A stretch of 64,000 nucleotides of DNA, from positions 92,737 to 156,736 of the forward strand of contig JAJCXN010000012.1 of the NCBI GenBank assembly GCA_029263415.1, read 5' to 3'. This DNA comes from Acidobacteriota bacterium. Its GTDB lineage: Bacteria > Acidobacteriota > Thermoanaerobaculia > Multivoradales > Multivoraceae. A model generated the notes under the pieces. It saw nothing but the letters and a program-made list of their open reading frames with translations, did no database searches and was not told the DNA's origin. Below, piece after piece: positions 1 to 64,000 of this stretch. The position numbers and the translations under genes were made by a program. The first letter of the stretch is position 1. Each line of letters opens with the position of its first letter.

Positions 1-1604
1 TTAGCGCCACCTACACCAGTACCAGCGATGGTGACCTCTACTTGCCTAGAATAATGGGGGGCGGTGGCGCTGTTCTTGATGTTGACAACGACGGCGACCT
101 TGACCTGTTCTTGGTCCAAGCCGGCGTCCTGAGTGGCGATGCTGTTGCCGAGGATTCGACGCTGCGCCAGGACCGGCTCTATGTCAACAACCTGTCCGCG
201 AGCGGTGTCCTGGAGTTCACCGTGGTTCCGGCTGCCAGAACCCAGTTCGCAAGAGGAGTTGGCGATGGCTACGGCATGGGTGCAGCAACCGGAGACTTTG
301 ACAACGATGGGTGGATGGATATCTACGTCACCGCTTTGGGTCCGAATCGTCTCCTTCGGAATCGCGGCGATGGGAGCTTTGAGGACGTCGGGCAGATTGC
401 TGGGGTGGCTGGCTCAGAGTGGAGCGTTTCCGCCACGGTCGCTGATCTCAACAACGACGGGTGGCTCGATTTGTTCGTTGGCAACTATCTGTTATGGAAG
501 CGCGAGTCCTACCGTCCCTGCTACCAGGCTGCTGGTGGACTCGACTATTGTGGGCCAGATTCCTTTCGCGCTGAATCGAACGAGGTCTACCTAAACTCTG
601 GGGACGGCACCTTCGAAAGAGTTTCCGAGGATTGGGGTTTCCAAAGCCATGAGGCGGCTCCAACCCTGGGGACCATTGCTTTCGACGCTGATGGAGATGG
701 CGATGTTGATCTCTACGAAGCCAACGACGGCAGGGCCAACCGGCTCTGGATCAACCACGGCGGGTGGTTCGAGGAGAGCGCGCAACTGGCTGGTTGTGCC
801 GTGAACGGCGAAGGCTTTCCTGAGGCCAGCATGGGGCTGGACGCCGCCGACATTGATCAAGATGGGGACGTGGATCTGTTGATAACCCATTTGACGGGCG
901 AGTCGCACACGCTGTATCGGAACGATGGACGTGGTCTCTTCTCGGATCGATCCTTACCTAGCGGACTGGGTGCGTCTAGCCTGAACGCTACCGGCTTTGG
1001 GGTGGTCTTGTCAGACTTCGATGGCGACGGTTGGCATGATCTGCTGGTGGCGAACGGGGCCGTGAGGGCAATTCGGGAAGTTGCCACACTTCTTAACCCG
1101 CTTCCGCTAGAACAACCGAATCAGTTCCTCTCGGGCCACGTTGGGGGTGGCTTTGATGACGCGTCAGCGAAGCTTGGCGCCGACGTTCGCACCTCGACGG
1201 TTAGTCGGGGGATTGCTGCTGGCGATCTGGACAATGACGGAGACCTCGATGCGGTGGTTATCAACATTGGAGCGGCTGCCCAGGTTCTAGTTAATCAGTC
1301 GCAGCCAACGAGCGACGCTTGGGTTGGAGTACGGTTGGTCACTGGTGAGGGCAAACGGGATGCCTTGGGGGCGCGCGTCGAAGTGTTTGTGGACGGGGTG
1401 CGGATTTACGTAGGTCGCTCGTACACCGATGGGAGCTATGCCTCTGCACGAGACCCTCGGGTTCTGGTCGGGCTGGGTCTTTTGAGGTCGCAGACGGTCA
1501 GCGTTCGAGTGACTGATCTCAACGGTACAATGGAACAATGGTCCGAACTCTCCACTGGCCGCTACCACACACTAGTGAGTGGCACCGGACAGCCAGCCTC
1601 TTAG
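1..1604 (+). CDS. CRTAC1-family FG-GAP repeat protein with C-terminal ASPIC/UnbV domain (5' truncated)
   Basis: The reading frame is open from base 3 with no stop before the first internal ATG at 42, so the true start lies outside the window. At least seven Asp-rich FG-GAP/VCBS-type calcium-loop motifs are visible (DVDNDGDLDLF, DFDNDGWMDIYV, DLNNDGWLDLFV, DADGDGDVDLY, DIDQDGDVDLL, DFDGDGWHDLL, DLDNDGDLDAV), the signature of a secreted beta-propeller. The last ~95 residues, with ALGARVEVFVDG, a GLGLLRSQTVSVRV segment and a Trp-containing tail, match the ASPIC/UnbV module that ends CRTAC1 proteins. The next gene starts inside its 3' end, implying one transcript with the TPR lipoprotein and sulfatase-like genes. 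The molecular role of bacterial CRTAC1 proteins is not established; extracellular binding or adhesion is an inference. Confidence 0.9.
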   Translation, partial: SATYTSTSDGDLYLPRIMGGGGAVLDVDNDGDLDLFLVQAGVLSGDAVAEDSTLRQDRLYVNNLSASGVLEFTVVPAARTQFARGVGDGYGMGAATGDFDNDGWMDIYVTALGPNRLLRNRGDGSFEDVGQIAGVAGSEWSVSATVADLNNDGWLDLFVGNYLLWKRESYRPCYQAAGGLDYCGPDSFRAESNEVYLNSGDGTFERVSEDWGFQSHEAAPTLGTIAFDADGDGDVDLYEANDGRANRLWINHGGWFEESAQLAGCAVNGEGFPEASMGLDAADIDQDGDVDLLITHLTGESHTLYRNDGRGLFSDRSLPSGLGASSLNATGFGVVLSDFDGDGWHDLLVANGAVRAIREVATLLNPLPLEQPNQFLSGHVGGGFDDASAKLGADVRTSTVSRGIAAGDLDNDGDLDAVVINIGAAAQVLVNQSQPTSDAWVGVRLVTGEGKRDALGARVEVFVDGVRIYVGRSYTDGSYASARDPRVLVGLGLLRSQTVSVRVTDLNGTMEQWSELSTGRYHTLVSGTGQPAS

Positions 1605-2731
1605 TCGCAGGCCTGGCTGCTTTCTTGGGCACAGGTTGTGGTGACTCGCCATCTCTCTTCGACGAGACGGCTGATCCCGCCGCCGTGCAATCCGCGCTCG
1701 TTCCACTGGAGCCGCATCTCGGCCACCTCGAGACGCCGCCCCGCCTCGCCATCGAAGAAGCGCGAGCGCTTGTGCGGCGTGTTCACTCAGCGTCGCCGGG
1801 GTCGGTCGAGGAGGCTGAAGCCAGCGCCGGTTTGGCCAGTCTCTACTTTGTGCATGGCTTGCCGCAAGCCGCTGCCAGTTGGTATGAGGTCGCCACTCGT
1901 CGTGTCCCCGAGCGTTATGACTGGCACTACCTCAAAGGCGTCTCCTACGCGGACGCAGCTGACCTTGAGTCCTCGCGCTCAAGCTTTGATACCGCACTCT
2001 CTCTTCAACCAGGAGATCTCCCGACGTTACTAAGGCGGGGGCGTGTCGGTCTTGATGTAGGTGACACAGACGATGCGAGTGTCTACTACCAACGAGCTGT
2101 GGCCGCCTTCCCGCACTCAGCAGCTGCGCAGTATGGCCTGGGACTAGCGGTGTCTGAGAGGGATCCTGAACAAGCAATCGAGTTCTTTTCGAGGGCGCTC
2201 GCCTTAGACGCCTCCGCAGACGCGATTCACCATTCCTTGGGAATGGCCTTCAGGGCCGTGGGTGATCTGGAGCAGGCGCGTGACCAACTGTCTTTGGCGG
2301 GAACGCAGAGACCCAACTTCGACGACCCACTAGTTCGAGATTTGAGCGAGTTGATGAGCGGGTCTCGCGCGCACCTGGTGCAAGCAGCCATGGCGCGTAG
2401 CAACCAGGACCTGAACTCTGCCCTTCGGCACCTAGAGCGAGCTGTCGCCATCGATCCGGAGAATTCTCGGGCGTTGCACAACCTAGGCGCTTTGCTCGGC
2501 GAACTCCAGCGTCCGGCGGAAGGGCTGCCGTACCTACAACGCGCAGCGGTCCTGCGGCCAGCGGATGCCGATCTTCAACTCGACCTTGGGACCGCGTTCG
2601 CAGCTCTTGGACGATTGCAGGAATCGTTGGCAGTTTTTGAAACCGCTCTTCGCCACCACCCCAATCACTCCGAAGCTCAACGACGTAGGGCCGCAGTCGC
2701 TGCGGCCCTGAGTGGAGCGTCGACAGAATGA
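1538..2731 (+). CDS. TPR-repeat lipoprotein
   Basis: This 397-residue protein has an N-terminal hydrophobic segment ending in a lipobox-like LGTGC (Cys34), so it is probably an exported lipoprotein. From about residue 85 to the end it is a run of tetratricopeptide repeats, for example around HYLKGVSYADAADLESSRSS, ALHNLGALLGELQRPAEGL and LDLGTAFAALGRLQESLAVF. The start overlaps the preceding FG-GAP gene by 67 bases and the stop overlaps the next start by the 4-base ATGA. Translational coupling in a three-gene operon is therefore likely. No enzymatic motif is present; a scaffold for protein-protein contacts at the envelope is the usual inference for TPR lipoproteins. The exact start is uncertain because no later in-frame start precedes the signal segment. 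Confidence 0.85.
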   Translation: MVRTLHWPLPHTSEWHRTASLLVAGLAAFLGTGCGDSPSLFDETADPAAVQSALVPLEPHLGHLETPPRLAIEEARALVRRVHSASPGSVEEAEASAGLASLYFVHGLPQAAASWYEVATRRVPERYDWHYLKGVSYADAADLESSRSSFDTALSLQPGDLPTLLRRGRVGLDVGDTDDASVYYQRAVAAFPHSAAAQYGLGLAVSERDPEQAIEFFSRALALDASADAIHHSLGMAFRAVGDLEQARDQLSLAGTQRPNFDDPLVRDLSELMSGSRAHLVQAAMARSNQDLNSALRHLERAVAIDPENSRALHNLGALLGELQRPAEGLPYLQRAAVLRPADADLQLDLGTAFAALGRLQESLAVFETALRHHPNHSEAQRRRAAVAAALSGASTE

Positions 2732-4842
2732 GAAGGGGTCTTCTTTGCCTTGGACTCGCTCTAGCTGGCTGTGTGCCATCCAAGGCGCCGCGGGTAGAGC
2801 AACCACCGGTGATTCTGATCAGCATCGACACGTTGCGAGCAGATCGCCTCGGGGTTTACGGCTATGCAGGTGTGGAGACCCCAGCGATTGATGCCCTGCG
2901 CCGGGAAGCAGTTTTGTACCAGGACACCTTCAGTCCCTATCCTCTGACGTTGCCGGCACACGCCTCCATGCTGACAGGGCAGTTGCCGACCGAGCATGGG
3001 GTTCGCGACAACGCGGGGTACATCCTTGATTCGCTCACACCGTACGTTCCTCGTGAGCTTCAAGCGGCGGGCTATGAGACGGCCGCGATGGTGTCGTCCG
3101 TGGTGCTGAGGTCGCAGAGTGGGCTTGGTGACGGCTTCGATGTCTTCGACGACGACATGGGTCGAGTTGGCGGAGTAACTCCCATGGGGGCCCAACGCTC
3201 GGGGTTTGAGACCGGCCGCCTGGCCATCGACTGGCTACGCGCGAGGGATTCCTCCAGTGAGTCAGCGCCATTCTTGTTCTTACACCTGTACGAGCCACAT
3301 TCGCCGTATCAACCTCCAGAGCCGTTTGCTTCTCGATACGAAGACGCGTATGACGGAGAGATCGCAACGGCCGACGCGATCGTGGGATCGGTGATGGCGC
3401 AGATTCGGGATTTGGGGCTCTACGAGCGGTCGCTCATCATTTTGGTTTCAGACCACGGAGAGGGCCTTTCGGACCACGGCGAGCAAGAGCACGGGATCCT
3501 GCTGCATCGGGAGGCGTTGCGGGTTCCGCTGCTGGTCAAGCTGCCGCATGGTGCGCACGCGGGAACCACGATGGCGAGCCCTGTTTCGCTCACAATCGTG
3601 GCGTCCATTGTCCGATCCTTGACCGGCGTCTCCGAGGAGGACGACTCGCTCTTCACTGATGGGCCGGGAACTCCCGTCTATTCCGAGACCTACTACCCGA
3701 GGCTGCAATTGGGATGGAGCGCGTTGACGTCGTTGGTCGAAGATCAATGGCACTACATCGGAGGCCCGGCTCCTTCGCTCTATGACATGAGCAAGGATCC
3801 TGGAGAACTCGACAACAAGTTGGCGAGTTCTCCAGCGGTTGTCAGACGTCTTCACCGACAACTTCAAGCGCTAGAGCAGCCACTAGAACTGCCTCAACAA
3901 CCGACAGACCCCAAGTCGGTGGCACAACTAAGGCAACTTGGCTACCTGGTCGGCGGCACGTCCACAGAATCAAAGATCGATCCAAAGACTGCCCTTCCTG
4001 CGTTCGGGCTGCTGAGCGAGGCGGCGGGTCTGTTGACCTCGGGAGAAGCGCAGGCCGCTTCTTCAATTCTCGAGGCGTTGGTTCGCTCGAATCCAGAAAT
4101 GCCAGCTGGATGGGAGACGCTTGGCTTGGCTTTGGTGCAACTGGGCCGCAATGAAGATGCATTGGCAGCGTTTGATCGCGCTCGACAAGCTGGCGGAGGG
4201 CAGAGTTCCGCATTGGCTGCCGCGCAGGTGTTAATGCATCTCGGGCGCCTTGAAGAGGCGCGAGCGCTTGCAACCACTGCTCTTGAGACGGAGCCAGTCC
4301 GTTCTCGCTGTGTGCTGGCCGAGGTTGCGTTGGCAAACAAACAGCCGTACCAAGGGGGCAAGCTGGCACAGGAGGCAGCTGCACTCGCACCGCCAGACGA
4401 TCCTCGCCCCAAACTCTTGATGGTGCGAGCGGCGCTCCTGCTCGGGAGTGCGGATGTTGCACACCAGGAGATTGAGTCGCTCGAAGAACTTCCAGAAGAC
4501 TGGCTGGGACCAGAACAGCGGATCCAAATCACGGTCTTGAAGGGCGAATTAGCCGCCGTTCGAGGTGACTACGAAACGGCGGAAACGGCGTTTCGGAGAG
4601 CTCTCGAAGCGCGGCCAAGCGATGTGGAGACCTACGCGAGGCTGGCGCGTCTGCTCGTTGTAACGAGTAGGGGTAGTGAAGCGATCGCGGAGCTAAATCA
4701 GATGCTTACGGCGAATCCTACGCCCGCCGCGTACCAGCGCGCGATCGCCCTATTGACTGAACTGCGGAACCCCACCCAAGCTGCACAACTGATGGAGATG
4801 GCCCGGGCTCTCTTTCCGGGGAGTAGCGCGTTTAGGGAGTAG
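2728..4842 (+). CDS. Sulfatase-fold (alkaline phosphatase superfamily) lipoprotein with C-terminal TPRs
   Basis: 704 residues. A short signal peptide ends in the lipobox LALAGC (Cys15). Residues ~26-400 form a sulfatase-type domain: metal ligand Asp34 in ILISIDTLRADRLG, nucleophile segment YPLTLPAHASMLTG (71-84) and metal pair Asp242/His243 in LVSDHGE. The canonical formylglycine motif C/S-x-P-x-R is absent. Thr74 sits at the Cys position and His78 at the Arg position, so it should use a Thr nucleophile, as LtaS and phosphoethanolamine transferases do, or be a hydrolase of unknown substrate. Residues ~430-704 are TPRs. The ATGA overlap with the upstream TPR lipoprotein indicates coupled expression. 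The fold is secure; substrate and true sulfatase activity are not. Confidence 0.88.
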   Translation: MRRGLLCLGLALAGCVPSKAPRVEQPPVILISIDTLRADRLGVYGYAGVETPAIDALRREAVLYQDTFSPYPLTLPAHASMLTGQLPTEHGVRDNAGYILDSLTPYVPRELQAAGYETAAMVSSVVLRSQSGLGDGFDVFDDDMGRVGGVTPMGAQRSGFETGRLAIDWLRARDSSSESAPFLFLHLYEPHSPYQPPEPFASRYEDAYDGEIATADAIVGSVMAQIRDLGLYERSLIILVSDHGEGLSDHGEQEHGILLHREALRVPLLVKLPHGAHAGTTMASPVSLTIVASIVRSLTGVSEEDDSLFTDGPGTPVYSETYYPRLQLGWSALTSLVEDQWHYIGGPAPSLYDMSKDPGELDNKLASSPAVVRRLHRQLQALEQPLELPQQPTDPKSVAQLRQLGYLVGGTSTESKIDPKTALPAFGLLSEAAGLLTSGEAQAASSILEALVRSNPEMPAGWETLGLALVQLGRNEDALAAFDRARQAGGGQSSALAAAQVLMHLGRLEEARALATTALETEPVRSRCVLAEVALANKQPYQGGKLAQEAAALAPPDDPRPKLLMVRAALLLGSADVAHQEIESLEELPEDWLGPEQRIQITVLKGELAAVRGDYETAETAFRRALEARPSDVETYARLARLLVVTSRGSEAIAELNQMLTANPTPAAYQRAIALLTELRNPTQAAQLMEMARALFPGSSAFRE

Positions 4843-4875
4843 GTAGGTGTCGAGCGTGGTAGGAGTAGTAGGAAA

Positions 4876-4892
4876 GGGCCGATGTATGGCCC
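4876..4892 (+). terminator. Weak hairpin after the sulfatase-TPR operon
   Basis: GGGCC and GGCCC arms (5 bp) flank a 7-base loop 34 bases after the stop at 4842. There is no clear T-tract, so intrinsic termination is only a suggestion. Confidence 0.25.
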
Positions 4893-4980
4893 GCGAGGGT
4901 TCGTTGCTTTGTACACCTTGCATGTTTGACTCGCTGCTAACCTACTGCCAACGCTTTCTTCATCGACCCTCGGAGAAGTT

Positions 4981-7900
4981 TTGGAAACCGGCTGCGCCTT
5001 GATCGCCTTTCTTGTCGTTATTGCCCTGGTTTGGCTGGTCGTGCATCTAGTCAGCTCTGGCTCCGCGCGTCGGTCGGCTCAAGACCTACGGTTGCAGAAC
5101 CTGGAGATCGAAGTTGCGCAGCTGAGGCAGGCGATGGCTCAGATGCAGGATCCGGCCGGGACAGCGGAGCCCGGGACAGCGGAGCCCGGGACAGCGGCGG
5201 CCAGGAACACGGCACTCGGAACGACTGCGTCCGTGACATCGGATCGGCTCGAACCCGGTGTGCGCACTGAGAGTGCCTCTGAGGATCTGGCTGCGGGCGA
5301 CAGCAGTTCGATGGCTGCAACCGGCGCTTCTGAGGATGCCGCTTTGACTCTTCCGGCAATCCCAGAAATTGGTCCGAGCTTGCCGGCTGAAACTGCCGTG
5401 ACAGCACGCTCCATTTCCTCCTCTGCCGACTCTGGCCTTGGGAAGTCGGCAACGACAAGCGAGGACTCGCAGGTCGAAGACGATGTCCCACGAGCGTCCG
5501 TATCCTTCGATGGGCCGTTTGACGAGTCCACTGACGGCGGCGGCCCTGGGCCTGAACCCGGCGCCGAACCGCCACGGTCGGCTCCGAGTATCGATTGGGA
5601 ACAGTGGGTGGGCGTGCGAGGTCTGGCGGTGCTGGCGGGGATCGTCTTGGCCGTGGCGGGCATCTACTTTGTTCGCTTCTCCATTGAGAGAAACCTGATT
5701 CCCCCAGCCGTTCGCGTCGCTCTGCTGCTGTTGGCTGGTGTGGCCTCGGTCCTGTTTGGTGAGCGCTTCCGCAAGCGCGGTCACATCTTCCCTGCAAACG
5801 CGCTGCAGGGGGCGGGCATCGTCATGTCGTACGCAGCGGTGTGGGCCGCTCGCAACCTCTATGATCTCGTCGGTAGCGGCGTGGCGTTCCTGTTATTGGC
5901 GTTGATCACCGCAGCTGGCGGCGCCCTGGCGATCAAGCACCAGTCTTTGGTGATCGCTCTACTCGGCCTACTTGGAGGCTTCGCAACACCACTGCTCGTT
6001 TCCAGTGGCAGCGACAATGCCATTGGACTCTTTGGATATCTGCTGTTGCTGAACGCCGGAGTGGCGCTGGTTGGGCGCAAGGGGCATTGGCCAATCCTAA
6101 GTGCTCTGAGCTTGGTCGCCACGGTGCTCTACCAGGCCGCGTGGATCCTTCAAGCAGCCGAAGGCAGGGTCGTGCTCGGCCTGTCGATCTTGGCAGTGTT
6201 CTCTCTCTTCTTCCTGTGGAGTTCTGGGCGAGGGGCGCGGGTCAGGTCGGACGAGGACGAGGCCGAGGAATCCTTGCTCGGGCAGCTCGGTATGATCGTT
6301 GGCGCTCTGTTCAGCCCGTTCGCCTTCGCTGTCTACCTTGCGAGTCAAGCGGATACTGGTGATCAGCTATTGCCATTTGGTGGCCTACTGCTGCTGCTCA
6401 ACGCGGCAGCGGCTTGGATGGCGCGGCGACAGCAGCTGCCAGAGCTGGCGTCTGGTGCGGTCGCGGCCACCTTGGGCGTGCTCGCGGTGTGGCCCTTCTC
6501 ACAGGACTTCTCTCATCGCAGCATGATTGAGTGCTTGATCGGTTTGCTGGTGCTGGTTGCGACGCATCAGCTGGCGAGCCACTTTCTTTCTACGGCAGAG
6601 TCTCCTGCAGAAGCCCGGACCGGTCTCGTAGCGTTGCGATGGCGAGCACCCGAACTCGCGGCTGCTGCCGCCAGCGGGCTGGCGATCCCGATTCTTCACG
6701 CAGTTGATTGGTGGGAGAGTGGCCCTAGCCTCTGGTTCACAGTCGGTCTGGCAGCAGTAACAGCTGCACTGCTTTACCAGTCCTCTCGGTTCGATGAGAC
6801 CTCGTCGGCCCAAGAGCCGGAGACACGCAGTGTTTCCCTGGCCTGGATACCCGCCGGCCTCGCCTCGTTGGCGTTAGGGCTGCACTTGTTGCTCACTCTT
6901 GTTATCCGTTCCAACGGCGAGGGTGGAGGCGTCTTTGCTGCTCCGGGCCCGTTGGTCGCGGCCCTGCTGGCAGGTGTTGGCTTCCAGTTCTATGCGCTCA
7001 GCCGCAGCCGCAGCCGCAGCCGCAGCCGCAACCGCAACCGCAACCGCAGCCTGCAAGTGGACGGCGGAACCGGTGTTGGCTCACGAGTTGAGTGGGCCTT
7101 GGCCCTCTATCCGATGCTGGCACTCGGTTCCCTAGCGATAGCGGGCCGTGGTGGAAGCGTCAGCACGCCGTTGATCCTGGTCAGCACAACAGCGCTTGTG
7201 ATGGGGTTGTTCATGCTGCTAACAGCCACTCGGTTGCTCAGCGGCAAGCTCGTCGTCCTCAGTCTCCTGGGCGTCTCCGTCGTGCATTTGGCAATTGCAG
7301 AATCGTGGGTCGGCTCGCCTAGGTGGGCTCTTGCGTTCACGGCGATCGCAATTCTCCTCTTCGTCGTTTGGCCGAGTCTCTTTCCGAGAAGTCTCGCGCG
7401 CTTTGCGACGCGCGACGCCGACGAAGCACACGACATCGCCGCAGATGGTCGATGGCCACTGAGCGCGACTAGAGCCGCAGCGCTGGCACCGGTGCTGATG
7501 GCACCCAGTTTTCACACGTTCTTTGTCGAAGCGTTTGGTGACACCTTCCCGGCGCTGAGCATGTTGCTGCTCGGTGCCATCTCCTTAGGTGGCCTGCGCT
7601 TAGCCGGTCCCAGAATGAGCAGTCTTACTCGAACTTCGACCCTGGCCTGGTTTGGAGCGGTGTCGTTGGGGTTCGTCGCCATAGCGGTGCCGATTCAGTT
7701 GGAGCGAGAGTGGATCACCATCGGATGGGCGCTGCTCGCTCTCGGCGTTGCTGCTCTGTGGCGCCGTGTCGATCACGCGGGCCTCAAGTTCTTTGCACTT
7801 GGCTTAGGTCTCGCGGTCACTGCTCGACTGCTGCTCAATCCAGAGATTTTTAACTACCACCAACCTCGGGCGCCCTGGGGCATTCCGGTTCTGGGTTGGC

Positions 7901-8454
7901 TCCTCTACACCTACCTACTTCCAGCCTTGGCAATGCTCGGAGCTGCCCACATCCTGGACCAGTCTGAAGGGTCGCGGCTGCGGCAGTGGGAGCCCTTCGG
8001 CCTAGCCAAAGTGGCCTGGGTTAGCAGGGTGTTGGGTTTCTTCGGGATCGCCGTGCTGTTCGCCTGGATCAACCTGACCATTTTCGATGCCTTCGCGGTC
8101 GGTGACCAGCTTCGTATTGCTCTTGACCGCGCTCCTGCGCGCGACCTCACCTTGAGTTTCTCTTGGGGCCTATTCGCACTTGCCCTGCTGGTTCTTGGAG
8201 TTGCCCGCGCGAGCAAAACTCTCCGCTGGGGCAGTTTGCTGATGATCTTCGCGACCATCGCCAAGGTGTTCTTGTATGACTTGGGCGAGCTCGAAGACCT
8301 GTATCGCGTCGCTTCGCTGGTGGGACTTGCGTTCTCGCTGCTGGGTGTTTCCGTGCTTTATCAGCGCTTCGTTTTCAACAGTCGGGATGACGAGCATCCC
8401 GGTGAACTGGCGGTTGATGAATCCCGCGAACACAACCATGATCACGACGGTTGA
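4981..8454 (+). CDS. DUF2339 family polytopic membrane protein
   Basis: This 1157-residue protein begins with one N-terminal membrane helix, then a short coiled coil (LRLQNLEIEVAQLRQAM). A low-complexity acidic/Ala-Ser-Pro linker runs to about residue 205. The rest is a very long succession of membrane helices starting at WEQWVGVRGLAVLAGIVLAV, the typical DUF2339 architecture. The TTG start is chosen because GGAG at 4972 lies 5 bases upstream and the frame has no better start. Two tandem repeats sit in frame: GTAEP (5158-5197) and an Ser-Arg/Asn-Arg run (7001-7048). The tail ends in a His/Asp-rich stretch (REHNHDHDG), possibly metal-binding. The following gene encodes DUF3999, the family usually found next to DUF2339, which supports both calls. 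The function of the family is unknown. Confidence 0.9.
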   Translation: METGCALIAFLVVIALVWLVVHLVSSGSARRSAQDLRLQNLEIEVAQLRQAMAQMQDPAGTAEPGTAEPGTAAARNTALGTTASVTSDRLEPGVRTESASEDLAAGDSSSMAATGASEDAALTLPAIPEIGPSLPAETAVTARSISSSADSGLGKSATTSEDSQVEDDVPRASVSFDGPFDESTDGGGPGPEPGAEPPRSAPSIDWEQWVGVRGLAVLAGIVLAVAGIYFVRFSIERNLIPPAVRVALLLLAGVASVLFGERFRKRGHIFPANALQGAGIVMSYAAVWAARNLYDLVGSGVAFLLLALITAAGGALAIKHQSLVIALLGLLGGFATPLLVSSGSDNAIGLFGYLLLLNAGVALVGRKGHWPILSALSLVATVLYQAAWILQAAEGRVVLGLSILAVFSLFFLWSSGRGARVRSDEDEAEESLLGQLGMIVGALFSPFAFAVYLASQADTGDQLLPFGGLLLLLNAAAAWMARRQQLPELASGAVAATLGVLAVWPFSQDFSHRSMIECLIGLLVLVATHQLASHFLSTAESPAEARTGLVALRWRAPELAAAAASGLAIPILHAVDWWESGPSLWFTVGLAAVTAALLYQSSRFDETSSAQEPETRSVSLAWIPAGLASLALGLHLLLTLVIRSNGEGGGVFAAPGPLVAALLAGVGFQFYALSRSRSRSRSRNRNRNRSLQVDGGTGVGSRVEWALALYPMLALGSLAIAGRGGSVSTPLILVSTTALVMGLFMLLTATRLLSGKLVVLSLLGVSVVHLAIAESWVGSPRWALAFTAIAILLFVVWPSLFPRSLARFATRDADEAHDIAADGRWPLSATRAAALAPVLMAPSFHTFFVEAFGDTFPALSMLLLGAISLGGLRLAGPRMSSLTRTSTLAWFGAVSLGFVAIAVPIQLEREWITIGWALLALGVAALWRRVDHAGLKFFALGLGLAVTARLLLNPEIFNYHQPRAPWGIPVLGWLLYTYLLPALAMLGAAHILDQSEGSRLRQWEPFGLAKVAWVSRVLGFFGIAVLFAWINLTIFDAFAVGDQLRIALDRAPARDLTLSFSWGLFALALLVLGVARASKTLRWGSLLMIFATIAKVFLYDLGELEDLYRVASLVGLAFSLLGVSVLYQRFVFNSRDDEHPGELAVDESREHNHDHDG
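5158..5197 (+). repeat. 15-bp tandem repeat inside the DUF2339 gene
   Basis: GGGACAGCGGAGCCC occurs twice plus a 10-base partial third copy. It encodes Gly-Thr-Ala-Glu-Pro repeats in the linker between the coiled coil and the membrane domain, so copy-number change would keep the frame. Confidence 0.95.
7001..7048 (+). repeat. Hexanucleotide repeat (GCCGCA)5(ACCGCA)3 in the DUF2339 gene
   Basis: Eight consecutive 6-base units encode an alternating Ser-Arg then Asn-Arg run in a loop between predicted membrane helices. Repeat-length change would alter loop charge without shifting the frame. Confidence 0.95.
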
Positions 8455-8499
8455 GCAAAGAGGGGCGAGCACAGACGATGGGCGTAGAGGGTGTGCAGA

Positions 8500-10821
8500 A
8501 TGAGTGAACAGAGTGAGCAAACAGAACCGATGCGCAGGCATCAGTGCACGGAGCCGAGTTCGCCGCACATGAGGTGGGTCGCTGTCGCCGCGCCCATCCT
8601 GGTGACCGCACTGGCCCTGGTGTCGACTCCGCTCCACACTCAGCCTGAGCAGTCCCAGTCTCAATCTCGGTCTCAGCCAGAGGAGAGCGGCGATGCGCTT
8701 GCCCAATCAACCCCCCGAGCGTTGCTGGCTCAGCGAGCCGTCGTTCAAGGCAGTCCAACTTCCGCCGGGCAACTGGTGAGACTTCCACTGGATGTCGACG
8801 TGTTGGGTGCAACACACCCCGACCTCTCAGACCTTCGTCTGTATCTCGGCGACCAGCAACTCAGCTTCTTCGTTAGGAGGGCGCCGCGGGCCAAGCGCAC
8901 TCTGCTTGAGACCTTGCAAGCGAAGCTGGGGCCTCAGCTGGCGCAACGGGCAACCAGCGCATCCCAACAGACACCGATCGACGTCACGGAGAGCTATTGG
9001 TTGACGCCGCCTCCCGGGGAGATGCCGACATCGGAGCATGCTTCAACAGGCCGATCCTGGCAGCTCAGGCTTGCGGTGCCACGGGCAAGCGGTGCGTTCG
9101 TAGCGCAGGTGCGCTTGTCACGGATCGTGGGCGATTCTTCAGAGCCTCAGCCGCTCTATAGCGGAGCGGTCTTCAGGCTCAAGGATGGTCGAGAACGCCT
9201 CACTGTTCCGCTGCCTGCAGACCTTGGCAAGACCGAGTGGCTGCGCGTTGATCTTGAACGCCAAGACATAGAACGAGGAACGGGCACCGCGCTTGAACCG
9301 AGGTTCTATTACGAGAGCTTCGAGGACTTTGAACAGGGGACTCAACGTCTCGAGGTGGAGGTGGATCATCGGCTCGAGTCAACGCCAAACGGAGCGATCT
9401 ACAGCTTCGAACTGCCAAGTGGGTTGGTACCCGACTCGTTCCGTCTCGACACCAACCGTGGCAATTTTGATCGCTCGATCCGTGTCTTTGGGGCAGCGGC
9501 CTCGCTCGGCCTGTTCGGAGGAGCTGCGGAGGCTGAACGCCAACTTCTTGCCAGCGGACGCATCTATCGATTCCGTTCGGCGGACCGGACCTCCGAGCCG
9601 AGTCTCGAGATCGAGGTTGCAAACTCCAACACCACGGCCTTTGAGATCGAGATCGACGGAGGAGATTCTCCGCCGCTCGAGGAACTCAGCATTACCGCCT
9701 TGGTGCGTCAACCGGAGGTCATCTTCGAGTGGCCAGCTGTGCAAGCCGCCGCGGCAGAAGTCGAGCTCCTCTTTGGCGGAGGTCGGGTTGCTGCAGCGAA
9801 GTTTGACCTCTGGTCGAGGACAACAGACACAGTGTCGTCCGAACAGGTCCGATCGATAGAGTTCGCGGACCGAATGGAGGTGCGGACCCAGCTCGATGGC
9901 GAGGGTTTGCCGCTAGTCCGCCGTGCTGAAATCACCGCCAACCCGGACTACGATGCGACGCCACTGCTGGCCTTCCTGCAACGGCCCGGATCGCAAGTGG
10001 ACTCAGGGCTCTTCGCCTTCGAAGTGCCGATCACCCTCGTGCAAAACGAAACCGGTCTACACGTGGTCGAACTGGGACCCAGCGTTCAGGTCCATCTGCG
10101 AGAGGATGGTGGCGATCTTCGCTTTGTCGACGATGAAGGGCAGTGGCCCTACATCCTCAGGAGCGGTGGCGAGCGCTGGGTGCAGGAGCTGGAGCTGGAG
10201 ACTGCGCGGGAAGGCACCGAGAGCCATTATTCGTTCAGCCTCCCCGATAGCTCGACAGCCGGCGGCCACGAGACAAGCATTCGGGCAGAGTCGGTCAAGC
10301 TGGTGGTCAAGTCCGCTTTCTTTGATCGAGCCTATGTGCTCGAAGCCCGCAACGCAGGGGATCATGTCGTTGCCACAACCTCCGGTCGCTTGACTCCTGG
10401 CTCCGCGCGCTCAGCCTTTCACGCGCCTGGACGCACCGAGACTTCCGTTACCCTCACTGTTCCTCGTGCTCGAGCGCATCACTTTCAGTTGGAGGTGGAA
10501 GACGGCGATGATGCTCCGCTCGAGGTCAGCACCGCGACGCTCAGCGGCCCAGGGCTTGCCGCTTTCTTGGTGGCTCCACCCGGCGAGTACCGCGCTCTCA
10601 TTGGAGCGCGCACTAGCGACATTGGACGGCCGAACTACGAAATCGCGCGGGCGAGCAACTTGGTGCTGTCGTTGCGTGGCGATCGGGTCACGCTCGACAC
10701 GCTGCAACCAATCGTTGCCTGGCGTTGGGCGTCGATCCCGTGGCAGACGATCTTGTTGTGGTCGGCCATTGTGATTGCAGTCGTCGGCCTCGGCTGGGCG
10801 ACCTTCCGATCAGTCAGTTAG
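8500..10821 (+). CDS. DUF3999 family membrane-anchored protein
   Basis: 773 residues from the ATG at 8500, preferred over an in-frame GTG at 8491 because GAGG at 8487-8490 is suitably spaced. It has an N-terminal signal/membrane segment, a Gln/Ser-rich low-complexity stretch, a long periplasmic beta-rich region and a C-terminal membrane helix (TILLWSAIVIAVVGLGW). The opening of the mature part, with QLVRLPLDVDVLGATHPDLS followed by DLRLY, matches the start of DUF3999 proteins. It lies 45 bases after the DUF2339 gene on the same strand. DUF2339-DUF3999 pairing is recurrent in bacteria, so the two probably form an envelope complex. The biochemical role is unknown. Confidence 0.85.
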   Translation: MSEQSEQTEPMRRHQCTEPSSPHMRWVAVAAPILVTALALVSTPLHTQPEQSQSQSRSQPEESGDALAQSTPRALLAQRAVVQGSPTSAGQLVRLPLDVDVLGATHPDLSDLRLYLGDQQLSFFVRRAPRAKRTLLETLQAKLGPQLAQRATSASQQTPIDVTESYWLTPPPGEMPTSEHASTGRSWQLRLAVPRASGAFVAQVRLSRIVGDSSEPQPLYSGAVFRLKDGRERLTVPLPADLGKTEWLRVDLERQDIERGTGTALEPRFYYESFEDFEQGTQRLEVEVDHRLESTPNGAIYSFELPSGLVPDSFRLDTNRGNFDRSIRVFGAAASLGLFGGAAEAERQLLASGRIYRFRSADRTSEPSLEIEVANSNTTAFEIEIDGGDSPPLEELSITALVRQPEVIFEWPAVQAAAAEVELLFGGGRVAAAKFDLWSRTTDTVSSEQVRSIEFADRMEVRTQLDGEGLPLVRRAEITANPDYDATPLLAFLQRPGSQVDSGLFAFEVPITLVQNETGLHVVELGPSVQVHLREDGGDLRFVDDEGQWPYILRSGGERWVQELELETAREGTESHYSFSLPDSSTAGGHETSIRAESVKLVVKSAFFDRAYVLEARNAGDHVVATTSGRLTPGSARSAFHAPGRTETSVTLTVPRARAHHFQLEVEDGDDAPLEVSTATLSGPGLAAFLVAPPGEYRALIGARTSDIGRPNYEIARASNLVLSLRGDRVTLDTLQPIVAWRWASIPWQTILLWSAIVIAVVGLGWATFRSVS

Positions 10822-11139
10822 TTCTCGATTCCTAGCCAGCAGAGCGCGGCACTAGTGATAGCGGGCTTCCGCAGCCCAACCAGCCCAACCAGCCCAACCA
10901 GCCCAACCAGCCCAACCAGCCCAATCGCGCGCAGCGTGTGACGGTCCGCGGTGATGGCGTCGATGACCGTGTGACCGGAACGCCCTTCGAGGGAATGGGT
11001 AGAACGGGGGAGAGCAGCTCCAACCGATCATCGTTCGGGCCTCCTCGGGTAGTGCCCCCAGAATCGCTCAACAGCCGAGATGGATGGGGTTCTTACGTTT
11101 CAAGCCCATTCGCAACCTGTAAGCGCAGGAAGCCAACGT
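10822..11139. other. Gene-free stretch with 9-bp tandem repeats
   Basis: This 318-base gap lies between the 3' ends of two convergent genes. Apart from the 9-bp repeat block at 10872-10925 nothing is supported. A minus-strand frame through the repeats reads Trp-Leu-Gly repeats but has no ribosome site or family resemblance. Confidence 0.7.
10872..10925. repeat. Six tandem copies of a 9-bp unit
   Basis: CAGCCCAAC is repeated six times, the last copy ending in T instead of C. It lies 50 bases after the stop of the DUF3999 gene, in a convergent intergenic region. Confidence 0.97.
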
Positions 11140-13656
11140 TCAGCGGTCTTGTGAACCCTCAAGAAGCTCCAGCCCCGAGATAGCGACCCCCAAGCTTCGG
11201 GAGTCGTTCGTCTCTGCGTTGAGTTCCTTGGGCACAAAGGAACTACTCTCAATTCGAAGTCTCAACTGATCTCCGATTGCTACCGTGCTCAGGTCGAGAA
11301 CGCGTGACCAGGGTTCAGCGAGGGCCTCGAGACGATTGTCGAGCAGGCGGGTTCCGTTGGCAGTGATCCGGATTCGTCCGCCGTCGGGGCTGTTGGCTTC
11401 GATCGTAATCGACAACTTTCGTGGAGGCCGCGACCGATGGGTCGGGATCGTTACCTCAGCGTCGCCGTCGGTCCACCGCACCGCCCCGGTTGGCCACTCC
11501 TCAAGACCGTGAAGGCCCCCTTCGAAGAGGCCGCTGATCGGCGACGTGATGGCTGCGTTCACGGTCGGAATAGGCCTTAGGGTTGGGAGTGCGGCTTCAG
11601 GTTGACTTGAAGACAGTGCCATCAGCTCGACTCTATTGACGCCGGCCTCGAAGACCAGTGGGTCGACGATCGCCGACCAGAGGGTCGGCTTGAAACTCCA
11701 GTTGCTGGTCGTTGCTGCTATTCGGTCGTTCACCACCACCACCAGTTCCATCGACGCTGGTATCTCCCCTCCGACCAGTTCGCCGTGGAGATGAGCGGGG
11801 ACTAGCCATCCACCAGGCTCCACGTCAAGCGCGGAATCCGGCAACTTCAGCTGATGTTTGAAAGCAGTGGGTGCGGCGATTGGAAAGTCGGCGATGCTGC
11901 GCCCGATTAGTTGTCGGCGTGAACCAATGCGAAAGAGTTCGCGGCCGGCTTCGCCTGCCTGTCCAAAACGTTCGTCGAGCTTGGCAAGCGCCGCTTGTGC
12001 ACCCCGCCCAAGGTCTGCGATCGACACCTGAATTGGTTCCGGCTGTGGGGTGTTCTGGCCGTGTCGGAGGACCGGCAAGAGCTCTCGACCCTGCGCCTCT
12101 TGCGCCATCAGCGAAATCCCGTCAAGGGCCCACGGCAGCTCCGCGCCAGCTAGTGCCGCGATTGTTGGCAAGACGTCAAGCGACGATACTGGCCGGAGGT
12201 CCAGTCGACCTTGTCTCTGCCCTGGCGCCTTGATCAACAACGGGACCGACAGGATCTCGGCCAAGTTGTCGTCGGTGAGTCCTCGGCGATTGCCGCCGGC
12301 GGCGAAGCTCGCTCCGTGATCGGCAGTGACGACGACGACCGCACGGTCCCAAAGGCCGACCTTCTTGAGGCGCCCTCTCACCTGCCCAAGGATGCGATCG
12401 GCGTAACCGACTTGCAACAGGTGACGCTGTTGGATCTGCGTTGCGGCCCACTCGTCGCTTGGCATTGTGTCGACATCGAGGCCGACCACGTTACCGTCGA
12501 AGCTGTAGACCTGGCCAGTGGGAAGGTAGACAAATGGCGGATGGGGGAGCAAGAGGTGGAAGAGGTGGAGAACCGGACCTGCTGAAGGCTCGATGCGGTT
12601 GAGGAAGTCGTCGAATTTGGCGAGTCTGTCGCCTCGGCTCCGCCGGCTCCAGTCAGCCAGCCAATCGTCGTGACCTTCAAAGAGCATCCAGTTCTGGGTC
12701 ACCGGTGGTAGATGATTCGTCCAGGGCGCAGGGAGCAAGATGTGCAGATACAAAACTCGTGCATCCGCCAGAAGCGAGCGCAGCCGAGACCACAGGCCCG
12801 ACCCGCGCTTGCCGTCGTCGCACAGGTGCGCCGGGCATAGTTGAGTGACCGACTCGGCGACGTTCATCGCGTAGCTCTCGCCGAGAAGAGTGAAGAGATT
12901 GCGCGGATGGTCGGGCGCAAGCGGAAGACCCAACGGATCGGGCGCCATGCCGGTCAACAGCGCTGGCACCGCGAGCACCGTGAAGTCGCTGGTGGTCGCC
13001 GTGTTGCGATACCAGGTGGCCTCATCCGCGAGCTGTGCGAAGCTTGGATAGAGCACACTATCGATCGCCTGAGGTCCGGCAAGTAGCGAAGTCACTGGCA
13101 GTTCGTCGAAAACCAGCAGCACGATCGGCGTGGTCGCGTTGGTCGCTGGCATCGCGTCGACTTCCTGCGGTCGCAGGATCTTGCTCATGCCGGGGCGCAG
13201 TAGGAAAATCGCGGGAAAGATCACCAGCACCGGGACCAGGTAGGTGAGCAGCTGTCTAGCCGGGCGCCACCGATCCAGCATCACCGCGCCGGCGAGTCCG
13301 CCCACTAGCGCGAGAACGAGCTCGAGCCAAGGGCCCACGCTGAACATGCGTTCGAGTGGCGGTAGAAGAACAATTGTTATCAAGAGCGCACAAAGGACGC
13401 CGTGAGCGATTCGCTGCAGTCGCTCATGGATGGCTCCGGCAACGATCTCAACCACGATCAACGGCAACGGCACGATGAGGCACAACATAGCTGCTAGCAG
13501 CCAAGGGTCGGCTGGCTGCGAAGCCCGGACAGCAAAGAACTCCGGCTTGCTGCCAAGCAGGTCGAACAGGGGTTGAGCCACTGCAAAGGCAGTGAGCACG
13601 GCGAGGTGGAGAGCACCCGCCAACAGTGGGCGCCTCTCTGGTTTCTCGGGTTTCAC
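11140..13656 (-). CDS. Membrane sulfatase-fold/LtaS-like hydrolase or transferase
   Basis: 838 residues from a GTG start, with no earlier in-frame start. The first ~160 residues hold several membrane helices. The sulfatase-type domain begins at TTPIVLLVFDELPVTSL, whose Asp is a metal ligand. The nucleophile segment is TSDFTVLAVPALLTG, with Thr where formylglycine sulfatases have Cys, and the second metal site is VVVTADHGASF. After the catalytic domain, about 280 residues look like beta-sandwich modules. This layout of N-terminal membrane anchor and extracytoplasmic catalytic domain resembles LtaS/OpgB-type phosphoglycerol or phosphoethanolamine transferases rather than sulfatases. The substrate cannot be read from sequence. 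It is a monocistronic-looking minus-strand gene, convergent with the DUF3999 gene. Confidence 0.82.
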   Translation of the reverse strand: MKPEKPERRPLLAGALHLAVLTAFAVAQPLFDLLGSKPEFFAVRASQPADPWLLAAMLCLIVPLPLIVVEIVAGAIHERLQRIAHGVLCALLITIVLLPPLERMFSVGPWLELVLALVGGLAGAVMLDRWRPARQLLTYLVPVLVIFPAIFLLRPGMSKILRPQEVDAMPATNATTPIVLLVFDELPVTSLLAGPQAIDSVLYPSFAQLADEATWYRNTATTSDFTVLAVPALLTGMAPDPLGLPLAPDHPRNLFTLLGESYAMNVAESVTQLCPAHLCDDGKRGSGLWSRLRSLLADARVLYLHILLPAPWTNHLPPVTQNWMLFEGHDDWLADWSRRSRGDRLAKFDDFLNRIEPSAGPVLHLFHLLLPHPPFVYLPTGQVYSFDGNVVGLDVDTMPSDEWAATQIQQRHLLQVGYADRILGQVRGRLKKVGLWDRAVVVVTADHGASFAAGGNRRGLTDDNLAEILSVPLLIKAPGQRQGRLDLRPVSSLDVLPTIAALAGAELPWALDGISLMAQEAQGRELLPVLRHGQNTPQPEPIQVSIADLGRGAQAALAKLDERFGQAGEAGRELFRIGSRRQLIGRSIADFPIAAPTAFKHQLKLPDSALDVEPGGWLVPAHLHGELVGGEIPASMELVVVVNDRIAATTSNWSFKPTLWSAIVDPLVFEAGVNRVELMALSSSQPEAALPTLRPIPTVNAAITSPISGLFEGGLHGLEEWPTGAVRWTDGDAEVTIPTHRSRPPRKLSITIEANSPDGGRIRITANGTRLLDNRLEALAEPWSRVLDLSTVAIGDQLRLRIESSSFVPKELNAETNDSRSLGVAISGLELLEGSQDR

Positions 13657-13959
13657 CTTGACATCAACAGCAAGGAGTCAACAATCGTTCCAAGCCTTGG
13701 GCAAAACCTTTCTGTCGGCTCAGGCGCCGACATCAACGCTTCTTTCAGCGTTCAGAGGAGTCAACGAGCGGGCCGAGACGTTCGAAACGTTCTGCTTTGA
13801 TCTGGTTGGGCGACGACTCCTTAAGTGGTTGCCCACGGCGAGTCCCAGCACTGAGGCCTGGTCTGGCAACGACCGCATGCCTTGGGCTTCATTCTGAGGC
13901 CAAGCACTAGTTCAGATGGCAATGGCCGCTAAGGCGGCATCGAGAACTGAGTGCGAGTC
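13657..13959. other. Intergenic region without a supported gene
   Basis: This 303-base stretch separates the CPBP protease gene from the sulfatase-like gene, both on the minus strand, and should carry the sulfatase gene's promoter. Short plus-strand frames here lack ribosome sites and similarity to known proteins. No clear hairpin or repeat was seen. Confidence 0.5.
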
Positions 13960-14781
13960 CTAGTCAGGCATCAGGCTCCGTCGGCTCGCAAGGGCAACGG
14001 TCGTGACCGCGACAACGACACCTGTGAGCGCGAGAGCGACTCCCAGCTCACCTGACCACCATTCAGCACTAGGCGACTTCACAGTCAAGCGATCAAAGAA
14101 GCCTTGGATCCAGATGTTGTGACTTGCATGTAGGAGAACCGCTGGCCAGACACTTTTCCCTGTGACCCGCAGAAACGTCATCAGAAAACTCATTCCCACG
14201 GCCATCACCGTGAAGCAGGCGGCCTGGTAGTACAGAGGTGTGGACGGAAGATCCGGGGCAACCCACAACAGTGGGTAGTGCCAGATCGACCAGAGCCCGC
14301 CAGTGATCAAAGAGGTGCCGACTAGGCCGAACTTTGGAAACAGCCGAGGTGTCAGGAATCCGCGCCATCCGAGTTCTTCTCCGAGCGCTGTAATGCTTGC
14401 ACCGAGGGTGCCCGGAATGAACATCAACAGAGCAACGGGAGTGATTCGCTGCGCTGCCTCCATGTCGATCTCAGTCAATCCAGAAAGCCATAGGAGTGTG
14501 TACGGGATTGACACGTAGAGGATCGGTGCCAAGTAGCCCATGGCTAGGTAGACCGGGCGGCCAAGCTGCCAGCCAAGGCCGCCTATGCTTCGCCTGCACA
14601 GAGCCAGCGTGAGGATGGCGGCGAGCCCCGGCGACCACATCAGGAGCGCCACTGCGGTCGATTCGGGAACGCGAGTCACGGCCAAGTAACTGAGTGAAGT
14701 AAGGGCCGCCAGCAAACCGAGGAAGACCGCCAGTTCGTGCCGAATCCTAGTCTCAGAACGGGACAGCTCTTTTGGGACCAT
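13960..14781 (-). CDS. CPBP family intramembrane glutamic endopeptidase
   Basis: 273 residues with many membrane helices. The diagnostic CAAX-protease/bacteriocin-processing (Abi/CPBP) motifs are present: GEELGWRGFL (catalytic Glu135/Glu136, Arg140), GGLWSIWHYPLL (His168) and LLHASHNIW (His218/His221). The ATG at 14781 is preceded on the minus strand by GGAGAG, a good ribosome site. Bacterial CPBP proteases cleave membrane or prenylated substrates or process peptides; the substrate here is unknown. It is transcribed alone. A second, unrelated-context CPBP gene occurs at 46279-47025. Confidence 0.92.
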   Translation of the reverse strand: MVPKELSRSETRIRHELAVFLGLLAALTSLSYLAVTRVPESTAVALLMWSPGLAAILTLALCRRSIGGLGWQLGRPVYLAMGYLAPILYVSIPYTLLWLSGLTEIDMEAAQRITPVALLMFIPGTLGASITALGEELGWRGFLTPRLFPKFGLVGTSLITGGLWSIWHYPLLWVAPDLPSTPLYYQAACFTVMAVGMSFLMTFLRVTGKSVWPAVLLHASHNIWIQGFFDRLTVKSPSAEWWSGELGVALALTGVVVAVTTVALASRRSLMPD

Positions 14782-15038
14782 AGATTCTCTCCTTGTAGCG
14801 GGCGTTGGTGCTGACGCCTACGCTTCAGAGCCGGCTGCGGTTTCGGCGACTTGGACCGAAGTGAGCGCCCCCCGAATTGTCGCCGTTCACAACTTTCCTC
14901 GGATGCTGCTGCCGCAGGCGTCGGAGCGGGGCCCGGCCGTCTTTCACTCAGTGTCTTGGCGGCGAGCCCTGCACACGAGGTGGGACCGCGCCGTTTCCCG
15001 CCATCTCTTCGATCGTGTCCGGGCGATCTCGTTGGCCG

Positions 15039-16046
15039 CTAGATCGAGAAATCCTTACCGATCGCGTGCACGCTCTTTTGCCACAGCAGGTCCCGCGTCT
15101 CGGCGTTGTCGTAGAACGCTTCCAGATCAAAAGGGCGTGCCGGCCCTTTGAGCGCAGAAGCGCCTGAGCCGGGTCCATAGAACTGTCCTGACTTTGCATT
15201 CGTTAGACACATTGCGCTCAGGATGCCCATTGCTCCTTCTTCTGGGGTCTGGCTGAACCGCATCATGAGGTTGGTCACAACGCTGCCCATGCCGCCCTCT
15301 TTCACAGATGTCTTCTGGAGTTGAGTGTTAGAGAGACCGGGATGGGCCACCAGGGCTTTGATGTTCGAACCCTGTTTCTGAAGCTGATGATGAAGCGCGG
15401 CGGTGAACGCGCAGTTTGCGAGCTTGGATTGGTTGTAGCGGAGCCAGCGCGCACCCCGGAACATTGCGTTCTGAAAAGCAGACCCGTTGCCGCCCAACTC
15501 TCCGCCTCGCCTCTCCAGATACTCGGGGTGAAGGGTCTTGCTGGGGCTCAGTCGGGCAACGCTGGAGTGGTTGACAACGCGTGTCTCGCCGGTCGCATTG
15601 CTTGCTCGGTCGAGAAGCGGCATCAAGTTTCGTGTCAGCAGAAAGTGAGACAGGTGGTTTGTCTGCATTTGAACGTCGAAGCCGTCCGCAGTCGCTGTGT
15701 CGGGCAGAGCCATTACGCCGGCGTTGTTGCACAGCACGTGAACACCTTCGGGGCAGAGTTCCGCAACCTGTGCGCTTGCCGTCTCGACTGAATCGAAGGC
15801 CTGTAGGTCGCACTCCACGCTATGAATCTGGGCGTTTGGGAAGGCTACTGTTAGTTCGCTCGAGCTTGTAGTCGAGCGATGTGAGGCGCGATTGAGGACC
15901 AGGACCTTGGCTCCCAGCTTGGCAAGCGTCATGGCCGCGGCCTTGCCGGTGCCCGAGGTGGTGCCGGTGATCACAGCTGTCTTTCCAGCCATGGAAGGGA
16001 GGTTGGATCTGAAGGTTGAGAACAGAGTCGAGGAACTCTTTGTCAT
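15039..16046 (-). CDS. Short-chain dehydrogenase/reductase (retinol dehydrogenase-like SDR)
   Basis: A classical SDR of about 335 residues. The Rossmann glycine motif is TGTTSGTG. NNAGVM, the NHSSVAR catalytic Ser segment and YNQSKLAN (Tyr-x-x-x-Lys) all follow in order. This arrangement is typical of the extended retinol dehydrogenase/WW-oxidoreductase-like branch that uses NADP(H). The start at the ATG at 16046 (MTKSSS) is chosen; a longer reading from a TTG at 16106 lacks a ribosome site and adds an unconserved tail. The substrate is unknown and neighbours do not suggest a pathway. Confidence 0.9.
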   Translation of the reverse strand: MTKSSSTLFSTFRSNLPSMAGKTAVITGTTSGTGKAAAMTLAKLGAKVLVLNRASHRSTTSSSELTVAFPNAQIHSVECDLQAFDSVETASAQVAELCPEGVHVLCNNAGVMALPDTATADGFDVQMQTNHLSHFLLTRNLMPLLDRASNATGETRVVNHSSVARLSPSKTLHPEYLERRGGELGGNGSAFQNAMFRGARWLRYNQSKLANCAFTAALHHQLQKQGSNIKALVAHPGLSNTQLQKTSVKEGGMGSVVTNLMMRFSQTPEEGAMGILSAMCLTNAKSGQFYGPGSGASALKGPARPFDLEAFYDNAETRDLLWQKSVHAIGKDFSI

Positions 16047-16568
16047 GACGTCGCTTTGTTGTTGCTCCTCGGTTGGAGCGATGGGTGATTCCGTTCTACA
16101 GCACAAGATGGGTTATGTCCTGGTTACTCGAAAATGGCAACCTCTCGACTATCGGCCGCTGTGATTTGGTCCAGCAGCGATGATCTTCTTGGGTTTCAAT
16201 CTCAAGAGCCAAGTGCCGGCTCACGTGACAGCGACGGCAGAGTAGATATCGTTGGGAACAAGGATACCCAGTCAAGCCGTAGTCAGTGAGGCGGTAGCCG
16301 CCCCAAGGGACAGTCCGCTGCAACTTCGGCCTAGTACGACATTGGTTGACTCTCCGATCCCGCCAACGACCCTCGCCGCCTGATTCCGCATCCGCCTGAT
16401 TCCGCATCCGCCTGTTTGTGCTCCTCGATTTCTCTCGCTAGCACCGTGGAACAAGGAACAAGGAACAAGGAACACGGACCGCGGATGGCCACTCTGCCCA
16501 ACAACTGAGATCCCCATGAATCATCTCGCAGGCCTCACCCCGCAAGCCAACATTGGCGCCAAAGTCGA
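16047..16568. other. Intergenic region with two small tandem repeats
   Basis: This 522-base gap lies between divergent genes. It contains a 16-bp unit repeated 2.4 times at 16376-16413 (CCGCCTGATTCCGCAT) and a 7-bp unit (GGAACAA) in four copies at 16448-16475, the last with one change. A 103-codon minus-strand frame across 16096-16407 has no convincing start or similarity. Promoters for both flanking genes must lie here, but none is clear by eye. Confidence 0.75.
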
Positions 16569-17936
16569 GTGCTGGTGACGGCCACCGACAAACGGCCTTC
16601 GTGGCCAATCGGCGCGCGACTGGCCTTTCGTTTCGTCTTTGCGTATGTACTCCTCTTCTACCTGAGCTTCTCTGCCTTCTTTGCTCCGTTCTCGATCCCC
16701 TTTGCGCTGCTCAGCAAGGCGATCTGGAGTGTAATCGTTCCTTGGGTGTCGACTGCGATTCTGAAGGTGCCCGCTCCTGCGCTGGTGTCCGATGGAGACG
16801 GGCTCGCACAGTGGATCATGTTCGGTGGCTGTTTCATGATGGCTGTCTTTGCCACCATCGTTTGGACGATCCTAGATCGCAGCCGCTCGGAGTACACGAA
16901 GCTTCAAGACTGGTTGATGGTCATCGCTCGCTACCTGCTGGGCATCGCGATGGTCACGTACGGTCTGGCGAAGATCGTTCACCTACAGATGCTCCCGCCG
17001 CACTTAGGAAAGTTGGTCCAGCCACTGGGTGAGTCGTCGCCGACATCGCTGCTGTGGATCTTCATGGGGTCCTCAGCCGCCTACTCGGCCTTCACGGGCT
17101 TTGTTGAACTGCTTGGTGGCATCTTGCTCTTTGTGCGTCGTACGACGACACTCGGCGCGCTTGTTTCTTTCGGAGCGATGACTCAAGTCGTCGCCTTGAA
17201 CCTTGCCTATGACGTGTCGGTGAAGATCTGGTCGATGAATCTGGCGGCACTTGCGCTGGTGATGCTCGTTCCCGATTTGCGGCGACTGATGAACGTGTTG
17301 GTACTGAATCGTTCGAGTGAACCGGCGGACTTTCGGCCTCTCTTCAGCACTGCGCGTCGCAATCGACTCGCCTTCAGGATCGGGATGGTCTGCCTCGTCC
17401 TGACGTTGGGCTTTCGTATGTTTGGAATGTTGAACGGGCGGGGAAGTGCGTACGGTCGTACCCCGACCCCGCTCTGGGGAATTCACGAAGTCTCGTCTTT
17501 CTCTTCGAATGGGGTCGAGATGCCGCCACTTACGACCGATGCAGCCCGCTGGCGCAGGGTGGTGATCGAGCGCTCCGGGCTCGCAAGCATTCGCTTCATG
17601 GACGATTCGGTGAAGGACTACCTCTCGAGCGTGGACTCTGCCGCTGCAACCGTCACCTTTGTGCCGAATCCGGATGAGACGGTCACTGCCGCAGGTGCGA
17701 CCCGTTTGGCCTACGACCCGAATCTCATCCAGTCTCGTTTTGAAGAGGCGATGGATGCTGGAGTTGCCGAGGCATTTGTCATGGCCTACTCACAGGCCCG
17801 CAATGGCGACCTGCACCTGAGCGGGCAGTGGCGTGACTCCGGCGTTGAGGTCCAGACAACCCGAGTGGACGAATCGGCTTTTCTCCTCCAAACGCGCGGG
17901 TTTCGCTGGGTGCAGTCGTACCCATACTTCCGCTGA
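16569..17936 (+). CDS. DoxX-like polytopic membrane protein
   Basis: 455 residues with N-terminal membrane helices (FRFVFAYVLLFYLSFSAFF). A DoxX-like four-helix core spans roughly residues 115-250: ARYLLGIAMVTYGLAKI, then GFVELLGGILLFVRRTTTLG and LNLAYDVSVKIWSMNL. Another helix and a ~150-residue soluble C-terminal beta-rich region follow. The start is the GTG at 16569 or the GTG six bases later; neither has a strong ribosome site. DoxX-fold proteins are often quinone- or redox-linked, but this long form with a soluble tail is not one I can assign. The gene stands alone between two large intergenic gaps. Confidence 0.7.
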   Translation: MLVTATDKRPSWPIGARLAFRFVFAYVLLFYLSFSAFFAPFSIPFALLSKAIWSVIVPWVSTAILKVPAPALVSDGDGLAQWIMFGGCFMMAVFATIVWTILDRSRSEYTKLQDWLMVIARYLLGIAMVTYGLAKIVHLQMLPPHLGKLVQPLGESSPTSLLWIFMGSSAAYSAFTGFVELLGGILLFVRRTTTLGALVSFGAMTQVVALNLAYDVSVKIWSMNLAALALVMLVPDLRRLMNVLVLNRSSEPADFRPLFSTARRNRLAFRIGMVCLVLTLGFRMFGMLNGRGSAYGRTPTPLWGIHEVSSFSSNGVEMPPLTTDAARWRRVVIERSGLASIRFMDDSVKDYLSSVDSAAATVTFVPNPDETVTAAGATRLAYDPNLIQSRFEEAMDAGVAEAFVMAYSQARNGDLHLSGQWRDSGVEVQTTRVDESAFLLQTRGFRWVQSYPYFR

Positions 17937-18367
17937 TTCGCGGCATAGTTGAGACCCTGCTGAAGAGGCTGGGCTCCGGCCTAGGTGCGTTTCGATCGCA
18001 GAGGTGGAGTCAGTAGTAGGGGGATGCTGTTCCGTCTGCCTTGGATGGACAGAGCCCTACCTCCAACCACATGTGCCCAGTGGTGAGGAGAGACTCTGCA
18101 GGGTCCAATGCAGCTGCTACCAACCGCGACCTCGTGCACAACAGTGCAGGCCTTGCTCCTATCAGGCGACGATTGCCAACTGAGTTCCGAACTATGCCGA
18201 GCCCGTGCCTTGCTCGGGTTGCTGGCACAGGCTCGAGCCTGTGCCAGCAAGATAGCGATCGGTGTCTAGGAAAATGTTTCGCCAGACTGTCGCAGTTTGC
18301 GGTGGACCAACGACTTGGAGGATGACGGAGATAACAGAGCAACTAGCAAGAGCAGAGGGCATACATC
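17937..18367. other. Intergenic region carrying a perfect 32-bp palindrome
   Basis: This 431-base gap lies between two plus-strand genes. The only strong feature is the palindrome at 18219-18250. The downstream gene's leader (18251-18367) has no obvious ribosome site beyond a purine-rich AGAGGGC about 8 bases before its ATG. Confidence 0.7.
18219..18250. repeat. Perfect 32-bp palindrome (REP-like)
   Basis: The half-site TTGCTGGCACAGGCTC is followed directly by its exact reverse complement, with no loop. Such GGCACAGGC-type palindromes resemble REP/RAYT-associated elements. Only one copy is visible in this window and no RAYT transposase gene is present. It lies 118 bases before the ATG of the DGFESG-tailed propeller gene. 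Confidence 0.97.
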
Positions 18368-19984
18368 ATGACGACTCAATCAACCCTTCACCGGAACGTG
18401 TTCCAACACCCTTTCCAACGGATCGGGGAGCAGATTCATCCGGAGGACCACCAGTCGCAAAGCCCCTCGGCCAGAGGTCGGATGTGGACGATTGTCTTCG
18501 CGACCTTTGTCCTGCTCGGTGGTGCTGCTTCGGCTGTGTTGCTCGTTCCCAATATTCAAGTCGGCGGCAACGATTTTCTGATCTCGTTCATGGGTAATTC
18601 CGGAGAAACACTAGCTGCCGACGGCATTCTGGCCAGAGACCCAGAGAGCGCCTATAGCGCGACTAGTCAACGGGTATTGGTGGTGTGGGCTGGTGTGGAC
18701 GATGCCACCGAGGGTCAGGAAATATGGGGTCAGATTCTCGACAGCACAACCGGTGGATCGATTGGCAGCGACTTCCTCATTAGCGACTCAGGCGATGCCT
18801 CGAGAACCGCGAACGATCCGGCGGTTGCGTGGGACAGCGAACGTAACCGATTTTTGGTCGTTTGGTCCTCGGACGCGACCGTAGAGGGCGAGTTCGAGGT
18901 GCGCGGACAACTGGTCAGTGTGGATGGTGATGAAGAGGGAATCCAAGACTTCCTCATCAGCTCAATGGGCCCGGTGGGTGATAGTGACTACGACGCACGA
19001 CAGCCGCGGGTCGCCTTCAATACAACGCAAGACGAGTACCTGGTGATTTGGAGTGGTGACCACGACACAGGCGATCTCGTCGACGACGAATTCGAGATCT
19101 GGGCACAGCCAGTCGACGGAGCATTCCCTGTTGTCTTTTTCTTTGATCCCACCCAAGTGACTTCGTACGGACCAGCGGGCGATCCCACCTGGGACACCCA
19201 TCACCCTGATTTGGTCTACAACCCAGATCTCGACGAGTATGTCGTGGTGTTCGAGGCTGAGTACTGTTGCCCAGACAGCGACATCGAAATCTTCGGTCGC
19301 CGCCTTCGCGGCAGTGATCAGCTGTTGCTGGGTGCGCGGGAACAGCTCAGCCACATGTCCAAGATCAACGCAGGTTTCGAGAACGTCGGGCGCGGATTGC
19401 GTCCCTCGATCACCTACAACCCGGTCGACCAGGAGTACTTCGTGGTTTGGCACGGAACAGGCTGGTCTAACTTTGTAGGGGAGAAGGAAGTGTGGGGTGG
19501 TCGCCGCACCGCATCGGACCTCGCACCGATTCCGTTCTCCAACTCTCAACAGCTAACTCAAGCTGGTCCCGAGGGAGCTGATTTCCATAGTCGCGATGCG
19601 GATGTGACCTTTGATCATGCTGCCCGCAAGTATGCGGTGGTGTATCGCTCAGACCACATCAACGACAATGAGTACGAGATCTCTGTGTTGCTGGTGAACA
19701 CCGATGGCGATCCTCAATCAGGGGCTCCTGAGGCCGGTCTCAGGATTTCGGATCTGGGAGGATGGGACGCCACAAGCCCAGACAACACCTTCGATGGCCA
19801 GGAACCAACGATTGTCGCAACGGGAACAGAGCACATGGTGGTTTGGGCCGGAGACGACGATGAACCCTGGCTGGGCAACGACGATCTCGAGATCTTTGGT
19901 CAGCGGATTCGCATCCCTGGGACCTTGTTCACGGATGGGTTCGAATCTGGCGGCACGGGCGCGTGGAGTTCACAGAGCCCGTAG
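18368..19984 (+). CDS. Membrane-anchored or secreted beta-propeller protein with C-terminal DGFESG tail
   Basis: 538 residues. A cytoplasmic-looking N-terminus of ~40 residues precedes one hydrophobic helix (MWTIVFATFVLLGGAASAVL), giving a signal anchor or a long signal peptide. The exported part is made of repeated ~55-residue blades with the pattern W-D-x-x-x-x-x-F/Y-L-V-V-W-S-x-D and E-I-x-x-Q, such as WDSERNRFLVVWSSD and YNPVDQEYFVVWHGTG. This is typical of a propeller repeat of unknown ligand. The last 19 residues (LFTDGFESGGTGAWSSQSP) match the tail of the unrelated protein at 53682-57020. No enzymatic residues stand out. It appears monocistronic; the stop lies 158 bases from the converging ABC permease gene. 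Confidence 0.82.
   Translation: MTTQSTLHRNVFQHPFQRIGEQIHPEDHQSQSPSARGRMWTIVFATFVLLGGAASAVLLVPNIQVGGNDFLISFMGNSGETLAADGILARDPESAYSATSQRVLVVWAGVDDATEGQEIWGQILDSTTGGSIGSDFLISDSGDASRTANDPAVAWDSERNRFLVVWSSDATVEGEFEVRGQLVSVDGDEEGIQDFLISSMGPVGDSDYDARQPRVAFNTTQDEYLVIWSGDHDTGDLVDDEFEIWAQPVDGAFPVVFFFDPTQVTSYGPAGDPTWDTHHPDLVYNPDLDEYVVVFEAEYCCPDSDIEIFGRRLRGSDQLLLGAREQLSHMSKINAGFENVGRGLRPSITYNPVDQEYFVVWHGTGWSNFVGEKEVWGGRRTASDLAPIPFSNSQQLTQAGPEGADFHSRDADVTFDHAARKYAVVYRSDHINDNEYEISVLLVNTDGDPQSGAPEAGLRISDLGGWDATSPDNTFDGQEPTIVATGTEHMVVWAGDDDEPWLGNDDLEIFGQRIRIPGTLFTDGFESGGTGAWSSQSP
19925..19981 (+). other. C-terminal DGFESG tail (copy 1)
   Basis: 19 codons ending the propeller protein: L-F-T-D-G-F-E-S-G-G-T-G-A-W-S-S-Q-S-P. 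The same length and pattern recurs at 53685-53741. It is not a PEP-CTERM, LPXTG or Por-type signal. Confidence 0.85.
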
Positions 19985-20142
19985 TCAATGGAGGATGGGT
20001 GGAGCTTTGCGATCCGTTCCAGCTGTCCTTGGCTGCCGGGCCGGGCTGTCAGTTGCTCGATTCAAGAGGGGAGCGGGCGCCAGCGGCGGGTCGGCCGACG
20101 TTCAGGAGGGACCCGGTAACGACTAGGATCGCTTCGAAGCCC

Positions 20143-23022
20143 TTACTCGCTAGCCAGAGCGATGGCTGGGTCGACTCGGCTCGCCCGATGCGCGGGTAAC
20201 CAGCAAGCTGCGATCGCAGCAATGAATAGAAGGCCGCACACGGACAAGAGCGTTACCGGGTCCCGGGGGCTCACGCCGAAGACGAACCCATCCAGCAAAC
20301 GTAGCAGGGCTAAGGATGCTAGAAGTCCGAGACAGATTCCGGTCCCGGTGACAATCAGTCCACGCTGCATGACCCAGTTGATGAGGTCGCTGCGTTGTGC
20401 TCCCATCGCTGTGCGAAGGCCTATCTCACGGGTTCGGGTAGTGACACGCTGCGCCATGGAAGCGTAGATCCCCAGGGACGCGATCACTAGGGCCAGTACC
20501 GAGAACGCCGCTGCTACGGTGAGGGCAAGCCGATTCTCGCCCATGGTGCTGCTCACCCGGTCGGCAAATGCTTCCGCGTCGTCGACCACTAAGCCGGGGC
20601 CGATTTGGCTCAGCATGTGATTGATCTTTGGTACCAGAGTGCTGGGCGGTACATGGGTCCTCACCACAAAGTCTTGGGCCCAGGAGTTCTCACCGTACGC
20701 CAGGTATGCCTGCGGTGACTGATCCGAGCGTAGGTCGACTTCTCGAACTTCGGATACAACCCCAATCACACGCGACTCCCGCGGCTCTGTGCCACCGTTG
20801 GCGGTCGCGAACTCGATGGTGATGTGTTTCCCGATTGCGCTTTCATCTGGCCAAGCTGATGCGGCGAGATAGTCGCTCACCACGACGGAGGCGTTGGGGT
20901 TCTTCATGTCCGTTTCGGTGAACTCTCGACCCTCTCGTAGAGTGATCCCCATGGTCTCGAAGTACCGTGGGAAGATCCGGTGAAACGAGCCTGTGAGGAT
21001 TCCGAAGTTCTGCCTGGAAGCCTCGTCAAAGGAATAGCTAGCGAGGTTCTGACCGCCTAGCGGGAGCTGGTTGGTCAAGCTCACCGATTCCACCTCGGGA
21101 AGCTCTTCCAATTGCCGGACGATGGTCTGATTCAATTCGAGACGAGCCGCGCCAGCCCCTTCGAAGTCTCCTGCAAAGTCGCTATTCAAGGAGAAGTCGA
21201 AGGTCAGCAGCTGGTCAGCTTGATAGCCGAGTTCCACTCGTTGAAGCTGGGCGAGTGTTCTTAAGAGCACTCCGGTTCCCGCGAGGAGAATCAAGGCAAG
21301 TGCAACCTGTGCCACCACTAGCGGCGTACTTCCGCTTACTGTTCCTGCGATGCCCCCTCGGCCGGCCCTAACGTTGCTGCTAAACGCACTTTTGCTGGCT
21401 CGCCATGCCGGCAGGAGGCCCGCAAGCAAGGCGGTGACCACAGTGGTAAGTACTGCGAACAGAAGCACCTCGCGATTGATCGCGACATTCTGAAACCGTG
21501 GCACATCAAGTGAGGCGCTCCTCGAAGCGAGTTGCAGGAACAAGTAGGTCATGGCAAGACCTAGCATGCTCGACACCGCGGCGAGGATGAACCCTTCAAT
21601 GAGTCCTCCGAGCAGCAGCCTCGCTCTGCTTGCGCCCAACGCAGCACGCAGCGCCCACTCCGGGCGTTGCCCCAGAGACCTTGCCGCGAGAAGCCCAGCG
21701 ACATTGATGCAGGCTAGAAGAAGTACGAAGACTGAAGCGCCGAATAACAATGACAATGCTGAGCGAGAGTCCTCGGTCAGGTGTTCCATCAACGGTACTA
21801 CTTGGTAGGTCGGTCTCTCGCCTTCTTCACCGTCCTCCATTCGTCCACGGTCAGCAAGCGCTTGCAGTTCCGTTCCAGCTTCGCTGAACGGGATACCTTG
21901 GGCGAGCCGGATGTAGGCGGAGTAGCGCAAGATGGTGCCGCGTCGTTGAACTACGCTTCGCGCCGACCACAATCCGATGTTGTCGGATTGGCTGGGACCA
22001 AGCCAGAGCGTTTGCCCTGGCTTGAGTACGCCGACAACTTCCACTCTTTTCTGGGCAAGAGGAATTGATTTTCCGACGATGTTCGGATCAGCGGAGTAGC
22101 GCGAAACCCAAAGTTCATGGGTGAGCAACACGTTGCCAACGCCTTCCTCGGCCACATCCAGGCTTTCGTCGAACAAGCGGCCCATGGCTGGTCGAACCCC
22201 GAGCATTGCCGGTAGACCCGCGTCCACGCTTGCGATTCGGACGAGAGCGAAGTTGTCCCCTTCACCAATGCTGTGCTTGGGGAAGTTGGCCAGGTGAAGC
22301 TCGGAGATCGTCTTAGCGCTCTCTCGAAAGTCGATGACGTTCGAGGCCGAGATCCGTGGCATGCCGACCCGACCAAGTGCGTTGATACGGACCACTCCGA
22401 GTCGGTCCACGTCGGTGTACTCGAGGTCATCCAGGATGATCGACTGGAACAACGAGAAGAGTGAGACCGCCGCTCCGAGTCCTAGGCTGAGCACTAGGAT
22501 CGAAGGAATCGCCACGGCGCGGGCTCGCCACAAGGAGCGACTGGCAAGTTTGAGAGGCCGAAACCAATCCGAAAGAGCCATCGCGATGAAGGATCCGCGT
22601 TGTCTGGGAAGCGAAGACGGCCGCAGATGCGAGGTGCTGTGTACCGTTGAACGTTGACTGGTTGGTGGCGGCAGTGCGACCCGTGAGGGTTCGGTTGCGT
22701 TGGTTGTGAAAACGTCAGGTCTGCGAGCCAGCTTGGCAAGTAGTTCGTCCCAGTCACCGAGCCTCTCAAAGGCACTTTCCCGCGCCGCATGTTCGAGCCT
22801 CGAACCGAGGCCCTGCGCGGACAAACTGATCAGAGCTTCCTGATAACCCTCGTCGAGCATGCTAGCGATCTCTTCGATCTCGTCTTGACCCAGTGCATCC
22901 GCTTCACTGGGTGCGCGGTCGCGGATGAGTTCGCGCCAAGCTGAAACCATTTTCGCGTGCTTGTCCGCAACGGATTCCTTATGCCCATCGGGCGGCAGCG
23001 AAGTGTTCTTTCTATTTGCCAC
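20143..23022 (-). CDS. ADOP-type (MacB/FtsX fold) orphan ABC permease
   Basis: 959 residues from the GTG at 23022, chosen because GGAG lies 8 bases upstream and it overlaps the PadR stop; an in-frame GTG at 23040 has no such site. The N-terminal ~120 soluble residues are followed by a first MacB-type unit: membrane helix at VAIPSILVLSLGLGAAVSLF, a MacB periplasmic core domain, then three helices. A second FtsX unit ends in ACWLPAHRASRVDPAIALAS. Two permease halves in one chain with no ATPase gene nearby define the acidobacterial duplicated orphan permease group. A role in efflux or envelope stress mechanotransmission is inferred from MacB. It is coupled to the PadR repressor gene upstream. 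Confidence 0.93.
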   Translation of the reverse strand: MANRKNTSLPPDGHKESVADKHAKMVSAWRELIRDRAPSEADALGQDEIEEIASMLDEGYQEALISLSAQGLGSRLEHAARESAFERLGDWDELLAKLARRPDVFTTNATEPSRVALPPPTSQRSTVHSTSHLRPSSLPRQRGSFIAMALSDWFRPLKLASRSLWRARAVAIPSILVLSLGLGAAVSLFSLFQSIILDDLEYTDVDRLGVVRINALGRVGMPRISASNVIDFRESAKTISELHLANFPKHSIGEGDNFALVRIASVDAGLPAMLGVRPAMGRLFDESLDVAEEGVGNVLLTHELWVSRYSADPNIVGKSIPLAQKRVEVVGVLKPGQTLWLGPSQSDNIGLWSARSVVQRRGTILRYSAYIRLAQGIPFSEAGTELQALADRGRMEDGEEGERPTYQVVPLMEHLTEDSRSALSLLFGASVFVLLLACINVAGLLAARSLGQRPEWALRAALGASRARLLLGGLIEGFILAAVSSMLGLAMTYLFLQLASRSASLDVPRFQNVAINREVLLFAVLTTVVTALLAGLLPAWRASKSAFSSNVRAGRGGIAGTVSGSTPLVVAQVALALILLAGTGVLLRTLAQLQRVELGYQADQLLTFDFSLNSDFAGDFEGAGAARLELNQTIVRQLEELPEVESVSLTNQLPLGGQNLASYSFDEASRQNFGILTGSFHRIFPRYFETMGITLREGREFTETDMKNPNASVVVSDYLAASAWPDESAIGKHITIEFATANGGTEPRESRVIGVVSEVREVDLRSDQSPQAYLAYGENSWAQDFVVRTHVPPSTLVPKINHMLSQIGPGLVVDDAEAFADRVSSTMGENRLALTVAAAFSVLALVIASLGIYASMAQRVTTRTREIGLRTAMGAQRSDLINWVMQRGLIVTGTGICLGLLASLALLRLLDGFVFGVSPRDPVTLLSVCGLLFIAAIAACWLPAHRASRVDPAIALASE

Positions 23023-23347
23023 TGGCGTTCTCCAGAACACCGAACACGGCGTTCACATAGTTGCCGAACTCCTGCTTCTGCTCCTCGAGCGCGTTGCGAC
23101 CAGCGCTGGTGAGGCGGTAGTAGCGACGTCGCCGTTCACCAGCTCTTTCTCGCCAACGCCCGGATACCAGTCCCCGATCCTCCAACTTCGCTAGGGTCGG
23201 ATAGAGCGATGAGATTCGGAACACCAAGGTGCCGCCGGAGGCCGTCTCGATGAGTTTTCCGATCTCGTAGCCGTGGCGGTCTCGGTTCTCGAGCAAGGCA
23301 AGAATGAGCAGTTCCATGCTGCCTTTCTTGAGTGCTGGGCTGAACAT
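23012..23347 (-). CDS. PadR family transcriptional regulator
   Basis: 111 residues. The winged-helix PadR core is clear: LKKGSMELLILALLENRDRHGYEI (recognition region), SLYPTLAKLEDRGLV and the wing RRRYYRLTSAGRNAL. A short C-terminal helix for dimerisation follows. The ATG at 23347 follows AGAGAGG on the minus strand. The 3' end overlaps the start of the ADOP permease gene by 11 bases, so it very likely controls that operon. Divergent from a second PadR/ADOP pair, with 282 bases of shared upstream DNA. Confidence 0.95.
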   Translation of the reverse strand: MFSPALKKGSMELLILALLENRDRHGYEIGKLIETASGGTLVFRISSLYPTLAKLEDRGLVSGRWRERAGERRRRYYRLTSAGRNALEEQKQEFGNYVNAVFGVLENASGK

Positions 23348-23432
23348 TTGGGCTGCGCCTCTCTAAGTGTTCACTGGAGCGCCTTCTGTTAGGCACGATG
23401 GTTCAAACGGTGGTTTTACATGCGTCGACCAT

Positions 23433-23454
23433 ATATACGGCGTCGGAGTATAAT
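23433..23454 (+). promoter_or_regulatory. Promoter/operator candidate between divergent PadR operons
   Basis: A perfect -10 box TATAAT (23449-23454) overlaps an imperfect inverted repeat ATATAC-N9-GTATAA (23433-23453). The A+T-rich block stands out from GC-rich surroundings. It sits midway between the two PadR start codons, so autoregulation of one or both operons is plausible. No good -35 is visible. Confidence 0.5.
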
Positions 23455-23629
23455 AGTTCCTGAGAGACAACAGCAACCAGCAGGTCTTCAGCAGGATCTT
23501 TTGCTGAGAACAGAGCGTTCCTCGCATTCCAGAGTGGTAGGGGTCACGAGTTGAACCGACGGTGAACGATCTCTTCGAGAAATGCGAGATCGTCTTGATT
23601 TCAGCTGCAATGCAGTTTATTGTGGAGCC

Positions 23630-23971
23630 ATGACACGAGGACTAGGAGAGCTGGAGCAACTGTTGCTGTTTGCGTTGATCGAACTGGGTGACGAGGCTCA
23701 CGGTGTAGCCATTCGGGATTTAGTGCAGCTTCAGGCGGGCAAATCGCTTTCACCTGGTGCGGTTCATACCGGATACGAACGATTACAAAAGCGCGGGTTC
23801 GTTGACTCGTCGTTGGGAGAACCGACCCCGACCAGAGGTGGGAGGCGCAAACGTCACTATCGCATCACTTCTGAAGGAGCCCGCGCCTTGCACCGGACTC
23901 AAATTCGTTTGCAACGAATGGCTGCGGGCAACCTCAGTGAGCTGGAGCGGCTCGCGGATCTGGGCAAGTGA
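23630..23971 (+). CDS. PadR family transcriptional regulator
   Basis: 113 residues from the ATG at 23630, with GGAG about 4 bases upstream; a longer frame from 23582 adds an unconserved tail. The PadR winged helix reads LGELEQLLLFALIELGDEAHGV, then SPGAVHTGYERLQKRGFVDS and wing GGRRKRHYRITSEGARAL. The PTRGGR stretch in the wing is shared with the PadR at 30734-31069. Its stop overlaps the permease start (GTGA, 4 bases), so the regulator and the ADOP permease are translationally coupled. Confidence 0.95.
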   Translation: MTRGLGELEQLLLFALIELGDEAHGVAIRDLVQLQAGKSLSPGAVHTGYERLQKRGFVDSSLGEPTPTRGGRRKRHYRITSEGARALHRTQIRLQRMAAGNLSELERLADLGK

Positions 23972-26808
23972 ACCAACAACCGATGGTGGCCCCGCCCAAG
24001 CTGTTGAGTGGTTTGGTTGGTGTCCTCGTAGATGGCGTAAGACGCGAGGTCTTGCTCGGTGATCTCGAGGAGACCTTCCACTATCGTCTGGAGCAAGGGC
24101 TAAGCCTGCGCGTTGCCAGAATGCACTACGGACGTGAGGCTCTTGCCTCCCTGTGGACTCTGTACATCTCCGGAACTGTCTTTCAACCAGATCCTAGTGT
24201 CGCCTCCATTTCTGTGGCCTCCACTCCCCACCCGCGATCGACACCGCGACCCACTGCAGAAGGAGCGACGATCATGCGTTCTTGGGACGACTTACGTTTT
24301 TCAACCAATGCCCTTTTGAAAAGGCCGAGCCTCTCGCTTGTAGTGGTGCTCGCGATGGCCTTGGGAATCGGTGCAAGTACTCTGGTCTTCAGTGTGGTCG
24401 AAGCGGCGCTGCTGCGAAGCCTGCCGGTGAATGACCCAGCGTCCTTGATGATGGTGTGGAACCGTCAATCCTCGGACGTGGGCTCGTCCAACCTTTTAAG
24501 CGCCCCGAGCTACGCAGATCTCAAAGAACGTGCCAACACGTTGGAAACAGTTGCAGCGTTCGGAGAAATTGTCGTGGCTCCGATTGTTGGCACCGACCAA
24601 CCGACCTTCGCGCGCCTGGTTCCGGTGACCGACAACTTCTTTGAAATGCTTGGGGTCCAGCCTCGCGCCGGTCGCCTATTTGTGCCCGCTGACGGTACCC
24701 CTCCCGCCGACGGAGCGCCGCCACGCGCGGTCTCGCCGCTGGTTATCAGTCATGACTATTGGCAGCGAGAATTCTCCGGTTCCGAAGATGTGATCGGCCG
24801 CTCACTCAAAGTGTTTAGCAGCGACTATCAAATCGTCGGCGTGCTCCCGCAGGACTTCCGGCTCGTCTTCCCGGCCGCCGCGGATGTAGGAGAAGACCTG
24901 GGCACGTCCATCGATCTGTGGTCGACGTGGGCATTCGATCTGAGAGGAGCATCGAGGAACTCGCGCTCGTTTCGCGTTGTTGCGAGAAAGCATACGGACT
25001 TTTCGCTGGCCGATGTTCGCGGTGAACTGAACAACATCGCTGCCGACCTGCGCAGCGAGAACCCGGAACTAGAAGAAAGTGGATTCGCGCTCGGCGCGAA
25101 GAGCTTCGTTGCGGAGAGTGGGTCGCATATCAGGCCTCTCCTTTGGATGCTCGGAGGCGCGGTCTTCTGTGTGCTTCTTGTTGCTTGTGTCAACTCTTCA
25201 GGCTTGCTGCTCGCACGTACCACGGAACGCTCCAGGGAACTCTCGGTACGCGCCGCACTTGGTGCCGATCGCTGGCGGCTGGCGCTTCTGTCGCTCAGTG
25301 AAGCGTTGCTACTCGCGCTCGCTGGTGGTGCCCTAGGCATGGCGCTGGCCTGGCTTGGTATGAAGGCGCTCGCGATCGCTGGCCCCGCAGGGCTGCCTCA
25401 AGCAGACCAGCTCTCACTCAACGTAGGTGTGCTCGGTTTCGCGATTGCACTGGTATTGGTTTGCGCAGCAATCGCGGGACTGTTACCGGCCGCCCGAGCG
25501 ATGCGACACGCGCGTCGCGACTCCCTCAATACGCGCTCCTCGACCGCCACCCGCCGGCAACGTCGCCTTAGAGACGTGATGGTTGGCGTGCAAATCGCCC
25601 TGACGGTGACGTTGGTTCTGGCAACCGGGCTGTTGTTGCGAAGCCTGGCCGAGCTTCAGCGCGTTCCCTTGGGCTTCGAACCCGAGAACGTACTGGCAGT
25701 TGACATATCAACCGTGGCTGGTGGATTCGATCGACAAGCCGAAGACATCAATGCTGCGTTTGGGCGCTGGATCGAGAAGAGGCGTGGAATCGAGCAGGCG
25801 TTGTCGCAGTCGTTGAATGACCTGCCTGGAGTGGAGGCGGCGGGCGCCGTTTTTCCGGTCCCCTTGAACGGGGTCTATAGTCGCACATGTGACTACTCAC
25901 TAGCGAATGAAGGCCGACCTGAAGTCTCTGGCGTTGCCTACTTTAGGAATGTTTGGCCCGGCTACTTCGAGTCGATGCAGATTCCGCTACTTGCGGGACG
26001 AGATCTTCGCTACGACGACGATGCCTCCGGCCAGCATGAATGGGCAAACGATGACGAGGTGCGCACCGATCGCCCAACCGTTGTTATCGACTCTCGCCTT
26101 GCCAGCGAGTTGTGGCCCGATGAAGATGCGGTGGGAAAAACATTGCGCTACGACATCTACGGTACCGTGTTCCACGATGCAGAAGTCGTCGGTGTGGTGC
26201 CGTTCGTCGCCCAGGGCAGCCTGGTTGATCAAAGGCAGACCATCTACATTCCGCGCTCCTACTACCGGTCGCAAGAGTTGACGCTAACGGTGAGGGTCAA
26301 GCAAGACTCTCCTGCTATGCGGGCTTCCTTGGTTGATGCGATTCATGCGGAGTTTCCCGAAAGCCCTGCTCTCATTCGTCCACTGAACGACTATGTAGAC
26401 AGTGCAACGGCAACCAATCGCTTTGTGCTCTCACTTCTCGGAGGCTTTGCCAGCATCGCATTGCTGCTGGCCGGTATCGGCATCTATGGCGCCTTAGCGC
26501 TGACCGTGCGTCAGCGTGGGAAGGAAATCGGTATTCACCTGGCGATGGGAGCAGCACCTAGGCGTGTCTTTACAGGGATGGTCCGAAGGTCGTTGACGCT
26601 CTCGGCCATCGGCATGGCCGCCGGGGTGCTCTTGGCGCTTTCTGCGACCAGCCTCATAAGTACCTATCTCTATCAGGTCTCAAGCATGGATCCGATCGCT
26701 GTCGGCGGGACTGTCATGGTGCAGTGTGTTGTGACTCTCCTGGCCTGCTGGATCCCGGCGCGTCGTGCGTCTCGCGTCGAACCGATCAAGGCTCTGCGGG
26801 CAGATTGA
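23968..26808 (+). CDS. ADOP-type orphan ABC permease
   Basis: 946 residues from a GTG overlapping the PadR stop. It carries the short ADOP N-terminal region (VLLGDLEETFHYRLEQG) common in this group. The first MacB-like unit has membrane helix SLVVVLAMALGIGASTLVFSV, a periplasmic core and three helices (GGAVFCVLLVACVNSSGLLLA, where the Asn-Ser-Ser-Gly turn is typical). A second unit ends ACWIPARRASRVEPIKALRA. No ATPase gene is near. It is probably an efflux or envelope permease with its nucleotide-binding partner encoded elsewhere. A PD40 propeller gene follows after 89 bases and may be read through. Confidence 0.93.
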   Translation: MNQQPMVAPPKLLSGLVGVLVDGVRREVLLGDLEETFHYRLEQGLSLRVARMHYGREALASLWTLYISGTVFQPDPSVASISVASTPHPRSTPRPTAEGATIMRSWDDLRFSTNALLKRPSLSLVVVLAMALGIGASTLVFSVVEAALLRSLPVNDPASLMMVWNRQSSDVGSSNLLSAPSYADLKERANTLETVAAFGEIVVAPIVGTDQPTFARLVPVTDNFFEMLGVQPRAGRLFVPADGTPPADGAPPRAVSPLVISHDYWQREFSGSEDVIGRSLKVFSSDYQIVGVLPQDFRLVFPAAADVGEDLGTSIDLWSTWAFDLRGASRNSRSFRVVARKHTDFSLADVRGELNNIAADLRSENPELEESGFALGAKSFVAESGSHIRPLLWMLGGAVFCVLLVACVNSSGLLLARTTERSRELSVRAALGADRWRLALLSLSEALLLALAGGALGMALAWLGMKALAIAGPAGLPQADQLSLNVGVLGFAIALVLVCAAIAGLLPAARAMRHARRDSLNTRSSTATRRQRRLRDVMVGVQIALTVTLVLATGLLLRSLAELQRVPLGFEPENVLAVDISTVAGGFDRQAEDINAAFGRWIEKRRGIEQALSQSLNDLPGVEAAGAVFPVPLNGVYSRTCDYSLANEGRPEVSGVAYFRNVWPGYFESMQIPLLAGRDLRYDDDASGQHEWANDDEVRTDRPTVVIDSRLASELWPDEDAVGKTLRYDIYGTVFHDAEVVGVVPFVAQGSLVDQRQTIYIPRSYYRSQELTLTVRVKQDSPAMRASLVDAIHAEFPESPALIRPLNDYVDSATATNRFVLSLLGGFASIALLLAGIGIYGALALTVRQRGKEIGIHLAMGAAPRRVFTGMVRRSLTLSAIGMAAGVLLALSATSLISTYLYQVSSMDPIAVGGTVMVQCVVTLLACWIPARRASRVEPIKALRAD

Positions 26809-26869
26809 TCCTGGTGAGGTTCGCGCCACAAATCTGGGCCTCGCGCCGGTAGAGGCCTGGGTCGTTCAC

Positions 26870-26884
26870 TAGCACCTTGTGCTA
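26870..26884 (+). promoter_or_regulatory. Hairpin abutting the ribosome site of the PD40 gene
   Basis: Arms TAGCAC and GTGCTA (6 bp, perfect) with loop CTT end right at the AAAGGAG ribosome site used by the GTG at 26898. A second stem GGCCTC-N9-GAGGCC lies at 26837-26857. They could attenuate read-through from the permease gene or modulate initiation. Confidence 0.35.
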
Positions 26885-26897
26885 AAGGAGAAACTAA

Positions 26898-27962
26898 GTG
26901 CGGCCAAAAAGTGTTGGACCAGTGGGCATCTTTCTCGTTCTGAGCTGTTCAATCAGTGCTCCTGGAAGGGTGATGGGCGCGGTTCCTGTGAACCCATACT
27001 CCAACGTGGTTAACGAGGTTCCCAGGTGGTCTCCTGATGGTCAGCGTATTGCCTTTATGTCCAACCGAGACGGGAATTTCGAGATCTACGTGATGAGCAT
27101 CGACGGCAGCAATCAAAGCCGCCTGACCAACAACATCTACAACGACCAGTTCCCTTCGTGGTCCCCTGATGGAAAGCAGATTGTGTATTCCTCCACCGCC
27201 ACGGCTTCGACGTTCGCAACCCCGAGCCAGTCAGCGATCTTTGTGATGGATTCAGATGGCACGAATGTGAGGAGACTGACGAACACCTCTGTAGGGGAAG
27301 GCAGAGCAGCGCGACTGTTCAACGACAGCTATCCCGTGTGGTCGCCGAATGGCGAGAAAATCGCCTTCCTGTCGGATAGGGCTCGTGGTTGGCGAGAGAT
27401 CTATCTCATGAACCCGGACGGCTCGGACGTGACGCAGATCACTTTCCGCGGAGCGACGCATTGGAACCTCGCTTGGACGCCGGATAGCAAACGGTTGGTC
27501 TTCGATGGGCGGATGGACGGTCATCCGTACGCCAATGGTAGCCCGCAATGGGGGATCTACTCGATCAACGCCTCGGGGTCGCGTTACACATGGGGCAGTG
27601 GGCTGCAACCATTCAGGAACGAGCAGACAACGCAGGCCGAGTTTGATGCGGCCTTCGCGCCAGATGGGAGCAAGGTCGCTTTCAACGTCGTGGACCGGGG
27701 CAAAGGGCAGCACTCAGACTGGCGAGGATTTCGGTTGGCTCAGTACGGTTGGGTCAACGCGGCCTTTACTGTTGCAGAGGGATCTGTGCGGGTTCAAGCG
27801 GAGGCAGCTGCATACTCAGCTGACTGGTCTCCAGACGGTAAGCGCTTGGTCTTTGTCTCGGATCGCGATGGCACCAGCGAGCTCTACTTGATGGACGAAC
27901 AGGGTGGCGATGTGCGTCGCTTGACCCATAGTGAGGATGTGAAGCCGGCCTCAGGGGAGTAG
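26898..27962 (+). CDS. Secreted PD40/TolB-like beta-propeller protein
   Basis: 354 residues from a GTG with AAAGGAG ideally placed upstream. A signal peptide covers roughly the first 28 residues. Then come WD40-like PD40 blades with the WSPDG signature repeated: RWSPDGQRIAFMSNRDG, SWSPDGKQIVYSS, VWSPNGEKIAFLSDRA, WTPDSKRLVFDG, AFAPDGSKVAFNV and DWSPDGKRLVFVSDRDG. Each is followed by EIYLMNPDGSD-type turns. This is the TolB C-terminal propeller fold without the TolB N-terminal domain. It probably binds a periplasmic protein or ligand. It lies downstream of the ADOP permease gene on the same strand and converges on the next one. Confidence 0.9.
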   Translation: MRPKSVGPVGIFLVLSCSISAPGRVMGAVPVNPYSNVVNEVPRWSPDGQRIAFMSNRDGNFEIYVMSIDGSNQSRLTNNIYNDQFPSWSPDGKQIVYSSTATASTFATPSQSAIFVMDSDGTNVRRLTNTSVGEGRAARLFNDSYPVWSPNGEKIAFLSDRARGWREIYLMNPDGSDVTQITFRGATHWNLAWTPDSKRLVFDGRMDGHPYANGSPQWGIYSINASGSRYTWGSGLQPFRNEQTTQAEFDAAFAPDGSKVAFNVVDRGKGQHSDWRGFRLAQYGWVNAAFTVAEGSVRVQAEAAAYSADWSPDGKRLVFVSDRDGTSELYLMDEQGGDVRRLTHSEDVKPASGE

Positions 27963-27966
27963 GCCG
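27946..27966. terminator. Candidate bidirectional hairpin between convergent genes
   Basis: Arms CGGCCT and AGGCCG flank a 9-base loop at the stop of the PD40 gene, 48 bases before the end of the converging permease gene. No T-tract. Confidence 0.3.
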
Positions 27967-28013
27967 ACGAGTGGAGTGGGGGCGAGGTCCGCGCCGAATC
28001 CCGACGGTCGGGC

Positions 28014-30734
28014 TCATTCCCCTCGCAAGGTGCTTGCTGGGTCTTGACGTGCGGCGCTCCAGGCTGGCAGCCAGGTGGCCGCTACTGCGGCTGCAATTAG
28101 GAGTACAGGTGATTGAACAAAGGACAGGAAGTCCAATTGAATGACACCGTACAACGCACTGGCCATCAACTTGGCTGCTCCAAACGCGAGGCCAAGTCCG
28201 ATCACGACGCCGACCACAAGCGACCTCGAAGAGCGCCCCAAGGTTGCCTTCAGTACGTCTCTCTTCTGCGCTCCCAGTGCCAAACGCACCCCGATCTCCG
28301 AACGGCGCCGCGCGACTGCCTGAGACATCAAGCCATAGACTCCGATTGCAGCGAGGCCTAGCGCCATCGCGCCAAACATCGTCATCATGGATGACATCAC
28401 TCGGAGCCCTGCCGCTCTATCCGAGATCACATTCTCCATGGTGGAGATCCTGGAGAGTGGCAGGTTGGGGTCCACTTTGGCAGCGGCTCCGCGCAGTTGG
28501 TTAACGAGCAGGAGAGGGTCGCTAACGGTGCGCACGGTGAGGGCGAGATTGATCGGTGCCTCCTGCGGGATTGGCCGATAGTAAGTGGGGGTTCCGCGCT
28601 GTCCGCCAAACCAGTCGTCCACCACATCACCGCTGACCCCGATCACCGTCAGCCAGTCCTCTTCGCTTCTTCTTGGGTTCTCTCCATCGAAGCTGGTTGC
28701 ACGAAACCGCCGACCAATGACTGCTTGGCCGGGCCAAAGGTTCTCTGCCATCAGGGTGCTCACAACAGCAACTGGCACAGTTCCAAACCGATCGCTTTCG
28801 TTGAAGCTCCGACCTTCGAGCAGGGGTATCTTCATCAGATCGAAGTAGCTCCTTGAAGCAACGCGATGGTGCACAAGCGGTAGTTGGTCGTGACTAACCT
28901 CTTCCGCGCCTTCCGCCTCGATTACACTCCAGACACTCCCTCCTGATGAGGGCAGGTTGTTGACCACGCCAGCATCGAGCACTCCAGGTAGCTTCGCCAC
29001 TTCGCCCAGGATCCTCTCGATCACATCGGCTCGGCCGCTCCGCTGTGAGTACTGATCTTCGGACAGCATGAATGAGGCTGTGAGCACTCCCTTCGGCTCG
29101 TAGCCTTGGTAGCCGTGCAGCGTGCGAGACGTGCCCTTGATACTGAGTCCAGCGCACACCAGCAGGGCCATCGCCAGGGCCAACTGAGCGGCGACAAGGA
29201 CACCGCGATTCCTTGCAGAGCCTCCATCCGTTGCGCGGGAGCCTGCCTGCAGAGCGACTGCGAGATCGACTCGTGACGAGCGCAGGGCCGGTAGGAGGCC
29301 GAAAACGATCGCAGCGCCACAAGCCACCAAGGCCGCAAACAGCAGAACCCTGGTATCGAGGTTGACTTCGTTCCAACCTTGCACGAACCGCGAAACTCGA
29401 TGTGGCACGCTGTTGCGAATCAGACGGATGCCCAACCAGGCAACCGGCAGTCCCATCGCGGCACCGGCAAGCGCAAGGACCAGGCTCTCGGTGAGCAGCA
29501 TTCGCAAGATGCGAGAGCGCCCCGCGCCGAGAGCGCCACAGAGCGCTAGTTCTCGATGCCGCTCCTTGCCACGTGCCACAAGTAGATTTGAGACGTTGAC
29601 GCAGGCGATTAGGAGAATGAGCAGAGTCGCTATCTGCATGGCGGATACGAAGGCAGGGGTGCCCATTCCGATCACAGCCTCGGACAACGGCAGCACGTGA
29701 ACGCCTCGGCCCTCGTTGGTGCTGGGATGCTCTCGCTCGTTGCTCTGGGCGATTCGAGAGAGTTCGGCTTGGCCGTGAGCGATTGTGCTTCCGGGAGCAA
29801 GAAGGCCCAGGATTTCGAATTGAAGAGACTCTCGATCGCTGGCCGCGTCACGGTCGAGCTCCATCGGAGCCCACAAGTCCGAGCCTTGCGGGTAACCAAA
29901 CCCCTTCGGTGCGACGCCGACGATCTCGAACACTTCGCCGTTCAGGGTGAGCTCACTCCCCACAACGTCGTACGCCTCGGCTAGGCGGCTCTTCCAGAAT
30001 CCGTATCCGATCACTACCTCTCGTAGCTCGGTGTCGGCTTGCTCTGAGATCAAAGTTCGTCCCAGCACCGGCCGGACTCCTAGCAGGTCCAGATAGCCGG
30101 GGGTGACCCGGTGCCCAACCAGCTTCTCAGGTGTCTCTAGACTAGTGAGATTGACATCCCACCACGAGCTTGCAACCAGGCGTTCGAAGGTCATTGTCTC
30201 GGTTTGGTAGTCAGTGAAGTCTCCTGGACTTACCAGGTCGCGGTTCACGCCTTGCGCAGACCGAGTTCCACGTACCGCCGCGATCTGCTCCAGGTTCGGT
30301 ACTGGGAAAGGACGCAGGACCAACGCGTCAAGAACGGAGAAGACGGTGGTATTCGAGCCAATCCCGATAGCGATGGTCGAAACCACGATGAGCGAAAACC
30401 AAGGTCGACGCCTCAGGGATCTGAATGCAAAGCGGAGGTCATGGAAGAGAGTCGCCATCGCTGAGTCTCCTGGTCGGTTCTTGAACTTCTTGTTGCGCTT
30501 CGAGTCGAAGAGGCTGAGCATCCGGCGCGCACCACGCAGCGCGGCCCATCGGGCTCCTATCGAAATCACCATTGCCCACAGCCAAAGCAGCGCCACAACG
30601 CGGCCATGAACGGCTGCCCTAGCCGCCTGCTCTTCTAATAGGTCACCGACGACGCTGTCGCCGAGCTGGCCCCCGGGGATCAGTTTGCCTAGTACTGCCA
30701 TCGGCCACTGCAACGGGCTGAGCCAGGCGCGCAT
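28014..30734 (-). CDS. ADOP-type orphan ABC permease
   Basis: 906 residues from the ATG at 30734, which shares one base with the PadR stop (TGATG) and follows AAGGGGG. A longer frame to 30998 lies inside the PadR gene and is rejected. The N-terminal region (LGDSVVGDLLEEQAA then membrane helix VVALLWLWAMVISIGARW) matches the ADOP leader. The first permease unit begins LRFAFRSLRRRPWFSLIVV with VSTIAIGIGSNTTVFSV, then the MacB core and helix TLLILLIACVNVSNLLVARG. The second unit ends ATWLPAWSAARQDPASTLRG. No ATPase is encoded nearby. It is the third such permease within 11 kb, each differing clearly in sequence. Confidence 0.93.
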   Translation of the reverse strand: MRAWLSPLQWPMAVLGKLIPGGQLGDSVVGDLLEEQAARAAVHGRVVALLWLWAMVISIGARWAALRGARRMLSLFDSKRNKKFKNRPGDSAMATLFHDLRFAFRSLRRRPWFSLIVVSTIAIGIGSNTTVFSVLDALVLRPFPVPNLEQIAAVRGTRSAQGVNRDLVSPGDFTDYQTETMTFERLVASSWWDVNLTSLETPEKLVGHRVTPGYLDLLGVRPVLGRTLISEQADTELREVVIGYGFWKSRLAEAYDVVGSELTLNGEVFEIVGVAPKGFGYPQGSDLWAPMELDRDAASDRESLQFEILGLLAPGSTIAHGQAELSRIAQSNEREHPSTNEGRGVHVLPLSEAVIGMGTPAFVSAMQIATLLILLIACVNVSNLLVARGKERHRELALCGALGAGRSRILRMLLTESLVLALAGAAMGLPVAWLGIRLIRNSVPHRVSRFVQGWNEVNLDTRVLLFAALVACGAAIVFGLLPALRSSRVDLAVALQAGSRATDGGSARNRGVLVAAQLALAMALLVCAGLSIKGTSRTLHGYQGYEPKGVLTASFMLSEDQYSQRSGRADVIERILGEVAKLPGVLDAGVVNNLPSSGGSVWSVIEAEGAEEVSHDQLPLVHHRVASRSYFDLMKIPLLEGRSFNESDRFGTVPVAVVSTLMAENLWPGQAVIGRRFRATSFDGENPRRSEEDWLTVIGVSGDVVDDWFGGQRGTPTYYRPIPQEAPINLALTVRTVSDPLLLVNQLRGAAAKVDPNLPLSRISTMENVISDRAAGLRVMSSMMTMFGAMALGLAAIGVYGLMSQAVARRRSEIGVRLALGAQKRDVLKATLGRSSRSLVVGVVIGLGLAFGAAKLMASALYGVIQLDFLSFVQSPVLLIAAAVAATWLPAWSAARQDPASTLRGE

Positions 30735-31069
30735 CAAGAACCCCCTTCGAGAGCCGATCCTAGGTCCTCGGAAAGAGCGGCGATTGTTTGCTTCGAGACC
30801 TGCAGCGCCCGGATACCTGAAGGTGTCACCTGGTAGTACCGCTTTGCACGGCCCCCGCGAGTCGGCGAGGACTCGCCCATCACCGAACGAAGGTACCTTT
30901 TGGCTTCTAGTCGTTCCAGAACGGTGTATAGCGCTCCCCGGCTGAGCTTTCGGCCGCCCCGCTCCTCGATCAGTGAACGAAGAGGCACCGCGTAACACTC
31001 GTCTTCACCGAAATGAAGCGTCGCCAGTAGAACCACGTGTTCAAGGCCGCCAAGTAGCCGATCTGTCAA
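30734..31069 (-). CDS. PadR family transcriptional regulator
   Basis: 111 residues from a TTG start with GAGGAG six bases upstream on the minus strand. PadR features: LLGGLEHVVLLATLHFGEDE, SRGALYTVLERLEAKRYL and wing PTRGGRAKRYYQVTPSGIRAL. The stop codon overlaps the ADOP permease start by one base. It is closest in style to the PadR at 23630-23971 (same PTRGGR wing). Confidence 0.93.
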   Translation of the reverse strand: MTDRLLGGLEHVVLLATLHFGEDECYAVPLRSLIEERGGRKLSRGALYTVLERLEAKRYLRSVMGESSPTRGGRAKRYYQVTPSGIRALQVSKQTIAALSEDLGSALEGGS

Positions 31070-31478
31070 TGGATGCTCCTCGCTTTGAGTAAGTGACTAC
31101 AAAGTAGGCATTCATACGCGGGGCACGAGGAATTGGTTGCAAAGTAGTTCGGCGGAGCTGGCGATCTGAGCGAAACCGCAGGATGCAAGGGGCCGCAGTC
31201 GTCTTTGAGTGTCAGCGGTGAGGCTGCTGGCCGTTGGCTCTGTGGGCCCGCTCCCCATGCCGTCATTCAGCCGAAATCCCGACAGGCGCCTGCGCGCGTG
31301 AGATACGTAGCTGCGAGCGAACGAATCGTGTCGGCCTGTCGGGGCGGGACGATCCTCTGCATTTGACCGGAATTAGACCCTCCTGTGACCTCTCGTCGAC
31401 TCGCCTTCCACCCCTTTGATTCCATAGTGAGCTTGGCGCTCGACTCGCAGCGCTGCAACGATCCAGGAGGCTCATCGC
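31070..31478. other. Divergent intergenic region
   Basis: 409 bases between the PadR/ADOP operon and the small secreted protein gene. Apart from the CAAAGTAG repeats at 31097-31147 nothing is supported; short frames in it have no starts with ribosome sites. Confidence 0.5.
31097..31147 (-). promoter_or_regulatory. Candidate PadR operator (repeat pair)
   Basis: The octamer CAAAGTAG occurs at 31100-31107 and again at 31140-31147, 40 bases apart. The first copy forms the small inverted repeat CTAC-AAA-GTAG. The sites lie just upstream of the PadR gene and could serve its autoregulation. Confidence 0.35.
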
Positions 31479-31901
31479 ATGGTGAATCAAGTTAGGTATC
31501 GCAGACCCGTCACACTGCTCGTGCTGACTCTATTGGTGTTGACGACCGCAAGCTGCACAGCTGCGGTGGTCAGAGCTAGCGACGATTGGGTCTCACTGGG
31601 CTCAGCCTCAGTGAAACCGAACGGTGACTACGACGTGATTCGCGTCAACAAAACAGCGACCTACGACAAGCTGCAACTCCGGGTTTCGCTGGCGCCGGTG
31701 GTGTTCAAGGACGTCAAGGTACATTACGTGGGGGGCGGCGTGCAGGACATCAAGATCGGACAACGGCTGCCAGCTGGAGGTCGTAGTCGCGTGATCGATC
31801 TGCGCGGTAACGATCGGCACATCGACAAGATCACTTTTTGGTATCAGACACCCCGCAAGGTTAAGAGATTCGGACGTGTGACTGCTTTCGCGCGGCGGTA
31901 A
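31479..31901 (+). CDS. Small secreted beta-sandwich protein (DUF2541-like, tentative)
   Basis: 140 residues from the ATG at 31479, preceded by AGGAGG at good spacing. An N-terminal signal sequence (LLVLTLLVLTTASC) has a Cys that could be a lipobox residue, although SC-TA is not ideal. The mature part is a ~110-residue beta-rich domain with DDWVSLGSASV, GDYDVIRVNKTATYDKLQLR, SRVIDLRGNDRHIDKITFWY. This W-LG...D-I-V...IDL-G-R-x-I-x-K-I-x-F-x-Y pattern recalls the DUF2541 group of small periplasmic proteins. Function unknown. It stands alone. Confidence 0.75.
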   Translation: MVNQVRYRRPVTLLVLTLLVLTTASCTAAVVRASDDWVSLGSASVKPNGDYDVIRVNKTATYDKLQLRVSLAPVVFKDVKVHYVGGGVQDIKIGQRLPAGGRSRVIDLRGNDRHIDKITFWYQTPRKVKRFGRVTAFARR

Positions 31902-32077
31902 GTCTGCGCGACAGCCACCTTGGCAGAAGGGGCCGTCGGCTAGCTCGATCGCGCATCCAGGAGGTTCGGATCCGCAACCCTCGCCGGTTCTTTCATCAGC
32001 CGACCAACTGGTATCGTCATAGGAAACGTTCGTTTGTTTCTTGGCCGCCGGTCGCGGTTCGGCTGTTGGAGAGTCTG

Positions 32078-33301
32078 TTGCCTTCCATCCGGTACCAGTT
32101 CGGTGATTTCGTGCTCGACCCTCGCGGTATGTTGCTTGGACCTCAGGGTGAGATCGGATTGAGGCCGCAGGCCTTTCGTCTGCTCCTGACGTTGGTGTCT
32201 AATCCGCGCCGCGTCCTCAGTCACGACGAGATCTTGGATGAGGCTTGGGGTGTCGATCATCTGTCGACTAGCAGCCTCAAGCAGACCCTCAGTGATGTGC
32301 GTCGAGCCTTGGGCGATTCCGCCTCCAACCCGCGTTTCGTGCAGACCGTGCCGGGGCGGGGCTATCGCTTCGTCGCTCCGGTGCAGGTGCTTGGAGCCCG
32401 GAACCAAGGCTCGCTAGAACGGCAACCTCATACGGGCTCTCAGGACCCTTCGAATGACCGCGACGGGACTCTGGCTGTTGCCAACGGAAACATCGAGCCA
32501 ACCCCACCTGGTAGTGGCAATGTGGAGCGACGAGGGTGGATGATCGCAGCCGTTCTTGCCTTTGTCTTGGTCGGTCTGGCCGGCTTTTACATTGGCGGCG
32601 TCCGGCAACTCGGTCCTCCTACTAGCCGAGATTCGGCTCGCGCCTCAGTCGCTGACGAACGGTCCGTTCAGCGTAGACCGTCCGTGCAGCCACAGCGCAT
32701 AGCGGCGATCCTTGGCTTTCACTCGCGCGTCGACCCGGGCGTGCAGCCTGATTCGGCTGTGGCGCTTGTCGATGCTCTGGCCCAACTGGTCGCCAGTACC
32801 GTTCTTGGACCCGAGAGCCTGGAGCCCGTGCCGATCACCACGATTGAAGCGGCGCAACGCCGGCTCGGTGGAGTAACTCGGTTGCGACCGTTATTGACCG
32901 ATCTGGGCAACATCTTGTCGGTGGACCTGCTAGCGGTGGGATCCGCGACTCTGCACGCTGACAACTCCGTCTCTGCGCAGATCATCATGTTCGATGCGCG
33001 CTCGGGACGCCCCGATGCCTACTCAAGCATCGATTCTCATTCACAAGCTGACTTGCCGGGGCTGGCTCGACGTTTGATCGCGGAGCTTTGGCATTGGGAC
33101 CCCGCCAAGCATGTCCAGGCAGCTGCTAGCGGAGAGCACGAAACACGGCTCAGTTCGTCGTCGACGATCGACATCAAGAAGATCTCAATTCGCCAGGATC
33201 TGAAGCGAGGCCGGATGGCGCGCCGACTACGACGGTCGATGGCCAGGCACGCTGCGAGTGCGGCGTCTAGGCCTGCCGCACCTGAGATCGGGTCGCTGTA
33301 A
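32078..33301 (+). CDS. ToxR/CadC-type transmembrane winged-helix regulator
   Basis: About 407 residues. The TTG at 32078 is preferred because GGAG (32068-32071) is six bases upstream; an in-frame TTG at 32066 would include that site. Residues ~5-100 are an OmpR/PhoB-type winged helix (LRPQAFRLLLTLVSNPRRVL, then LKQTLSDVRRALGD and VPGRGYRFVAPV). A Pro/Gly-rich linker leads to one membrane helix (WMIAAVLAFVLVGLAGFYI). A periplasmic domain of ~200 residues resembles TolB N-terminal/FlgO-like sensor domains (ALVDALAQLVAS ... GNILSVDLLAVGSATL). DNA binding in the cytoplasm with sensing outside the membrane is the expected one-component mechanism. The target genes are unknown. Confidence 0.88.
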   Translation: MPSIRYQFGDFVLDPRGMLLGPQGEIGLRPQAFRLLLTLVSNPRRVLSHDEILDEAWGVDHLSTSSLKQTLSDVRRALGDSASNPRFVQTVPGRGYRFVAPVQVLGARNQGSLERQPHTGSQDPSNDRDGTLAVANGNIEPTPPGSGNVERRGWMIAAVLAFVLVGLAGFYIGGVRQLGPPTSRDSARASVADERSVQRRPSVQPQRIAAILGFHSRVDPGVQPDSAVALVDALAQLVASTVLGPESLEPVPITTIEAAQRRLGGVTRLRPLLTDLGNILSVDLLAVGSATLHADNSVSAQIIMFDARSGRPDAYSSIDSHSQADLPGLARRLIAELWHWDPAKHVQAAASGEHETRLSSSSTIDIKKISIRQDLKRGRMARRLRRSMARHAASAASRPAAPEIGSL

Positions 33302-33689
33302 ACCTCTAGCTCCTAGCCTGATGAGCGCTTGAACTCGGCTGTGAAGATTCGCGGCGGGTGCTTCCGTGATTGGGAGGTTGCGCGCATTGCGTTGCTCAAT
33401 CAAGCTGAAGCGGTCTGAGAAATCGTCCGTTTCTGTGTCAGCGGCCAATGCCTCGAGGCGACTCAACCCTTTCGAGCAAATGGATTTCGACATCCTCCGA
33501 TCCTGAACGAGCTGCGCCGTGACGGCGGGAAGAATCCAACTTGCGCTCGTTCCATTCGGCGCAAAGCCATGACTGAAAGCTCGGGTGACCGAAGCAGTCG
33601 TCGATCGGAGAACTTCCTGAAACCTCACGGCCTCCCTCCCGTACTGTACCGTGCACACTACTGGGCGACGAACACTAGAGGGTCGAGAT
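33302..33689. other. Intergenic region upstream of the PadR-HAAS operon
   Basis: 388 bases. A minus-strand frame (33227-33766) crosses it and has some protein-like stretches, but it overlaps both flanking genes and lacks a ribosome site, so it is not called. GTAC-T-GTAC near 33645, just before the PadR gene, is a weak operator candidate. Confidence 0.4.
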
Positions 33690-34046
33690 ATGGGAAACGA
33701 AGATTGGCACGCACAGATTCGTAGAGGTCTACTCGAACTGTGCATTCTCTCGACTCTCGGTCGCAAGGCCGGTTATGGGTATGAGATCGCCACTCGGTTG
33801 GCGGTCGCTCCAGCGTTGGCAGCGCCGGAAGGCACGATCTATCCGCTGCTTCGACGGCTGAAGAAACAGGGGTTACTTGATGCGTACTGGGAGGAGTCCG
33901 CGGCAGGTCCGCCGCGCCAGTACTATCGCCTTTCGCGACAAGGCCAGGCACGGCTGGTTGACCTCAAGACTCAGTGGCGCGAGCTCGCGCTTGCTGTTGA
34001 TGCGATGGTTGAGGGTAACGCGGAAATGCTGGAGGCGGTGCGATGA
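33690..34046 (+). CDS. PadR family transcriptional regulator
   Basis: 118 residues from the ATG at 33690; the longer frame from 33651 adds an unconserved leader. The PadR winged helix is very clear: QIRRGLLELCILSTLGRKAGYGYEI, GTIYPLLRRLKKQGLL and wing GPPRQYYRLSRQGQARL. A C-terminal dimerisation helix follows. It differs from the three PadR proteins paired with ADOP permeases (no PTRGGR wing) and heads a four-gene operon in which every junction overlaps by the 4-base ATGA. Confidence 0.96.
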   Translation: MGNEDWHAQIRRGLLELCILSTLGRKAGYGYEIATRLAVAPALAAPEGTIYPLLRRLKKQGLLDAYWEESAAGPPRQYYRLSRQGQARLVDLKTQWRELALAVDAMVEGNAEMLEAVR

Positions 34047-34708
34047 GAGTGCACCCGAACTCGAGGATCGAGCGGCCAGGTGGCAACCCCGTTTCCAGCG
34101 CCTATCTGGATGGGTTGGCCAAGGCGCTTTGGATCCAGCGGATGGAGGCTGAGGACGTGCATGCGATTGTCCTCGAGATGGACAATCACATCGCAGAGGC
34201 AGTGCGCGCAGGCCGCCCCCTCGCTGAGGTGATCCAGGCACTAGGTCCCCCGCAGCTCCTCGCAGAGGCCTACTGCGTTGCTCTCACTTTCGAGAGTTCA
34301 GTCCGACCCCCTGGCTGGCCACATCGTCTGTTCCGAACCATTGGTGGAGTCGCCCGTTCCATTGCCGCGTTCTTGTGGCTGTCGATCGGCGCTGGTCTGA
34401 CCTTCGTTCTGGCGACCGCAGGATCAGTCTGTGTTGTTGGAGCACTGGTGCTGCCCTACATCTCACCGCGAATCCTCGATCCGACCTTGCGGGTTGGTCT
34501 ACCGCAATTCGCAGTGTTCGCGAGTGGAGCAGCGGCATTGGTACTCGCCAGGCAGCTAGCGCGCTGGTTGCGCTTTCATGCCCGCTTTGCTCACGCCCGG
34601 CCAACTCTGCCGCTGGCGGACGACGAGCATGCTTCTGAGGCGCCAGTGGGCCGTCTTGCCTACTTCCCAACAATCACCCCAAACAATAATGAGGAGGTCG
34701 ATCGATGA
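34043..34708 (+). CDS. HAAS-domain (DUF1700-like) membrane protein
   Basis: 221 residues. The N-terminal ~90 residues form a helical HAAS-type signalling domain with the telling segment VLEMDNHIAEAVRAGRPLAE followed by VIQALGPPQLLAEAY. Membrane helices follow (FLWLSIGAGLTFVLATAGSV and FAVFASGAAALVLARQL), then a short cytoplasmic tail. HAAS/DUF1700 proteins are regularly encoded next to PadR regulators and DUF4097 proteins and are thought to relay membrane signals. Starts by ATGA overlap with the PadR gene. Confidence 0.8.
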   Translation: MRVHPNSRIERPGGNPVSSAYLDGLAKALWIQRMEAEDVHAIVLEMDNHIAEAVRAGRPLAEVIQALGPPQLLAEAYCVALTFESSVRPPGWPHRLFRTIGGVARSIAAFLWLSIGAGLTFVLATAGSVCVVGALVLPYISPRILDPTLRVGLPQFAVFASGAAALVLARQLARWLRFHARFAHARPTLPLADDEHASEAPVGRLAYFPTITPNNNEEVDR

Positions 34709-35445
34709 GATCACCAATTGCTGCTGCCGCTTTGACGTTGCTAATAGTTCCTGCTGCCTGGGCTCTCGATCGGGAGATCAGCGCAACCCACAAGGCGACC
34801 GGCCTATCCGAGCTCGAGCTAATCACTGGAAACGGCAGCGTGACAGTCACGCCCTCCCCAGGCGACGAGGTGCACGTTTACTTGACAGTCTCTCCTCGCA
34901 AGGGCGGCGGCGGAGACAAGAAGGGAGTCCTCGGTTGGCTCTTCACATCTCGACTAGACCAACAGGAGATGCTCGACTCGATCGAACTGAGTACAACCGA
35001 AAAGGATGGGCGGCTCGTAATTCGGCCGCTGCCCCGCGGCGGCGCACGCCAGGATCAAGTCACTGAACGCTGGGTGGTGGAAGTGCCGGCCAGGTTCGCA
35101 GTGAACGTTGAGGCGGACTCTTCGGCTGTTGCGATCCATGGAATCGAAGGAGGCGTTCGGCTGCGGCAGGGGCATGGCAAGGCGATCGTGGATGTACCAG
35201 GCGGCGCTGTTGATCTGGCACTCGCGGTTGGGGACATTCAAGCGGACGTCGGTAGTGCCCATGATTCAGCCATCGATGTTCGCTCAAAAGTTGGCGATAC
35301 CAAGGTGTGGCTGGACGATCGCCGAGTGACGGTGAATCGGCCGCCAGGTCCCGGCAGCTACTTTCGTCTTGAGGGCGACGCGCACAGCCAAGTGGCAATT
35401 AGAGTGACCGTCGGTAACGTTAAACTCCGGTTGTCAGAAGGATGA
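34705..35445 (+). CDS. DUF4097-like secreted beta-helix protein
   Basis: 246 residues with a clear signal peptide (first ~20 residues, cut near AAWALD). The mature protein has short repeated beta units with D/N turns (GNGSVTVTPSPGDEVHVYL, then VNVEADSSAVAIHGIEGGV, GDIQADVGSAHDSAIDVRS and VTVGNVKLRL). This is the DUF4097/putative adhesin-like right-handed beta fold. It overlaps the HAAS gene upstream and the amidohydrolase gene downstream by ATGA. PadR-HAAS-DUF4097 trios are known; the linked amidohydrolase is the unusual part. Confidence 0.8.
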   Translation: MRSPIAAAALTLLIVPAAWALDREISATHKATGLSELELITGNGSVTVTPSPGDEVHVYLTVSPRKGGGGDKKGVLGWLFTSRLDQQEMLDSIELSTTEKDGRLVIRPLPRGGARQDQVTERWVVEVPARFAVNVEADSSAVAIHGIEGGVRLRQGHGKAIVDVPGGAVDLALAVGDIQADVGSAHDSAIDVRSKVGDTKVWLDDRRVTVNRPPGPGSYFRLEGDAHSQVAIRVTVGNVKLRLSEG

Positions 35446-36767
35446 TTCGTCGCTCCGTCTGCACGTGCGCTGTTCTTGCGTTAGTTGCGCTGGTCGGCCG
35501 ATCTCAGGGTGTACTAGCGATCACAGACGTCTCCGTTCTAGCTCCCGAAGCAGATCAGATGCGCGCGGGCCAGACCGTGCTTGTGCGAGGAGACCGGATC
35601 GTCGAAGTGGGCTCGTCTGAGGAGGTCGACGTACCCGGGAAGGCGACGGTGATCGATGGGCAAGGCCGCTATCTGATTCCAGGCCTGACCGATCTTCACG
35701 TGCACATCAGCCGCTCGTCCAGCGACGTCGCAAAGCTCTTCGATCTCTTCTTGGACCATGGCGTCACCACCATTCTCAACCTCGATGGGAGCAGGCGCGT
35801 TCTTGCCATGCGGGACCAGGTTGCTGGAGGTGAGCTGGTCGGTCCGGCCATCTTCTCCTCCGGCCCGATCTTGCGTGGAAGTGAGCAGATGACGCGGGAA
35901 GACGGAGTCAAGTTCGCGACCCAACACGCGGACCTCGGCTACGACATGATCAAGGTGTACAACGGGGTAACCAGCGAAGGTTACGCTGGCATTCTCGAAG
36001 TTGCCAACAATCGTGGGCTGCCTGTGATCGGTCATGCCGTCCGCTCGATAGGCCTACTAAAGGGCCTCGAGAGCGGTCAGCACATCGCGCATATGGAAGA
36101 AGTGGTCTACGGCTACTTCACCTGGCGCGGTCGCGAGCGCGAAGCTCTTCCTGAAGATCCAACGGAGCGGCGGTCGGTGTTGCTGAATGTTGCTGAGATC
36201 GATGATCTCGCGCGGCGGGTCGCCGAGTCGGGCGTCTCGGTGATCCCCAACTTGGTTGTATACAAACAGATCGCCGGTCAGCTGCTGGATCCCGAGACCT
36301 TCTTGTCACGCCCGGAAGCCGAACGGATGCCGGAGTCGATGGTGCGGAGCTGGCAAGCGGACCGCAACGGCTACTTCAAACGAAGTAACCCGGAGTCGTT
36401 CTTAGAAAGCTTGCAGCAGACATATCCCTTCCTCGAAAAGCTAACTAAGGCCTTCAGCGATGCGGGAGTCCCGATGCTGGCCGGGACCGACGTGGGCGTT
36501 CCAATGGTAATAGCCGGTGTCTCTCTCCACGAAGAGCTTGAACTACTCGTGGTGGCAGGGCTCTCTCCTGCCGCTGCCCTGGCGACTGCAACAATCGCGG
36601 CTGCGGAGTTTCTGAAGCGCGATGACGCTGGTCAGGTAAGGCCTGGTTTTCGGGCTGATCTGATTCTCTTGCGAGCCAACCCACTGGAAGACATTCGCAA
36701 TACGCGAACCATAGATGCCGTGCTTCTGGCCGGTCGAGAACTGGGCAGTGAGGCTGCAGGAAGCTAG
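35442..36767 (+). CDS. Secreted metal-dependent amidohydrolase
   Basis: 441 residues with an N-terminal signal peptide (AVLALVALVGRSQGVLA). Amidohydrolase-superfamily landmarks occur in order: GLTDLHVHIS (His86, His88), DMIKVYNG (bridging Lys), VIGHAV and HIAHMEE (metal His), and LAGTDVG (catalytic Asp). The last blade FLKRDDAGQVRPGFRADLIL is typical of imidazolonepropionase/prolidase-like periplasmic amidohydrolases. The substrate is likely a cyclic amide or a peptide, but it cannot be specified. It is the fourth gene of the PadR operon through ATGA overlap. Confidence 0.9.
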   Translation: MIRRSVCTCAVLALVALVGRSQGVLAITDVSVLAPEADQMRAGQTVLVRGDRIVEVGSSEEVDVPGKATVIDGQGRYLIPGLTDLHVHISRSSSDVAKLFDLFLDHGVTTILNLDGSRRVLAMRDQVAGGELVGPAIFSSGPILRGSEQMTREDGVKFATQHADLGYDMIKVYNGVTSEGYAGILEVANNRGLPVIGHAVRSIGLLKGLESGQHIAHMEEVVYGYFTWRGREREALPEDPTERRSVLLNVAEIDDLARRVAESGVSVIPNLVVYKQIAGQLLDPETFLSRPEAERMPESMVRSWQADRNGYFKRSNPESFLESLQQTYPFLEKLTKAFSDAGVPMLAGTDVGVPMVIAGVSLHEELELLVVAGLSPAAALATATIAAAEFLKRDDAGQVRPGFRADLILLRANPLEDIRNTRTIDAVLLAGRELGSEAAGS

Positions 36768-36781
36768 GCCGCCAGGTCCAA

Positions 36782-36797
36782 GGGGCTTAGGCGCCCC
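36782..36797 (+). terminator. Hairpin after the PadR-amidohydrolase operon
   Basis: GGGGC and GCCCC arms with a 6-base loop, 15 bases after the amidohydrolase stop. No T-tract, so only a candidate. Confidence 0.35.
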
Positions 36798-37027
36798 ATG
36801 GTCCACGGCGTCCTAGTCGCAAGCTTTCTTGGCCTTCGCAAATGCGCGTAGCTCGGAGGCGACGTGTTACCCTGACAAGAGATCGTGCAAGGCCGGAACG
36901 GGCTGAGACATCTACAGGAGTTCTTCGAAGCTATCGATGACCGCCTCGCGGAGGGCGCGACCGCAGCCCTCACTTCATTCCTAGGCAGGTCTCGATAGGG
37001 CCCGCAGCCTTTGGAACAATCCGCGTG

Positions 37028-38152
37028 CTACTGCTCGTTCCAGGCTGCTGCTACAGCGTCAGCGACCGTGTTGTCGAAGAAGCGGCGGGCGATATCGTCG
37101 GTCGCGAGTTTCTTGCGCCATTGCGGGAAGGTCAGCGATTGGCGGGCGTCTTCAAGCGAGACGCCCGAACTCTTAGCTTCATCAACCGCAGCGATCAGTT
37201 GGGCGAGGTAGTCCCTGATTACCCGCAGGTGTTCCTTGCCGAAGGGGTCACCATGGCCTGGCACGAAGGTGTCGACGTCGAGCCGTTCGATCACATCAAG
37301 TGCCTGGACCCAGGACCGAGGAGACCCATGCCCGATGAAAGGTAGTTCGTCGAGCAGGTCGCCGGTAAACGCGATCCGCAGCTCCCGGAGCACCAGCACT
37401 GTGTCGCCGCTGGTGTGCGCCCGGAAGTGATGCAGCTCCGCTGTGTGCTTGCCCAAGTCGATCTGCAAGGCATGATCAAAGGACACAGTCGGCGCGAGAA
37501 ACTCGACTGCTCGGTTGGTGTCTAGCCATTCCTCGCCCTGGCTGATCGCTGTGGCCTGGGCCTCGATTTGCTCGGCAGTCAGGTCCTGGCCGGAGAGGCC
37601 CTTGCCGTTCGCTAGAGCGGATCTTGCCGCGGGGATCTGCTCAGTAAGGCGCGCGACGCGCTCGTGGTGAGCGGTCGCTGCACGGTTGGGTACCTCGCCG
37701 CGCAGCGAGTGATGACCGACGATCTCGACATCCGGAAACGCGGCTTGCAACTGCTGATTGCCCTGATTGTGGTCCGAGTGCCAATGGGTGTTGAGCACCC
37801 AACGGATGGATTGTCCCTCCGCTTTCGCCTTCGCCACCCAATGCTTGATCACCTCCGGGTCCGTTGGTGCGTCGACGATGAGCACGCCGCGCTCGCTCGA
37901 GACATAGGCGGAGTTTCCGTCATCGAAGCGAACTTGATGCGGCCGGAGCGCGAGCGTCACACCGGGCGCTTGATCGACTATGCGGACCGCAGGCTCGCTG
38001 TTGGTGGGGTCGCCTGGACTCTGTGCCAACAGGACCGTGCTTGCAGTTGTAATGGCAAGCCATGCGAGGCATAGCGCGAGGGGTCGTCGCTTGAGTTTGC
38101 TGGCAGTGGCAGTGGCAGTGGCAGTGGCAGTGGCGGGAAATGACATTCTCAT
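37028..38152 (-). CDS. Secreted metallo-beta-lactamase-fold hydrolase
   Basis: 374 residues. The N-terminus is a signal segment preceded by an Ala-Thr dipeptide run encoded by a hexanucleotide repeat. The catalytic motif THWHSDHNQGN (H-x-H-x-D-H) identifies the MBL fold. GHHSL, a later HTSGDTVLVL segment, FTGDLLDELPFIGHGS and VPGHGDPFG supply the remaining metal ligands. This Ser-Asp variant resembles periplasmic SoxH/quinoprotein-relay-type MBL hydrolases rather than true beta-lactamases. The start at the ATG at 38152 has no strong ribosome site; the next Met is two codons on. Substrate unknown. Confidence 0.9.
   Translation of the reverse strand: MRMSFPATATATATATASKLKRRPLALCLAWLAITTASTVLLAQSPGDPTNSEPAVRIVDQAPGVTLALRPHQVRFDDGNSAYVSSERGVLIVDAPTDPEVIKHWVAKAKAEGQSIRWVLNTHWHSDHNQGNQQLQAAFPDVEIVGHHSLRGEVPNRAATAHHERVARLTEQIPAARSALANGKGLSGQDLTAEQIEAQATAISQGEEWLDTNRAVEFLAPTVSFDHALQIDLGKHTAELHHFRAHTSGDTVLVLRELRIAFTGDLLDELPFIGHGSPRSWVQALDVIERLDVDTFVPGHGDPFGKEHLRVIRDYLAQLIAAVDEAKSSGVSLEDARQSLTFPQWRKKLATDDIARRFFDNTVADAVAAAWNEQ
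38101..38140. repeat. TGGCAG hexanucleotide repeat in an MBL gene
   Basis: Six full copies plus four bases of a seventh. On the minus strand it encodes an alternating Ala-Thr run right before the signal-peptide hydrophobic core, so length change would alter the export signal without frameshift. Confidence 0.95.
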
Positions 38153-38379
38153 GATTCTGCAATCTTAGTCCGATAACCCACCGCCTCTCCACGTGCTTCC
38201 TTGAGGAAGCCGGTGGCACATGACCCTTCGCCAAAGAGCATGCCGGGCCGTCGATAGACTGTGCACCCAAGCAGTCGACCAACCTATGACTTCGATCTTC
38301 TTGGCGTCGCTCTACAAGCGGGGGAAGACCAAAGAAGTGGTGCGCCTCGGCCTCGATTCCTCGAAGCCGGATGAACTCG

Positions 38380-39576
38380 CTATTGCGTTTTGAGTTGCAG
38401 TAGTTCGCCTGGTACCGGCATGGTCCAACTGGTGGCAGATGGACCGCAGGAAGGAGCCGTCCATTCGAGCTGCGGGCGGTCCAGCACGTCCACCGCCGCG
38501 CCGACTCGCTCCAAGAAATCATTAGCTTTCCCGTTGGTGAGCAACGGTGCGAAACGAATCGGTTTGTGCGGCGGACGGAAGAAGTCCCGGTAGTGGGATA
38601 CCAGGACATGCCGAGGCTCAAGATCTGAGATGAGTTCTTCCGGAAACCCCTTGGCCAAGTGGTGGGAGGCGATACACAGAACAGCGAGATCAAAGGGGTG
38701 GTCTGCGAGCTGCGGATACTGTTCGGTTGGCGAGAGCCCCAAGCCCTCTGTCGCCGCATCTTGCAGGTACACCCTGGCAACGACCTCATCGTTGTCGGGG
38801 GAGAGAAAATCCAAAACGAACGCCAGCGGCGTGCCCGCCTTCATGGAGCGCAAAGGAAGAGATCGCAGCTCCTTGGTCGCCGGAGTTCGTTGTGAACCTG
38901 GAGCCCATCGAAACAACGGGCCCTGCTTGGCGTGAGGAGAAGGCAGCGCCATGAGTCGAACTGGCAGCGGGTTGCCTTCCGCGTCACGCAGTCGGATCCA
39001 AGCACCAAGCTGATCGTTGAGGGCTTGAGTGCGAGCAGCAAGTTCGCCTTCGGCAGCCAGCAGGTTGATCCCGGTGCGGTTCGCGTAGACCACGGCCTTG
39101 GGATGTAGACGGGCGACCTGCGGGACATCGAAGAGGTGATCGTGGTGCGCATGTCCCAGCAGGATCGCGACCGCTCTTCCGTTTGGAACTCCTTGCATAC
39201 CTCGATCAATGGCTTCGTTGTCGATCCGGCCTTTGCCGGTGGCCACCCTCAACAGGTTTTGGTGAGAGAAGAAGGGCGCAGAGAGAACGCCCACGCCTTG
39301 CCACTCGAAGTAGACACCTGAGACACCGAGATAGCGAACCAGTAGGTCGGAGTCGGCGGGCGTGGCGGAGGCGTTTGCATCGCCCGTGGCCTGCGCATTG
39401 GGCGGCTCGCAGTCGAACGAGCGGAAGTCGAAGTCGGCGCTGCGTCCATCCATAACGTCCCTGCGAATGGTGTGGCCGCAACCCCAGCTCAGCCCCAGGG
39501 CGCAGATCGCAAGGATGACGATGAAGGCAGCGAGCACCTGTGCGTTGCGCTTTGCGCGTTGCGGGCTACGGGTCAT
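38380..39576 (-). CDS. Membrane-anchored metallo-beta-lactamase-fold protein
   Basis: 398 residues from the ATG at 39576 (MTRSPQRAK); a longer frame to 39738 would run into the divergent lipoprotein gene. An N-terminal hydrophobic helix (VLAAFIVILAICALGLSWGC) may be a signal anchor or lipoprotein signal. The motif ILLGHAHHDHLFDVP (H-x-H-x-D-H) marks the MBL fold. Later HLAKGF, LVSHYRDFF and a C-terminal domain complete it. It resembles UlaG/RomA-like or N-acyl-phosphatidylethanolamine phospholipase D-like MBL members. The exact activity is not assignable. Confidence 0.82.
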   Translation of the reverse strand: MTRSPQRAKRNAQVLAAFIVILAICALGLSWGCGHTIRRDVMDGRSADFDFRSFDCEPPNAQATGDANASATPADSDLLVRYLGVSGVYFEWQGVGVLSAPFFSHQNLLRVATGKGRIDNEAIDRGMQGVPNGRAVAILLGHAHHDHLFDVPQVARLHPKAVVYANRTGINLLAAEGELAARTQALNDQLGAWIRLRDAEGNPLPVRLMALPSPHAKQGPLFRWAPGSQRTPATKELRSLPLRSMKAGTPLAFVLDFLSPDNDEVVARVYLQDAATEGLGLSPTEQYPQLADHPFDLAVLCIASHHLAKGFPEELISDLEPRHVLVSHYRDFFRPPHKPIRFAPLLTNGKANDFLERVGAAVDVLDRPQLEWTAPSCGPSATSWTMPVPGELLQLKTQ

Positions 39577-39655
39577 CGCAACAGAGTAGCAGGGCCCCTG
39601 GCGCCACTGAATCTGTGCCTGCAGTCCGGCCGTTGGCGTTGATAACCTGTGCCGC

Positions 39656-40375
39656 ATGAAAGATCTAATCCTCATCAGCACTCTCACCGCGTTGCTCCTA
39701 GCCTGCGGCGAGCAGCGCACCACGTCTGGATCGGCCACCGCTGACCATCAGTCACCCGCCACGTCCAGCGTCGTCTTCGACGAGAGCTTGTCTTCAGATC
39801 CCTGTGCGCTCCTGACTCCGGAAATGGTTGCGAGCGTCGCTGGCGTTTCTGTAGGAGAGGTCGAACAACTGACAATGTCTTCGATGTGCATCTACTCTTG
39901 GGAGGGTGGCAAAGCAAACATCGCCTTCGTCCGCGTGTTTGACGATGCCGAAAAGGCAGGTGTCCGTTTTGCGAACGCGCACAAGAACATGAGCGGTGCT
40001 GAGGTCAAGGAGGCGATGCAGCAGATTGGCGAGCAGGCCAAGAGGAACCTGGATCAGAAAGCAGAGGCTGGCGAAGAAGTGCCCGACAAGAACCAGGTCG
40101 ACACTGTGGTTGGCGGCATGGGCAGCAGCATGGGTGGCGGGATCCAGTTTGAGGTGGTGGAAGGGCTCGGCGACCAAGCCGCTTTTGATGTCACCCGCCA
40201 CGAGACCAAGATTGGGGACCAGGTCTTGGTTTCTCACGCCAACAAGCTCGATGTGCTGATCGGGAACCTCAGTTTTACAGTGTCCTATTCGCTGGACCGA
40301 GGCCCGGAGGGGTCTTCGATTAGCAAGGACGAGAATGTCGCTTTGGCGCGCGCCGTCCTCGCTGGTCTGAAGTAG
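39656..40375 (+). CDS. Lipoprotein with DUF3558-like domain
   Basis: 239 residues with lipobox LLLAC (Cys17) after a short signal. After a Ser/Thr-rich linker the mature domain starts DPCALLTPEMVASVAGVSVG, with a second Cys in MCIYSWEGGKANIAF. This D-P-C-x-L-L-T pattern with a Cys pair recalls DUF3558-type substrate-binding-like lipoproteins. A helical middle region with charged residues and a Gly-rich stretch follows (GGMGSSMGGGIQFEVVEGLG). Divergent from the MBL gene. Function unknown. Confidence 0.75.
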   Translation: MKDLILISTLTALLLACGEQRTTSGSATADHQSPATSSVVFDESLSSDPCALLTPEMVASVAGVSVGEVEQLTMSSMCIYSWEGGKANIAFVRVFDDAEKAGVRFANAHKNMSGAEVKEAMQQIGEQAKRNLDQKAEAGEEVPDKNQVDTVVGGMGSSMGGGIQFEVVEGLGDQAAFDVTRHETKIGDQVLVSHANKLDVLIGNLSFTVSYSLDRGPEGSSISKDENVALARAVLAGLK

Positions 40376-40437
40376 TAGGGCTTAGCGGCCGAATCGCCCC
40401 TTGCGCCTCTTTGCCAGCTGCTAGGGCCTTTAACTGA

Positions 40438-43398
40438 ATGAGCTACCGAAAGGGACCGAAGCTAAGTATGAGATGCGCAAGAATCGTCCGCCGCCCCCTC
40501 GCCATTCTGGCGCTCGTTGCGGGCTTCTTGGGTGCCTGGCGCGGCGAAGCTCAGCAGAGTGTGGCGCTCGAGATTTCGGGCCCCACGGGTCTCTCCGAAC
40601 ACTACGCGGGTCGCTACGTGGTGCTACCGTTCGAGCGGCCCGTAGTCAGCAGCAGCGATGGTTACTCGCCCACGGTTGCGGCGACTGAAGGAGGCGTTCT
40701 TCCCAGTGAGTGGACGCGGCCGGTGAAGTTCACTTGGGATTTTGGCGACGGATCTGCCCCCGTTGTGGTCAACGAGCGAGTCTCCGTGTCCCACCTGTAC
40801 GAAGAACAGGGTTCGTACACACTGCGGGTGACCGCCGCTTCCAACGGCGCCGTGTTCGGCGGTGGCAGTCGTCAAGTGGAGGTGCGAAATCGCCCGCCAA
40901 GGTTCATCCGCATTGCGGCTACACCTTCACCCAGCGAGAACGCCGTGATGCACTTCTCGGCCTGGGCTCAGGACACTCCCAAGGACACCGTTACCTATCA
41001 CTGGGATTTTGGCGATGGCGAACAGAGCGAGGGAGAGGAATGGCAGGTGCGCCATCAATACCTCGTCGGCGGCGAGTACGAAGTCGTGCTAACAGCAAGA
41101 GACGAAGACGGGGGCGAAAGGGAAAAGACCAAGACGATCCTGGTTGCCGATGCCTCTTTCGATGGCACCACCCAGAGTGCCCCCGACGAAGGTGGCCTCG
41201 CGCAAACTGTGGCAACGCAGTTTCAGGCGACGGTGTCGGGTGGGTTCTCCACTTCGCTTGACGCCGATATCCGCTCGCTCGCTGGCGTCCACCTGCAAGC
41301 GATCCGTCCGGGAGTTTGCCGGTTCATGTTCACGGCGTGGGACCCAAGAGCTCTGGGCTTTGGGCTGTTCGTACTGGACTTGAAGAACCTCACGACGGAT
41401 GGGGTGAAGTACACCTTCAGCAACCCCTCGATGGTCTGGGAGTTCTATGAGAAGAACGAGTACTACTCAGTCAAAGAGCGCACCATGTTTCCAGCCGGAA
41501 TCAGGGGGATTGGCGGGTTGGTGTCGAGTCTCACCGGTGGTTCGGACACGCTTGGCAGTGAGGTTGAGAGACGCGTGCCAATTTCTAGTGCGCCGCGCAC
41601 CCCTCGCGACCTCGGGCCGCCGGCGGCGACATCGCCGTTCGGATTCGACGAAACAGCGACGTTTGCATGGGGAGGTGGCAGCTTCGAGATGACGTTCGTA
41701 CCAGGGCTCTACGCACGCGGCTCGATTGCCGGCACACTCACCACCGGAGACGAGGACGGTCCCACCGGCGGCCGGCCGATCTCGATGAATGGCGACTTCA
41801 GCATCGACCTGGCGGCGGCTCGCAGCGACGGCTTCTTGAACTATGAGGGCTGTGCCGGAGAGCCGCTCGAAATTGAGCAGCGCTACCCGGAAGATGGGGT
41901 TGAGCACTTCTCACTTCGTCAGCCCGCAATTCGAGTGCGCTTTAGTCAGGATATTGATCCCGGCACGGTCACCGACTCCACCTTTGAACTCGGCTTTCCC
42001 AACAACGGTGGAAGCCTGACCAAGGTCGAGGGGCGGCTGCTCAGAGACGACGAAACGGTTTGGTTCGTGCCCATGGTCCCCTTGCGGGGCGGCGTGCGCT
42101 ACACAATGCGCGTAAAGACCGGCGACGAAGGGGTCCGCTCTAGAAGTGGCTCAGTGCTTGAAGACGCCGAAGGTGGAGCAGGCTCTGAGGCGGGCTGGGA
42201 AAGCTGGAAGTTCACCACCAAGGTGGACTTCATCCCGGAGGGAGATGGCGGCAAGCTACTCGCGTGCCACAGCTACCAAACCGCGCGCGACGTGCCGCTC
42301 ATCGTTGGCAAGCCGGCCATCGCCCGTGTCTATGCCAACTGGCAGAAGTACGACGACGTGCATCCAGACGCCCAGGTGAAGGATTTCAATGCCAAGGTGG
42401 TGTTGCGCCATAGCGATGAAAGCGAAATGGCAACCACGCACCATCGGTTCGTGCGTCCCGATCTATGGGAGGCGCGAGGCATCAACCAAGCGTCTGCTGA
42501 ACACACCGCGCAGGTGACTGGCTTTGAGCCCTATGCCGGGATGCCGGCCGCGAGCTCTGTCAATCTGCAAGTGCGGACCATACCCGGTGACGACGAACTG
42601 AAAACCATCTACACATCCCTTTGCCCTACTGTGGTGTGGGACAAACAGCCGAGGCTGGTGGTAGACACGTTCTTCTTGAAGATCGGTGACATCGGTACCG
42701 ATCCTGAGTTGCTACAGACCACCCAGACGGTGGTGCGCGATCTGGTCAGTTCCGCGCGGACCTACGCTTGGCAGGTGTTCCCGGTGCAAGAGATCGATCT
42801 CAACGTGCCGCGGTTTGTTGACCCTCCAGACATTCCCTCATGGTTGCTGACCTGCGGTGCAGCCTGTTGGCTCGAGGGCGCTGGGGCGGACGACAGCTTG
42901 AAGCGCTGGATCTGGGAAGGACTGGGCGATTGGATCAGGGCCCAGAGCAACGCCGATATCATTGCCGTTCTTGGTCCGCACGAGGTCTTCGGCGGTGGGG
43001 GCACCACCACGGCCGAACTCGACACCGGCCAAGGCGTGTTCGCTTCTTCAGTCGGTTTGGTTGGAGATAACTTCGATCGGTACGTGAGCGCCTATGTGCA
43101 CGAGATGGGGCACGTACTGGGCATCGAGCACATTCCTGAGGTCGACTACAACGAACGTGCGCGACTGATCGCAGAACGCAGCGGTTCAGCGCCTCTCGAG
43201 TTCAAGGGCATCGAAGGCTTCCGTATGAGAAGGGATGGTTCAGTTGCTTGGAACAAGTCCTCGACAGAAGGCAACGAAGAAGGCGCATGGCTCACCCCGC
43301 TGATGTATCCCGGCACAATCCACACCGGCAGGGCGTTTATCGCCAACCATCAGTATCGAAGAGTGCAGGAGTTCCTGGCGCGGCTAGGCAGCCCGTGA
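40438..43398 (+). CDS. Secreted PKD-domain metzincin-like zinc metallopeptidase
   Basis: 986 residues with a signal peptide (ILALVAGFLGAWRGEAQ). Initiation at 40438 or at the Met at 40468 are both possible. Two PKD modules are marked by FTWDFGDGSAPVV and YHWDFGDGEQSEG. A middle region contains an Ig-like module (IRVRFSQDIDPGTVTDSTF, as in SbsA/Big_5). The C-terminal ~250 residues carry HEMGHVLGIEH (His888, Glu889, His892, His898), the zinc motif H-E-x-x-H-x-x-G-x-x-H of metzincins. A plausible Met-turn, LTPLMYPG, follows about 60 residues later. It is probably an extracellular protease; its substrates are unknown. Confidence 0.88.
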   Translation: MSYRKGPKLSMRCARIVRRPLAILALVAGFLGAWRGEAQQSVALEISGPTGLSEHYAGRYVVLPFERPVVSSSDGYSPTVAATEGGVLPSEWTRPVKFTWDFGDGSAPVVVNERVSVSHLYEEQGSYTLRVTAASNGAVFGGGSRQVEVRNRPPRFIRIAATPSPSENAVMHFSAWAQDTPKDTVTYHWDFGDGEQSEGEEWQVRHQYLVGGEYEVVLTARDEDGGEREKTKTILVADASFDGTTQSAPDEGGLAQTVATQFQATVSGGFSTSLDADIRSLAGVHLQAIRPGVCRFMFTAWDPRALGFGLFVLDLKNLTTDGVKYTFSNPSMVWEFYEKNEYYSVKERTMFPAGIRGIGGLVSSLTGGSDTLGSEVERRVPISSAPRTPRDLGPPAATSPFGFDETATFAWGGGSFEMTFVPGLYARGSIAGTLTTGDEDGPTGGRPISMNGDFSIDLAAARSDGFLNYEGCAGEPLEIEQRYPEDGVEHFSLRQPAIRVRFSQDIDPGTVTDSTFELGFPNNGGSLTKVEGRLLRDDETVWFVPMVPLRGGVRYTMRVKTGDEGVRSRSGSVLEDAEGGAGSEAGWESWKFTTKVDFIPEGDGGKLLACHSYQTARDVPLIVGKPAIARVYANWQKYDDVHPDAQVKDFNAKVVLRHSDESEMATTHHRFVRPDLWEARGINQASAEHTAQVTGFEPYAGMPAASSVNLQVRTIPGDDELKTIYTSLCPTVVWDKQPRLVVDTFFLKIGDIGTDPELLQTTQTVVRDLVSSARTYAWQVFPVQEIDLNVPRFVDPPDIPSWLLTCGAACWLEGAGADDSLKRWIWEGLGDWIRAQSNADIIAVLGPHEVFGGGGTTTAELDTGQGVFASSVGLVGDNFDRYVSAYVHEMGHVLGIEHIPEVDYNERARLIAERSGSAPLEFKGIEGFRMRRDGSVAWNKSSTEGNEEGAWLTPLMYPGTIHTGRAFIANHQYRRVQEFLARLGSP

Positions 43399-43642
43399 GG
43401 GTTTGGTCGCGGGGCCGTGCGTCGTTGAGGGCGCGTTGAGCCCAAACCCTCTGTTCGTTCGTGCTTTCTTTCTGGCTGCCTTGGATAGGCGTTGCCAGTG
43501 GACCATTGAACCTGGACGAGTGCTTCCCCGGGTCCCGCTCAAACCGTTTCTCTCGCCGCCGCGAACATCAGCGCAGCCTTCGGCCGCATCACGGCCTCAC
43601 GACTAGAGTGCTGCTGAACCATGAGTTCGCTCCGGCGACGAT

Positions 43643-44881
43643 CTAGTGGGGATGCGGGTGCTCGAGGTAGTGCTGGCGGAGAAGATCTTTGCCGTAGTCG
43701 TTGCCATTGGGCGTGCGTACCACGGCGTGGATATGTTGGCGGCTCGGCTCGTTGGCCATGAGGTGCCGGAGGTTCGCCGGGCGTTGATGGTCGAACTCAA
43801 TCAGAACAACCGGGCTGTGGATTCGGTAGTAGAAGACCGCATCGTCATCGGTCGCGCCGATCCACGCGAAGTAGGTGCGATCCAGATGGCGCTCGATCTC
43901 CGCCATGCGCACCGCAGCGTGCGGCGCAGCCTGATTGTCCACATAGAGCTTGATCAAGGACAACAGTTGCTTGCGCTGAGCAGGCCGCAGGCTAGAGCCA
44001 GCAAGGCCTGCGTAGTCGAGCACCAGGTTGTCTTTGAGTGCCTCGCCGAGGTTGTTGTTGCCGTCTTTGGCAACCTCGAGAATGGCACCCTGCTGCTGGT
44101 CGCTAGTTAGCGCCTGCACAAAGGCAAGGCCCGCCGACTGCTCGGCATCAAGAATCGTGGTCCCGGCGAATTTTCCTGACTCCGCCGTCACTGGTTCTGA
44201 ACCAACGAATACCGGGGACATCACCACTTGGTCGCCGAGGACAAAGTAGTTGATGATCAGGTGATGCCCATCCAGCTGCCAACCCCAAGGTTCAGTGGCC
44301 GATGGAGCACCCATCACTGTGACGTGGTAGAGCCATTCTCCGTACTCTTCGAAGTTGTCGCCAGCAAGCTCTCCTAAGGTGTGGTTGAGGCGCATGATGT
44401 CGCGGCTCAAGCTCAGCCCTTTCGCCGACAAGCCCGAACCCAGCAACGAGAACGCCGCCGTTCGCTGTTCTTCCGTCATCTCGAGGAAGCTCACACCCTG
44501 TCGCAAATAGAAATGCTGGTTCATCCACTTACGCCATTCATCGTCATCGACGTCGTAGACGGTCTTCTCTCGCTGCTCGGGGGAGAGCGCCTCCAAGAAG
44601 GCGTTTGCTGCCCGCCGAACAGGCTCGGTGCTAACACCGGTCGAACGGATGCTGAATAGATCAGGCTCGATGCTCCCGTCCATCGTCACGCCAACGAACG
44701 GGTTGGCTGCGATCTCGCGGTCGGTGCGATCCGACATGAACTTGAACCGCTCTTGGGTTCCCTGTTGGTTGCGTTGAGACGAGGGTCTTGATTGGGCGAC
44801 CGCGATGACCACCGTAACCAAGAGAAGGGCGACCGTGAGCATCAGTGTTCGGTACTTACTCGGGATCATGGTGAAGGGCAT
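43643..44881 (-). CDS. DUF3500 family exported protein
   Basis: 412 residues with a signal segment ([19 protein letters not shown]). DUF3500 hallmarks are present: [47 protein letters not shown] and TYFAWIG then [14 protein letters not shown]. The C-terminus holds several His residues (HIHAVVRTP and EHPHPH), consistent with metal binding. Start may be the ATG at 44881 or at 44869. DUF3500 proteins have no established biochemistry. It is a single gene on the minus strand. Confidence 0.92.
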
Positions 44882-45069
44882 ACTCGCTTTTCGTTGTTAC
44901 AGAGTGTTGGTACTGGATTGTGATTGGCAATAAGTGCCGCTTGGGTTGGGGCACTGGCCAGTGGTTAGTAGTCTAGCCGTAGCCCCTGCCGGGAGATGAT
45001 TCGGATCCTTCTCGATTGGTGTCCGAAAGCGGCGAGCAGACAGAGTACGCCGAGCGTAGATTGGCAAGC

Positions 45070-45570
45070 ATGAACGACACCCATCCAGCTACCGTTTCCC
45101 GGCGTTTCCGCATCTTCGCTCTTGACCCACTCGTGACCAACCGAGTCCGTAGGACCGGTCGAGACACATTTGGAGATCCCGTCGAGGTTCGCCAAGACAA
45201 CGATCCACATCAATGTCGAGTGTGCCTTGAGCTCACAGAACCTAACGAGCCCTACCTACTGTTTTCCCATTCGCCGTTCCAAGGACTAACCCCATATAGC
45301 GAGCGGGGTCCCCTTTTCATACATCAACGCGATTGCCTGCACTATCAAGACACGAGCTCGCTTCCACCAGAGTTCCCAAGGGACATCGTGCTGCGTGGGT
45401 ACGATTCGGCCGACGCTATCGTGGCAGCAGAACTCTCTGACGGCGATGATCTAGAAGCTCTGGTTGAGCGGTTGCTTGGCTTCTCGCGAGTGTCGTACAT
45501 CCATGCCAGAAATCGCACCTACGGTTGCTACATGTACCGTATTGAGCCTGATCAACGTTGCGACAGTTGA
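45070..45570 (+). CDS. DUF1203 family protein
   Basis: 166 residues from the ATG at 45070, chosen over an in-frame GTG-type start at 45016 because the family begins close to FRIFALDP. The sequence follows DUF1203 throughout: FRIFALDPLVTNRV, CRVCLELTEPNEPYLLFSHS, GPLFIHQRDC, VLRGYDSADAIV and YIHARNRTYGCYMYRIE. The Cys/His residues could bind a metal. Cytoplasmic; function unknown. Confidence 0.9.
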   Translation: MNDTHPATVSRRFRIFALDPLVTNRVRRTGRDTFGDPVEVRQDNDPHQCRVCLELTEPNEPYLLFSHSPFQGLTPYSERGPLFIHQRDCLHYQDTSSLPPEFPRDIVLRGYDSADAIVAAELSDGDDLEALVERLLGFSRVSYIHARNRTYGCYMYRIEPDQRCDS

Positions 45571-45657
45571 GACCACCTTCGGATGATCGACTGGTTAGGG
45601 CCGGGAAGAGGGCGCGCCCTTGTAGCCTCGCGCGGAGGAAGGTGCTATAGGTTTGGG

Positions 45658-45683
45658 CTTGAAAAATTGAGAAAAATTTCAAG
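45658..45683 (+). promoter_or_regulatory. Inverted-repeat operator before the winged-helix/CPBP operon
   Basis: Arms CTTGAAA and TTTCAAG, spaced by 12 A+T-rich bases, with an inner TT/AA match that extends the symmetry. It ends 18 bases before the ATG at 45702, in an otherwise GC-rich context. Its place fits autoregulation by the regulator just downstream. Confidence 0.6.
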
Positions 45684-45701
45684 TTCAGCTAACCTGCGAC
45701 C

Positions 45702-46286
45702 ATGGCACGGAAGCAGAAACTCACTCTCAAGTCGCGGCAACAACTCGCCGCCCTAAGGTCACCGGCGCGTCAGGAGTTGCTCGGGCACCTTGTGGTCGTC
45801 GATACCGCCAGCGTCGCCGAGCTCGCGGAACGCATGGGGCGTTCGGTGGATGGCCTCTACTACCACCTGAAGTTATTGGAGGCGGCGGGTCTGGTGAAAT
45901 GCGACGAATCGGGTAGCGGCGACGGAGGGCGTCGCTATCAAGTTGTGGCAGAGAGGTTTGCGCTGCCCAAGATCACGGATCAGGAATCCCGGCGGGCTGC
46001 AGTGAGTGCACTGGAGTCGTCGCTGAAGTTGACTCTGAAGGAGTTCTGCACAGCGCTAGCCGACACGCCACTGAAGCGAAGCGGATCGGCAAGAAACCTG
46101 TTTGGCGCGAGGATGCGAGCACGTCTCTCCAAGCAGGCGCTGGCGCAGGTGAACGCGCACCTCGACGCGATCGAGGAGCTGGTGGTCAGCGAACGGAGCA
46201 AGGGTGATCAACTCTCCGGAGAGTTTTTCAGCCTCACACTCGCTTTGGTACCGGCGCCAGTTGAGAGGAGTTCTCGCAATGAGTGA
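45702..46286 (+). CDS. ArsR-like winged-helix regulator
   Basis: 194 residues. An N-terminal basic stretch leads into a winged helix (LRSPARQELLGHLV, AELAERMGRSVDGLYYHLKL, LEAAGLVKCDESG and wing GGRRYQVV). This is the HTH_20/ArsR-like type in which YYHLKLLEAAGL is the recognition region. The C-terminal ~110 residues are helical and may bind an effector or dimerise. No metal-binding Cys pair typical of ArsR is present. The inverted repeat at 45658-45683 is the likely operator. The 3' end overlaps the CPBP protease gene by 8 bases. Confidence 0.88.
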   Translation: MARKQKLTLKSRQQLAALRSPARQELLGHLVVVDTASVAELAERMGRSVDGLYYHLKLLEAAGLVKCDESGSGDGGRRYQVVAERFALPKITDQESRRAAVSALESSLKLTLKEFCTALADTPLKRSGSARNLFGARMRARLSKQALAQVNAHLDAIEELVVSERSKGDQLSGEFFSLTLALVPAPVERSSRNE

Positions 46287-47025
46287 ACCCGCTTGGCTGG
46301 ACCATGTGCTGGCTGCCCTTTACCTGGTTGGCCTCCCCGCGCTCGTCTTGCTCAACCGAAGATCTCCAACGCGCCCTCTCCCAGAGCTGTCTTCGAGAGA
46401 CAAGGCGGTCGCGCACCTCAGCAACGGCATCGTCCTTTGCATCCTCACTCTGCCCATCTGGGGTCTTTGGTGGTGGTGCGATCGTCCTTTCTCAGATCTT
46501 GGTTTCCAGGCTTCCGAGTGGAGCGGGCTTGGGTATGCACTCGCCGCTGCTGTTGCCGTTTGGATGGTCGTCGACACCTGGTGGCAGATCGGAACTGCGG
46601 AGCGCTTGAAGCAGGCTGGTGAACGCTGGCGCCGCGATACACCGACCATGCCAGCTACACGAGTAGAGGTTCTAGGCAGCCTGCCGATGATCGTTTCAGC
46701 GGCCTTGTGCGAAGAAGTGATCTACCGCGGCTTTCTGCTCGGATATGGCAAGGCGTTGCTGGGGCCGTCGGTAGCGGCCGTGGCAGGATTCCTGGTGTTC
46801 AGTAGTGCCGTCTTCGCGCTGCTTCATCACTACCAGGGATGGGCTCGTGTGACGAAAGCTGCGTTCTTGTCCATTGGTATTGGTGGGATCTTTCTTGCAA
46901 CCCAGTCCCTCCTGCTGCCGATCACTTTGCACTTTACTTTAGATCTCGCGATGATGATCTTGAGTCCTCGTGTGATGACTGCAGGGTCACGGGCGAATTG
47001 CGAAGAGGTGGAGATCAACCTTTGA
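46279..47025 (+). CDS. CPBP family intramembrane protease
   Basis: 248 residues from the ATG at 46279, preceded by AGAGGAG; a longer frame from 46204 lies in the regulator gene. Many membrane helices surround the motifs ALCEEVIYRGFLLGYG (Glu-Glu...Arg), FALLHHYQGW (His) and LLPITLHFTLDLAM (His). These are the three CPBP/Abi catalytic blocks. Translational overlap with a winged-helix regulator suggests the regulator senses something linked to this protease. Confidence 0.9.
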   Translation: MSEPAWLDHVLAALYLVGLPALVLLNRRSPTRPLPELSSRDKAVAHLSNGIVLCILTLPIWGLWWWCDRPFSDLGFQASEWSGLGYALAAAVAVWMVVDTWWQIGTAERLKQAGERWRRDTPTMPATRVEVLGSLPMIVSAALCEEVIYRGFLLGYGKALLGPSVAAVAGFLVFSSAVFALLHHYQGWARVTKAAFLSIGIGGIFLATQSLLLPITLHFTLDLAMMILSPRVMTAGSRANCEEVEINL

Positions 47026-47530
47026 GACTGTGGGGTGAACACCGACGCGCCCAACTCACCACTACCACTAACCGGCCCTAGTCAACCCACATTGGTGGGG
47101 TTCTCGGTAGCTCTTCAATCGCTTGCTCGAGACCGACAGTGAGCCAACGCTCCACCCGATTCTTAGACTCGGCATACACCTGGACAAGATCGAGTACCAA
47201 GATGAAGAGCTCCTGTTCACTGCCGCCCTGTGTTCGTCGTCCGCCCGCGCGCCGACCTGAGCTTTGCCCCGGCCGAACCTCGCCTAGCGGATGCGGAGGC
47301 GCCCTTCTTTCATCTCACCGTGGTCTATGTCCATCGCGAGCATGTGAGTCAGTTCGAAGCGACTGTTAAGAGTGGGTAGCCCTAAACAAGAAGGCTGGAA
47401 TCAATGATGGTGTGTCTCTGAGAGCAGTGGCCCGGCAACTTTGTGCCCTGGCCATCTAGCGACCAGTTTCAAGTTCTCGAACCTCCGTCAAACGGCTTGC
47501 AGCGCCAACAACAAGAACGCCGGCGCTAGT
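47026..47530. other. Gap with a decayed gene
   Basis: 505 bases between the CPBP protease gene and the converging XRE gene. Apart from the pseudogene candidate at 47111-47379 nothing is supported. Confidence 0.5.
47111..47379 (+). pseudogene. Possible frameshifted gene remnant
   Basis: Two adjacent plus-strand frames read protein-like. From 47111 comes FNRLLETDSEPTLHPILRLG then HLDKIEYQDEELLF. From about 47225, in a second frame, comes VFVVRPRADLSFAPAEPRL, then FFHLTVVYVHREHVSQFEA and a stop at 47377-47379. One base change near 47220-47230 would join them. The last segment vaguely resembles the start of an antibiotic-biosynthesis monooxygenase-type domain. No start codon or ribosome site is evident, so a decayed gene is only a hypothesis. 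Confidence 0.35.
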
Positions 47531-48916
47531 TCAACGGTCTTGACCACCAAGGTTCCAATTCGCGTTGGGTGCGCGTTCGAATCGGTCAATCGGAAGCCAC
47601 GAATCGATTTCTTCCTGCCCGAGCAGGTGATCAAGTTTCTCGTTGTGAGCCATACTGAAGGTGTCGCTTGGGTATACCCCGAGGGGCCTAAGCCAGCGAT
47701 CAAGTGTCCAACTAATAGCCCGGCCTTCGGGATCATTGATGTCGAAGGAATACTGGCCGACACCACCCCTTCTAATACCCTTGACCGCGGGCACCGACAT
47801 GCTTAGGTCGAAGAGATCATTACGGGGGAATAGGAAATACTGCGTTTCACGGAGCTGCAGTCTTCCAAAGATTGCGTCTGGTTCCGTGGCCTGGACAAAG
47901 GGTAGTTCGAAGATCGCTAGCGACGGTCTGCCAGGTCCCTGCCCAGGATTGTTGATGCCACCAAGAAGCAGTTCGTCCCTTCCGTTGAGATTCAGGTCAG
48001 TCAAGTAGAGAGCTTCGATCCGCCCGGGATGAAGGTAGTCACCGATGAGCTGCCCACTGGTTGGGTCAATGATCAGGACCAGCGAAGGGAAGTGTGGTTG
48101 ATGTGCCAGAACTGCGACGATGAAGTCACTGCTCTCGGTCTTGAACCGCTTCAGCCAATGAGTGAAGTAGTGGTTGCCGAAGACGCGAGTGCCCATTGCG
48201 GCAACTCCTCCGAACGATTCAGCCCACCGCAAGTCCTTAGTAGAGGACAGTGCGACAATTCGTCCGGGCGCGTCTTCAGGAGTTAGCGGGTCGAAGCTGG
48301 CAACGATCTCTTTGGATCCATCGCCATCGAGATCTGTCATCAGAGGCGGAACGTGCATGATGGAAGGGCGGTCTGCTTCGTACTGCCACAGAACGTGGTC
48401 TCCTCGCACCAACCTCAACGGCTTTGTAGACCCGACTTCGTAGATCGCCTCCAGTTGGTGGGCGCCGGCCTGTTGCTGCGTGAGAAACCAGATCACGAGC
48501 AGCGCCGCGAGCAACAACAGGGCGATGGAAGGCACGAGTGGAAAGCGAAGAGGTCGCGACGCAACGTGGAGGCAATCTGCTGAGCTCCGTAGCTTGGTCA
48601 ACTCGCTCAGCTCGATGCCGGCCACTTTTGCGTACGCCTCAAGGTACTCCGGCTTGGGCTCTCGCTCTCCGCGTTCATAGCGGCTGATCATGGGTTGATC
48701 GAGCGCAGGTTCTCCTGCCAGATGGTCGTCCATCAGTTTGGCAAACCGCTCCTGCGAAACGCCGCTGCCAGCGTCCTTCCGGATCTTGAGCAATCGCTCA
48801 CCCAATTGGTTCGGGGCATCAAAGGGAGGCGGTGTTGCCTCATCCGCTGCCACTGAGCGGGTCAACTGCCGTGCCTGAAGCAAGCGTTTGACGACGCGGC
48901 CGCGTAGAGAACTCAC
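47531..48916 (-). CDS. XRE HTH - transmembrane - FG-GAP-like fusion regulator
   Basis: 461 residues from a GTG at 48916. Residues ~38-115 are a Cro/C1-type helix-turn-helix (LGERLLKIRKDAGSGVSQER, then PMISRYERGEREPKPEYLEA and YAKVAGIELSEL). One membrane helix follows (VPSIALLLLAALLVIWFLT). The ~300-residue outer part holds FG-GAP-like turns MTDLDGDGSKEIVASFD and YLTDLNLNGRDELLLGG and looks like a propeller. The design parallels CadC/ToxR but with an XRE domain. It is divergent from the kelch gene, with a short palindrome at 48927-48938 between them. Sensing of an extracytoplasmic ligand is inferred. Confidence 0.85.
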   Translation of the reverse strand: MSSLRGRVVKRLLQARQLTRSVAADEATPPPFDAPNQLGERLLKIRKDAGSGVSQERFAKLMDDHLAGEPALDQPMISRYERGEREPKPEYLEAYAKVAGIELSELTKLRSSADCLHVASRPLRFPLVPSIALLLLAALLVIWFLTQQQAGAHQLEAIYEVGSTKPLRLVRGDHVLWQYEADRPSIMHVPPLMTDLDGDGSKEIVASFDPLTPEDAPGRIVALSSTKDLRWAESFGGVAAMGTRVFGNHYFTHWLKRFKTESSDFIVAVLAHQPHFPSLVLIIDPTSGQLIGDYLHPGRIEALYLTDLNLNGRDELLLGGINNPGQGPGRPSLAIFELPFVQATEPDAIFGRLQLRETQYFLFPRNDLFDLSMSVPAVKGIRRGGVGQYSFDINDPEGRAISWTLDRWLRPLGVYPSDTFSMAHNEKLDHLLGQEEIDSWLPIDRFERAPNANWNLGGQDR

Positions 48917-48926
48917 GCGATGTTGT

Positions 48927-48938
48927 CTATGTGCATAG
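48927..48938. promoter_or_regulatory. Palindrome between the XRE and kelch genes
   Basis: CTATG-TG-CATAG, 10 bases from the XRE start, in an A+T-richer stretch. A likely operator for the XRE protein, by position. Confidence 0.4.
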
Positions 48939-49058
48939 TTATGTTCTGCATTGTCATGGCTTTCGGCCTGTCTTCTCGTGCATGGTGCCGCCCGTCGTTG
49001 GACTGAACAAGCTCATCCCGAGCCTGGGGTCCTTCGAAGGAAATGCAAAGGAGTGCAT

Positions 49059-50429
49059 ATGCGCGGTACAAGAACTCAATGGGTGGTGGTATTCACGGTC
49101 GTGGTTTTGATGGCGGCCTGGAGCCGCCCCTCGCAGGCTCAAAGCTGCCCAGGTTGCTCGGTCGAGGCTCTAGCCGATATGCCGACGGCTCGGATCGCTA
49201 TTGGTGCTGGAGTAGGGGTTGTGGATGGCCGGATTGTTGTGATCGGCGATCACGAAGGTAACCCAGGCTCAGGGAGAATCAACGAAGCTTACGATCCATC
49301 CACTGACTCGTGGACTGTGAACTCCCCGCATCCGCGGGGCGAAGGTCGGCGCAATGTTAATCAGAATGCTGTCGTGAACGGTGAGCTGTTCCTGTTCGGT
49401 GGCGCGAACATCTACAATTCGTTTCATACGCAGACTGTAGACAAGTACGACCTAGCCAACGATGTCTGGACCCTGAATGTAGCGACCTATCCAGTGCCAC
49501 TGGGGGGCGCAAGCAGTACAGTTTTTCACGACCAAGTGTTTGTGTTCGGAGGCAACGCCTACAACGGACCGGCCTATTCTAGTGCCTATCGCTTTGATCC
49601 AGTGGCAGGCACGTTTGCTCCTCTTACGCCGATGCCAACAGCAAGAATACAGGCTGCCTCGTTTGTGATCGACGATCAGATTTGGGTCGCTGGCGGCTTC
49701 GATCGGAACGGATCCACTATTACCTTTTTGCCGTCGATTGACATCTATGACCCAGCAACAGACAGCTGGTCTCAGGGCCCAAGCATGCCGGCCGCGAACT
49801 GGATGAACTGGTCGGGAGTTCTGGACAACGGCGAGATCTACGCCGTGTATTCGTCGCCCAACACCGAGGTCTACTGGTACAACCAGGCGGCTGCTGAATG
49901 GGAACTGATCTGTGCAAGCCAAGTTCCGAACTCTGGCGGGTTCGCGGTTGTTGCTCTGGAGGAACGCCTACATTTCATTGGTGGCGGCGATCCGAAAGTT
50001 GCAACCCACACGGCCATGACGCCAGGCTGTGTCTCGAGTTCTTCAGCGGAGTTCGCCTGTGTCGGCTTTCAGCCGCCACTCGCAAGCGGGCAGCTCCGCC
50101 TCCGAGGTAACCGGTCGGTGCCCTTGAAGGCGACCCTGCTAAACGAGTTCGGAGAAGAAGTGGCATTCGAGGACGTGATAGCCCCGCCCCGCGTCAAGAT
50201 CCTGTTCACTGAGAACCCAGGAGGCCCAACGATCGATGTGAGTTCTCTCGCTTCACCGTCGGGCCAGGGAAGCCCAGCTGGGGAGTTCTCCTTTGCAGAG
50301 CACTGGCACTACAACCTGTCCTCCCGCAATCTCGGGGCCTCGGGCATCTACACCGTCTCCATGGTGTCGGGGGATCCGACGGAGTACGAAGTGGTGCCGA
50401 CTTGTCGAGCGGAGCTCACACGACGATAG
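49059..50429 (+). CDS. Secreted kelch-repeat protein with PxKA/FxL-type C-terminal domain
   Basis: 456 residues from the ATG at 49059 with AAAGGAG upstream; a frame from 48951 is rejected. Signal peptide to about SQAQS. Kelch blades are visible as VVDGRIVVIGDHEGN, NEAYDPSTDSWTVNSPHP, ELFLFGGANIYNS, VFVFGGNAYNG, PTARIQAASFVIDDQIWVAGG and IYDPATDSWSQGPSMP. This predicts a ~6-blade beta-propeller. The C-terminal ~95 residues (RSVPLKATLLNEFGEEVAF ... HYNLSSRNLGASGIYTVSM) resemble the P-x-K-F/A-x-L domain found at the end of many secreted proteins. Divergent from, and plausibly controlled by, the XRE fusion regulator. Confidence 0.9.
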   Translation: MRGTRTQWVVVFTVVVLMAAWSRPSQAQSCPGCSVEALADMPTARIAIGAGVGVVDGRIVVIGDHEGNPGSGRINEAYDPSTDSWTVNSPHPRGEGRRNVNQNAVVNGELFLFGGANIYNSFHTQTVDKYDLANDVWTLNVATYPVPLGGASSTVFHDQVFVFGGNAYNGPAYSSAYRFDPVAGTFAPLTPMPTARIQAASFVIDDQIWVAGGFDRNGSTITFLPSIDIYDPATDSWSQGPSMPAANWMNWSGVLDNGEIYAVYSSPNTEVYWYNQAAAEWELICASQVPNSGGFAVVALEERLHFIGGGDPKVATHTAMTPGCVSSSSAEFACVGFQPPLASGQLRLRGNRSVPLKATLLNEFGEEVAFEDVIAPPRVKILFTENPGGPTIDVSSLASPSGQGSPAGEFSFAEHWHYNLSSRNLGASGIYTVSMVSGDPTEYEVVPTCRAELTRR

Positions 50430-50808
50430 ACGGACGTAGACTCCCCGCCTGTGGTTGACCCTTGCTATTTAGGGTTGGGTCCACAGGCGGGTTCCGGCTT
50501 GGGCCTCGTTGCGATCATCCACGCTCAGCGTGCGCAGATGCACTCCTGAAACCCAGCCACTGTTGGTTCATAGGCAGCTTGGTTTGGCAGTAGAGGGCGT
50601 TAAAGGGCGAAGGGGGAAATGCTGTGAGTCCCGCCCGTGACCCGCGAGGAAGCCCGAAGATCGCTGACGACTGAAGGTTGGGCACAGCTAGGGCATTGAG
50701 GACCAATTGAGGATCCTTTTTGCCAAACTCCCTGGGCCCACGTCCGTGGATTGGCCGTCGAGCAACTGGCAGCTGATTGGAGTCGTCAGGGTGCAACCCC
50801 GCAGCTGA
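50430..50808. other. Convergent intergenic region
   Basis: 379 bases between convergent genes. A terminator-like hairpin lies at 50444-50491. A 93-codon minus-strand frame (50515-50796) has no ribosome site or similarity. Confidence 0.6.
50444..50491. terminator. Long-stem bidirectional hairpin
   Basis: Perfect 11-bp arms CCCGCCTGTGG and CCACAGGCGGG enclose 26 bases that include further complementary GACCC/GGGTT pairs. It starts 15 bases after the kelch stop, between convergent genes. No T-tract follows. Confidence 0.6.
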
Positions 50809-52254
50809 CTAATGCCCCGCCAGCGCCGTCAGCAACCGGTGCCAGTGCTCAAGGCCAGCAAAGAAGCTCGCTACCGGAACCCGTTCATTCAGACCATGCG
50901 CGAAGATCTCGCTGGGCTCCATGAACAGGCCCATCACTCCATAAGTCGGGAGGCCAGCTCGTCGGGTCTCTTTGCCATCGGTGGCGTAGGGAGCCATGTA
51001 CGGAATGATCGGAACGTCGGGGTGAGCGGCGTGCACCGCTTGCGAAAGCGCTTCTCCAAGGTCCGATCTCAGCTCCGAAGCCGGACTGGCTAGAGGCTCG
51101 GCGAGCACTTCTATCTGGAGGGCATCGTTGTTAGCTACCTGCATCAATCGCTCCTCGATCTCGGCGACTTCAATACCGGGGAAGATGCGGCAGTTGACCG
51201 TGGCCGTCGCGCGCTGAGGCAGGGCGTTTTCTGCGTGTCCCGCACGCAGCATCGTCGCCACACAGGTCGTGCGCGTAACTCCCACCAGACCGGGCTGGTC
51301 GTAGAGAACGTCAGCCGCCTTTGTGTCATTCGGGTCTTCAGCAAAACGTCGCATGGCATCGCCAACAGGCCCCTTGGTGACCTTGGCGGACTCCGCAAAG
51401 AACTTCGTAGTGATGCCATTGGACCGCACGGGAAAGCGATACTCGCTCAACCGGCGCAGGACATCTGCAAGCTCATAGATGGCGTTGTCACTGCGCGGTG
51501 TTGAGCTGTGGCCACCGGGGTTGCGTATGGTCAGCTCAAACGTAGCGTAGGTCTTCTCGGCTGCTTGGAGAAGGTAGGAGACCGCGGCCCCGCCCTTGTC
51601 CAACTCGCCTCCTCCAGCGTCGGCGTTCAGCACGAACTCTGCGTCCGTCAGCTCGCGGTGCGTGGTGACCAATCCGCGCGTTGTGATCATGCCGGTTTCT
51701 TCATCGCCAGTGAACGCGATGATCAGGTCGCGGGTCGGCACGAAAGCCTCGGCCTTCAGCCTCAGGAACGTCGCGGTGAGCATGGTGGTGCCGAACTTGT
51801 TGTCGAGGGTGCCTCGCCCGAAGAAGTAACCGTCTTCTTCGATCAAGGTGAAGGGATCGCGCTCCCAATCTTCTGGCAGAGCATCCACGACATCCATGTG
51901 TGCCAGGAGCAGAATCGGTTTCTTGCCCGAGGAACCGTCGCCGCGGTATCGCACCACAAGGCTCGAAGTCTCCTCAGCATCGCCCTCACCCTCAGCGCCA
52001 CCCACGGCCACGGTGAACGGCAGCACGTGTACGTCATCCGCCGCGAAGCCGGCGTCTCGGAATTGACGCGCCAGGTACTCAGCGAGTTCGGGCACGTTGC
52101 CGTGGCCCGCGGCCGTTCTGAGTGAGATCGAATATCGGTAGATCTCAAGAGCCTTCTCTTGGTAGGGCTGGTCGTAAGCGGCGGCCGCGGTTTCGGCTGC
52201 GGTCGCAGAGGCGGCTAAGAAGAGCGAGAACAAAGCAAGGGATGTCTTGAGCAT
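50809..52254 (-). CDS. Secreted M20 family metallopeptidase
   Basis: 481 residues from the ATG at 52254, where a signal peptide begins (LALFSLFLAASATAAE); a frame to 52338 adds a non-signal leader. M20 motifs: LLLAHMDVVDALPEDW (His119, Asp121), GRGTLDNKFG (bridging Asp151) and TGDEETGM (Glu185 catalytic, Glu186 metal). The dimerisation lid, with NPGGHSSTPR, follows. Related to carboxypeptidase PM20D1-like and ArgE/DapE-type enzymes. It should hydrolyse peptides or N-acyl amino acids in the periplasm. Single gene. Confidence 0.95.
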   Translation of the reverse strand: MLKTSLALFSLFLAASATAAETAAAAYDQPYQEKALEIYRYSISLRTAAGHGNVPELAEYLARQFRDAGFAADDVHVLPFTVAVGGAEGEGDAEETSSLVVRYRGDGSSGKKPILLLAHMDVVDALPEDWERDPFTLIEEDGYFFGRGTLDNKFGTTMLTATFLRLKAEAFVPTRDLIIAFTGDEETGMITTRGLVTTHRELTDAEFVLNADAGGGELDKGGAAVSYLLQAAEKTYATFELTIRNPGGHSSTPRSDNAIYELADVLRRLSEYRFPVRSNGITTKFFAESAKVTKGPVGDAMRRFAEDPNDTKAADVLYDQPGLVGVTRTTCVATMLRAGHAENALPQRATATVNCRIFPGIEVAEIEERLMQVANNDALQIEVLAEPLASPASELRSDLGEALSQAVHAAHPDVPIIPYMAPYATDGKETRRAGLPTYGVMGLFMEPSEIFAHGLNERVPVASFFAGLEHWHRLLTALAGH

Positions 52255-52618
52255 GAGCGGGAGTCTCCGTGTGTCCAGTGGGACTCTGATCCTATTCTGC
52301 AGGGGGAGCAGCTTCTCGGATGAATCGCTGAGGGACACCCCCCCGGAGTTGCAGTTGCGGAGAGGTCGAGTATTCGGCGCAGCTGTCGCGATCGGAGGCG
52401 CCTATGTAGCGGCCGATCGCCTTGCTGTGGCCGTGGGCGCACAGCGACTCGTGCAAGATAGAGGTGGCCTCAGGCTGCGCTGCGAACGGCAGAACTCCAA
52501 GCGTCTCAGTCCTCGGTCCCGCTCGTGTCTCACAGAACTCTTTGCAACCAAGAAAGGGATCCATTGAGCATCGCTGCGCCAGCCCCGTGCGCGTCCCGTC
52601 GCAATGCTGTCTAGCGGC
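52255..52618. other. Intergenic region without a supported gene
   Basis: 364 bases between two minus-strand genes; it should hold the promoter of the M20 peptidase gene. Plus-strand frames here lack ribosome sites. Nothing else seen. Confidence 0.5.
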
Positions 52619-53185
52619 CTAAGGCAGGATGATCTTTGCGGTGGGGTCAACCCGATAGAGGACTTCCGCTCGATCCTCCCAAACACCGTTGCGCAACATC
52701 CGCGTTCGCACCTGCATTTGCCCGTCTGGGAGTAGTGACTGAATGGACTCCACCTTGGTGATGCCATCCTCATGCCCGTGTACGGCTTCTGCGCTCGTCA
52801 GGCTGCCGTCCTCCTGGAAACTCATGGAGCCTCGGGTGAAGAATCCAGCGGTGGTGAAGTACGTGTACACGAGCTCTTCGGCAGCGCGGTCCCACATTAC
52901 GATCGTCTCTCCGCCGTACGCTCCGTCGGCCACCGAGTGGGTCATGCGGATCGCTTGACCGCCGAGGATCCGTTCCCAACGAGCGACGTCGCGGGTGCCC
53001 TTTTCCGGGTTGACGATGGCGACCCATGTCTTGTCTAGGTAAGGTTCAAACTGGGTGAGCTGACGATGGGGCGCTGCAGCGGTGACCGGTTGAGCCCAAA
53101 CTAGGAGGCTGACGAGGGCCAGCCCGAGGTGCCGTGTTCGGCATCGGTGGGACGGAGTGGCTGGCCGGGGATGATTGTCATTCAC
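52619..53185 (-). CDS. Secreted lipocalin-like (DUF1579-type) protein
   Basis: 188 residues with a signal peptide (LGLALVSLLVWAQPVTAA). The mature domain reads LTQFEPYLDKTWVAIVNPEK, RWERILGGQAIRMTHSV, GAYGGETIVMWDRAAEELVY and TYFTTAGFFTRGSMSF, a small beta-barrel pattern of the DUF1579/lipocalin-like kind. No catalytic residues are visible. Function unknown; transport or binding of a small hydrophobic ligand is the family inference. Confidence 0.75.
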   Translation of the reverse strand: MNDNHPRPATPSHRCRTRHLGLALVSLLVWAQPVTAAAPHRQLTQFEPYLDKTWVAIVNPEKGTRDVARWERILGGQAIRMTHSVADGAYGGETIVMWDRAAEELVYTYFTTAGFFTRGSMSFQEDGSLTSAEAVHGHEDGITKVESIQSLLPDGQMQVRTRMLRNGVWEDRAEVLYRVDPTAKIILP

Positions 53186-53681
53186 AGTGGCTACGCTACC
53201 AGCGCTTTAGCGTGTAGGCCCCTTGGATGGCGCGACTTCTTAGGGCTCTAGGTCATGTTCGGAACCGGTCAGAAACCGCGCCGTCACACCTCGATGGACA
53301 CCTGACCGAGCAGGCTCTAAGAGACCTCGAGCAGTAACGATTCCAACGGTCGTAATGCGAGCAGATGGATCGCGCCTTGAAGCAGCCAACGCAGCCAACG
53401 CAAACGAAACGACGGCAATCCGGTCGCGGCCCCAACAACCAAACGCTCCTTGGAGTCCAGACAGGTATGCCCTCCGCGTGGACTACTCAAAAACTCGGAG
53501 CACTATCTCCAGACCTGCCGGCGGTGGACTTTGCTAGTCATGAGTCCCCGCCGGTTCTTTAAATCTCGCGATCCGTTTCGGAATGCCAGAGCTTGCCGTG
53601 CCACATGGTCCGTTGCGGGCCTCCCCACAACAAGAGGGGCGGCCGCAGGCCGCCCCAAGCACCTGAACTAGGTACCGGTAA
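53186..53681. other. Gap upstream of a minus-strand gene, with a terminator
   Basis: 496 bases. It contains a 9-bp unit (GCAGCCAAC) in two copies at 53382-53399 and the strong hairpin at 53636-53656. No supported gene. Confidence 0.6.
53636..53656 (-). terminator. Intrinsic terminator of the DGFESG-tailed protein gene
   Basis: A perfect 9-bp stem, GGGGCGGCC and GGCCGCCCC, with loop GCA lies 25 bases after the stop of the minus-strand gene. Reading on in that direction the stem is followed by a T-rich TCTTGTTGT. This is the best intrinsic terminator in the window. Confidence 0.8.
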
Positions 53682-56600
53682 CTAGGGCGTCCCGTTCGAC
53701 CATTGTGTTGTGTCCCCGGACTCGAATCCGTCCGAGAAGATCTCAGGCCCCACACACGTTTGGATAGCGAGGTCGTCGATATACCAGCCTTCGCGGCCCT
53801 CAAACGCATCTGTCGCGAGGCGGAAGCGGAACTGCACTGTGTCACCGGCGTATGCCGAAAGGTCGACAATCGACTCAAGCCAATCCTGGGGCTCGCCGCA
53901 CCAAGCATTCTCTCCGGAAATTGGGCTGGCGGGGTTGATCTCGACCGGACCATCATAGGGGTCGCTCAAGAGTTCTGCATCGAGACGAGTCCAGGTGCTG
54001 CCTCCATTGTTGGACACGTCTAAGACCGCACCGTCCCAGCAACCAGCAGTGCCACTGGACTCGATCTCCTGGTAGTTCCAGAAGCTCAGGGCAGGCTGAG
54101 TTCCAGAGGTAGGAACGGACATGCTTGGTGATACTAGGTACTGGTCACTCTCAGTTTCAACGTCCTCCGCCCAGAAAGCCGTGCTGCCACTGTGGGTGCG
54201 AGCCGAGGACTCCTGCCAGGTGTTCTGCGTTCCAGAACTAGTCCAGGCAGCGTTGCTTCCTTCGAGGTCGTCGGCGCTGTGGATCTCCGTGCTGAATCCG
54301 ATTGGACATTCACCCGGTGCCAGATCTGTGGTGAACGAGAATGTGGCCGAAGGGGCGCTCTCTCCGCAAGTGTTGTTTGCCTTGACCCGCCAGTAGTAGG
54401 TGGTAAGACTCTCGAGATTGGTTAGGTACGCTTCGCCCGCCACGGTCGCTGAATCGACGATCATGGAGAAGCCAGCGTCGGTAGCAATCTCGATTGTGTA
54501 GGAGGCGGCACCGGTGCCGGTCCACGAGAAGGAGGTGGCCTCGAAAGGTTCGGGATCGCTGCCGTTCGAAGGACTGGTCAGAAGTGGAACCGAGGGAATT
54601 GCGTCAAACAGCGTTAGCGGTATGAAGGTGCTCGCCGTGGTACTTGTGTCGGTGGAGTCGGTCGCAGTCACTTCGATGCTGTACTCGCCAGTTGAGACAC
54701 TGCCGAGGCTTGTGATGCTCAACGACGTGTCGACGTCGGACCCAGTGTTCAAGGAAGTGTCATCCAAGACACACGAGGCTCCTGCGGGGCAACCAGTGAC
54801 GCTGAGGTCGGTGCCGCCGGTTGGGTATCCCATCAGCGTAATTGTGGATGCGACGTTGCCAACCGTTGAACAGACCTCGAAGGCACTCGGGTCGGTTTCA
54901 ATGGCAACGCACCCTGGCACCTTAAAGGCGCCAACGCGTGTCGTCCAAGGGGCGGAGCCGGTGGCTTGCAAGTATTCTGTGGTGAACCAGAACGTACAGT
55001 CGTCGGCTGGATCGAGTTCCATCGAGGAATAATCACCCCAGCGAGCTGCCGAGTGGGTTTGAGAGCCCTCGCCAGCCTCCAGAACTGCCTCGGCAGACAT
55101 TGTGCCCAGGGGGGCATCTTTTTCATGCACAGCGTAGTGGATGGATGGGAAGGTTGAACCTGAGGTGAGCGAGTAGCCCATGGCGATGTTGCCGCTGCCA
55201 TCCATTGCGATCGACGGCATGAAGCGGTGTTCAGTATCTGGTGCGTAGGTGCCCTGCTGATGAATGCTCCATCCTCCGCGACTGCTGTCGCGCCGCAGTT
55301 CGAACCAACGCGGTGCCGCTTGGTCGCCCACGGCTAGCACGTCAACAGTCCAGGCTCCCACGAGCGCCTCATGGTCCGCGAACTTGCGGTAGACAAACCG
55401 TTGCATAGGCCACCACGACGCGCTGTCGATCCCCTGCGCGGTGCTCGGCTGCGGTAGACAGTTCGATTGGAAGAACCCGCAGACGGTCCAATTGAAGGGG
55501 GTTAGTTCGCCGGGGGCCGAGAAACTAGTGCTGAGCGAGAAGGTGCTACTAGCGGGAAGGTCCCAGTCGACATCGAACTCGTACAATTCCAAACTGTCTG
55601 CTGGTGGAGAACCGAAGTAAGGCTCGCCTCCGTCGAGGAATGTGTAGAGCAGCCCGGGATCACTACTCTCCGGGTAGTTGCGGCCGTCAACGTCTGCGGG
55701 CATGAACAAGTTGGGAAAGTTCTGAAACACCTGCGCCGGCCGCGCGGGATCGGCCGCGCTGATCATGCTCTGGCGATCGATCGCGTAGACGTCGTAGCCG
55801 CCCTGAAACCCAGAGTTGGTGGTCAGAAAGTAGGCGTTGTTGTCGGCCGCGGGCCACATGCCGACCTTGTAGTAGTCCGGGAAGCGCTGCGTATTAACCT
55901 GAAACAGGCGGTAAGTACCCTGAGGATCAGTGGTAGTTGAGACCGCGAAGCAAACCACGTTGCCTGATGTGAACTGTGTCAAAACCCACTTGTCGGCGTG
56001 CTGGTCATAGAGAAATATGGCATCTCCGTTGTTGTCGCTTTGACAAAGACCCCCGAAACCAGCCCACAGCGTGTTGGTGTTCAGCGGTCCCTGGAGGAGG
56101 GTGCCGGCCTTGTTGTAGATGCTGAACGCAGAATTGACGACCTGTAGGTAGTGGTCCGGTCCTACGGCTCCTTCGGTGTCGGGAGGCAGAACTCCACTCA
56201 CGTTGCCGATGCCCTCGAACTCCACGCTGAGAGCTGGGGCAGTGGAGCCACGCACTTGAGCGCGTTGAAGCGCCACCAAGGGATCATCGATCTTCTGGGT
56301 CGTGGTACCGAAGCGGTTGCCGTTCTCGTCCTCTAGATCGCCGTGTCGTGGCGGGTTCGCTTCGTCTGCGTTGTCGATGACGTCACGGATGTCGGTGCTC
56401 TCAAGTGAGGGGAACTCACGCAAAGCTCGGCTGACCCCGAGATCGGTCATGGTGATCTCAAGCGGGTTCCGACGGAAGCTTTCAGTGGACTCTTCGTCGA
56501 GGCCGGGCTTCGACCTGAGCTGGACCGCCTGCACTCCGGTACCGCTACCGGCTGCATAGTACGCCTTGGTCTGTTTCCCCTGGCGGGCGCCGAGTGCGGC

Positions 56601-57020
56601 GCTCAAGGCGGCGATGCTGGCCGGGGAATGGCCGCGTGGTTGCACCAAGACATGTGGATACTGGCGAACATCGTCGATCGACACCTCGAGCAAGACCTGC
56701 GGGTTGCGTGCGAAAACGGTACGCAGGCCTGGAGTTTTTCCAGGAAGACGGGTCTTACTGCCGACCTCCACCGTAAACCGGCCGTCTTCGATTACAACGT
56801 CATACCGTTCGGACGCCAAGGTCTGTTTGGCCTTGCTGTCGAGCACGGTGATGCGAATTGCCGCTTTGCCGTTGCGCGGCGTTTCATTGTCAGACACCGC
56901 AAAGCCGCGGTAGGTAATGGTGTCGGGGAAGAGGTTAGGGGCGGAGTTGGGTGCTGCTGCTAGAGCAGGACTCGCCAGCAAAAGTGCCGCAAGCCCAAAG
57001 AAGCGAAGAGGTGTATTCAT
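53682..57020 (-). CDS. Large secreted multidomain protein with FN3, MAM-like and DGFESG tail
   Basis: 1112 residues from the ATG at 57020 with GGAG 9 bases upstream. Signal peptide ends near ALAAAP. An N-terminal ~110-residue beta domain is followed by a long propeller-like region (GAVGPDHYLQVVNSAFSIYN then NAYFLTTNSGFQGGYDVYAI). About residue 730-810 is an Ig-like module (VTGCPAGASCVLDDTSLN). An FN3 module follows (SWTGTGAASYTIEIATDAGF). Then comes a MAM/immune-inhibitor-A-like domain (WTSSGTQNTWQESSARTHSG and GREGWYIDDLAIQTC). The last 19 residues are IFSDGFESGDTTQWSNGTP. No protease motif is present. Adhesion or extracellular matrix function is inferred. Confidence 0.85.
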   Translation of the reverse strand: MNTPLRFFGLAALLLASPALAAAPNSAPNLFPDTITYRGFAVSDNETPRNGKAAIRITVLDSKAKQTLASERYDVVIEDGRFTVEVGSKTRLPGKTPGLRTVFARNPQVLLEVSIDDVRQYPHVLVQPRGHSPASIAALSAALGARQGKQTKAYYAAGSGTGVQAVQLRSKPGLDEESTESFRRNPLEITMTDLGVSRALREFPSLESTDIRDVIDNADEANPPRHGDLEDENGNRFGTTTQKIDDPLVALQRAQVRGSTAPALSVEFEGIGNVSGVLPPDTEGAVGPDHYLQVVNSAFSIYNKAGTLLQGPLNTNTLWAGFGGLCQSDNNGDAIFLYDQHADKWVLTQFTSGNVVCFAVSTTTDPQGTYRLFQVNTQRFPDYYKVGMWPAADNNAYFLTTNSGFQGGYDVYAIDRQSMISAADPARPAQVFQNFPNLFMPADVDGRNYPESSDPGLLYTFLDGGEPYFGSPPADSLELYEFDVDWDLPASSTFSLSTSFSAPGELTPFNWTVCGFFQSNCLPQPSTAQGIDSASWWPMQRFVYRKFADHEALVGAWTVDVLAVGDQAAPRWFELRRDSSRGGWSIHQQGTYAPDTEHRFMPSIAMDGSGNIAMGYSLTSGSTFPSIHYAVHEKDAPLGTMSAEAVLEAGEGSQTHSAARWGDYSSMELDPADDCTFWFTTEYLQATGSAPWTTRVGAFKVPGCVAIETDPSAFEVCSTVGNVASTITLMGYPTGGTDLSVTGCPAGASCVLDDTSLNTGSDVDTSLSITSLGSVSTGEYSIEVTATDSTDTSTTASTFIPLTLFDAIPSVPLLTSPSNGSDPEPFEATSFSWTGTGAASYTIEIATDAGFSMIVDSATVAGEAYLTNLESLTTYYWRVKANNTCGESAPSATFSFTTDLAPGECPIGFSTEIHSADDLEGSNAAWTSSGTQNTWQESSARTHSGSTAFWAEDVETESDQYLVSPSMSVPTSGTQPALSFWNYQEIESSGTAGCWDGAVLDVSNNGGSTWTRLDAELLSDPYDGPVEINPASPISGENAWCGEPQDWLESIVDLSAYAGDTVQFRFRLATDAFEGREGWYIDDLAIQTCVGPEIFSDGFESGDTTQWSNGTP
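53685..53741 (-). other. C-terminal DGFESG tail (copy 2)
   Basis: 19 codons: I-F-S-D-G-F-E-S-G-D-T-T-Q-W-S-N-G-T-P. Matches copy 1 in length and in 11 of 19 positions, with F-x-D-G-F-E-S-G-x-T-x-x-W-S as the core, although the two host proteins are otherwise unrelated. Confidence 0.85.
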
Positions 57021-57746
57021 TGTTGAAGACTCCGGTCTAGGTGAGGTTTTGTTCAACGAACAGCATCGCTACGTTGCGACGTGAAAGATTTGCTGGCGAC
57101 AGTATCGCACCGCCTCTCTGGGGCGTTTCACTTGGGAGCAGTGCGGGTCGTGTCGCAACGAAGACCTTGTGATCTTCCGCGCTAGGCTTTCTCTTAACGC
57201 CACTAGCGATGAGGTAGGCAATCGCCATGAGCGCGTCAGCTGAACGAAACCCGTTGGCCTCGGGGCAGCGACGCGAATTGTGTTGTTGACACCTTCGAGG
57301 AGTTCGAAGATGAGTCGCTCATCGAAGTAGGCAGCGAGGCTCCTTCTCGGTTTCGCTCGGGTGTGTGATGTCTCTGGCAATCGGTCGGTCAGCATGAAGG
57401 TGCCATCGGGTCATCGCCTCGTGGATATGACTGGCCACACCTGTGCTGTGTCCCGCAACAGTTACCCTGGCAGGTTTACAAGCCGGTTAGTTGAAGCCGT
57501 CTCTTGATTGAAGTGTTGCCAATCCATCCGAACCGTCAGCCTCCCTCAGGCACCGCGAATGGGGACGTTGGGTGACATACAGACGGTTAGGTGGCACGGA
57601 TCATCTCGGGGCCTTAGGAGTCGCTCGATCTTCGCCATGGCTGCGTAGTAACTCTGGCGAACTGCCGAGTCACGGGAGTGTTGGATGGGTGTGCTACGTT
57701 GTGGAGGCCGCAACTCCTTAGGCCGAACCGAAAGAGGGTGAACGCT
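57021..57746. other. Long divergent intergenic region
   Basis: 726 bases between divergent secreted-protein genes. Minus-strand frames at 57069-57395 and 57614-58135 lack ribosome sites and family resemblance and are treated as chance. No repeat or clear promoter was found by eye. Confidence 0.5.
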
Positions 57747-59372
57747 GTGTGGATATTCAAGCGCTTGAGTGCCGGCTTGATTCTTATGCTGTCTCTGCCA
57801 GCCGTAGCTGCTGGGGGGACACCGGTGTCTGACGTCGACGTCATCCTGGAGAAGCTAACTCCCAGTCTGATCGTCGATCCACTAGGCGGTGACGGCATTG
57901 ATGTGGTGTGCGTGAGCCTGCCGAAAAAGGTTACGCCTTTTGGCATTGGGATTGTGGCCCCTGGTGATGCAGGGTGGGTGCTAGATACGTCGACACCGGG
58001 CCAGATGTGCGCGCGGCGACAAGATGCAATGGGTGCTCGAGCGGTGATCTTCAAACTGTCCGCTGCACCGAAACCCGGCAAGTACTCCGTCACGATCGGC
58101 GGCAGCGGGGAGGTGCTCTTCCAACGCAAACGCATTCAGTCGCGAAATCTGTCACCGATCGAAACCATCACCGACGTGTTGTCGGTGCTGGACTTCCCGA
58201 ACGAGGTCACTCCAGGAGAGTTGGTGTTGGCTGCAGTGACCCAGCCAGCGGCCGCTCCGAGCGGCGGCCGCTGGTCTTTCAGCGGTGGCATTAACGGCGT
58301 GGTTCTCGATCCAGAGCTGGATCGAGCGGCCCATTCGCCGGCTGCGGGAGCGGTTGCCGAGGAGGAAGAAGAGAGTATGGAAGGAAAGGAAATGGAGGAA
58401 GATCTGGGCTCGGGGTCGGAGGCGGAATTCAGCGAAGTGATCGTGGTCACTGGTACTCGGGCGGGGGGGCCACGCAAAGGGGCGCCGCCTCGGAGTTCCG
58501 AGAGCGGGTCTCTGACCGGAACTGTTCTCGATCAAGAGGATTTGGATGTGGTGTCCGCTGCGATCGCGAACGAACACCAGCTGGTGCTCTACGTGCCGCC
58601 TAACTTCGGCGTGATGGGTTCTCTCGCAAGTACGGTGAATACCAACAAGGGCAAGTCGGGAGAGAAGGAGGGTGAGAACAAGTCCTTCTCGGCCAATCCA
58701 CCGGAGCCGGTGATGGTCCGAGTCACCTATCGCAATCGCTTTGGTCAGATCCTGGTTGACGGCGAAGCCGAGGTGAGGCCGGTTCCGGTCTTAAGCGAAG
58801 GGGACGTTCCGGTAATTCTCTACGGTACCGAGATGGCTTTTGCAGGTCGTCAGGCCTGCGTTTGCGGTTTCTTCCCAAACCCGAGCCATTGGAGTGGGTT
58901 GATGCTTGACGGCGAACCGGTACGGGTGACATCCGCAACCAGCAGCGCTGTGTCGTTCGAGCTCCCGAGCGGCGCCCTTTCAGGTGCGCATCAGGTCACG
59001 GGCAACCCAACCGCAGGGTTCTCTAAGGAGGATTTGTGGAGGATCATCGCGCTAGAACTGTCGGGCTCACTAGATCAAGAAGAGCTGTTCAGCGGCGGCT
59101 CCACGATCATGCGGCTCGAGATTACGGGTACGGATGAACCGCTTGCGCTCCGGCTGCGAAACACCACTCCCAGCGTCATCACGCTCGATGGTGGCGACGA
59201 TCAGGTGGCGACCAGTAGTGGCTCGCAGCCCAATACCGTCACCCGCACGGTCGGAGCGAAGGGTCGGGGCAGTTTCAATATCGAGTGGTCTCTGGATACC
59301 GAGCCTTGTCCGTGCGAGGCGCAGCGAACACTGCACCAACTAAGCATTGAGACGATCCGGAACATCAAGTGA
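57747..59372 (+). CDS. Large secreted protein of unrecognised family
   Basis: 541 residues. The GTG at 57747 is preferred since a signal peptide (LSAGLILMLSLPAVAAGG) begins there and AGAGG lies upstream; a frame from 57678 is longer. No known family was recognised. Features: a Gly/Val-rich beta region, an acidic stretch EEEEESMEGKEMEEDLGS near residue 215, and a TonB-box-like EVIVVTGTR shortly after. A Lys/Glu-rich low-complexity run and several CPC/CVC-type Cys (CVCGFFPNPSHW and PCPCEAQRTLHQLS) follow. The Cys pairs could form disulfides. It is probably exported and may interact with an outer-membrane system. Confidence 0.65.
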   Translation: MWIFKRLSAGLILMLSLPAVAAGGTPVSDVDVILEKLTPSLIVDPLGGDGIDVVCVSLPKKVTPFGIGIVAPGDAGWVLDTSTPGQMCARRQDAMGARAVIFKLSAAPKPGKYSVTIGGSGEVLFQRKRIQSRNLSPIETITDVLSVLDFPNEVTPGELVLAAVTQPAAAPSGGRWSFSGGINGVVLDPELDRAAHSPAAGAVAEEEEESMEGKEMEEDLGSGSEAEFSEVIVVTGTRAGGPRKGAPPRSSESGSLTGTVLDQEDLDVVSAAIANEHQLVLYVPPNFGVMGSLASTVNTNKGKSGEKEGENKSFSANPPEPVMVRVTYRNRFGQILVDGEAEVRPVPVLSEGDVPVILYGTEMAFAGRQACVCGFFPNPSHWSGLMLDGEPVRVTSATSSAVSFELPSGALSGAHQVTGNPTAGFSKEDLWRIIALELSGSLDQEELFSGGSTIMRLEITGTDEPLALRLRNTTPSVITLDGGDDQVATSSGSQPNTVTRTVGAKGRGSFNIEWSLDTEPCPCEAQRTLHQLSIETIRNIK

Positions 59373-59645
59373 ACTCGTGACCGCCGATGATAAGAGGCTG
59401 CGTCGGTCGGAGTCAGTTGCCGAAGGCATTGACGGAGCGCGGATGGTTCAAGTGGCCACGAGCTGTTTCGATAGACGTGCCTGTGCTGAGGTACTTCCGA
59501 GCCACTTAGTACTGTGGGGCTCAGCGCTCAGGCAGGGGGGCGAACTAGTTGCGCGGTGTGCTCATGCCTGATTCTCGGCAGGTTGCTGCAGTGTTGAGTT
59601 GTTGGACCACGCGAGGCCAGTTCATGAACACCAGGGTTCGGCTGG

Positions 59646-61334
59646 CTACTCGGCGATGAGCAGGGTCAGCCGCGGCCCTTCGTTCGTTGGATCTCGGTAG
59701 TAGTCGCCGCGACAACAGGTGGGATGGTGGATTACGATGTCGCTCTTGTTGTCCGAGTTGAGATCCGCGAACCAGACGTATTCGCCGTCGTCAGGCATTG
59801 GTACCAGGGTGTCAAGTGGCACGTCTGTGAATAGTTCGACACCGTCAATCCCGGGATAGACCCTCAGCCGATCAAACTTGTGTGGTCTCAGGCACGGCAT
59901 CGATCTGCGGTCATGCCCTCGCACGAGGTCTGCCCGCCCGTCACCAGTAACGTCACCGATCAATGTAATCGCGTTGAACGATCTGCTGTACTTTTCTTGC
60001 ATCAGACGGGTTTGGTGCTGGCCGCCTCGAAGTACTAAGTCGAGCGGCACCCATCCGGGTCCGCGGTGAGCTCCGGGATACTGGAGTTCGGTGCGCCGCG
60101 TGGTATTCGCACCTCCTCGGTATCGAGCATCCTGCAGCTGGTGGAAGTCGATGTGCACGTAGACCTCGCCGCCCATACCGCCTCGAAACCTCATGAAGAG
60201 ATTGTTCCCGAAGAACTTGCGGTCGATGGTCTCGATCATCAGCTCTAGCTCACCGTCGCCATCGACATCCAGCAGCGACAGCCCAACTTGGACGCGCCCC
60301 GAATCAACCACCGAGTCAGGCGTCGACTCGAACGCTAGGCCGCCACCAGATGATGCCTTGCCGAAGTGTATTTCGGCGGAGGACCGCTTGCGTGTCTGTT
60401 GATTGCCCTCCAAACTGAGGACGACTAGATCAGCGATTCCATCGGCGTTGAGATCGGTGAACGAATGGAGCACGCGGCCGACCATCGCGCCGCTTGCGAG
60501 CGTTGAGAGCTGGTCCGAATCGAAGGCTACGTCAATGGCAAACGTCCCTGCATCGCGCGCAAACAGACCCTCTTCGGTCTGCAGATGGACCCGGAAGTGA
60601 TCCTGCTGCCAGTAGACCAGATCGCCTCTGCCGTCACCGTTGACATCGACATCATGGACCCGCGCTTGACTCCAAGCGTCGTAGCGCGTGCCATCCGCGC
60701 CGAGGATCCGATCCATCTCGGCGAAACCGCCAATCTTCACCGGTGCAGCAAACGCGCCTTCGCTTTGCTGGACGAGTATCCAGAAACCGCCGCCGTCCGG
60801 TACCACTAGGTCATCGAGACCGTCCTTGTTGAGGTCGTGGCTGATGTCTAGGTGCGGAATCTCGTTGCCGCGCGGCGGCAAGAAGTCAGACGTCAGGTTG
60901 GGCACGCTCGGTAGTTCGCGCTCGCTCGAGGTAGCAGGATCGAACCAGAGAAGCCGCTCATCCGAGTAGGTGACCAATCGATCGGTGCCTGCGATCCTCA
61001 CCACGTCGACGAACTGGGCATTCTCGCGGATCGTGGAGAGTAGATCAGGCATCCAGGTCTCGTTCCCGAACCCATACAACTGCAGGGTGCGTTCGTTGTT
61101 CTCGTCGACGTGCAGGACCACGACATCCGCGACTTGGCTTTGGCGCAAGAACCCGGTCAAAACGGTTTGCCGATTGGCGATCCTTGGTCCCGTGTCGAGG
61201 TGGTGTTGCTGAAACAGTTCGTTCAACGGTTGTGCTGGGGCAGATGAACTCCCAAGTCCGGCGATCGCTGCGGTGAACAAGCTTGTGAGAATCACTCTTC
61301 GCTTGCTGGTTGTCTGGCTCAGGATGGCACGCAT
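59646..61334 (-). CDS. Secreted FG-GAP/VCBS repeat protein
   Basis: 562 residues from the ATG at 61334, preceded on the minus strand by GGGAGGAG. Signal peptide ends around SSSAPAQ. Repeated Asp-rich turns mark an integrin-like propeller: DISHDLNKDGLDDLVVPDGG, VNGDGRGDLVYW, DLNADGIADLVVLS, DVDGDGELELMIET, GDVTGDGRADLVRG and DLNSDNKSDIVIH. These calcium-loop motifs predict seven or so blades. There is no C-terminal ASPIC domain and no DGFESG tail. Extracellular binding role inferred. Divergent from the sigma-54 activator gene. Confidence 0.88.
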   Translation of the reverse strand: MRAILSQTTSKRRVILTSLFTAAIAGLGSSSAPAQPLNELFQQHHLDTGPRIANRQTVLTGFLRQSQVADVVVLHVDENNERTLQLYGFGNETWMPDLLSTIRENAQFVDVVRIAGTDRLVTYSDERLLWFDPATSSERELPSVPNLTSDFLPPRGNEIPHLDISHDLNKDGLDDLVVPDGGGFWILVQQSEGAFAAPVKIGGFAEMDRILGADGTRYDAWSQARVHDVDVNGDGRGDLVYWQQDHFRVHLQTEEGLFARDAGTFAIDVAFDSDQLSTLASGAMVGRVLHSFTDLNADGIADLVVLSLEGNQQTRKRSSAEIHFGKASSGGGLAFESTPDSVVDSGRVQVGLSLLDVDGDGELELMIETIDRKFFGNNLFMRFRGGMGGEVYVHIDFHQLQDARYRGGANTTRRTELQYPGAHRGPGWVPLDLVLRGGQHQTRLMQEKYSRSFNAITLIGDVTGDGRADLVRGHDRRSMPCLRPHKFDRLRVYPGIDGVELFTDVPLDTLVPMPDDGEYVWFADLNSDNKSDIVIHHPTCCRGDYYRDPTNEGPRLTLLIAE

Positions 61335-61533
61335 TGTTTCTCCTCCCTTTTCAGGTGTTGCTAGCGGTACGGCCTAAGAGCCGTAGCGATTGTCTTCAAC
61401 CCCCTTTCACACCACGTGCCATCAGAGCTTGGGCCCCAGCGTCCGTGGTTCGGCGCGGACTGTTCGTGACCCGGGTTCGCCCGTGAGATCAAGAAATGTA
61501 TAAGCACTGTGCATTCCATGTATAGTCATCCCA

Positions 61534-63096
61534 ATGAGAGAGTCGGAACTCAACTTCGCCGATGCGGTAGCAGAACTGGTCTACTGCAACCCATTTGGTC
61601 CCGCTCGCATCGACGCCGAGCGGCGCGCGCTAGGCGATCAGTACGAAGAACTCGGCAGTGTTTGGCACTTCGACGCCGACCTGGCTGACAACCAGAATCT
61701 GGTGCGTTTGGATCAGCGCCTTTACGGCTTTGTCCATCGATGGTGTGAACGCCTTAAGGGTGCTGAGAGCCCAGCCTCAGAGCGCACGCTCTACCGCGAC
61801 GTGGTTCTCTACTACCTGTACAACCGGTATCAACATCGCATGTATGAGGTCATCACGGCAGACGATTCGAAAGGTCGATGCCGCGCTGAGTTCTTCCCCA
61901 GCTTCGATGGTGAAGTACGGGCCTTGTTCCATGAGGCTGGCTTCAGCGCGAGTGCGCAGGACGATCCGGTGTCGAGAGCAGCGTCAGATCGCGGCGCGAT
62001 TTCTACCGACAGTTCCCTTCTTTTTGCTCGCTTCTTCCAGATCCGCCGCGCGTTCCATCTCATCTTTCGTCACATTGTCGGTGGCTCAGTTGCGGCCGCG
62101 CACCTGCGAAGTAGCGCTTGGGAGTCGATCTTCACTCACGATCTAGGACGCTTCTTCGCGTCGCCCACGGATCGCATGGCAAACATCACCACTCTGATCA
62201 CTGGCGCATCGGGAACCGGCAAAGAACTGGTGGCGCGCGCCATTGGTATGTCCCGCTTCATCGCCTTTGAGCCCGCCAAGAGTCGCTTCGCCCACGACTT
62301 CCAACGAGTGTTCTACCCACTCAACCTGTCGGCGCTCTCACCGACTTTGATCGAATCCGAACTGTTCGGCCACATCCGTGGTTCCTTCACTGGTGCCGTC
62401 GTCGATCGCAGCGGTTGGCTGGAAGACTGCCCAGACTGCGGCACAGTCTTCTTAGACGAGGTCGGTGAAGTTGAAGAATCGGTACAGGTGAAACTGCTAC
62501 GAGTGCTCGAAACTCGTTCTTTTCATCGCATCGGCGAAACGCGCCTGCGCCCCTTCCTGGGAAAGGTCGTGGCGGCCACGAACCGGGACCCCGCTGTTGA
62601 GATGAGTGAGGGTCGCATGCGCGAGGACTTCTACTACCGCTTGTGCTCAGACATCGTGCGTGCGCCAAGCTTGGTCGAACAGCTTGAAGGTTCGCAAGAC
62701 GAGTTGCGAACTCTGGTGCTGAGCGTGGCCCGCCGCCTAGTGAGCGCGGACTCGGCAGACGAGCTGACCGCTCAGGTCACCCAAGTCGTCCGCAGCGATC
62801 TCGGACGCGATTATCCGTGGCCCGGTAATTTCAGGGAACTGGAACAGTGTGTACGCAACGTCATGATTCGTGGGACGTACCGGCCGCTGCGTAGGCGGCA
62901 CAGCACGCAAGACGCGCTGCAAGATGCCCTCCTCGAGGGCTCCTTGACTGCCGATGAACTGCTCAGCCGCTACTGCGCACTCATCTATGAACGAGAGGGT
63001 TCCTACAGCGCAGCAGCGGTGCGACTGGGCCTCGACCGTCGGACCGTCAAGGCCAAGATCCTGGCGGAACCAACACGGCTGGCAGAAAAGCCGTAG
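61534..63096 (+). CDS. Sigma-54-dependent (AAA+) transcriptional activator
   Basis: 520 residues. Residues 1-~205 are not a receiver, GAF or PAS domain that can be recognised. The AAA+ core has Walker A GASGTGKE (224-231), the sigma-54 contact loop GSFTGA (283-288, canonical GAFTGA), Walker B GTVFLDEVGE (303-312) and arginine-finger segment VVAATNRDP then REDFYYRL. The C-terminal Fis-type helix-turn-helix reads GSYSAAAVRLGLDRRTVKAK. It activates RNA polymerase carrying sigma-54; no convincing TGGCAC-N5-TTGC promoter was found nearby, so its target is open. Two ATGTATA repeats at 61496-61502 and 61519-61525 flank the upstream promoter region. Confidence 0.93.
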   Translation: MRESELNFADAVAELVYCNPFGPARIDAERRALGDQYEELGSVWHFDADLADNQNLVRLDQRLYGFVHRWCERLKGAESPASERTLYRDVVLYYLYNRYQHRMYEVITADDSKGRCRAEFFPSFDGEVRALFHEAGFSASAQDDPVSRAASDRGAISTDSSLLFARFFQIRRAFHLIFRHIVGGSVAAAHLRSSAWESIFTHDLGRFFASPTDRMANITTLITGASGTGKELVARAIGMSRFIAFEPAKSRFAHDFQRVFYPLNLSALSPTLIESELFGHIRGSFTGAVVDRSGWLEDCPDCGTVFLDEVGEVEESVQVKLLRVLETRSFHRIGETRLRPFLGKVVAATNRDPAVEMSEGRMREDFYYRLCSDIVRAPSLVEQLEGSQDELRTLVLSVARRLVSADSADELTAQVTQVVRSDLGRDYPWPGNFRELEQCVRNVMIRGTYRPLRRRHSTQDALQDALLEGSLTADELLSRYCALIYEREGSYSAAAVRLGLDRRTVKAKILAEPTRLAEKP

Positions 63097-63208
63097 CTCC
63101 ACAGCGGATCAGGGTTGGCCCCAAGTGGAGTGGTCGCAATAGCCCAGAAAGGGCGCAGGAGAGGTGTCGCAGAAGAGCTGCCGCCAAGTGTTGAGAAGCC
63201 TCCTTTTA

Positions 63209-63763
63209 CTACTTTCCCATTCCACGCGTCGTTCGGAGCACTCCGAGTAGGACAACGAAGCCCGCCGCCATAAGGAGGGTCACAATCCCAGCAAACACGG
63301 CACTGGCCCTCCAATTGTTCTTCGCGGTAGAGCCTGCCTCGATCGCTTCAGCATCGAGGGTTGAAGCCGATTCGACGGCCGGCAGTTCGAACCAAACCGT
63401 CTGATTGAAGGAGACGTCCACCGCCTTTCCGCAGAACGTCGCCGGCTCAAACAGGCGTTGTTGGACTGCCTCGATCGCTTGTTCCGTGAGCCCCAGCGGA
63501 AGTCCCTTCAAAACCTCGATGTCCGAAACGGTCCCGTCGGCGCGGATGGCGGTTCGCAGAATCACCACTCCCTGGACTCGTGCAGCTAACGCAGCCGCGG
63601 AGTACTCAGCTGCCACCTTGTGGGTAGCGACTGGGGCCGTCGGGTGGCCAGTTTGAGTCGAAGGCGGGCAAGGTTCTTCGCTGGCCTGAAGACCACCGGT
63701 CGTTATGTTCGCGACCAAGAAGAGGCACGCCGCGAAGAGTAGCCTCTGCGGTGAATCAACCAT
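63209..63763 (-). CDS. TonB C-terminal-domain protein with C-terminal membrane helix
   Basis: 184 residues from the ATG at 63763 (a GTG at 63778 is an alternative). Signal or anchor sequence (LLFAACLFLVANITTGG), then a TonB C-terminal domain at residues ~48-130: AAEYSAAALAARVQGVVILR, then GTVSDIEVLKGLPLGLTEQA and FEPATFCGKAVDVSFNQTV. A membrane helix follows (FAGIVTLLMAAGFVVLLGV) with a basic tail. This is the reverse of normal TonB, where the C-terminal domain ends the protein. Two Cys (EEPCPP and TFCGK) could form a disulfide. Energy transduction is doubtful; a partner-binding role is possible. Confidence 0.8.
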   Translation of the reverse strand: MVDSPQRLLFAACLFLVANITTGGLQASEEPCPPSTQTGHPTAPVATHKVAAEYSAAALAARVQGVVILRTAIRADGTVSDIEVLKGLPLGLTEQAIEAVQQRLFEPATFCGKAVDVSFNQTVWFELPAVESASTLDAEAIEAGSTAKNNWRASAVFAGIVTLLMAAGFVVLLGVLRTTRGMGK

Positions 63764-63960
63764 GCCGTTGATTGTCACATGCGCCGAAGAGAGGTTGGGC
63801 TCAAGGGTTGTAACCTCAGACAGTCTCTACATTGGATCGGCACCTCGTTTCTGGCAGGACTGTTCCGCGACAATTACTTTGGCCGGTCGCGCCAATTAGA
63901 ATGGCCGGTCCCGCGGCTCCTGTTCGCTGAGTGAAAGTTGTACCCGAGGAGGATCTCGGG

Positions 63961-64000
63961 ATGATTCACAACGAGCAGGTACTTCTGATGAGGAGACTGC
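63961..64000 (+). CDS. Start of a gene cut by the window end
   Basis: An ATG at 63961 follows AGGAGG at 63946-63951 with good spacing and opens a frame reading M-I-H-N-E-Q-V-L-L-M-R-R-L to the last base. Too short to assign. Confidence 0.45.
   Translation, partial: MIHNEQVLLMRRL

Follow-up and report, generated by a model that had tools for sequence, protein, structure and literature searches.

In an Acidobacteriota genome, proteins that appear unrelated and look exported end in the same short C-terminal segment, which is probably a surface-sorting tag. Two copies lie in the window, the whole 64,000-nucleotide stretch of DNA analysed here. Our main reading, to which we give a probability of about 0.5, is that the tail is a C-terminal surface-sorting signal, and that a PorU-like C25 peptidase would cut it off and put a surface anchor in its place. 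The sorting function is the firmer part, and the choice of the PorU-like peptidase as the enzyme is tentative. The hosts would cross the inner membrane by Sec, one of them by Tat, and would then cross the outer membrane. Recognition would be through the extended tail I/L-F-x-D-G-F-E-S-G-x-T-x-x-W, and the peptidase encoded at G000:C39:74805-77555 (G000 is the genome of the window) may, with less certainty, be the enzyme that recognises the tail, cuts it and replaces it with a surface anchor. If this is correct, the last 18 residues would suffice to place dozens of proteins of each genome on the cell surface, and so open up the secretome of an Acidobacteriota lineage in which most of the named records met here are metagenome-assembled. 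A PorU-like link outside Bacteroidota would also show C25 sorting to be separable from the type IX system.

An earlier sequence-only reading had placed tails of 19 residues, counted from [LI]F to the end, on two unrelated proteins of the window. Both tails were confirmed in the sequence at the places claimed (Table 1), and the hosts are unrelated in appearance, P0001 being a predicted beta-propeller and P0002 ending in a choice-of-anchor J / MAM-like domain (NF038128, E 8.5e-9, 35.8 bits, cut-off 30; PF20773, E 1.6e-10). The pattern DGFExG matches twice in the window, against 0.01 matches expected. The signal peptide of P0002 looks ordinary. Export of P0001 is likely but less clear, as its hydrophobic stretch sits behind an unusual N-terminal extension and is missed by the stricter of the two export rules applied. 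In the AlphaFold model of P0001, computed with 46 sequences and the only model of a tagged host, the tag (residues 521-538) has pLDDT below 50 and is predicted to be disordered beside the folded propeller. Foldseek with this model gave generic propeller matches only.

Table 1. Features of the window and of the PorU-like peptidase loci, with their coordinates.
Feature	Position	Strand	Basis
C-terminal tag copy 1, LFTDGFESGGTGAWSSQSP	19925..19981	+	sequence; stop codon 19982-19984
C-terminal tag copy 2, IFSDGFESGDTTQWSNGTP	53685..53741	-	sequence; stop codon 53682-53684
Host ORF P0001, 538 aa, beta-propeller (precomputed PF22847)	18368..19984	+	sequence, homologues, AlphaFold, Foldseek
P0001 N-terminal hydrophobic stretch, residues 39-60, likely export signal or anchor	18482..18547	+	sequence; inference
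P0001 folded beta-propeller part, residues 61-514	18548..19909	+	AlphaFold; most ten-residue blocks pLDDT >80
Host ORF P0002, 1112 aa	53682..57020	-	sequence; frame open to TTG at 57056, an alternative start
P0002 signal peptide-like N-terminus, residues 1-22	56955..57020	-	sequence
Choice-of-anchor J / MAM-like domain, P0002 residues 922-1086, just before tag copy 2	53763..54257	-	NF038128, PF20773
Own PorU-like C25 peptidase, 917 residues	G000:C39:74805-77555		PorU architecture, FN3-like lipoprotein gene adjoining
FN3-like protein	L254:11609-12121		
FN3-like protein	L259:9766-10371		
FN3-like protein	L260:6265-6864		
FN3-like protein	L261:9448-10233		
FN3-like protein	L271:7201-7656		
Membrane protein	L258:3750-5072		
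Membrane protein	L260:824-2227		
Membrane protein	L261:5593-6978		
Membrane protein	L271:7659-8969		

A degenerate DNA pattern for FxDGFExG gave 92 matches in the 6.89 Mb genome, all of which were read with their flanks; the reversed pattern gave none. Measured from the F, 87 of the 92 reach a stop codon after 12-37 residues, most commonly after 18 (38 cases) or 14 residues (18 cases), and 78 of these 87 terminal copies have tails of 13-18 residues. A mostly terminal position had been set beforehand as a test, and it was found both here and in 28 of 30 matches read in relatives. The five remaining matches run on for 130 (L109), 206 (L127), 90 (L066), at least 229 (L067) and at least 222 residues (L124). 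By eye, the internal copy in L127 (G000:C55:48423) is followed by a DUF1566-like part and that in L067 (G000:C37:203366) by DxDGDG, an arrangement suggestive of a domain joined on after the tag.

Eighty-four matches lie in ORFs of at least 60 residues with a start codon, and 82 were used after two run-ons had been dropped; the other eight are five terminal copies in short or startless frames and three run-ons. The search pattern demands F, D, G, F, E and G but not the W, which is invariant at +12 in the 82 tagged ORFs and present in four of the five short-frame copies. Position -1 is I (45), L (30), V (6) or F (1), hence I/L/V in 81 tails. Position +6 is mostly S, +9 mostly T and +11 mostly A, and P stands at +17 in 35 of the 45 tails that reach it. 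Ser is coded by both AGY and TCN, and wobble identity is 0.469 against a column expectation of 0.475. Synonymous codons vary freely and all 82 tag DNA sequences are distinct, which points to selection on the peptide and away from a copied DNA element. Without their tails, the tagged hosts were grouped by single linkage of BLAST matches at E 1e-5 into 57 families of up to 10 members. The counts per genome are likely too low, since the strict DNA pattern misses DDFE and GFD variants; one DDFE variant is P0167, in a record named Candidatus Sulfomarinibacteraceae.

Among the 25 listed of 54 Pfam families, the hosts include FG-GAP repeats (6 hosts), subtilases (5), beta-helices (5), DUF1501 (2), glucose/sorbosone dehydrogenases (2), lactonases (2) and several metallopeptidases, among others. 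Of the 52 NCBIfam families matched by whole hosts, the 25 listed include choice-of-anchor Q (4), J (2) and B (1), and no tag model. The tag is enriched among exported-looking proteins: an N-terminal hydrophobic stretch with none further in was found in 61 of 76 tagged ORFs and in 85 of 246 neighbours (Fisher p 1.6e-12), using a home-made hydrophobicity rule, not SignalP, on ORFs of at least 150 residues with a closed 5' end. An internal hydrophobic stretch was found by the same crude cut in 7 of the 76. With a stricter home-made signal-peptide rule the contrast was weaker (52 of 82 tagged ORFs against 106 of 277). One host, the ORF ending at C55:131988, appears by eye to be Tat-exported. Terminal position and export enrichment were what the sequence-only reading had proposed to examine, and both support its idea of a sorting or anchoring tag, a function that we infer.

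No existing model of the segment was found. The tail alignment holds 73 of the 77 tails of at most 20 residues (82 tails in all); 48 of the 73 were long enough to scan, and none of these 48 matched a Pfam or NCBIfam model. Current annotation likely misses the tag, because neither the 48 scanned tails nor the listed host families gave a model of it. A PDB search with the tail profile produced chance matches only (E 2.2), and a literature search by letter strings and topics, with thin coverage of subscription papers, found no description.

To our knowledge, sorting tags without a membrane helix are few. In the 82 tails no hydrophobic run follows the W; they end 0-24 residues past it, mostly 0-5, and the tail list and column table contain no helix-plus-basic C-terminal end. 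GlyGly-CTERM sets the precedent of unrelated secreted proteins of one genome that have only a short C-terminal segment in common, and Haft and Varghese give as criteria for a C-terminal sorting signal unrelated hosts, one common segment, signal peptides and homologues with other tails (PMC3237569). The tag has all of these, but not the tripartite build of motif, transmembrane helix and basic cluster that characterises LPXTG, PEP-CTERM and GlyGly-CTERM. Likeness to GlyGly-CTERM and its rhombosortase extends to signal peptides without any other membrane segment; GlyGly-CTERM, however, combines its motif with a helix and a basic end on up to 13 proteins per genome, (PMC3237569), whereas the tag lacks this build, is more loosely paired with an enzyme and matches 92 times in the source genome and as many as 142 times in G327, a count that includes matches of unchecked position. 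The MYXO-CTERM/myxosortase system is likewise confined to one lineage, whose genomes each encode dozens of tagged proteins, but its signal combines an invariant Cys with a helix and an end rich in Arg, all absent here, and its enzyme is an intramembrane CPBP protease (PMC11980579), where the candidate here is a C25 peptidase. Closest among known signals without a membrane helix is the type IX one, which is served by PorU, whose architecture is that of the C25 peptidase associated with the tag. That signal is a folded Ig-like domain, whereas the tag is mostly 13-18 residues and predicted to be disordered (PMC4804311 and PMC8545088). Low pLDDT in the one modelled host and the lack of Pfam/NCBIfam matches among the scanned tails argue against an Ig-like beta-sandwich. 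The lineage also differs, being labelled Acidobacteriota, and the SprA translocon was found in 0 of 41 genomes, in a search where no positive control scored. Since type IX is the nearest signal without a helix and its sortase family associates with the tag, we read the tail as a surface-sorting tag and favour processing by a PorU-like enzyme.

Within the order, the tag pattern matched in 49 of 72 genomes and 25 of 28 genera. One genus, g2 (21 genomes), is without the tag: G005, counted among the 49, has a single match that is not a tail (L045), and the other 20 have none. A profile search with the tail alignment, scoring at most 150 candidates per genome, gave one weak match each in 4 of the 21 g2 genomes (E 0.13-0.81). 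G334, G342 and G353, each the sole sample of its genus, have zero matches.

The peptidase of the source genome has a PorU fold with conserved catalytic His and Cys, and the PorU sortase model NF033707 matches it with E 9.9e-64 and 215.5 bits, below the curated cut-off of 420. C25 peptidases occur in every one of the 20 order genomes sampled outside g2 and in none of the 21 from g2, a split that proves only one genus-level difference, because a PilQ-like secretin splits alike by score. Among the C25 proteins of 20 loci, nine form a PorU-like group A that is separated with support 1.00 from the other 11, a diverse set. A profile built from the nine, which also detects other C25 proteins, was run over the 72 genomes with a line of 600 bits set after the scores had been seen (weakest accepted 688, a contig-edge piece; best rejected 178). 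Group A is present in 21 genomes, including contig-edge pieces in G323 and G333 and a copy with an in-frame stop in G324. The median number of tag matches is 82 in these 21, 2 in the 51 without group A and 8 in the 30 of these outside g2. With g2 excluded, the association is significant for tag number (p 2e-6); tag number rises with genome size (rho 0.47), and density per Mb still differs (p 1.5e-5). By genus (13 against 15 genera) p is 5e-4, and with labels shuffled within families it is 0.0044.

Co-occurrence with a candidate processing enzyme, another point raised from the sequence, is loose: tags are more numerous with the PorU-like group, but there are exceptions both ways. G353 has a PorU-like peptidase (950 bits) and no tag by pattern or profile, and its peptidase may use another signal. 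Conversely, G332, G350, G331 and G003 have 75, 54, 49 and 46 tag matches without the group, and G328 and G344-G346 have 13-23 with no match to the group A profile. A missing match is no proof of absence, because at most 13 candidates were scored per genome, and many assemblies are fragmented; these two factors are unlikely to explain all tagged genomes without group A.

None of the ORFs in the nine peptidase loci was seen to carry the tag. Three regions read in few-tag genomes (L246-L248) held no convincing enzyme: in both loci of G028 and one contig of G035, genomes without the PorU-like group, no C25-like gene lies directly beside the tag genes, although in L246 an M14-like carboxypeptidase lies, by eye, a few ORFs from a tag gene. 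A conserved FN3-like protein, mostly with a lipobox, adjoins the PorU-like peptidase or is separated from it by one ORF in five of the nine loci, and the four that were scanned gave no Pfam family above cut-off. Four of the nine loci have a membrane protein of one family (PMT_2-like in two of them) near the peptidase, which it possibly links to a glycan anchor. A more far-reaching version of the PorU-like reading, which we think improbable, is a second PorU-type surface-sorting lineage outside Bacteroidota. Here a short disordered tag copying the opening strand of a jelly-roll would pair as a beta-strand with a PorU-like transpeptidase that has a lipoprotein partner of its own, and dozens to more than 100 proteins would be anchored in an Acidobacteriota order.

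The tagged genomes without a PorU-like peptidase, above all G328 and G344-G346, and the lack of the helix and basic end of cut tags would also fit a tail that is never removed and serves as a lasting binding handle or as an address for export, recognised by an exporter in the outer membrane, perhaps a type II system, or by a receptor at the surface. We regard this as doubtful, though it is the strongest alternative. The source genome does contain a type II-like operon, identified by eye and through a weak match to a GspD profile, but it does not track the tag, as it occurs, by eye, also in the tagless g2 genome G004 (L211), and type II-kind secretin matches were obtained by score in 41 of 41 genomes. 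Nor do we know of type II substrates that share a short linear C-terminal tag. Type II secretion was rejected as the partner, the secretin that seems to be absent from g2 being taken for the pilus secretin; the two secretins were told apart by reading in the source genome and one g2 locus, and elsewhere by score. The stronger secretin match of the source genome is, by eye, this pilus secretin in a PilM-N-O-P-Q run (L205:10102-16149, on G000:C46). PilQ seems to be missing from g2, and by score the 20 other sampled order genomes have it (one at a contig edge), a coincidence that warns about profiles that rest on a single event. The class sortase PF04203 was also rejected; it is absent from G000, with its 92 tag matches, and present in 9 of 41 genomes.

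Outside the order, a draw of 297 genomes of the phylum gave 0-2 matches per genome. None of the 31 matches read, from 30 loci, was terminal with the W, and several open a jelly-roll-like domain. The tail could be imagined as a donated beta-strand, a copy of the first jelly-roll strand with which a surface receptor would complete its own fold of this kind, but this is quite unlikely, as the tag has a spacing of four residues to the W and the jelly-roll domains one of three or otherwise. That the tails are functionless, either decayed starts of a lost domain, as had been suggested, or a DNA element copied to gene ends, is very improbable: they do resemble a domain start and five of the 92 own matches continue beyond 40 residues, yet this leaves 87 separate early stops unexplained and is at odds with the distinct, freely varying DNA sequences, the unrequired but invariant W and the 57 host families.

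Homologues with other sorting tails, expected of a surface-sorting tag, were seen in two host families examined. The 46 homologues found for P0001 end by pattern in the long tag (13), the short tag (1), YLPxxx[KR] (6), a hydrophobic tail (2) or none of these (24). Among the 24, P0143 and P0152 have PF18962, the tail domain of type IX proteins, and by eye P0127 and P0128 resemble the YLP ends and P0148 and P0157 altered long tags. The [IV][YF]LP...[KR]-like ends (P0123, P0127, P0128, P0137, P0150, P0162, P0165 and P0166; six by pattern, two by eye) all belong to P0001 homologues, one named Anaerolineae, and are perhaps another undescribed C-terminal tag.

For the choice-of-anchor B protein 7825 homologues were found, of which the best 120 were listed, query included. 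The 119 examined end in the long tag (34), a short tag (36), a looser form (8), a hydrophobic tail (4) or none of these (37). Short-form records with names are Marinicella (2), Wenzhouxiangellaceae (3), one Gammaproteobacteria bacterium and one Pseudomonadota bacterium. These ..IF-x-DGF[ED] ends, which belong to no named family, use the same words in the same place on homologous proteins, but stop right after GFE/GFD or a few residues later, without the W segment. The suggestion that the tail is lineage-specific holds, for the matches read outside the order, for the long form with W and not for the short form. Among 120 listed relatives of the PorU-like peptidase, few of which bear names, none was named Marinicella or Wenzhouxiangellaceae.

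Within the order, 13 genomes were compared at their best choice-of-anchor B loci (L167-L179), and in 11 the protein ends in the tag or a near variant. The G026 protein continues for some 40 residues beyond the tag. In G028, with two tag matches in the genome, a Cys-rich end (CSECGPCDEGEGDCDRDAECEGDLICAPDVG...) replaces the tag (L208 / L176). G035, also with two pattern matches, has adjacent look-alike proteins (L248:4493-6022 and 6204-7694), both tailed, the second with a slightly different tail (FSDGFEGGAVPGLWSGKTP).
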